A stretch of DNA of 27,614 bases from a virus: IMG/VR virus record IMGVR_UViG_3300042987_003668, positions 1-27,614 of that record. One strand, given 5' to 3'. A program made the position numbers and the translations under genes. Shown one piece after another: positions 1-27,614 of this stretch (position 1 is the stretch's first letter; every line of letters begins with the position of its first letter). Below the pieces are notes generated by a model. The model was not told the DNA's origin. It worked only from the letters and a program-made list of their open reading frames with translations, and ran no database searches.

Positions 1-1529
1 ACATTGCGCTCAAATGATTTTCCACTGTTCATTGCAATGTCAAATAGAGATAACTTAAACACACCGGTTACAGCTGAAGGGGAACCAGAATCATAAACTA
101 TATCACGAACTCTAGCAGTACCTACTATATTACCTGTAACTGCACCACGAGTTGTAGTAAAGGTATCATAAAGATTAACTGAGCCATAATTTGTAATGTT
201 TAGAGCTGAAGTACTATTAGCAAATACATTAGCTACTAATGCATAACTACCAACAGTTGTATTAATTATATCTGTTGCAATTGAGCTAGTAACTCTAGCC
301 TTTGAAACGGGAATATATTGAGTAGCTAATCTCTCTACTTCATAACCTTGAATATAAGCTTTACCAGGCTCAATACCGATAGCTAGTTTTGCAGAATCTC
401 CATTTGAATCTGCAGAATAAACTCCGTTATTATAAGGTGGAGTTTCTACGTAAAGCCATGTAATTGCACCGTCTGTAGCAGAACCAGATGTATGTGTGGG
501 TGCTGTAGAACCCGTTGTAGAACCTGAAGCAGTTATTGCTAAGTATTTGTTATTACCATAAGTTATAACATCACCAACTAAAATATTTGCTTTACTAGCA
601 GACCATGTTCCACGATTATTATCTCTGTGTTCTCTTATTTGAATTCTAAATGGACGAACAGTGTAGTCTCCGGATTCATCATAAGTTCTTCTAGCAAGTG
701 TTTTTTCTAAAACAGAATAGTCAGTTCTATTAACTAAACTTTGTATAATACCATTTTCTATTCTAGATAGTTCTACAAAATCTTGATCTAGAACAGATGT
801 TAAAGATAACTTATCTAGAGTTAAACTAATCTTATATCTGTGCGCGCCCGGAGCATTCTCATTATAAGAACCTATAGCATTATCTACGAGAGTAGTATCA
901 TCTTCCTCTGTGATAAATTCTTCTGATACTGATAAACCAACTCTAAATGAAGGAGTATTGTCATACTTATCTAGTACAATAGTTTGTGCTTCAACTAATA
1001 CAAAATTATTTTGAATAAAATAAACACCTTGTTCAATAGATGCAATAGAACTTTTTGTAATTACATTTGAACTTGAGGTAACAAGAGTAGATGATGATCC
1101 AGCAATACTTAAAGTTTCTGTTGTAGTAAATTCTTTTGCGGTCGAACCAGCTTTTGTAAATTTTACAATTAGAGTTGGAACATCTGATCCCTCTGCAGGA
1201 ATTGCCTTAACAACTGTTGCCTGTACTCCAGTTGTTGCTCCAGTAACTATAATATTCCCAGTTGAGAATACTTCCTCTAGATCAACAGATGTTGTTTGTA
1301 GCTTTACTGCAGAAACTCTTGTGTCTATAGAAAGCTGACCAGGAATAACCATAGCGCCATTTTTAAATACATGGCGTCCAAATCTTTCAATTTGTTTTTG
1401 TAGAATAGTTTGAAGCTGAGTTAATTCTCTTGCCTGTACAGCAACCCCTGGTTTAAACAATATACGATGAAAGTTTTTAGTTTCATCGTAATCGTCATAA
1501 TATGGCTCTACGTTAAAATTTACAGTCAT
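1..1529 (-). CDS. DUF4815-type virion structural protein (partial, C-terminus beyond window)
   Basis: The frame is open from the ATG at 1529 to the left edge (509 codons) with no stop, so the C-terminus is missing. The N-terminus reads MTVNFNVEPYYDDYDETKNF, followed by HRILFKPGVAVQARELTQLQ and then IERFGRHVFKNGAMVIPGQ. I recognise this as the start of the DUF4815 family, large structural proteins found in marine T4-like phages. Its exact place in the virion is not known to me; position after gp8 suggests a baseplate- or fibre-associated part. It follows gp8 by 12 nt, with AAAGAGA before the ATG as a plausible ribosome binding site. Being last in this stretch of the operon, it is probably co-transcribed from the late promoter before gp8. 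Family assignment is fairly secure; function is inferred. Confidence 0.8.
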   Translation of the reverse strand, partial: MTVNFNVEPYYDDYDETKNFHRILFKPGVAVQARELTQLQTILQKQIERFGRHVFKNGAMVIPGQLSIDTRVSAVKLQTTSVDLEEVFSTGNIIVTGATTGVQATVVKAIPAEGSDVPTLIVKFTKAGSTAKEFTTTETLSIAGSSSTLVTSSSNVITKSSIASIEQGVYFIQNNFVLVEAQTIVLDKYDNTPSFRVGLSVSEEFITEEDDTTLVDNAIGSYNENAPGAHRYKISLTLDKLSLTSVLDQDFVELSRIENGIIQSLVNRTDYSVLEKTLARRTYDESGDYTVRPFRIQIREHRDNNRGTWSASKANILVGDVITYGNNKYLAITASGSTTGSTAPTHTSGSATDGAITWLYVETPPYNNGVYSADSNGDSAKLAIGIEPGKAYIQGYEVERLATQYIPVSKARVTSSIATDIINTTVGSYALVANVFANSTSALNITNYGSVNLYDTFTTTRGAVTGNIVGTARVRDIVYDSGSPSAVTGVFKLSLFDIAMNSGKSFERN

Positions 1530-1541
1530 TTTTTCTCTTTA

Positions 1542-2858
1542 TTAAAATTCTAGAATTACGTATAAAGATTCTACTTGATCGGTGGCTCTTGCGATTACAT
1601 TTCTATTATCTATATACATTATTTCACCGGAATTTTGTGCAACAGTTGCTGTTGCATTACCGGATATAGAACCTATACTACTTACTCCAACTGTAACAGT
1701 TTCACTATTAGTGATAGTTCTAAAGTTTGTAACAATATTTGCACCAGCATATCTATTTTGAACAAAATTTAATACACCAGAAACAGCGTCACCTGAATAG
1801 CTAACAACAATTGCATTAGAACCACCCGAGGTTTTGAATACTGTTCCTGGTAGTAGCAAACTAGTATTTGTTGGAGTACTAATTGTTAAATTACCATAAT
1901 TCTTCAAAGTTGTTGCGGTTGAAATTGTTGATGTTCCGTAATTAAATGGATCTTTAATCAAACCAATTTGTCTAAACTTTGTGTTATTTGGAATATCTGT
2001 ATCTGTTTGCTCTAATCTCACATTAACTAGAGCATAAATTGCACCAAGTTCATCTATAGAATCATATCCATGACCATCTGGTGGTGCAATAACTGGCTCT
2101 ATTATTGCATTACCTATTGAAGTAGTAATATTTGCAAATGAATAATTGTTACCAGGATTTATAACATTAACCAATGTTATATTACCGCTAGTTACGCGAA
2201 TATTTGCATTGGCACTTGTACCATCACCAATAATATTCAAAACTGTATTATCAGTTACAGAACCGTTATTTATATTTGCATTTACTATTCTATATGAATA
2301 AATTCCTTTTGCGTTTGCAGAATTTGTTGTAACGGATGTGTTACTCATTACTGGAAAGAAGCTAGTAGTGCCAAACTTCAAAATATTAGCTGTATCTGCA
2401 GTATACATGTACTTCCAAATATATCCATCAGATGTATTTACGATGTTATTTGCAGATTGTCCAGTACCTGTAGGTTCTACGGTCGAGGTAGTATTTGCAT
2501 TTCCTAGACATTTATAAACATTATAAGCAGAATTTAGTACTACGAATTGTGAAGAAAATAGATTTGAGGCTGAAACTGCGTCAGAATATGCAACATATCT
2601 CGTTCCAGAAGTCCAATTTCTTCTTGGAATTGCGTGAATTATATCTGCGGATGTTACTTTCTTTAGAGCAATAATATTATCCCAGATATCAATCTGGGCT
2701 CTATAAGTATCTAGTGGAGTATCGGGAGCTGACTCCGACGCCCAAGAATCGGGCTTTCCAACAAACATATACAGCGTTGTATTAGCAACTTCAGAGACAG
2801 CTTCAACAAACTGTCTTGCATTGTGTAATCTCATATCTTTTGTGATAATTGCAGCCAT
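1542..2858 (-). CDS. 8: Baseplate wedge protein gp8
   Basis: This is a structural subunit of the T4-type baseplate wedge (438 residues; T4 gp8 is 334). Matching blocks lie in the same order as in T4 gp8: LYMFVGKPDSWASE near residue 28 (T4 FITFGRSEPWSS), then a D-x-W segment and AIPRRNW near residue 76 (T4 VIPRRDW), VYKCLG near 113, DGYIWKYMYT near 143, and a C-terminal SGEIMYIDNRN...DQ (T4 SGEMIYMENR...DQ). The extra ~100 residues are an Asn/Thr-rich beta-type insertion in the middle. The ATG at 2858 has a good GGAGA Shine-Dalgarno, and a TATAAATA late promoter sits 26 nt before it, so gp8 can be expressed independently of the genes upstream. Confidence 0.9.
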   Translation of the reverse strand: MAAIITKDMRLHNARQFVEAVSEVANTTLYMFVGKPDSWASESAPDTPLDTYRAQIDIWDNIIALKKVTSADIIHAIPRRNWTSGTRYVAYSDAVSASNLFSSQFVVLNSAYNVYKCLGNANTTSTVEPTGTGQSANNIVNTSDGYIWKYMYTADTANILKFGTTSFFPVMSNTSVTTNSANAKGIYSYRIVNANINNGSVTDNTVLNIIGDGTSANANIRVTSGNITLVNVINPGNNYSFANITTSIGNAIIEPVIAPPDGHGYDSIDELGAIYALVNVRLEQTDTDIPNNTKFRQIGLIKDPFNYGTSTISTATTLKNYGNLTISTPTNTSLLLPGTVFKTSGGSNAIVVSYSGDAVSGVLNFVQNRYAGANIVTNFRTITNSETVTVGVSSIGSISGNATATVAQNSGEIMYIDNRNVIARATDQVESLYVILEF

Positions 2859-2884
2859 CTAAAATTCTCCAAAACTTTGTAATA

Positions 2885-2892
2885 TATTTATA
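2885..2892 (-). promoter_or_regulatory. T4-type late promoter (TATAAATA) before gp8
   Basis: The exact T4 late promoter octamer TATAAATA lies on the minus strand, abutting the gp7-like stop codon (2893-2895). With T4 spacing, transcription would start near 2879, giving a ~20-nt leader that contains the GGAGA ribosome binding site of gp8. T4 late promoters are read by RNA polymerase with gp55, gp33 and the sliding clamp; gp33 is encoded in this window. In an AT-rich genome the octamer also occurs by chance, but its position exactly in an intergenic gap supports function. Confidence 0.7.
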
Positions 2893-5025
2893 TTAACCGA
2901 TTACCGTTTCTAGCGGTCTTAATATTATGTTACCAATATTACCAGAAAATGTGGTACCGGTTACTATTAGATTGGCATTTGCCAACACATTTGATGATAC
3001 TAAAAGAAAATAATCTCTATAAGTACCGGCTGTTGATCTTGTAGGTGAGGTGTTGCTATAACCATTTGCAGCTAGAGTTACTCTAATACTACCTGCAGAA
3101 ACTTGTTTTATTTCGTATTGACAAAAATATGTCGTTTCATTTACTGCGGCTACTGTAGTTAGTTGGTTCAAATTTGCTGATGTCGCTGTTCCAATAGCAT
3201 TTCCGTTAGCAATTGTCCATCCTGAGCCCTTAGTCCAATTATTATCTACACTAAAAGTACTATTTAAAACAATATTTGATCCTGTTTTCTTAACAATATT
3301 TGGTGGAGGAAATAGAGAAAAATCATTTATTCTACTACCAATCAAATCTAAAGTAAGATCAGCAACATCATAAATGTGCATATCTGTGTAATCAAATTTG
3401 AAGTTCTCTAATGTTTTATAACTAGGACCTACTGTGTATTTTTCTAAATCTCTTGATGCTCTTAAACTTAAGACTATTTCTAGAGCAGTACTTACAGAAA
3501 CTCTATCAGATACAGCGATTTCAAGAACTTTTAATAGAATAACTATTACTGAATATACATCATGTGGTGATGAAACTGCAACTGCTGTGTCACCACCCTC
3601 TGTTGAACTTACATAAACCTCTCCAAAAAGTTCCATACCAGCTGGGTGCAAAATTTTCTTTACTAGATCACGCCAGTATACTGATTGTTGAGTTGTTCTA
3701 ATAACATAAGAATAATCTTGATAGTAATAACTATCTTGAATTTTTATTTGTTCATTAGTCTCACCCTCTTTACCAGATTTGGTTCCAAAATAACGACAAA
3801 TAGTACCTATATTGGCAGTTAAATTTGCCATTCTAGGATTAATTACTAAATTACCCGAACTACTTAAAAATGTATTTCCAACAACTGCGTAGGTAAATTT
3901 CTTCGATGATAATTTTTTTGTTAATGTTTGAATTCTAGAATTTGCAGCTATTGTGATATTTGCAATATCATTAGTATTCAAACCATGATCTGTGGATGTA
4001 TAAACAGTTACAATTCCATTTCCCGTGGTTAAATTACCAGTAAATTCGTATTGCCCAGTTTTGCTTTGTGTGGGTGTTGATGTTGTTATTGAAGTAACTG
4101 CAGTATAATTTGCACCAAAATTATCAACACCAATTCTTAAAATTGCTCCTCCACCATTAACTGCTGCTATTCTAGCACTATAATCTCCACCATCACCAAC
4201 TAGTATAATTGAATCATCTACAGCATAACCATAACCAACATCATTTATGATAACATCAGTTATTACTCCGGTAATTTTACCAGAGTCAATAATATCAATA
4301 TTACCGGTGTCGGAGTTAGCTTGTAGGAAGTCTACAGTTTCATTTATAATGAAATCTGTAGGTAAAGATTCAACATCAAATTCTACTTCATATATGCTTA
4401 AATTACCCTCGGTACCAAGTATACCCACTCTATCAATTACTCCACTAGATGCAGATGTAGCACCAGTTAAAGTATTTCCACCATAATTAAGTGAATCACT
4501 TCCTCCACTAATATCATAAATTTTTGCTGTTGTTCTTTCATACCATCTTCCATCAGATGATCTAAGCATGTCATCTTTTGGATAGTAGAAAATTATTTCA
4601 TCATCAAATAATAATCTAAAAAGTAATCTAATAGCAGCTTCAGAACCTTTAGATGCATAAAGAGAACCAATTCTTTTTGCTATAGCTCTTTTGCTCTCTA
4701 ATTGATCTATTCCACTAAAGGCAACTCTTGAATCTTCTGGATTTTGATCCGAGAAAATTGTTTTTGGTAAATCATAAGCAAATTCTTGTAGAAATTTATC
4801 TACGAAATCGTCTATAGTATCATCTATATCTTTATAAGAGCGAGAGTTTTGTAAAACATATTGTGCCTCTCCATCTTGTTCAAGGAACTCATAATATGCT
4901 TGCAAGAAAGATACAAAGGTTCTATAAGGACTATCGCTTGTAGGATCTGATGTATTAACTCGCAAAAACTCTGGTAATTGATCAACTACCAGAGATGAAA
5001 GTTTTTCTATTAATGTTGGGTTCAT
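2893..5025 (-). CDS. 7: Baseplate wedge protein gp7-like (short form)
   Basis: The 710-residue protein resembles the C-terminal third of T4 gp7 (1032 residues), the wedge initiator. Residues ~38-62 (FVSFLQAYYEFLEQDGEAQY) correspond to T4 FCEAYIQYLSDGYGTQY. Residues ~117-145 (IGSLYASKGSEAAIRLLFRL, then LFDDEIIFYYP) correspond to T4 YSTKGIEASYKFLFKVLYNEE. A later block (YVIRTTQQSVYWRDLVKKIL, then HPAGMELFGEVYV) matches T4 SRWKSDVIRFVHPVGFG. The N-terminal propeller-like part of T4 gp7 is absent. Instead the protein ends in a beta-rich segment (~605-710, starting NIVLNSTFSVDNNW) that looks like a carbohydrate-binding-type jelly roll. Its start overlaps the gp6 stop (ATGA), indicating translational coupling. 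The gp7 identity is supported by synteny 25-6-7-8, as in T4. Confidence 0.75.
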   Translation of the reverse strand: MNPTLIEKLSSLVVDQLPEFLRVNTSDPTSDSPYRTFVSFLQAYYEFLEQDGEAQYVLQNSRSYKDIDDTIDDFVDKFLQEFAYDLPKTIFSDQNPEDSRVAFSGIDQLESKRAIAKRIGSLYASKGSEAAIRLLFRLLFDDEIIFYYPKDDMLRSSDGRWYERTTAKIYDISGGSDSLNYGGNTLTGATSASSGVIDRVGILGTEGNLSIYEVEFDVESLPTDFIINETVDFLQANSDTGNIDIIDSGKITGVITDVIINDVGYGYAVDDSIILVGDGGDYSARIAAVNGGGAILRIGVDNFGANYTAVTSITTSTPTQSKTGQYEFTGNLTTGNGIVTVYTSTDHGLNTNDIANITIAANSRIQTLTKKLSSKKFTYAVVGNTFLSSSGNLVINPRMANLTANIGTICRYFGTKSGKEGETNEQIKIQDSYYYQDYSYVIRTTQQSVYWRDLVKKILHPAGMELFGEVYVSSTEGGDTAVAVSSPHDVYSVIVILLKVLEIAVSDRVSVSTALEIVLSLRASRDLEKYTVGPSYKTLENFKFDYTDMHIYDVADLTLDLIGSRINDFSLFPPPNIVKKTGSNIVLNSTFSVDNNWTKGSGWTIANGNAIGTATSANLNQLTTVAAVNETTYFCQYEIKQVSAGSIRVTLAANGYSNTSPTRSTAGTYRDYFLLVSSNVLANANLIVTGTTFSGNIGNIILRPLETVIG

Positions 5026-7079
5026 TTAGGTACCGCTTGCGTACTTATAGCAACTCCGGCTAATCTATTTGTTGAAATATTTGTTGAGTTGCTAGATAAT
5101 CTAATAATTTGATTTCTTGCAACAGTTAAATCTTGTGAATCTTTGGTTAATTTAAAATATAAACTAACATCCGTTTGATCTGCTAGGAAACCAGATACTA
5201 CAAGAGTATCAAGTTGAATTAAACCCGAATCATAAGAAACAAAACCAATATTATTATTTAATATAGTATTATCATTTGGATTATAAACAATTAATCTACC
5301 TCTATTTTCAGATGTTACGTCAAGTGTTCCGGAATCATTACCCGATGTTTCTGATATTACTGTAAACTTATAATCGCTGATTATATCAACAACATCATAA
5401 ACTCCGTCAGAAGATGAACCTGAAAAATCCATAGTTATGGATTCACCAGCAGTTAGGTGATGGGGTTCTTCAAATGTACATGTTATAACAACACCGGTTC
5501 TTCTATAGGAACCTGATAAGGATACTGTTGCATCATCAGCAATATCTCTAATTCTTGCAGGATATAAAGTTCCTAAAGAATTAAAATAAAACTTTGTTGA
5601 TGAAACTGAATGTTCTTCAATTTTATTTGCAATTTTAATTTTATTAGATAATCCAACTTCTAGAGTAGGTGTTAATCTTTTCTCTATAGTAACCTCTGTA
5701 GTATTACCCAAAATTGATGTTTTAGAATCATCTATTGCTGCTGTTAATTTTGATAGGGAGAAATCATCCCCAAAACTACCCAAATTAGTATTGAAATATG
5801 AATTTACTGCTGCTAGTACAGCAGTTTCAATATCAGCAGATCCTTCGTTTGTTGTATTTGGATTATATTTAACTGCAGTTGTAAAACACATATAAAATAC
5901 ATCTGGATCAATAAACTCAGGAGTTATTGCCATAACTCTTTTCTTTTTTATATCTGTTAGAATAGTATTTTTTCTTGTTGTAGTAAGATATTGAGCAGTC
6001 TTTGGTAGAACAGAAATAAACACTTTTCCATATTGAGGAGGATCATTATCTTCACCACCCCAAATAGAGACTGCATCGATATAATTATAATTTCTCTTCA
6101 AGAAACTTTCATAATCATATTTTGAAACTAATCTATTCTGAGCAGAAGCTGCTTTAGGAGCATTGAATCGTATTTCATCTATTGTTTCAGCTTCTTGTCC
6201 AGAGGTTGATTTTGTTTGTGTTGTTACTGTTACACCAGTGTAAGAACCTCCAGTTAGTGAACCAGAGATTGAAAAACTTTGAGATACTTTATCAGACACA
6301 TTAGCGTCTGTTCCAACTGTTACAAGATATTCTATAGTAACAGTATTACCTGTTGTTAGTTTATAACCTAGTACACCATCACCAAAATAAATTTGGTATT
6401 GATTATTTGTATTTTGTTCTAAGTAATAAACTTTACTCTCTTCAGTTATTTCAGTAATATCACCATCAAATTGTGTATAAACTGTACTTGTTGAACCTGA
6501 AGCCACATCCTGTACAGTTACTCTAATTGTTGTAGTATCTACATTTATATTTGGAATTATAAATTTTTCTGAAGGACCAGGAGTTGCTCCAACAGTAAAT
6601 TTATTGGAAATATAAGTGCCTTCATAAACATCCAATCCATCATAAGAATATTCTCCACCAACTGGTATAATTGTTGCTGGTTCTAAATTATAAAAAGTAT
6701 AAGAAGAACCATTTATAGTACTAGTAAATGCAGTAAATCTATCTATTAAAAGTGTTGATGGAGCTCCCGATACTCCTTCTACTAATAAATTAATTTTTGC
6801 TGAGGAAGAACGAATAGAACGAGGTGTATAATTTAAAAGTTTTGATAAAGAAACAACTGATTCTTTTTTAACAGCAGAATCTATGAACATTTCATTTAAT
6901 GCCATATTGGCATAAAAAGCATTATAATGTGTATTATAAGCTAAAATATCAAGAAGAATTGATAAACCAGAACCTTCAAAATCATAATCAGTAAATTCTG
7001 TTTGACTTTGAAGGTATGTTTTTAGATTTTGTTTTATCGTATCAAAATCTAATTCTGTAACTCTTAAACTATTTGCCAT
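5022..7079 (-). CDS. 6: Baseplate wedge protein gp6
   Basis: The 685-residue protein (T4 gp6 is 660) forms the inner ring and wedge of the baseplate. The N-terminus (LDFDTIKQNLKTYLQSQTEF, then DYDFEGSGLSILLDILAYNT, then HYNAFYANMALNEMFIDSA) is the hallmark of T4-type gp6 and the related baseplate J family. The next block (SVVSLSKLLNYTPRSIRSSS) is also typical. The central part is beta-rich, as expected for the family. The start overlaps the gp25 stop (TAATG) and its stop overlaps the gp7-like start (ATGA), so gp25, gp6 and gp7 are translationally coupled. Confidence 0.93.
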   Translation of the reverse strand: MANSLRVTELDFDTIKQNLKTYLQSQTEFTDYDFEGSGLSILLDILAYNTHYNAFYANMALNEMFIDSAVKKESVVSLSKLLNYTPRSIRSSSAKINLLVEGVSGAPSTLLIDRFTAFTSTINGSSYTFYNLEPATIIPVGGEYSYDGLDVYEGTYISNKFTVGATPGPSEKFIIPNINVDTTTIRVTVQDVASGSTSTVYTQFDGDITEITEESKVYYLEQNTNNQYQIYFGDGVLGYKLTTGNTVTIEYLVTVGTDANVSDKVSQSFSISGSLTGGSYTGVTVTTQTKSTSGQEAETIDEIRFNAPKAASAQNRLVSKYDYESFLKRNYNYIDAVSIWGGEDNDPPQYGKVFISVLPKTAQYLTTTRKNTILTDIKKKRVMAITPEFIDPDVFYMCFTTAVKYNPNTTNEGSADIETAVLAAVNSYFNTNLGSFGDDFSLSKLTAAIDDSKTSILGNTTEVTIEKRLTPTLEVGLSNKIKIANKIEEHSVSSTKFYFNSLGTLYPARIRDIADDATVSLSGSYRRTGVVITCTFEEPHHLTAGESITMDFSGSSSDGVYDVVDIISDYKFTVISETSGNDSGTLDVTSENRGRLIVYNPNDNTILNNNIGFVSYDSGLIQLDTLVVSGFLADQTDVSLYFKLTKDSQDLTVARNQIIRLSSNSTNISTNRLAGVAISTQAVPK

Positions 7080-7483
7080 TATCTCACTCTTGTTAGAAAG
7101 GTTGTAATTGATAGAGGTTTTTCACTGTTTACTGGTTTAAATTCTACAGTTATAGCAATCTCATTTGCATCATCTGTTTCTGCTATTCTAATGTCTAATA
7201 TTTGTGCTCTTGGTTCATATGTTACTATAGTTGTTTCAATACTTTTCTTTATTAACTCCGCTGTTATTGGAGTAAAATTTTCAAATAAAAGAGCAGCAGC
7301 TTGTGAACCTATTTCAGGGTGAAAAGGTCTTTCATAATTTTTAGTTAGAATAAGATTTTTAATTGCATTTTTAATTGCATCCTCGTCGAAGTGTTTATTT
7401 ACATCTCCGGTAACTGGATGGGCACCAAATGCAAGATTTAAATCTTTAAATGTTCTTACTTTTCTGTTTACTATAGTAGCCAT
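7079..7483 (-). CDS. 25: Baseplate wedge protein gp25
   Basis: At 134 residues it matches T4 gp25 (132) in length. It belongs to the GPW/gp25 family, the lysozyme-like-fold wedge protein that joins the sheath initiation ring to the baseplate in contractile tails. Visible marks are FKDLNLAFGAHPVTGDV near the N-terminus, the segment NYERPFHPEIGS (49-60), and the family-typical EPR motif at residues 90-92 followed by an Ile/Glu-rich strand. It ends in a TAATG overlap with gp6. Twelve nt separate it from the fibre gene upstream; no strong Shine-Dalgarno is visible there (the gap reads as an A/T run), so coupling to the fibre gene is likely. Confidence 0.93.
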   Translation of the reverse strand: MATIVNRKVRTFKDLNLAFGAHPVTGDVNKHFDEDAIKNAIKNLILTKNYERPFHPEIGSQAAALLFENFTPITAELIKKSIETTIVTYEPRAQILDIRIAETDDANEIAITVEFKPVNSEKPLSITTFLTRVR

Positions 7484-7495
7484 TTTTATTATTTA

Positions 7496-10400
7496 TTACT
7501 TTTTGGTAATTGTTTTTATTTCTTCTCTAAGTTCAGCTATTTGAGACATTAATTTATCATTAGCTAATTTCAAATCTTTAATAGATTCAACTAAAAGACC
7601 TACAAGATTTGGATAACTAATACCCAAATATTCATTTCCCGCATCTATTACCTCTGGTACATGTTCCTGCACTTCCTGTGCTATCATACCAATCTTTTTC
7701 TGACCGGTTTGTTTAAGTGTATAATGCACACCCCTTAAATTGCAAACAGTACTTAAAGCATTACTAATTGTAACAACATTTGATTTTAATCTCAGATCTG
7801 AAGCTGATATTACATCTCCAGTAGCATATATGTTACCTACTGAATATAATCCATAAGCACCTTCTCCATAAACACCATATATGCTATATCCAACGTAACC
7901 ATAAGAGCCAGTATTTGTATTAAATCCAGCTGCCCCAGCACCTGTAGGATTAGCTGTAGTACCATAAACTCCATAGCTGCTAGCAGATCCATAAACTCCA
8001 TACGCAGGAGCTGAACCATAAACACCATATGTGTTACCATAACCCATATAACCAAAAGATTGCTCACAAATACCATAAACTGCTATATTGCCACTTCCGG
8101 ATGTTTGACCTTGAACACCGATTGAGGCCCCGGAACTAACTTTTGTACCACCTTGACCTAATAATCCTATACCTTGATAAGCAGAATATCCAATGCTTCC
8201 AGATCCTTGATGTTCAGCTCTAACTGCAATATTTGATCCCGTGACACTACCGGTAACACTACCATAAAGTCCAACTGAAAATGCACTATTAGCTGATCCA
8301 CCCACTCCAAAAACACCATAACTAGTATCTGTACTTGAGAGATAATAACCTAAGTGTCCTGTTGATGTAGATCTTACATGTTGTCCAAAGACACCCGAGT
8401 TTGCTGAACCACCGGGTGTTAGTCCTGAAACTCCTCTAGATATTGAAACACCTTGGGATGGTCCAAAACCATAAACACCTTGATTTAAGTAACCTAACCA
8501 ACCTTGTCCAAGAGTAGTTAAGTTTGTACCATAAACTCCGACATTGGAATTTCCACTACTTGCTTGTCCCCAAACACCAATTGCTTGCCCACTACCTACT
8601 GAAGTTGTTCCACCTATACCATAAACACCCACACCATAATCAGATAATTCATAATTTACATAAGTTTGAATATTTTTAGTTGAATTTGTAACTTGTAATT
8701 TAGCTATAGGTGTTGTTTGTCCTATACCTACATTACCTGATGCATCTATACGCACTCTTTCTAAATTATTTGTAAAAAATCCCATTGGTACTGCTAATGG
8801 AGATTTTAAGCCTGTAGAATCAAAGCGTCCAAATACTTCTAAGCTAGTTGCATAATTGTGATTTAAAAATAATTTTGAACCACCACCAGAACCCCCTACG
8901 GGCCCAGCTTCAACAATTATAGCTTTAGTTCCACCAGGGGCAGTATAGGCAACATTACCTAAAGTAAAAGTACCATCAGATTGTAATCTCATACCTGTAT
9001 TTTCAGAACCTAACCAGCCAAATACAATATTAGCTAAACCAGACTTATCTAATCTTAGTTGTAAATCACCATTGGAAGCAGTACCAAATGCTGGGAATGT
9101 TCCAATATAAGCATTAGATGTTCCATCAGATTTAAGCAACGCTATCTGTGAAACCCCAGCTTCTTTTATTGTTAAGTGATGTGATGGTGTAGATGTTCCA
9201 ATTCCTACAGTTCCATCAGCAGCAACAACAAATGGAGTAGCATCTGGGTTTGTGCTATCTTCAACAAGAATAGCATTTCCAGAACCTCTTTGAGTTACTC
9301 TAAGTGCTGATACTGAAGAATTTACATCAATTATACCAGATTGTGTTAAAGTAACATTACCAAATACAGGAGAAGAATTTATTGTTACATTTTGATTAAC
9401 ATTTGGAGTAGTTACAGTTATTACTAATGAAGTACTTGATGGTGCTAATATAGCATTTGCTATTCCAGTTGCATCTCCGATTAAGGCAATATTGGCAACT
9501 GGTCTGTTTGTAACATTTGCATAATTATAATCTATTGGGGTAGATGTAGCAGAACTTAATCTACCCCACTGATTTACAGTGAATGTACCAACCGCAGTAC
9601 TATTACCATATGATCCGGAAGTTACACCTGTAGCTTGAAGTGTTATATTTGGTATTGCACCTTCACCAGTTAATCCTGAAATTATAACACCATTTCCACT
9701 TAACAAGTTTGCTACGTAAGGACCGGTTGTATAGGTACCTAGTACAACTGAATCTGGTTGAATAGTTGTGGTTATTGTTATAGTATTACTAGTTACATCT
9801 TGAAGAATGGCATTTGCAGAACCTGTCACATCACCTGTTAAGATAACATTGATTTGTGGATCTGGTTTGTTAACTATAGTCAACCAATCAGAACCAGCAC
9901 CACCAACACCAGGAATTTCTACGTTACTTACACTAGTAATTCTACCCCATTGATCTACTGAAAATACAGGAACAACATTTGATGCACCATATGTTTTTGC
10001 TGTTACACCTGTTGGAGATAGAGTGATATTTGGAACAGCACTTTCTCCGGTTAAACTAGTAAGTACTATACCGTTACCACTTAATAGATTTGCTACATAC
10101 GGTCCTACTGTATGAGTTCCAAGAGTAACAGAGTCAGCAGCTATTGTTGTTGCTATAGACAGCAAAGTGGTTGTTGGTGTTAGCAATGCATTTGCTGAAC
10201 CCGTTATAGTACCCGTTAATGCTATATTAGCAACTGGTCTGTTTGTAACATTTGCATAATTATAATCTATTGGAGTAGATGCTGCAGCAGTTAATCTACC
10301 CCACTGATTTACAGTGAATGTGCCAACTGCTGTACTATTACCATACGATGCGGCAGTAACACCTGTAGCAGATAATGTAATGTTTGGAACATTAGCCTCT

Positions 10401-13084
10401 CCGCCGGTGTTATTTAAGACAATAATACCATTACCACCAACAACATTAGCTACGTAAGCTCCCGTTGTGTCAGTGCCTAAAGTTATAGAATCTGCTGCAA
10501 TTGTAGTTGCTATTGTTAATAATGTAGTTGTTGGTGTTAATACAGCATTTGCAGAACCCGTTACATCTCCAGTAAGTATTATATTTGCAACTGGTCTATT
10601 TGTTATATTTGTATAGTTTGTATAATATAAACTATCCTGTCCATCTAATAAGTCTGCATCTAGTCCAGACCCAGTTCCACCAACATTTTTAATACTGTTA
10701 AGTAGATTAACATTTGAAACTGCACCAACAAATGTTCCTACAGAGGTTACATTTGCCGCAATTGTTGGAGTAGCACCCTCACCGGTTAAACCGGTTAATG
10801 TAATACCAGATCCTTGTACTAAATTAGCAACATAGGCACCAGTAGTATCTGTTCCTAATGCAACTGAATCAGCAGCAATTGTAGTTTGAATTACAAAAGA
10901 ATTGCTAGCTAGATCCTGAAGTGTCATTACATTGGAACCAGTAATATCTCCAGCTAAGGTAATTGTTATTGTAGGATCTGGCTTATTTGTAATATTTGCC
11001 CAGTTAAAATCTATAGGTAATACTGTAGCAGAACTTAGTCTACCCCAAGTGTCTACGGTAAATGAACCAACTGCTGTACTATTACCGTATGAACCAGCTG
11101 TGACTCCTGTAGCAATTAGTGTAATATTTGGAGTAGCACCCTCACCGGTTAATCCTGAAATTATAACACCATTTCCACTTAATAAATTGGCAACATATGC
11201 GCCTGTAGTATCTGTACCTAGTGCTACAGAATCTGGCTGAATAGTTGTTGAAATGGTCAATAATGTTGTTGAGGAAGTTAGTATAGCATTTGCAGAACCA
11301 ACTATATCTCCTGTTAATGCTATATTAGCAACTGGTCTATTTGTAACATTTGCATAGTTAAAATCAATTGGTAAAGTGCTTGCGCTAGTAATTCTACCCC
11401 ATTGATTTACAGTAAAGGTTCCTACAGCAGCTGAATTTCCATAAGTACCAGATGTTACTCCCGTAGCTAATAAAGTAATATTTGGAGTAGCACCTTCACC
11501 AGTTAATCCTGAAATTATAACACCATTTCCACTTAACAAGTTTGCTACATAGGCACCAGTTGTATCGGTGCCTAAAGCAACTGAATCAGCGGCAATTGTT
11601 GTTTGAATAGTGAAACTGTTACTATTCAAATCTTGCAAAGTCATTACATTAGAACCAGTAATATCTCCAGCTAAAGTAATTGTAATTGTTGGATCTGGCT
11701 TATTGGTTACATCATTCCAATTTGGAGTAATTGTAGCATTTGAAGCAGAGGTTATTCTACCATAAGTATCAATTGTTAGTATTGCAGATACTGATGCATT
11801 TCCATAAGTACTTGCAGTAACACCCGAAGGCGATAATCTAATGTCTACTTGTTGTCCATGACTTCCGTCATTACCAAATAATGAAACTCCACCAGTAGAA
11901 TTGGTAATACCCTGAACATATGCTCCGGTTGTTTGTGATACTATGCTTAAAATAATATCTACATTTGATGAAGATGTTATTCTACCCCATTGATCAACAG
12001 TATGAACTGGACTCATAGTTGCATTACCATAAGAGCCTGCAGTTACTCCTGTTGCTTGCAATGTGATATTAGGAGTAGCACCTTCACCCGTTAATCCGGA
12101 GATAGTGATACCGTTTCCGCTAAGTAAATTAGAAACATAAGGACCAGTTGTATCTGTTCCCAACGCAACGGAATCTGGCTGAATAACAGTTGTAATAGTT
12201 ATTGTGTTACTTGTAATATCAGCTAGTATTGCATTTCCTGATCCAACAACATCCCCATTTAAAATAACATTTATTTGTGGATCTGGTTTGTTAACAATAG
12301 TCAACCAATCTGAACCAGCTCCTCCAACACCTGGAATTTCTACGTTACTTACACTAGATATTCTACCCCATTGATCAACTGTTATAACAGGAATTATATT
12401 TGAGGCACCATATGTTTTTGCTACTACACCAGTAGGAGCTAAAGTTACATTGGGAACTACGTTCGCGGTTCCGTTTGCCCCCACAACTGCAATTCCATTA
12501 CCACCTAGAATATTACCTAAATATCTAGATTGAATTGTTGTGGTTATGGTAACAGTATTGCTTGCTAAGTTTGGAAGTGTAGCACTAGCAGATCCTGATA
12601 AATCACCAGCTAAAGAAACTGTTATGACTGGACTACTAACAACATTGATTTGTACAACAGCATTCTCAGAGCTATCGTTACCGAAAAGAGCAATACCAGA
12701 TCCTGCAACTATATTACCTACATATCTACCAAAGGTATCTACACCCAATTGAACGGTATCTGCTCCAAAGGTAGTATTGATAGTTATTGTGTTACTATTT
12801 AAATTATTTAAAATAGCATTACCAACACCAACAACTTTACCTTGTAGTACTACATCAATTTGGGGACTACTGTTTACAGAACCCGTGGATATATTACTGT
12901 TTAATCGAGTATCGATTATTATAATATTGTTGGGCTGTAAAGAACCATCTGGCAATCTTTTTGATAGAATAATGTTTGCATTACCTAGAACGTCTCCTGA
13001 GAAGATTACGTTTATAGGTGCTTCGACATTAATAGAAGCTAAAACTTCTTGCCAATTACTTCCTTGAAGGCTTAAATCTGACAT
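7496..13084 (-). CDS. Giant repeat tail fibre with C-terminal S74 self-cleaving chaperone
   Basis: The 1862-residue protein is predicted to be a trimeric beta-structured fibre or baseplate appendage that contacts the host. Residues ~1-1190 hold an imperfect ~100-residue unit. I count ten copies of a block like TGAYVANLLSGNG...GLTGEGA and eight copies of a block like VDQWGRITSAS. Residues ~1230-1500 carry GIGTSTPSHHLTI and GIGQTTPIAKLQV motifs typical of S74 fibres. Residues ~1500-1750 are Gly/Tyr-rich with repeated GVYG. The C-terminus (1762-1862) is a peptidase S74 intramolecular chaperone, starting SDLRLKSN and including GMIAQEVQEHVPEV and a terminal coiled coil. In characterised S74 proteins the chain cleaves itself just before this Ser, here between A1761 and S1762, after trimerisation. 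It sits between gp5 and gp25, 1 nt after gp5. Confidence 0.85.
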   Translation of the reverse strand: MSDLSLQGSNWQEVLASINVEAPINVIFSGDVLGNANIILSKRLPDGSLQPNNIIIIDTRLNSNISTGSVNSSPQIDVVLQGKVVGVGNAILNNLNSNTITINTTFGADTVQLGVDTFGRYVGNIVAGSGIALFGNDSSENAVVQINVVSSPVITVSLAGDLSGSASATLPNLASNTVTITTTIQSRYLGNILGGNGIAVVGANGTANVVPNVTLAPTGVVAKTYGASNIIPVITVDQWGRISSVSNVEIPGVGGAGSDWLTIVNKPDPQINVILNGDVVGSGNAILADITSNTITITTVIQPDSVALGTDTTGPYVSNLLSGNGITISGLTGEGATPNITLQATGVTAGSYGNATMSPVHTVDQWGRITSSSNVDIILSIVSQTTGAYVQGITNSTGGVSLFGNDGSHGQQVDIRLSPSGVTASTYGNASVSAILTIDTYGRITSASNATITPNWNDVTNKPDPTITITLAGDITGSNVMTLQDLNSNSFTIQTTIAADSVALGTDTTGAYVANLLSGNGVIISGLTGEGATPNITLLATGVTSGTYGNSAAVGTFTVNQWGRITSASTLPIDFNYANVTNRPVANIALTGDIVGSANAILTSSTTLLTISTTIQPDSVALGTDTTGAYVANLLSGNGVIISGLTGEGATPNITLIATGVTAGSYGNSTAVGSFTVDTWGRLSSATVLPIDFNWANITNKPDPTITITLAGDITGSNVMTLQDLASNSFVIQTTIAADSVALGTDTTGAYVANLVQGSGITLTGLTGEGATPTIAANVTSVGTFVGAVSNVNLLNSIKNVGGTGSGLDADLLDGQDSLYYTNYTNITNRPVANIILTGDVTGSANAVLTPTTTLLTIATTIAADSITLGTDTTGAYVANVVGGNGIIVLNNTGGEANVPNITLSATGVTAASYGNSTAVGTFTVNQWGRLTAAASTPIDYNYANVTNRPVANIALTGTITGSANALLTPTTTLLSIATTIAADSVTLGTHTVGPYVANLLSGNGIVLTSLTGESAVPNITLSPTGVTAKTYGASNVVPVFSVDQWGRITSVSNVEIPGVGGAGSDWLTIVNKPDPQINVILTGDVTGSANAILQDVTSNTITITTTIQPDSVVLGTYTTGPYVANLLSGNGVIISGLTGEGAIPNITLQATGVTSGSYGNSTAVGTFTVNQWGRLSSATSTPIDYNYANVTNRPVANIALIGDATGIANAILAPSSTSLVITVTTPNVNQNVTINSSPVFGNVTLTQSGIIDVNSSVSALRVTQRGSGNAILVEDSTNPDATPFVVAADGTVGIGTSTPSHHLTIKEAGVSQIALLKSDGTSNAYIGTFPAFGTASNGDLQLRLDKSGLANIVFGWLGSENTGMRLQSDGTFTLGNVAYTAPGGTKAIIVEAGPVGGSGGGSKLFLNHNYATSLEVFGRFDSTGLKSPLAVPMGFFTNNLERVRIDASGNVGIGQTTPIAKLQVTNSTKNIQTYVNYELSDYGVGVYGIGGTTSVGSGQAIGVWGQASSGNSNVGVYGTNLTTLGQGWLGYLNQGVYGFGPSQGVSISRGVSGLTPGGSANSGVFGQHVRSTSTGHLGYYLSSTDTSYGVFGVGGSANSAFSVGLYGSVTGSVTGSNIAVRAEHQGSGSIGYSAYQGIGLLGQGGTKVSSGASIGVQGQTSGSGNIAVYGICEQSFGYMGYGNTYGVYGSAPAYGVYGSASSYGVYGTTANPTGAGAAGFNTNTGSYGYVGYSIYGVYGEGAYGLYSVGNIYATGDVISASDLRLKSNVVTISNALSTVCNLRGVHYTLKQTGQKKIGMIAQEVQEHVPEVIDAGNEYLGISYPNLVGLLVESIKDLKLANDKLMSQIAELREEIKTITKK
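9657..9715. repeat. 59-bp exact direct repeat within the fibre gene, copy 1
   Basis: This stretch reads identically to 11490-11548. It encodes the LLSGNGVIISGLTGEGA block of the fibre repeat unit. Flanking DNA has diverged, so the exact identity over 59 bp suggests recent duplication or gene conversion between repeat units. Confidence 0.85.
11490..11548. repeat. 59-bp exact direct repeat within the fibre gene, copy 2
   Basis: Identical by eye to 9657-9715. A less perfect relative of the same block lies near 11136-11192. Another pair of similar long segments, about 110 bp, lies near 9850-9960 and 12270-12380. Together they mark the repeat array as a place where units could be gained, lost or shuffled. 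Confidence 0.85.
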
Positions 13085-13085
13085 A

Positions 13086-15584
13086 TTAGGCTAAATTTAT
13101 GAATTTGTTACGAGCATATACTTGGTGATCTTTGAATGTGGCATAAGGCAAAGGATGTTTTTGCCCAGACTTATCGAATGCAATATGTATCCATGGATTT
13201 CTAGCTCCTCCGCCATACTCTAGTAGTATTTGTTTATAAGGAACATTCTCGGCAATCCATTGAACAATTGTATAGTAATCTGTAGCAGTTGCCTTGGTAA
13301 ATTGTATATCAGCTGCCATGCCAGTGCCATGATCTGATGTTGTATACTGCTTATCCAATCTAAATGCATTCGTTACAAACATATCCGGATATGTTTCTTT
13401 TATTTTATCAAGACAATTAACAGCAAGATTTTTAAGATTACATGTGATTTGTGCTGGAGTTAAACCTCTGTTCTCTACTACTTTTTGTTTTACTACAACA
13501 GCACGAGATGATAATTCCCCAAGATTAAAATACTTTGATAATTTTAAACTATCTGGGAATTCATTGAAAGAATTAAACTCAGTACAATCACAATTAACAT
13601 TTGAGGCAACTGATGCGGCAGGTTCTGCCGTACCAGATTCTGTTGGTGTGGTTGGTACCACTTCACCAGATTGAACTTGTTGTTGGTGAATTTGTTCTGA
13701 ACCGGGTTCACCAGCATCTAATCTGTATGCATTTGGAGTACAATCTGGTCTATTCAATGGTTTAATATCTATTTCTTCTATTGTCTTTGCTTCTGGAGCA
13801 TCACTCAAACTATTTGAAGAAGCAGAGTCAGCAAGTTTATCATCAACTCTAATTTGTCCTCTCGATGAATTAACATCAATATAAACATTTCTACCAATGA
13901 TATTGGTATTATCTGCAGCAGTTTGTTTGTAAGCAGAACCTACACTTAAATCTACATTTTCTTCTGTAGTTAAATTAAATGCTCTTGCTTTAATATTGAA
14001 TGTACCTCCACTATTCATATTAATATCACTTGCAACATTAACATTTAAAGATTTGTTAACAGTTGCAGTTGCATCTCCGTATACTTGTAGATTGACATCA
14101 TTTTTAACTAGTATTTGTGTAGCACCCTCTACCGTTAACTTATAAGCACCTCTGACAAACAAATTATCATTGTGCTCCATAATCTCATAATTATCACCCA
14201 TAACCTTACGAACCATGGAACCATTCATATCAATCTCCATATAAGTTCCCTTCTTATGGTAAATATGAATACGTTCTTGACCCTTTGTATTATCAAACTC
14301 TACTAGATGTCCTGCCTCTGTTTGGTAGGTGAAATTGTAAGGATAAGTAGCACAGTAAGCTGGTTTTGGTTCATCCCAAGATCCATTTACAGTTGGTATG
14401 TTTTCTCTTATATTCTTTATTCGTTTTGCAATTGGAGTTTCTGTAATATCTCCAACAGCAAGTTTATTTGTATCTGGTAAATTATTATACTCACATTTTG
14501 GAAATTCATTATTTGGATCAGCAAATGCAGGAGCTTTTGTAGTACTCACATCATTTAGTGCACCAGCTGGATTAACATATGGTGGAATTTTTGCATCTTC
14601 AGATGCAGTAGCAACTAAAGGAACCTCTGAACCAACTGCATTTGCACCTAAGTCATAATAAGTTTTTCCTGTTGTACCATTACCATCTTTACTGTCATTA
14701 CCTCTTGCAAAATTTGTGGCACCACCAGCACCCAATAAATGTGAAGTAGCTAATAAGCCAGCAACTTTACCTGGGGGATCATTTGTAGTTATAGTACCAT
14801 TCTTGAGTAATATATTATAATTGAACTTCAAGTTCTCAAACATTATTTTTTCTTGAACTTGAGGGGAATTAAAATAAGCTTCTTTTGAACTTAAACCATC
14901 CTTTCCTGTCCATTTTGAAGGATCATTGAGAACTTCATTTGATAATGAACCAGATTTTACATATCCCAATGTAATTAATGCAGGCGCGCCGAATTGATAT
15001 TTACCAATGTAATTTGCTCTGTTTGTTGCTGTATAGTTTTGAACTCCACCTGCCACAGAACTTGATTCTTTGAAACCAAGTGCATTCATTAACTTTTGTA
15101 TTTGTTCTTGTGTTAGTGGTGGTAGAGTTGAACTTATAGCAGATGTTGGATCAGTTGTTGTTTCTGATGCTACAACAACTGCATTGCCTTGACTATCTAA
15201 TACAGGAGAACCATCGGATGCTCTTAAAACATTTTGAGGGTTTAGAGTCTCTTGTGTTTTTTGAATTTGACATAATTTGTTTGCTTGTGATATACCACCA
15301 ATTGTTCCCATAACAACTGGCTGTTGCATATCATCCCCATCGATGAAGAATCCAATACACCAAGTACCTGGTAATAATCCTAAGGGAGAAGAACCTAAAC
15401 CAGACATTGCAGCTGATGTTGTTGGCTGCATAGGAATTGCCCACGGTAAATCTGTTGTGGGTAAAATTTCCTTATCGTCAGAATGAATTCCTATTATTCT
15501 TACTCTGACTCTACCTAATTTTTCGGGATCATCTCTATCTTCTACAACACCAACCCACCAATTAAAAATATTATTTACTAGCAT
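13086..15584 (-). CDS. 5: Baseplate hub/spike protein gp5 with lysozyme-like and M15 peptidase-like domains
   Basis: The 832-residue protein is the central hub and cell-puncturing device. Domain order: an N-terminal OB-fold (1-~100; WWVGVVEDRDDPEKLGRVRV, WAIPM, FIDGDDMQQPVVMGT), as in T4 gp5. Residues ~157-315 form a lytic-transglycosylase/lysozyme-like region with LGFKESS (candidate catalytic Glu173) and NYIGKYQFG (191-199). Residues ~417-580 contain short beta repeats (HIYHKKGTYMEIDMNGSMVR onward), the triple beta-helix needle. Residues ~670-832 form a peptidase M15-like domain with SDHGTGMAAD (His752, Asp759) and WIHIAF (His800) as zinc ligands. T4 gp5 has a different lysozyme and no C-terminal peptidase. 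The start abuts the gp27-like stop (TAAATG), fitting the gp27-gp5 complex. The enzyme domains are inferred from motifs only. Confidence 0.85.
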   Translation of the reverse strand: MLVNNIFNWWVGVVEDRDDPEKLGRVRVRIIGIHSDDKEILPTTDLPWAIPMQPTTSAAMSGLGSSPLGLLPGTWCIGFFIDGDDMQQPVVMGTIGGISQANKLCQIQKTQETLNPQNVLRASDGSPVLDSQGNAVVVASETTTDPTSAISSTLPPLTQEQIQKLMNALGFKESSSVAGGVQNYTATNRANYIGKYQFGAPALITLGYVKSGSLSNEVLNDPSKWTGKDGLSSKEAYFNSPQVQEKIMFENLKFNYNILLKNGTITTNDPPGKVAGLLATSHLLGAGGATNFARGNDSKDGNGTTGKTYYDLGANAVGSEVPLVATASEDAKIPPYVNPAGALNDVSTTKAPAFADPNNEFPKCEYNNLPDTNKLAVGDITETPIAKRIKNIRENIPTVNGSWDEPKPAYCATYPYNFTYQTEAGHLVEFDNTKGQERIHIYHKKGTYMEIDMNGSMVRKVMGDNYEIMEHNDNLFVRGAYKLTVEGATQILVKNDVNLQVYGDATATVNKSLNVNVASDINMNSGGTFNIKARAFNLTTEENVDLSVGSAYKQTAADNTNIIGRNVYIDVNSSRGQIRVDDKLADSASSNSLSDAPEAKTIEEIDIKPLNRPDCTPNAYRLDAGEPGSEQIHQQQVQSGEVVPTTPTESGTAEPAASVASNVNCDCTEFNSFNEFPDSLKLSKYFNLGELSSRAVVVKQKVVENRGLTPAQITCNLKNLAVNCLDKIKETYPDMFVTNAFRLDKQYTTSDHGTGMAADIQFTKATATDYYTIVQWIAENVPYKQILLEYGGGARNPWIHIAFDKSGQKHPLPYATFKDHQVYARNKFINLA

Positions 15585-16916
15585 TTAAAAATCTTCTGTT
15601 ATGATGGCTTCACCATCTTTTATTATTTCCATAGACATGATATGAGATTTTAAATTTATCTTATGTCTAATTGCCGTCACTAAATATGACCCACTATATT
15701 TTGGATCATATGCCATACCAGTTGCTGTTTCATCTTGTGTATTTGTTGGATATAAAAATTCTATCATTGAACCTGCTTCCATATCCATTCTACCAGGAAC
15801 TGTAATATTTAAAACATAATTTGATAACTCTGCTAATTTTGATCTTCTATTACCATAAATCTCCGGTACTTTCTCCGTATAGTTATTCTTAAAATCAGAG
15901 AACAAACTTTTATTTACTGGAAAAAATTTAACATGGGTAGCAGGATTTCTTAAAGTATCTTCAGCAAAGAATGGTACTGTGGTGCTATCTGAATGAGTAT
16001 ATCTGTCATAATTAGCAAGATAATCATAATCTATTACATCATATTTTTTTGATATTAAATCTAGAGAAAGTGCTCTATTTGCGAGATAACCTTCAGTATA
16101 ATTCTTTACATAGTCGGTTGTTTTCTCAACTTTAAAATCTTGCACATGGAATAGCTTTTGTAATACTTCTTTAGGTTGCCTAATATTTGGAGGAAAATAA
16201 ATATATGTTCCTTTGATTAAATTATTGATCAGAGATTGACTATAAATTTGTTCAATGTTACCAAAATAGAACGCCTGTAGAGATTCCCAGAATAAAAAAT
16301 CACATGCTGATCCATCAACCGGAATAGATTTAGACGCTATCCAATTTATACATTTTGAAGGACTCCAGCCGGGACTTATAAATTTGAAAGAGTTTTGTAC
16401 CTCATTTAAAATATAAAGTGGTGTTGTCTCTTGTGATTCTTTAAGTACACCTCTCTCACCTTCCTCATATGTTCTTGGAGTCTCTAAGAAATTAAGAAAT
16501 ATTTCTGAAACTATATCTGTACCCTTTCCCTTAAATGGTTTGTAAAGGGGAGTTAACATATCAGCTATAGCTTCAAAGGAACAGAAATGTAGAGTATAGA
16601 TTTGTGTGTTATTATCTAACACAGTGTTTCTATCTGAGATAGAGATTACTCTAAATGTTTTAGATAATCCTTTATCTAGAGAAGGAGTACTTAACTTGAG
16701 AACGATGTATTCTTCACCAATTATATTTAGTGAAGTTATTATATTTCTTTTATCGCTGAGTTGAATATACCCATGGAGGAAATTTGAAAACACATCTTCA
16801 AAAATGCTCATCTCTACTAAATAGTCAGTTAGGTCAACCACATATTTTGTTGTTGATACTAGTGCTATTTGCTCTATGTGTATATCACCTGCGTATTCTA
16901 AATTTTCCTCAGACAT
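15585..16916 (-). CDS. 27: gp27-like baseplate hub protein
   Basis: The 443-residue protein (T4 gp27 is 391) is probably the torus-shaped hub protein that holds the gp5 spike and continues into the tail tube. Similarity is weak by eye but present: an N-terminal beta segment with LHGYIQLSDKRNII (T4 EGMLQFYDSKNI), and a C-terminal YVLNITVPGRMDMEAGSMIEFLYP...SYLVTAIRHKI, the tail-hub fold pattern in which a tube-domain strand follows a Gly-rich turn (T4 GNFNLTPGVKIIF...EFYVDEVIHEL). The best argument is position: it directly precedes gp5 with no gap and overlaps the gp53 stop by 8 nt. It could alternatively be annotated only as a virion structural protein. Confidence 0.65.
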   Translation of the reverse strand: MSEENLEYAGDIHIEQIALVSTTKYVVDLTDYLVEMSIFEDVFSNFLHGYIQLSDKRNIITSLNIIGEEYIVLKLSTPSLDKGLSKTFRVISISDRNTVLDNNTQIYTLHFCSFEAIADMLTPLYKPFKGKGTDIVSEIFLNFLETPRTYEEGERGVLKESQETTPLYILNEVQNSFKFISPGWSPSKCINWIASKSIPVDGSACDFLFWESLQAFYFGNIEQIYSQSLINNLIKGTYIYFPPNIRQPKEVLQKLFHVQDFKVEKTTDYVKNYTEGYLANRALSLDLISKKYDVIDYDYLANYDRYTHSDSTTVPFFAEDTLRNPATHVKFFPVNKSLFSDFKNNYTEKVPEIYGNRRSKLAELSNYVLNITVPGRMDMEAGSMIEFLYPTNTQDETATGMAYDPKYSGSYLVTAIRHKINLKSHIMSMEIIKDGEAIITEDF

Positions 16917-17427
16917 TTATAATCTTTTCAAACTCTTGATTAAGTTGAGCAACATATTGTGGTTTTAGAATTTTTATTCTACGCTTAGTTTCATTGATAT
17001 TTATTTCATAATCCATGTTTGAAATAGAAACCTTATTTGGAAAATTTTCATCATCAAAATCTACAATCGTACTATCATCTATATCTGCTTCATAATGGTG
17101 AGTTGCATAAATTTCTTCATCTGTCTCTCCATATTTGTTTCTTGCATATCTGACTAGTTGTTCTTGAGTCAAAGGCCATTCAAATCTAGGATCAATAATA
17201 TCATTCATCAGTAGAATAATCCAATGATATTCTGTACTACCATATAAATTATATGCTAAAATTTCAGGAGTATCTGACTCCTGAATATCATATTCATCAA
17301 ATATCGAAAAATTGGTTTTAATGTAATTTTTAATAGCAACACGTTTTGTTATATCTGTTACTATAGTAAAGTTTACATTGTCGCTGGCAAAGACACCAGT
17401 AAGAGGAAATTTTGAAAAATAGCCCAT
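16909..17427 (-). CDS. 53: Baseplate wedge protein gp53
   Basis: The 172-residue protein (T4 gp53 is 196) is the wedge subunit that clamps the gp6/gp7/gp25 core during baseplate assembly. The diagnostic block EILAYNLYGSTEYHWIILLM, then NDIIDPRFEWPLT (about residues 55-87), lines up with T4 EELANAIYGNPQLYWVLLMC, then NDNYDPYYGW. The C-terminus (NETKRRIKILKPQYVAQLNQ) matches the T4 end pattern RQIKIIAKSDINSF. It starts in a TAATG overlap with the gp48 stop and overlaps gp27-like by 8 nt. Confidence 0.9.
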   Translation of the reverse strand: MGYFSKFPLTGVFASDNVNFTIVTDITKRVAIKNYIKTNFSIFDEYDIQESDTPEILAYNLYGSTEYHWIILLMNDIIDPRFEWPLTQEQLVRYARNKYGETDEEIYATHHYEADIDDSTIVDFDDENFPNKVSISNMDYEININETKRRIKILKPQYVAQLNQEFEKIINV

Positions 17428-18680
17428 TAGTATCCCTTAACAATTCTTTCCTTGGTTAGAAGTTCTAGTTCCTGGAATTTAAGAGAAAGATTAATTTCTG
17501 CTGGTTCACCATTTTTAAATGACATAAAGTAATCTCCACCATATACAACAGACATATCTTTCAAAACACAAGTACTTATTTTATTGATAAATTTATTCTC
17601 TGCTCCTGAGAAATAATAAACTATATCAAATTCTGAAGGATAAACGTAAAACATTTTACCCTCTGATAATTCTGGATGCATGTGAAACTTGAATAAATCT
17701 ATTATACGTTTAATATTGTATACTTCATCCTCTGATTTGGGTAGGAATGTATATTTGAATTCAAATTCTCGTGGGTTTATTGCTTTGAATATTGTTTCTC
17801 TAAAAGGATTTGTTTGTACTCTACCACCAGCCATTAATAAATCTTTGGGTGATGGTGCACCCAATAATTGAGATGCAAGAGCAACTTTTGGTATGCCAGC
17901 CGCAGTGGCACCAATAAGTGCCATTGATTCTTTACCTGTTGCAGATGAAAGGGAATCTGTTATAGAACCACCACCAGCTAAGGCTTCTCCTAAACCACCA
18001 AGAATACCCATATCTAATTTATCATAATCAACAGAGTATCTAACTGATGGGGGAGTTTGCATGTGTAGAACTATTGCATCTACTATTCTTCTTGGAGTAT
18101 CGACAGTAAATGCATTGGTGATATTATCTAAACCACTAATTGCTGCTTTTGTTAAACCATAAGTTGCCGCACCAGCAGCTGCAGCACCACCAAGAGCAAT
18201 AGCTCCTCTAGCAACTTTTTTACCTGCTAACAATCCCTGAGCACCTTTAACAGTTGCTCCAGATTTTATAGAGGAAGAAATTATTTTCTTTACCTCTGCA
18301 CCACTTAGAGAAGTAACCTTGTTCAATTTTGACAAAGCAGATGCTGCGGCGGATAAACCTACTAAAACACCAGTTCCCTCGCGAGCAGCAGTACTAATCG
18401 ATTGGGAAGTTCCTCTATTTTGAGAAGAACCTGAAACATCCACATCAACTGCAGTGGTTGGTTTAAATTTGGTTTTTCCGCGCACATTTACGTAAAAGGT
18501 TACGTAATGTTGTAAATCTGCAGACCTTGTAACATCAGAGGGATAAGCATATTGACCTACGGTATAACTACCACTAGCATCTAGAGATAATTGTCCGGGT
18601 CGGTATTTTTCATCATTATAGCTTTTACCCAGAACTTGCTCTGTGTTAAATTTTTCAATCGGAGATGTTTTATTGGTCAT
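17427..18680 (-). CDS. 48: Baseplate tail tube cap gp48
   Basis: The 417-residue protein (T4 gp48 is 364) is expected to sit on the hub and start the tail tube with gp54. The C-terminal half has INPREFEFKYTFLPKSEDEV, then YNIKRIIDLFKFHMHPE (T4 TKVFTWDLTPRSTEDLMAII, then NIYQYFNYFS). It ends NLSLKFQELELLTKERIVKGY, as in T4 TLEITMREIITLNRA. The middle carries an unusual Ala/Gly-rich hydrophobic stretch (~105-185, including GAIALGGAAAAGAATYGL) not expected in a tube cap. It is the first gene of the minus-strand late operon: its ATG lies ~20 nt after the predicted start from the TATAAATA at 18706-18713. No clear Shine-Dalgarno is visible. Confidence 0.8.
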   Translation of the reverse strand: MTNKTSPIEKFNTEQVLGKSYNDEKYRPGQLSLDASGSYTVGQYAYPSDVTRSADLQHYVTFYVNVRGKTKFKPTTAVDVDVSGSSQNRGTSQSISTAAREGTGVLVGLSAAASALSKLNKVTSLSGAEVKKIISSSIKSGATVKGAQGLLAGKKVARGAIALGGAAAAGAATYGLTKAAISGLDNITNAFTVDTPRRIVDAIVLHMQTPPSVRYSVDYDKLDMGILGGLGEALAGGGSITDSLSSATGKESMALIGATAAGIPKVALASQLLGAPSPKDLLMAGGRVQTNPFRETIFKAINPREFEFKYTFLPKSEDEVYNIKRIIDLFKFHMHPELSEGKMFYVYPSEFDIVYYFSGAENKFINKISTCVLKDMSVVYGGDYFMSFKNGEPAEINLSLKFQELELLTKERIVKGY

Positions 18681-18683
18681 GGG

Positions 18684-18691
18684 AATAAATA
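18684..18691 (+). promoter_or_regulatory. Candidate T4-type late promoter (7/8 match) for the plus-strand gp4 operon
   Basis: AATAAATA differs from the T4 late consensus TATAAATA at one base. It lies in the 37-bp divergent gap, and T4 spacing would start transcription near 18697, ~20 nt before the gp4 ATG at 18718. One mismatch in an AT-rich gap is modest evidence on its own; symmetry with the perfect minus-strand site strengthens it. Confidence 0.45.
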
Positions 18692-18705
18692 ATAGTTGTA
18701 TTAAT

Positions 18706-18713
18706 TATTTATA
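18706..18713 (-). promoter_or_regulatory. T4-type late promoter (TATAAATA) for the minus-strand gp48 operon
   Basis: An exact TATAAATA octamer lies on the minus strand within the 37-bp gap between divergent gp48 and gp4. With T4 spacing, transcription begins near 18700, ~20 nt before the gp48 ATG at 18680. It would drive gp48, 53, 27, 5, the fibre and gp25-6-7. Confidence 0.75.
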
Positions 18714-18717
18714 TGTT

Positions 18718-19161
18718 ATGAACAAAAATACTTATAAGGGCAAGTATAGAGTAAAAAATCCAAAAAAATATAGAGGAGATCCTCTAAATGTAACTTATCG
18801 TAGTTCTTGGGAGCTAAAATTTATGAATTGGTGTGATTCCAATGATTCTATTTTAGAATGGGGATCGGAGATAGCAATAATTCCATATTTTTCCCCGGTT
18901 GATAAGAAAGTACATAGATATTTTGTGGATTTTTATGTAAAGGTTAAAACGAAAAACAATGTTATCGAAAAATATTTAATAGAGATAAAACCTTTACGCT
19001 ATACAAAAGAACCCACAAAACCAAAAAGAGTAACAAAGCAATTTATAGAAGAAGTTTTCACCTACGAAATAAACCAAGCAAAATGGAGAGCCGCTAGAGA
19101 ATTTTGCGAGGATAGAAAAATGAAATTTATAGTATTAACGGAAAAAGAATTAAATGTCTAA
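18718..19161 (+). CDS. 4: Head completion nuclease-fold protein gp4
   Basis: This is the T4 gp4 family, which finishes filled heads before tail joining. Starting at the ATG at 18718 gives 147 residues (T4 gp4 is 150). The sequence is close to the family throughout: YKGKYRVKNPKKYRGDP, TYRSSWELKFMNW, IPYFSPVDKKVHRYFVDFYV, KYLIEIKPL, and the C-terminal NQAKWRAAREFCEDRKM, then KFIVLTEKELNV. The R-S-S-W-E...D-F-Y...E-I-K arrangement is that of an endonuclease-like (PD-(D/E)XK type) fold. A more upstream in-frame ATG at 18643 was rejected because it lies inside gp48 and adds residues unlike the family. The stop overlaps the next gene by 8 nt. Confidence 0.92.
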   Translation: MNKNTYKGKYRVKNPKKYRGDPLNVTYRSSWELKFMNWCDSNDSILEWGSEIAIIPYFSPVDKKVHRYFVDFYVKVKTKNNVIEKYLIEIKPLRYTKEPTKPKRVTKQFIEEVFTYEINQAKWRAAREFCEDRKMKFIVLTEKELNV

Positions 19162-19717
19162 TATTTTTGATAAATTAAGAGTAAATCCCGGAGATGTAGA
19201 TAAATCTATTTCTTGGTATAAAAAGGAAATATCAAAATTAAGCTCTAGAGATGTATCTCGCTCTAGTTTTTTTGCCTCTAAAGATAATCTAACATCTAGA
19301 TTATACCCTGGGCAACTTTATCTCTTTGCATATGATCCAAAACATAAAAATACTTTACCATACTACGATACATTTCCTCTATTATTTCCATTTAGAAAAT
19401 TGAATGATGGATTTATTGGATATAATCTACATTACCTTCCTCCAGTATTAAGATTTAAGATAATGGGAGTTTTAATGAATGTACAACAATCTAAAAACTC
19501 TGCAGAGAGAAAATTGGCATATTCTTATGGTATTTTAAATTCAAGTTCATTAGAGAAATACTTTGCCCCCTGTATTAAGCGTTACTTGTCAGAACATCTA
19601 AGAAGCTATTTCTTTGAGATTCCATATGAGTCATGGCTTCCAGCAGCTTTATTACCAACAGAGAATTTCGTAAAAGCTAGCAAAGCTAGAGTATGGAGAG
19701 ATTCCACAGGAGCTTAA
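19154..19717 (+). CDS. Conserved protein of unknown function in the gp4-gp54 interval
   Basis: The 187-residue protein has no function I can assign. Its core, GQLYLFAYDPKHKNTLPYYD, then TFPLLFPF, then DGFIGYNLHYLPPVLRFKIM (about residues 53-107), resembles a protein I have seen in marine T4-like phage genomes without a known role. No signal peptide or membrane segment is seen. The start overlaps the gp4 stop by 8 nt and its stop abuts the gp54-like start (TAAATG), so it is made together with head-completion and tube-initiator proteins. A late structural or assembly role is therefore likely. In T4, genes 3 and 2 are the other neighbours of gene 4, but I see no convincing match to either. Confidence 0.75.
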   Translation: MSNIFDKLRVNPGDVDKSISWYKKEISKLSSRDVSRSSFFASKDNLTSRLYPGQLYLFAYDPKHKNTLPYYDTFPLLFPFRKLNDGFIGYNLHYLPPVLRFKIMGVLMNVQQSKNSAERKLAYSYGILNSSSLEKYFAPCIKRYLSEHLRSYFFEIPYESWLPAALLPTENFVKASKARVWRDSTGA

Positions 19718-20443
19718 ATGGCAGAATCAAATTTCAATATAGATTATTTCAGACAGACTGCATTTAGAAAGAATCTAGCTAGAAAAAATAGATTTGAAGT
19801 AATGTTACCTTTTATTGAAGAAAATGGTTCAGAGGGTAATAGACTAGTTTCCGCATTCTGTCAAACCTCATCTTTTGCTCCTCTCTCTATAGAGAACAGA
19901 AGCATGAGAATTCAAGGTCCAGCTTACGTCAGAGGTATGAATGTAAATTATGGAGGATCTATTCCATTTACTTTCTTGGTGGATACTGATTTTGATGTAC
20001 ATCGCTACTTTCAAAGTTGGGCTAAACTAATAATAGAGCCATCAACTTTCTCTGTAGGATATTTTAATGACTATGCTAAAGACATTGAAATATTTCAATT
20101 GGATGAAGATGATATAGTTACTTTTAGTATGACACTAAAAGATGCATTTCCTACTAATATAGGCATGCTTGAATTAAATCAAAGTGCTATTAATGAGTTT
20201 CATACATTAGCAGTTTCATTCACATATAGATATTGGGAAACTGCTCAAATCGTAAATTCAAAACTAACGATTCCAGAGATCTCGGGTCCTGGTTCAAAAC
20301 TTATTTCGTTAGAGTCTACTCTAGCAAAAGCTTCTTCGGGGATGCAGGAGGCAGCTAAGATAGCTTCAAATGCTAATTTTATTAATAACAAAGCGGGTGC
20401 TGCTGTTGGATTCATTCGCTCTAAATTTACTAATGGTTCATGA
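19718..20443 (+). CDS. 54: gp54-like baseplate tail tube initiator
   Basis: The 241-residue protein has a tail-tube-type fold. An N-terminal FRQTAFRKNLARKNRFEVML is followed by SMRIQGPAYVRGMNVNYGGS, then a strand (SIPFTFLVDTDFDVHRYFQS) and a final strand HTLAVSFTYRYWE. T4 gp54 (320 residues) has the same order: FNNQAINADFQRNNMFSCVF, ITGRELDPLVISFRMDSEA, DVTFAYRVM. The tail of this protein (GMQEAAKIASNANFINN onward) is a helical extension beyond the tube fold, as in gp54 and unlike the shorter tube protein gp19 (163 residues in T4). It directly precedes gp26. It could instead be a tube-like paralogue. Confidence 0.65.
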   Translation: MAESNFNIDYFRQTAFRKNLARKNRFEVMLPFIEENGSEGNRLVSAFCQTSSFAPLSIENRSMRIQGPAYVRGMNVNYGGSIPFTFLVDTDFDVHRYFQSWAKLIIEPSTFSVGYFNDYAKDIEIFQLDEDDIVTFSMTLKDAFPTNIGMLELNQSAINEFHTLAVSFTYRYWETAQIVNSKLTIPEISGPGSKLISLESTLAKASSGMQEAAKIASNANFINNKAGAAVGFIRSKFTNGS

Positions 20444-20458
20444 TGATAAGGAAAAATA

Positions 20459-21154
20459 ATGTCTTTACCAAAACTAAATACGCCAATATACGAACTAGTT
20501 CTGCCATCTTCAAATAAACACATAAAATTTAGACCCTTTCTAGTAAAGGAATATAAAACATTATTGATGCTTAAGGATGCAAATGATTCAGAGGCAATCA
20601 ATATTATTGAAGATCTTGTTGATGTTTGCACATTTAATAAACTAAATATTATAGAGCTTCCAAGTTTTGATCTAGAGTATATTTTTTTAAATATTAGAGC
20701 AAAATCTGTAGGTGAGAGTATAGATTTATTTGTTAAATGTGAGTGTGGTAACAATATTGAATACTCTTTGAATATTTTAAATTTAAATGTGAAAAAAGAA
20801 GAGAATCATACAACTAGAATAATGATTGATGATTCTATTGGTATAGAGATGAGGTATCCTCGATTTAAAGATACAATGTCCACTTATACAAATAAAAATG
20901 ATACAGATAGTATGAACATGGTTTTTAATTCAGTTAAAGCTGTTTATACAGCAGATGAGTATACTGAAATTACGGTAGATAACAGAAAAGAACTAGAAGA
21001 GCTTATCTATTCAATGACGAATGAGCAATTTGCTAAGATAGAAGAATTTTTTGAAAAAATGCCAAAACTTATTCATGAAGATGATGTAGCATGCACAAAA
21101 TGTACTGCAATTAATCATGTAAGATTGGAGGGTCTACAAAATTTTTTCGTCTAG
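20459..21154 (+). CDS. 26: Baseplate hub assembly protein gp26 (T4_baseplate family)
   Basis: The 231-residue protein (T4 gp26 is 208) belongs to the family needed to assemble the central hub. The N-terminus (MSLPKLNTPIYELVLPSSNK, then IKFRPFLVKEYKTLL) and the block FDLEYIFLNIRAKSVGE (70-86) are typical. Four cysteines, C94-x-C96 and C212-xx-C215, look like the two halves of a zinc-binding knuckle. AAGGA lies upstream of the ATG at 20459. The last codons run over a canonical slippery sequence, and a -1 shift there would extend the protein into a second frame ending at 21348 (fusion of 296 residues). Zero-frame gp26 ends at TAG 21152-21154. Confidence 0.88.
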   Translation: MSLPKLNTPIYELVLPSSNKHIKFRPFLVKEYKTLLMLKDANDSEAINIIEDLVDVCTFNKLNIIELPSFDLEYIFLNIRAKSVGESIDLFVKCECGNNIEYSLNILNLNVKKEENHTTRIMIDDSIGIEMRYPRFKDTMSTYTNKNDTDSMNMVFNSVKAVYTADEYTEITVDNRKELEELIYSMTNEQFAKIEEFFEKMPKLIHEDDVACTKCTAINHVRLEGLQNFFV

Positions 21155-21181
21155 CAATCGCGAGAGATTCCCTTGAGGAAT
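21127..21181 (+). promoter_or_regulatory. Predicted programmed -1 ribosomal frameshift signal at the end of gp26
   Basis: Three elements line up. A Shine-Dalgarno-like GGAGGG sits at 21127-21132 inside gp26. Overlapping X-XXY-YYZ heptamers follow in the gp26 frame: A AAT TTT at 21139-21145 and T TTT TTC at 21142-21148. A short perfect hairpin (5-bp stem, 5-nt loop, 21167-21181) follows. The gp26 stop comes 3 nt after the slip site. A -1 slip enters exactly the frame that stays open for 66 more codons. The same combination (upstream SD-like site plus slippery heptamer) drives -1 shifting in bacterial dnaX. The hairpin is weak and 18 nt away, so it may not matter. Confidence 0.65.
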
Positions 21182-21348
21182 ATTATAAAACCAATTTTGC
21201 ACTATTACAACATCACAAATACTCACTCTCCGATTTAGAAGATATGTTGCCATGGGAAAGAGATGTTTATGTTATGATGCTAGCTCAGCATATAAAAGAT
21301 GAAAACGACAAACTAAGAGAGCAACAACAAAGAAGAAAGTACAGCTAA
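21142..21348 (+). CDS. 51: gp51-position hub assembly segment, expressed as gp26-51 frameshift fusion (no ATG)
   Basis: After the slip the frame encodes RLAIARDSLEEYYKTNFALL, then QHHKYSLSDLEDMLPWERDV, then YVMMLAQHIKDENDKLREQQ and RRKYS before TAA at 21346-21348. The LPWERDVYVMML patch followed by a charged helix resembles the second domain of phage tail-assembly chaperones and small gp51-type proteins of marine T4-like phages. The frame is open from 21115 but contains no ATG, GTG or TTG before this domain; the first ATG (EDM) would cut it in half. In T4, gene 51 directly follows gene 26, so synteny supports the name; sequence match to T4 gp51 itself is not claimed. Its stop overlaps the next start (TAATG). 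Confidence 0.65.
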   Translation, partial: FFRLAIARDSLEEYYKTNFALLQHHKYSLSDLEDMLPWERDVYVMMLAQHIKDENDKLREQQQRRKYS

Positions 21349-22955
21349 TGGAAGATATTCTCTCAACGAATCCCTTTAAGGTATTAGGGTTAGATCAATG
21401 GGCAACAGATGCAGATATTAAATCTGCATACAGAAAACTTATAGGCAAATGGCATCCGGATAGAAACTCCGATCCCAATGCTGTTGAGTATTCTCAAAAA
21501 ATTCTTGATGCTTTTGAGAGAATAAAGAAGATAAGAGCAGCAAAAATAAGTAGTCAACAACAATTTAATCAATCAACAAATGTTGTTAGACGAACACCAG
21601 CAGCTGAGGAAAGTAAAAAAGAACAAAAATTACTTCTAACTCCACCGCAAATCCAATCAACATCTAAAGCAATTAAACCAATTGCTTCTGAGGAAGTACC
21701 TCAGATTACAAAGACTACAAATGCTGTAGCGCCTGTGCCGGAAGTAATGCAGGACATTCCGATGCTGCCAGCACCAAAAGAAGCTGCTAAAAAGAGTAAA
21801 GGTTTTTGGAGTTCATTTGCAGAGGGTTTAGGTAGTCCGTTTAAGAACAAATATGATGATAAACCACAGGAGGGAATACCAGACACATTTGCTAGAATTT
21901 TAGGTATACCTACAGCAGATAAAATCTCTAAAATGAGTGAAGATGAGAAACCTAAAGATGAAAAAGATGAAACAAAAGCTAGTTCTAAAGGTAAAGATAT
22001 TCCTGGTGCAACAAAAGATACATCTAAGTTATTTAAATTATTATTGGATGAAACAAAAGCTATTAGACGGTCAATTAGAAATATAGAGAAGTTTCTTTCT
22101 CCAAATGGTAGTACCTCATCGTTCAAATTTGCAGAATCTTCACCTCAAACATCTACAGTAAAAGAAGCAGCAAAAGTTGCAGCTGATGTTAGCCAACTAG
22201 ATGAAGAAACTGATGGATTTGATATTCCTGATGTACCATCTTCTGGAGGTTCAATTTGGCAAAAAACAAAAAATCTTGGTAAGAAAGCTTGGGGTGGAAT
22301 AAAAAATATTGGTAAAAAAGCCTTTAACTTTTTAAAAGGACCAGGTGGCAAGATTCTAGGTGGAGTGGGTGCTGGTTTAGTTGGTGCTTATACAATGTAC
22401 TCCGGTTTGAAAGAGAATGATGCTGAGATTGAGAGTAAGAAACAAGAGCTAAATGCTGCTTTAGAGTCTGGTGAAATAACCAAAGACGAATATGAATCTC
22501 AAATGAATGATTTGAACAAACTAAGTAAAGAGAAGAATGGTAGTACAATAGGAAGTGGAATAGGTACTGTTCTAGGTGGTATAGCAGGTTCTGCTCTAGG
22601 TCCCGTTGGAGCTATAGCTGGTGCATCACTAGGAGGTTGGGCAGGTGAAAAGATAGGTGGTTTTATAGGTAGTAAAGGTGGTGTGAAAATAGAACCCGCT
22701 TCAGAGGCAACTAAAAAATATCATTCTTGGTCTGGTAGAGATATGACCTCTGGAACAGGAGATAAAATTAATAAACTTTCCTCTGAGAATGCTGACATTA
22801 ACAGAGACATGCAATTACAATCTCAAACATCAAAAACAGTTGTATCTACTGCTGTTGTGTCTAATAATTCTCAATCATTTATTCCTACAACAGCATCACC
22901 AAGAATCAATTCACCATTCACGCGATGGCAGGATAAAACTACTGCCTTCAGTTAA
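21348..22955 (+). CDS. J-domain protein with glycine zippers, probable tail tape measure / gp29-like hub protein
   Basis: The 535-residue protein begins with a clear DnaJ J-domain (residues ~8-62): NPFKVLGLDQWATDADIKSA, YRKLIGKWHPDRN with HPD at 36-38, and a last helix QKILDAFERIKKI. J-domains stimulate Hsp70 (DnaK) ATPase. A long Lys/Glu/Pro-rich linker follows (~70-330). Two glycine-zipper hydrophobic segments come next (~331-354 and ~399-445, including GSGIGTVLGGIAGSALGPVG), the type that inserts in membranes. The last ~90 residues are polar. Its place right after gp26/51, with TAATG coupling, is where tape-measure genes follow frameshifted chaperone pairs in many tailed phages. T4 gp29 (590 residues) is of similar length. 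The tape-measure role is inference. Confidence 0.6.
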   Translation: MEDILSTNPFKVLGLDQWATDADIKSAYRKLIGKWHPDRNSDPNAVEYSQKILDAFERIKKIRAAKISSQQQFNQSTNVVRRTPAAEESKKEQKLLLTPPQIQSTSKAIKPIASEEVPQITKTTNAVAPVPEVMQDIPMLPAPKEAAKKSKGFWSSFAEGLGSPFKNKYDDKPQEGIPDTFARILGIPTADKISKMSEDEKPKDEKDETKASSKGKDIPGATKDTSKLFKLLLDETKAIRRSIRNIEKFLSPNGSTSSFKFAESSPQTSTVKEAAKVAADVSQLDEETDGFDIPDVPSSGGSIWQKTKNLGKKAWGGIKNIGKKAFNFLKGPGGKILGGVGAGLVGAYTMYSGLKENDAEIESKKQELNAALESGEITKDEYESQMNDLNKLSKEKNGSTIGSGIGTVLGGIAGSALGPVGAIAGASLGGWAGEKIGGFIGSKGGVKIEPASEATKKYHSWSGRDMTSGTGDKINKLSSENADINRDMQLQSQTSKTVVSTAVVSNNSQSFIPTTASPRINSPFTRWQDKTTAFS

Positions 22956-22956
22956 A

Positions 22957-22983
22957 AATAAAGGGAGCCAGGCTCCCTTTATT
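22957..22983. terminator. Bidirectional Rho-independent terminator between convergent operons
   Basis: AATAAAGGGAGCC and GGCTCCCTTTATT form a perfect 13-bp inverted repeat around a single A (an 11-bp stem with loop CCAGG is more realistic). On the minus strand the stem is followed by TTTTTAAC; on the plus strand by an A/T-rich end. It starts 2 nt after the J-domain gene and ends 3 nt before the last minus-strand gene. Confidence 0.88.
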
Positions 22984-22985
22984 AC

Positions 22986-23171
22986 TTATCCACTTGATTG
23001 ATCTGAAGTGGATTCTTTTCCTTTGTCCTTTTTATTTGCTCTCTTACCACCAGCAACCTTGTCGGAACTTTGACAAATTAATTCTCCAACACCTACACTT
23101 GGAGAGGTTGCCATGGTATAGCCTGCATAAAGAAGCATAAGAAAAATTATTATAGAAGATATTGGTCTCAT
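22986..23171 (-). CDS. Small exported or membrane-anchored protein, unknown function
   Basis: The 61-residue protein has one N-terminal hydrophobic helix (SSIIIFLMLLYAGYTMA, ~5-21) and a highly charged, Ser/Lys-rich tail (GGKRANKKDKGKES). It is either a single-pass membrane protein or a secreted peptide. The ATG at 23171 directly follows the gp32 stop, with GAGG inside the end of gp32, so it is translated downstream of gp32, last in the operon before the terminator. I recognise no family. The hydrophobic helix plus basic tail could suit a membrane effector, but this is speculation. Confidence 0.6.
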   Translation of the reverse strand: MRPISSIIIFLMLLYAGYTMATSPSVGVGELICQSSDKVAGGKRANKKDKGKESTSDQSSG

Positions 23172-24089
23172 TTATTCCTCTGCAAGTTTTGCAAAGTAGC
23201 TGAGTGAATCATTATCATCATCAAAATCTACTTCCTCACGCTCAACCTTCTTTTGCTTTTTTGGAGATTTCTCTGCTTTTTCAGCAGCGGGCTGTTCTAC
23301 TTCATCTTCATCATCCAAATCCTCAGCCTTTCGAGCTGCTCCTGAATTACCCAATACAAATTTAAGCTTCTTGGCTAATTCTTCATATGACTTGAAATTC
23401 TTTTCATCTAGAAATGCTGCAAGTGAATGCTGACTCTTCCAAATGGCTTCAATTGCATCATCTGAATCTGCAATCTCTGATGGCTTGTCAAACTCAGACT
23501 TGTCATAGTTGCGATAGTCATCAACATTACGAATCTTTAGCTTGAAGTTTGCACCCTTCCAAAAGTCAAAGGGATTGATTGGTTCTTCATCTTCAAATTG
23601 GGGATTTGTGATATCCTTGATCTTATCGAAGATCTTCTTACCGAACTTGAACAATTTAACTTGTCCTTCATTCTCCGGATTTGCTGGGTCCTTAATAATA
23701 AGAACATTAGCAATGTAAGTAAGCTTACGCTTTTGCTTACGAGCGACTTCCTTATCCGCCTCGTTACCACTGTTCCATAGCTCAGTGTTAAGCTCTGAAA
23801 CTGGATCAGCCTTACCTAGTGTGGTAAGAGAATTTTCGATGTACCACTTACCGGTAGGACCCTTGAAACCATGAGACCAAATTCTTGCCCATGGTAGATC
23901 TTCACCTTGTGGAGGAGGAAGAAAACGAATAACCGCATAACCGTTACCAACCTTATCTACTGCTGGTTGCCAGAAGCGATCATCCTCTTGCTTGTAATCA
24001 TTTGGCTTTGAAATTTTTTCAACTTCTTTAACTAAATTTTCAAAACCGCCGCGAGACTTCTTAAGATCAGATAGTGATTTAAAAGACAT
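23172..24089 (-). CDS. 32: Single-stranded DNA-binding protein gp32
   Basis: The 305-residue protein (T4 gp32 is 301) coats ssDNA during replication and recombination. N-terminal basic patch DLKKSRGG (8-15) corresponds to the T4 cooperativity region. The core has GYAVIRFLPPPQGEDLPWAR, then WSHGFKGPTGKWYIENSLTT, as in marine T4-like homologues, and FKFGKKIFDKI...PINPFDFWKGANF. The C-terminus is strongly acidic and ends in DFDDDNDSLSYFAKL, the region that recruits partners in T4. The T4 zinc-binding Cys/His set is absent: the protein has no cysteine. Codons are visibly more GC-rich than in neighbours, consistent with high expression. AAGGAG precedes the ATG at 24089. Confidence 0.92.
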   Translation of the reverse strand: MSFKSLSDLKKSRGGFENLVKEVEKISKPNDYKQEDDRFWQPAVDKVGNGYAVIRFLPPPQGEDLPWARIWSHGFKGPTGKWYIENSLTTLGKADPVSELNTELWNSGNEADKEVARKQKRKLTYIANVLIIKDPANPENEGQVKLFKFGKKIFDKIKDITNPQFEDEEPINPFDFWKGANFKLKIRNVDDYRNYDKSEFDKPSEIADSDDAIEAIWKSQHSLAAFLDEKNFKSYEELAKKLKFVLGNSGAARKAEDLDDEDEVEQPAAEKAEKSPKKQKKVEREEVDFDDDNDSLSYFAKLAEE

Positions 24090-24117
24090 AACCTAGTACT
24101 CCTTGTATATTATTGTA

Positions 24118-24315
24118 TTAACGTAGTTTGATTTTGTTTTGCGTTACTTCATACTCTAAATAGTCATCAAAAGAATCATCATATTCAGCCTGTGAATCTA
24201 CTGGTAGATTATACACGGCTTTTCTGTATTTATCAATGAACCGTTTACCTTTTTTAGGATTTTTAATCTTTTTCTCTGTGTCCCAATTTATATTATAAGA
24301 CTTCGTGTTACTCAT
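24118..24315 (-). CDS. Small basic/acidic protein of unknown function between gp59 and gp32
   Basis: The 65-residue protein has a basic N-terminal half (KKIKNPKKGKRFIDKYRK) and an acidic middle (YDDSFDDYLEYE). No cysteine, signal or membrane segment is present. AAAGG lies upstream of the ATG at 24315; it follows the 81-residue gene by 5 nt. I recognise no family. Its place in the gp33-gp59-gp32 operon points to a role in DNA replication or late transcription. Confidence 0.6.
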   Translation of the reverse strand: MSNTKSYNINWDTEKKIKNPKKGKRFIDKYRKAVYNLPVDSQAEYDDSFDDYLEYEVTQNKIKLR

Positions 24316-24320
24316 AATAA

Positions 24321-24566
24321 TTAACCTTTAGATCCCCTTTGTTTTTTAGTCTCTGTAGCAGAAGTTTTCTTTGCAACAGAATCTTTATTTGGAACTGCTA
24401 TGAAAGGCCATTGTGCAAAAGATGTTGCCAATATCTCTTGATTTTTAGCCATTTTAACTAGAAAGTACTTGATCTCGTCTATAGTATCATTTGCTGTATT
24501 TAAATCCTCTTCTAGCTTATGATATTTTTGCTCAAGAGATGCAAGTTTCTCCTCTGATAAATTCAT
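24321..24566 (-). CDS. Small coiled-coil protein of unknown function
   Basis: The 81-residue protein begins with a heptad-patterned coiled coil (about 5-42, with LASLEQKYHKLEEDLNTAND and then TIDEIKYFLVKMA), followed by SFAQWPFIAVPN and a basic Ser/Lys tail (TETKKQRGSKG). The start at 24566 has GAGAG upstream and overlaps the end of gp59 by 35 nt, a rather long overlap but with no better internal start. Likely an oligomer and perhaps an accessory to gp59, gp32 or late transcription. No family recognised. Confidence 0.6.
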   Translation of the reverse strand: MNLSEEKLASLEQKYHKLEEDLNTANDTIDEIKYFLVKMAKNQEILATSFAQWPFIAVPNKDSVAKKTSATETKKQRGSKG

Positions 24567-25140
24567 TATATCTCTCTTTGTTTATTTTAATAAATGGATT
24601 ATACTTTTTAATTAAAAAAGATACTTCTCCCCATACTAGTTTATCATCTAATGATTTATCAAATGTTTCAACAAAACCATAAAGCCTATTTAAAATAACT
24701 AAAGTTTCCAAATTGATTTTTTTGGCTAAAAATTCTTTTAGTAGTAAAGGATGTTGATTTTGTTTGATTTGGAATATTATAGATTCATCAAATGCTTCTA
24801 AATTATGTATATTACACAAATGTTCTATATCTTGCCTAAAGGTATAAGTTAGAGACTCTATTCGCTTTTTCCATAAAAGGAATTGTTCTCTAGAGTCCTC
24901 GTTGTTGAGCGAACCCAAATCCCATTTAGGGTTAGAAACAAAATTAGAAAGAAAATAATTAATGAGTTCTTCATCTTTGTATACCTTTGCTAGTTTTTGA
25001 AACATGAATACGATATTTTTTCTACGATTGAAAGCATCTACAGATGTTCTTACTTTACCTTTGTATTTAACAATATCATAATCTGTTGTGAAGTGCATTT
25101 TCATTGCAAGGTAACATTGCCACGCCTGATAAGCATTCAT
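24532..25140 (-). CDS. 59: Helicase loader gp59
   Basis: The 202-residue protein (T4 gp59 is 217) loads the replicative helicase gp41 on forked DNA coated with gp32. Shared pattern with T4: YLAMKMHFTTDYDIVKYKGK (T4 YLMIKQHMNGKYDVIKYNWC), then NRRKNIVFMFQKLAKVYKDE, then LINYFLSNFVSNPKWDLGSL (T4 LALIFISNLVANQDAWIGDI), and LDDKLVWGEVSFLIKKYNPF near the end (T4 TDNLVWNNYSIKLKAYRKIL). It starts 1 nt after the gp33 stop and lies in the same operon as gp32, its physical partner. Confidence 0.9.
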   Translation of the reverse strand: MNAYQAWQCYLAMKMHFTTDYDIVKYKGKVRTSVDAFNRRKNIVFMFQKLAKVYKDEELINYFLSNFVSNPKWDLGSLNNEDSREQFLLWKKRIESLTYTFRQDIEHLCNIHNLEAFDESIIFQIKQNQHPLLLKEFLAKKINLETLVILNRLYGFVETFDKSLDDKLVWGEVSFLIKKYNPFIKINKERYNEFIRGETCIS

Positions 25141-25141
25141 T

Positions 25142-25387
25142 TTAGATATTTAGTTTTCCTGTTTTTTGTTTGAAATAATGTAGCTCAATTGCCTCTTTAT
25201 GTAACTTCTCTTTAAGAGACTTATTGATCATCTTCTTTACAGATTCTACATCAATATCAACTTCACTACAATAGGATACTATAGTATCCAGACAGGTTGA
25301 GCATTCCAGGTTTGCTCTTTTCTCTATATAGAGAGAAAAATCATTGGGTGTGTTAAACTTTTCTTTAATTATAGTTTCTAGTATCAT
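25142..25387 (-). CDS. 33: Late transcription coactivator gp33
   Basis: In T4, gp33 bridges RNA polymerase and the sliding clamp at late promoters. This 81-residue protein (T4 gp33 is 112) aligns by eye with the T4 C-terminal part: IEKRANLECSTCLDTIVSYC, then SEVDIDVESVKKMINKSLKE, then KLHKEAIELHYF, against T4 IEKMVEEFGMSYLEATTAFL, then EENSIPETQFAKFIPSGIIE, then KIQSEAIDENLL. The T4 order 33-59-32 is kept. The start overlaps the holin-like stop (ATGA). Its presence fits the TATAAATA promoters found in this window. Confidence 0.78.
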   Translation of the reverse strand: MILETIIKEKFNTPNDFSLYIEKRANLECSTCLDTIVSYCSEVDIDVESVKKMINKSLKEKLHKEAIELHYFKQKTGKLNI

Positions 25388-25686
25388 TTGAAAAATATAA
25401 ATGCCATCAAAAATGCGTTAATAATAAAACCAAACCCAATAGTGAGAAGGTTCAAAGTGTCTTTTAAAAGAATTGATCTAATGAAGAATGCTATCAATGC
25501 TCCCCAAATAAAAATAACTAAATCTAATGGAGGTGCTTTATCAGTTACACCTGCCATTATTGCCAACATACTAGGAATCAATGATCCATGTAGTATTAAA
25601 ATACCAAACCATGTAAAAGAGTCTGCAGTAATACGATTCAATTTAGTTTTGAAAAAATCCATGATGTTCAAATCAACTTTAATCAT
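25384..25686 (-). CDS. Three-TM membrane protein, candidate holin
   Basis: Starting at the ATG at 25686 (AAGGA upstream) the protein has 100 residues. After an amphipathic start (MIKVDLNIMDFFKTKLNRIT) three hydrophobic helices follow: FTWFGILILHGSLIPSMLAI, LDLVIFIWGALIAFFIRSI and LLTIGFGFIINAFLMAFIFF. Size and topology suit a class I holin. It begins 4 nt after the SleB-type hydrolase, supporting a lysis pair. The longer in-frame start at 25860 lies inside the hydrolase and was rejected. It is not a recognised named holin family, so the role is inferred from topology and position. Confidence 0.7.
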   Translation of the reverse strand: MIKVDLNIMDFFKTKLNRITADSFTWFGILILHGSLIPSMLAIMAGVTDKAPPLDLVIFIWGALIAFFIRSILLKDTLNLLTIGFGFIINAFLMAFIFFK

Positions 25687-25690
25687 AATA

Positions 25691-26218
25691 TTATCCTTTG
25701 TAGAAGATATGTCTTCCGATTTTGGTAATTTTTTGTTTGCCCCAGTTTGGATTGACGTAGTCTGCGTGGTAGTAGAGGGCGTCACTAAGTGACTCGAGGC
25801 GGAAACCCTCGAGTAAAACTTTTTGAGCAACAGCTTTTGATTCAGTAAAGTGAGCTTCATTGATTGGCTTTATTTTTGCTGATGATTCACAAAACCATGA
25901 GAATTGACAAATTACTTTATCGTAAAAAATATTCTTTTGATATACTACCTGGCAAATGTCAGCTGGAAATTTACCAGAGTTTGCTCTGTTCAATGTCACT
26001 TGAGCCACACCAACTTTACCTTCAAAAGGCTCAGTTGCTGCTTCATAGTATATATTTTTAGATAAACAATCTAACTGTCTTTCCCTTTCTTTCAATGTAA
26101 CTATATTTTTTTCTTCTTCTTTTTGCATATTCATTTTATACGTTATAGCGTATGAACAACAGTAAATAAACGCTATACCAAATAAAATAGACAAAAAGGA
26201 TCTGCCGATCTTTTCCAT
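25691..26218 (-). CDS. SleB-type cell wall hydrolase (Hydrolase_2), membrane-anchored, probable endolysin
   Basis: The 175-residue protein has an N-terminal hydrophobic helix (FLSILFGIAFIYCCSYAIT, 8-26) with no clear signal peptidase site, suggesting a signal anchor. The catalytic domain is of the SleB/CwlJ family: LSKNIYYEAATEPFEGKVGV (52-71; candidate catalytic Glu59), AQVTLNRANSGKFP, CQFSWFC, and the ending ALYYHADYVNP...KIGRHIFYK. The family cleaves peptidoglycan glycan strands. AGAGGAAAG precedes the ATG at 26218. It precedes the holin-like gene by 4 nt and lies within the late-transcription/replication operon. The gp5 hub is the other wall-degrading protein in the window, for entry. Confidence 0.87.
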   Translation of the reverse strand: MEKIGRSFLSILFGIAFIYCCSYAITYKMNMQKEEEKNIVTLKERERQLDCLSKNIYYEAATEPFEGKVGVAQVTLNRANSGKFPADICQVVYQKNIFYDKVICQFSWFCESSAKIKPINEAHFTESKAVAQKVLLEGFRLESLSDALYYHADYVNPNWGKQKITKIGRHIFYKG

Positions 26219-26249
26219 ATCTTTCCTCTTTTTAATAGATTGACTGGGG

Positions 26250-26654
26250 TTAAGACTTGCTGTCTATAATTCTTTGTCTTAAAGATGATGAACTAAATGA
26301 GTGTTTTCTCTTGTTGAAATAGAGCTCTATGTGAGGCATATCATCACCAGTAAACTTTATAGTTTTATACTCCTCGCCCACTATTCTAACATCAATGGGA
26401 AGTGTTTGCAATAATAGTAACAAATCTTCCTCAGTAGAATATACAATAGTTTCGTCAACGTATTTGCAAGCACCTACTTGAATTTGTCTCTCTAGAATAG
26501 ATTGAATTGGTTTATTCTTAGATGGACGATCAATTGATGGATCTATTTGAATTCCAACTATCAGATACTCACATTGTTTCTTTGCCTCTTGCAACATTGT
26601 CACATGACCAGCATGAAACAAATCAAATGTTCCACATGTAAAGCCTACTCTCAT
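26250..26654 (-). CDS. TagD-like cytidylyltransferase
   Basis: The 134-residue protein belongs to the glycerol-3-phosphate / ethanolamine-phosphate cytidylyltransferase family, which makes CDP-linked alcohols from CTP. Motifs: GTFDLFHAGH (HxGH nucleotide-binding, 8-17), ILERQIQVGACKYVDETIVY, and HSFSSSSLRQRI (the Ser/Thr-x-LRxRI motif). I prefer the ATG at 26654, which has GGAG 6-9 nt upstream and the canonical family N-terminus MRVGFTCGTFDLFHAGH. The longer start at 26708 would run through a terminator-like hairpin. In phage it may modify host envelope precursors or make a phage glycan; substrate cannot be told from sequence. Confidence 0.85.
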   Translation of the reverse strand: MRVGFTCGTFDLFHAGHVTMLQEAKKQCEYLIVGIQIDPSIDRPSKNKPIQSILERQIQVGACKYVDETIVYSTEEDLLLLLQTLPIDVRIVGEEYKTIKFTGDDMPHIELYFNKRKHSFSSSSLRQRIIDSKS

Positions 26655-26674
26655 TATGTCTCCATATAAAGAAA

Positions 26675-26706
26675 GAAGATTGCTTGGGTAATAAGGTGCA
26701 ATCTTC
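26675..26706 (-). terminator. Hairpin with U-rich tail at the 3' end of the tmRNA unit
   Basis: On the minus strand GAAGATTGC and GCAATCTTC form a perfect 9-bp stem around a 14-nt loop, followed by TTTCTTTATA. It could terminate or delimit the tmRNA transcript before the cytidylyltransferase gene. It partly overlaps, and competes with, a shorter hairpin at 26702-26721 (UCUUCA/UGAAGA) that would belong to the mature coding RNA. Confidence 0.55.
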
Positions 26707-26722
26707 AAAACCCCATGAAGAA

Positions 26723-26764
26723 TTAAGCTGCTAGCTTAAGATCCTCATAATATGCATCATTTGC
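26723..26764 (-). other. tmRNA proteolysis tag reading frame (ANDAYYEDLKLAA-stop)
   Basis: GCA at 26762-26764 is the probable resume codon, giving a 13-residue tag ending at TAA 26723-26725. The A-N-D start and L-A-A end match the proteobacterial tag pattern (E. coli ANDENYALAA). L-A-A ends are recognised by ClpXP-type proteases in characterised systems. The resume codon could be a few codons earlier in the same frame (GCA at 26777-26779), but the A-N-D motif favours this one. Confidence 0.8.
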
Positions 26765-26851
26765 ATTTATTAATTTTGCTCTGCTTACGGCAGTCGCCTA
26801 TCGTGCTGTCCACTCCAATACTCTTTGTCCCGTCGATACCATGTCTGGCCC

Positions 26852-26943
26852 ATTAGGAAGTAGTTTGACAGAAGATCGATCCAATTGGCTGTTAATCGCT
26901 TCTGCTTCAGGTTGCCAAACCTTTTAACTAACAAACTACTTTC
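26852..26943 (-). other. Intervening segment of the permuted pre-tmRNA, foldable into a long hairpin
   Basis: The 92-nt segment between the encoded CCA end and the 5' G of the coding piece has complementary ends: AAGTAGTTTG (26932-26941, minus strand) and CAAACTACTT (26858-26867), 10 bp. This places the two processing sites side by side. It is expected to be removed during maturation. Confidence 0.7.
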
Positions 26944-27017
26944 TGGTGGACCAGGCGGGAGTCGAACCCGCGTCCGCAACACTTTTCTCTTTGCTTCAAA
27001 CAGCAATTCTTTTAAAA

Positions 27018-27326
27018 CTATTCGCTACAAATTCGCTCTCGTTGAATAGAGCCATCATAACTTTGTGTCTCACGCCACTGTGAGCAGTATGGTTGACGCT
27101 CAACGTAGACTGGAGGTTGATACTGTGGTTGTACTACAACCGGAGGTGAATTTCTAGAATTTAGAATGACTGCAGTCGTTGCAGCTACAGCAACAGCTGG
27201 AATCCAGGGGTTCCAGTAACCGCGACTATATCCACCATGGTGGTGTCCATGACCATGGTAGCCACCAGCAAAAGCACTCGATACAAATGCAAGGGCAATC
27301 ACACATGCAAGAACATATTTACGCAT
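27018..27326 (-). CDS. Secreted Gly/His-rich small protein
   Basis: The ATG at 27326 has a strong AAGGAGAT Shine-Dalgarno; 102 residues. A textbook signal peptide (MRKYVLACVIALAFVSSAFA, cut before GG) is followed by a Gly/His-rich region (GGYHGHGHHHGGYSRGYW), a hydrophobic alanine-rich stretch (IPAVAVAATTAVIL), a Pro/Val-rich part and a C-terminal CSQWRETQSYDGSIQRERIC with two cysteines that could form a disulphide. The ending resembles small envelope-associated bacterial proteins, so host origin is possible. The His cluster may bind metal ions. It is the first gene after a consensus sigma70 promoter and precedes the tmRNA. No function assigned; the in-frame start at 27368 is upstream of the Shine-Dalgarno and overlaps the promoter. 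Confidence 0.8.
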   Translation of the reverse strand: MRKYVLACVIALAFVSSAFAGGYHGHGHHHGGYSRGYWNPWIPAVAVAATTAVILNSRNSPPVVVQPQYQPPVYVERQPYCSQWRETQSYDGSIQRERICSE

Positions 27327-27356
27327 TTTAAATCTCCTTTTTAAGGTCACATTGAT

Positions 27357-27385
27357 ATTGTAACACAAAAATATGCCTATGTCAA
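27357..27385 (-). promoter_or_regulatory. Consensus sigma70 promoter
   Basis: On the minus strand TTGACA (27380-27385), a 17-bp spacer and TACAAT (27357-27362) match the host housekeeping promoter at 11 of 12 positions with ideal spacing. Transcription would start near 27350 and cover the secreted protein and tmRNA. This contrasts with the TATAAATA late promoters elsewhere and suggests expression by unmodified host polymerase early in infection. Confidence 0.82.
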
Positions 27386-27614
27386 TGGGTTTTTTCGTAG
27401 ATATCTCGATATTTTAACAGTTCTTTAACGAAATTGTCTCTTTTTTCGATAAAAACCTGTGGTTTTTCGTCATCTACAGCTATCATCACTACTAACTTAT
27501 TTATTGGTACAGAGGTTAGTTCCTCATACATTATAGCATAGGCAGCACATTGCATAAAATAGTTTGCAATCATACTTTTTTCCTTCAACTTATTTGAAGT
27601 TTTAAAATCGATTA
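27382..27614 (-). CDS. PD-(D/E)XK exonuclease, C-terminal part (start beyond window)
   Basis: The frame is open to the right edge. The first visible residues read IDFKTSNKLKEKS, where D-F-K-T-S is the (D/E)-x-K catalytic motif of RecB/Cas4-like nucleases. The following NYFMQCAAYAIMYEELTSVP then INKLVVMIAVDDEKPQVF is the family's usual helix-strand end, including the Q-x-x-x-Y motif (Q-C-A-A-Y). Marine T4-like phages often carry such a nuclease for host or phage DNA processing. A TTG codon at 27588 is not the start, because homologous sequence continues upstream of it. The TGA stop (27382-27384) overlaps the -35 box of the next unit. Confidence 0.8.
   Translation of the reverse strand, partial: IDFKTSNKLKEKSMIANYFMQCAAYAIMYEELTSVPINKLVVMIAVDDEKPQVFIEKRDNFVKELLKYRDIYEKTH

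Follow-up and report, generated by a model that had tools for sequence, protein, structure and literature searches.

Phage-encoded two-piece tmRNAs

tmRNA is a bacterial RNA that frees stalled ribosomes. Buchholz et al. (2022) described two-piece tmRNAs adjoining the late-transcription coactivator in phages Melnitz and Mosig, reported 53 such RNAs in public phage genomes with frequent occurrence in marine phages, and proposed amino-acid recycling as the role of the Melnitz tmRNA (PMC9004378). The window analysed here, a whole virus record of 27,614 bases, carries a further example of this described gene type, and genes of the same kind occupy the same place in many related phages. As in the window, the permuted tmRNA of Methylophilales phage Melnitz and of Pelagibacter phages Mosig and HTVC008M lies between an exonuclease gene and gp33, gp59 and gp32 on the same strand; the HTVC008M copy (NC_020484.1 145161-145370; L271; tag ANFNEYALAA) is unannotated. 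The tags of all three isolates differ from that of the window, in which, unlike in these isolates, a nucleotidyltransferase gene and a cell wall hydrolase gene lie between tmRNA and gp33. The Melnitz tmRNA is immediately followed by a glutamine riboswitch (RF01739; L253 1886-1934); a search of 23000-27614 of the window found none. Stenotrophomonas phages of T4-like size, about 160 kb (Menderavirus, for example Yut2), also encode a permuted tmRNA, annotated SsrA in GenBank, that sits within a tRNA cluster rather than the exonuclease–gp33 cluster and has the tag VAANDDSYTVRIAA. A preliminary description of the window, made from its letters, had called such a gene unusual in a T4-like genome; this does not hold, as Melnitz and Mosig were published in 2022 and the gene is clade-wide at one locus. 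Our analysis adds the breadth of this syntenic locus, its beta-type copies and unannotated copies in reference phages.

A complete permuted tmRNA gene in the window

The minus strand of the window holds a complete circularly permuted (two-piece) tmRNA gene, for which ARAGORN gives the tag ANDAYYEDLKLAA. The Rfam model RF04321 (tmRNA_permuted) matches 27005-26723 over its full length (model positions 1-213 of 213) with an E value of 6e-25 and a score of 127.5 bits (cut-off 47), and together with the permuted call by ARAGORN this bears out the identity first proposed. An identical copy is present in contig 3300049842_000157 from a second assembly (100% over 7,362 bp), so the gene is no assembly accident. 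Its parts are as follows, all on the minus strand:

26632-27036, minus: permuted tmRNA (ssrA) gene (ARAGORN; RF04321 at 26723-27005, 127.5 bits)
26983-27005, minus: 5′ part of the acceptor piece, pairing with the mRNA-like piece (P2-like inter-piece helix; RF04321 alignment)
26944-26982, minus: acceptor piece (3′ tRNA-like half), comprising T arm, acceptor 3′ strand and ACCA
26955-26971, minus: T arm, within the acceptor piece
26948-26954, minus: acceptor 3′ strand, within the acceptor piece
26944-26947, minus: encoded ACCA, within the acceptor piece; CCA ends at 26944
26852-26943, minus: intervening segment of 92 nt, predicted to be excised; 10-bp pairing between its ends, GAAAGUAGUUUG and CAAACUACUUCC
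26825-26851, minus: 5′ end of the mRNA-like piece, with acceptor 5′ strand and D-loop-like GGTATCGACGGG
26845-26851, minus: acceptor 5′ strand, GGGCCAG
26840-26829, minus: GGTATCGACGGG signature, D-loop-like
26782-26802, minus: conserved core GATAGGCGACTGCCGTAAGCA, PK1 region, ahead of the resume codon (38 IMG/VR records contain it without a mismatch)
26723-26764, minus: tag frame GCA AAT GAT GCA TAT TAT GAG GAT CTT AAG CTA GCA GCT TAA, ANDAYYEDLKLAA*
26675-26706, minus: post-tag hairpin, 9-bp stem GAAGAUUGC/GCAAUCUUC and loop ACCUUAUUACCCAA, as in beta-type relatives

The acceptor half precedes the mRNA-like half in the gene, as the preliminary description had it, with the T arm ahead of the mRNA-like start at 26851 and the intervening segment between the halves. 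The acceptor stem that it noted reads GGGCCAG/CUGGUCC, pairs at 7 of 7 positions, includes the alanine identity pair G3·U70 and is accompanied by an encoded CCA; the signature and tag were likewise recovered. Both predicted processing points fit the sequence, a putative 5′ end of the mRNA-like piece at GGGCCAG (26851) and a putative CCA end at 26944, and the spurious 73-residue open reading frame that had been warned of is present (26785-27006, minus). The 10-bp helix closing the intervening segment is absent from that earlier description. The tag frame is open, with a resume codon, a stop codon and a degradation-type C terminus that reads LKLAA, the commoner phage tag end being ALAA.

A conserved position among T4-like phages

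The tmRNA gene is flanked upstream by a small Gly/His-rich open reading frame and an exonuclease gene, and downstream by genes for a nucleotidyltransferase, a cell wall hydrolase, an unnamed protein, gp33, gp59 and gp32:

27382-27614, minus: C-terminal part of an exonuclease, truncated where the contig ends; its counterpart by synteny in HTVC008M, Mosig and Melnitz is the PD-(D/E)XK exonuclease
27357-27385, minus: sigma70-like promoter with a TG extension, TTGACA-17-TACAAT, preceding the small open reading frame and tmRNA (a match to consensus only)
27018-27326, minus: small open reading frame between promoter and tmRNA, 102 aa, Gly/His-rich, signal-peptide-like start (no Pfam or PHROG match)
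26250-26654, minus: cytidylyltransferase-like nucleotidyltransferase (PF01467, phrog_7878)
25691-26218, minus: cell wall hydrolase (PF07486)
25142-25387, minus: late-transcription coactivator gp33 (PF16805)
24532-25140, minus: gp59 helicase loader (PF08993/PF08994)
23172-24089, minus: gp32 single-strand binding protein (PF08804)

These T4-type core genes, gp33, gp59 and gp32, and a gp6-like baseplate wedge gene confirm the T4-like context given in the preliminary description. By the baseplate wedge protein the closest isolates are HTVC008M, Melnitz and Mosig, at about 40%; judged from its genes, the window is a T4-like phage of this group, within a Kyanoviridae-like lineage. The second-assembly contig extends the locus past the exonuclease to an endolysin gene and phoH, and nearly all tmRNA-bearing related records have the order phoH-(endolysin)-exonuclease-tmRNA-(variable genes)-gp33-gp59-gp32 on one strand, as do Melnitz, Mosig and HTVC008M. 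Among 40 environmental loci fetched by gp32 similarity only and containing the exonuclease and gp33/gp59, several of them near-duplicate records, 32 have an ARAGORN tmRNA inside the interval; RF04321 scores above its cut-off in 27 of 50 gp32-related records, which are mostly fragmentary. The two-piece tmRNA is thereby a common, positionally conserved accessory gene of a T4-like lineage and no curiosity of a few marine isolates.

The surroundings of the gene also suggest early expression, since the strong sigma70-like promoter lies upstream and the late-promoter motif TATAAATA, sought near the tmRNA gene, is absent there and present before structural genes. The motif occurs on the minus strand at 2885-2892 and 18706-18713, placing it 27-34 and 26-33 bases, respectively, before the start of a structural gene, with a total in the whole window that is not above chance.

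Stems, segment ends and tags look maintained

Related viral records and phage genomes yielded 62 distinct permuted tmRNA sequences for comparison. Their acceptor and T stems form 26 distinct combinations that are 100% paired, compared with 79.6% when partner strands are shuffled, and G3-U70 is kept in all 26; because ARAGORN favours paired stems, these figures carry some ascertainment bias. That selection does not extend to the helix of the intervening segment: where this segment is at least 40 nt long (36 genes, 35 distinct end pairs), its ends have a mean duplex energy of -13.1 kcal/mol, compared with -5.4 for shuffled partners. The post-tag hairpin is common to relatives, with a conserved loop and a changing stem, and 31 of the 36 distinct ARAGORN tags in the 62 genes end in LAA. 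One of the exceptions is an ARAGORN miscall, the real tag being ANFNQAYALAA, which ends in ALAA. Because the stems pair, the segment ends pair, the hairpin is shared and the tags end in LAA, the gene looks maintained rather than decaying. The many natural variants in tag, intervening segment and type offer material for testing what a phage gains from its own ribosome rescue.

Several copies depart from the common form. In L092, L197, L209, L264, L102 and their relatives the intervening segment spans just 3-30 nt, and several of these genes have no encoded CCA and would therefore need a CCA-adding enzyme. In record L108 (942-1673; the record of L041) the RF04321 match extends across 637 nt and has another partial tmRNA-like match alongside, representing either a large intervening segment or a duplicated half. 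Close relatives L004-L006 (for example L004 4509-4883) have the tag ANDNSYRMVA without the usual LAA end, which may be a weaker degradation signal. Viral contig L199 encodes a permuted tmRNA (937-1444, minus) whose tag, at about 30 residues, is unusually long and ends in AELA, and the gp33-gp32 cluster is absent from the sequenced stretch examined.

Alpha- and beta-type copies share one locus

Older Rfam subfamily models separate the window from its closest isolates. The window scores 47.7 bits with RF01849 (alpha; cut-off 50) and 76.4 bits, over the full length, with RF01850 (beta; cut-off 84); the copy is thus divergent, falling below the RF01850 gathering score, and the betaproteobacterial two-piece tmRNA is its best-fitting older subfamily and has the same type of post-tag hairpin loop, although the window's copy is phage-encoded. 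Most of the window's closest phage relatives reach 100-148 bits with RF01850, above the cut-off. By contrast, the alpha model is better for Melnitz (alpha/beta 106.7/25), Mosig (67.6/50.7) and HTVC008M (83.8/56). The statement in the preliminary description that permuted tmRNAs are established for alphaproteobacteria and marine cyanobacteria was incomplete, leaving out the Betaproteobacteria, whose model fits the window better than the alpha model, and these scores give no support to the SAR11 link that it suggested for the window's copy.

A tree of 40 phages built from gp59+gp32 places the window in a clade of 11 (support 99/99) that is entirely beta-type, with L196 as its nearest member, and the alpha/beta label changes at least 4 times across the tree, six rows being too close to call. 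As read from these model scores, the type of tmRNA at this one conserved phage locus, alpha or beta, differs between branches, a modestly new evolutionary point. In-place replacement is one reading of the label pattern, and divergence beyond what both models capture is another. The fuller form of the first, in which a large T4-like lineage with several host groups has kept one ancestral tmRNA locus while the RNA is replaced in place between alpha and beta types at host changes, with clade-specific tags, is possible but in our view somewhat doubtful; if replacement did occur, the locus would be an exchangeable cassette for translation rescue and a record of host switches. Neither search pattern pointed to a bacterial donor: the 21-base core pattern had no match in bacterial genome contigs and the T-arm/acceptor pattern hit only bacterial genomes of standard type (Lachnospiraceae, Saprospiraceae, Geobacteraceae and the like); no plasmid matched the window's own tmRNA. 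Melnitz infects OM43 yet carries an alpha-type copy, and tmRNA type is for this reason a poor host marker. Since the locus is common to the whole group, the published reading that treats the alpha-type Melnitz tmRNA as sufficient sign of a recent host switch from SAR11 to OM43 needs qualification.

Proposed function and alternatives

We consider it very probable that the gene is an intact permuted ssrA, a long-standing resident of the replication and late-coactivator cluster in T4-like (Kyanoviridae-like) phages, whose two RNAs act in ribosome rescue and tagging through host factors. The elements of this explanation documented at sequence level are the full set of two-piece tmRNA parts, covarying stems, an open tag frame with a conserved Leu-Ala-Ala end and a conserved position. 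By analogy with established tmRNA biology, host-type RNA polymerase would transcribe the gene early in infection, and tRNA-processing enzymes (RNase P and 3′ enzymes) would remove the helix-closed intervening segment to leave two pieces that remain base-paired. Host AlaRS would then charge the RNA through G3-U70, and host SmpB and EF-Tu would bring it to ribosomes stalled on broken messages; the SmpB would have to come from the host, since no gene for it was found in 37 phage records, of which three are complete isolates from this group. The ANDAYYEDLKLAA tag would direct the released chain to ClpXP-type proteases, and the phage may benefit by keeping ribosomes and amino acids available during destruction of host transcripts.

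The gene might instead be kept mainly for its tag, with the phage re-tagging host or phage proteins for proteolysis and so freeing amino acids or removing specific proteins, rather than for rescue as such. The amino-acid recycling put forward for Melnitz (PMC9004378) is in line with this idea, as is the strong difference in tags between phage clades, with 36 distinct ARAGORN tags in 62 genes and the LAA end kept; however, tag-internal drift is expected in ordinary tmRNAs too, some relatives (L004-L006) have altered ends, and the target of such tagging is not known. We regard a primary role for the tag as unlikely. Far less probable is a decoy role, in which the phage RNA would compete for SmpB with the tmRNA of the host and so shut off its trans-translation: the missing phage SmpB would suit it, and work cited in PMC11915505 describes inhibition of the host tmRNA in E. 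coli by a tagless tmRNA from phage DS6A, but a decoy would need neither an intact, conserved tag frame and stop codon nor the resume region and G3-U70 that are all present here, and the intact tag above all speaks against it. Phages often integrate at host ssrA (PMC9004378), which could in principle have left a dead host-derived fragment through imprecise excision at an ssrA attachment site. Such a relic is highly improbable, because the gene is complete with covarying stems, its operon position is conserved across divergent phages and no PF00589 integrase was found in 21 phage records, three complete isolates among them. Rescue and tagging through host factors thus remains our preferred reading.

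Further phage and plasmid copies

Unannotated permuted tmRNAs were also identified in Stenotrophomonas phage QDWS359 (L252 1471-1888), Pseudomonas phage PaMx31 (Samunavirus; L276 777-1197) and Xanthomonas jumbo phage XacN1 (L277 776-1196). Large plasmids of Cupriavidus (L273 473-804) and Pandoraea (L274 473-807) carry permuted tmRNAs as well, the Pandoraea plasmid tag being GKNDAFYYEAA according to ARAGORN.
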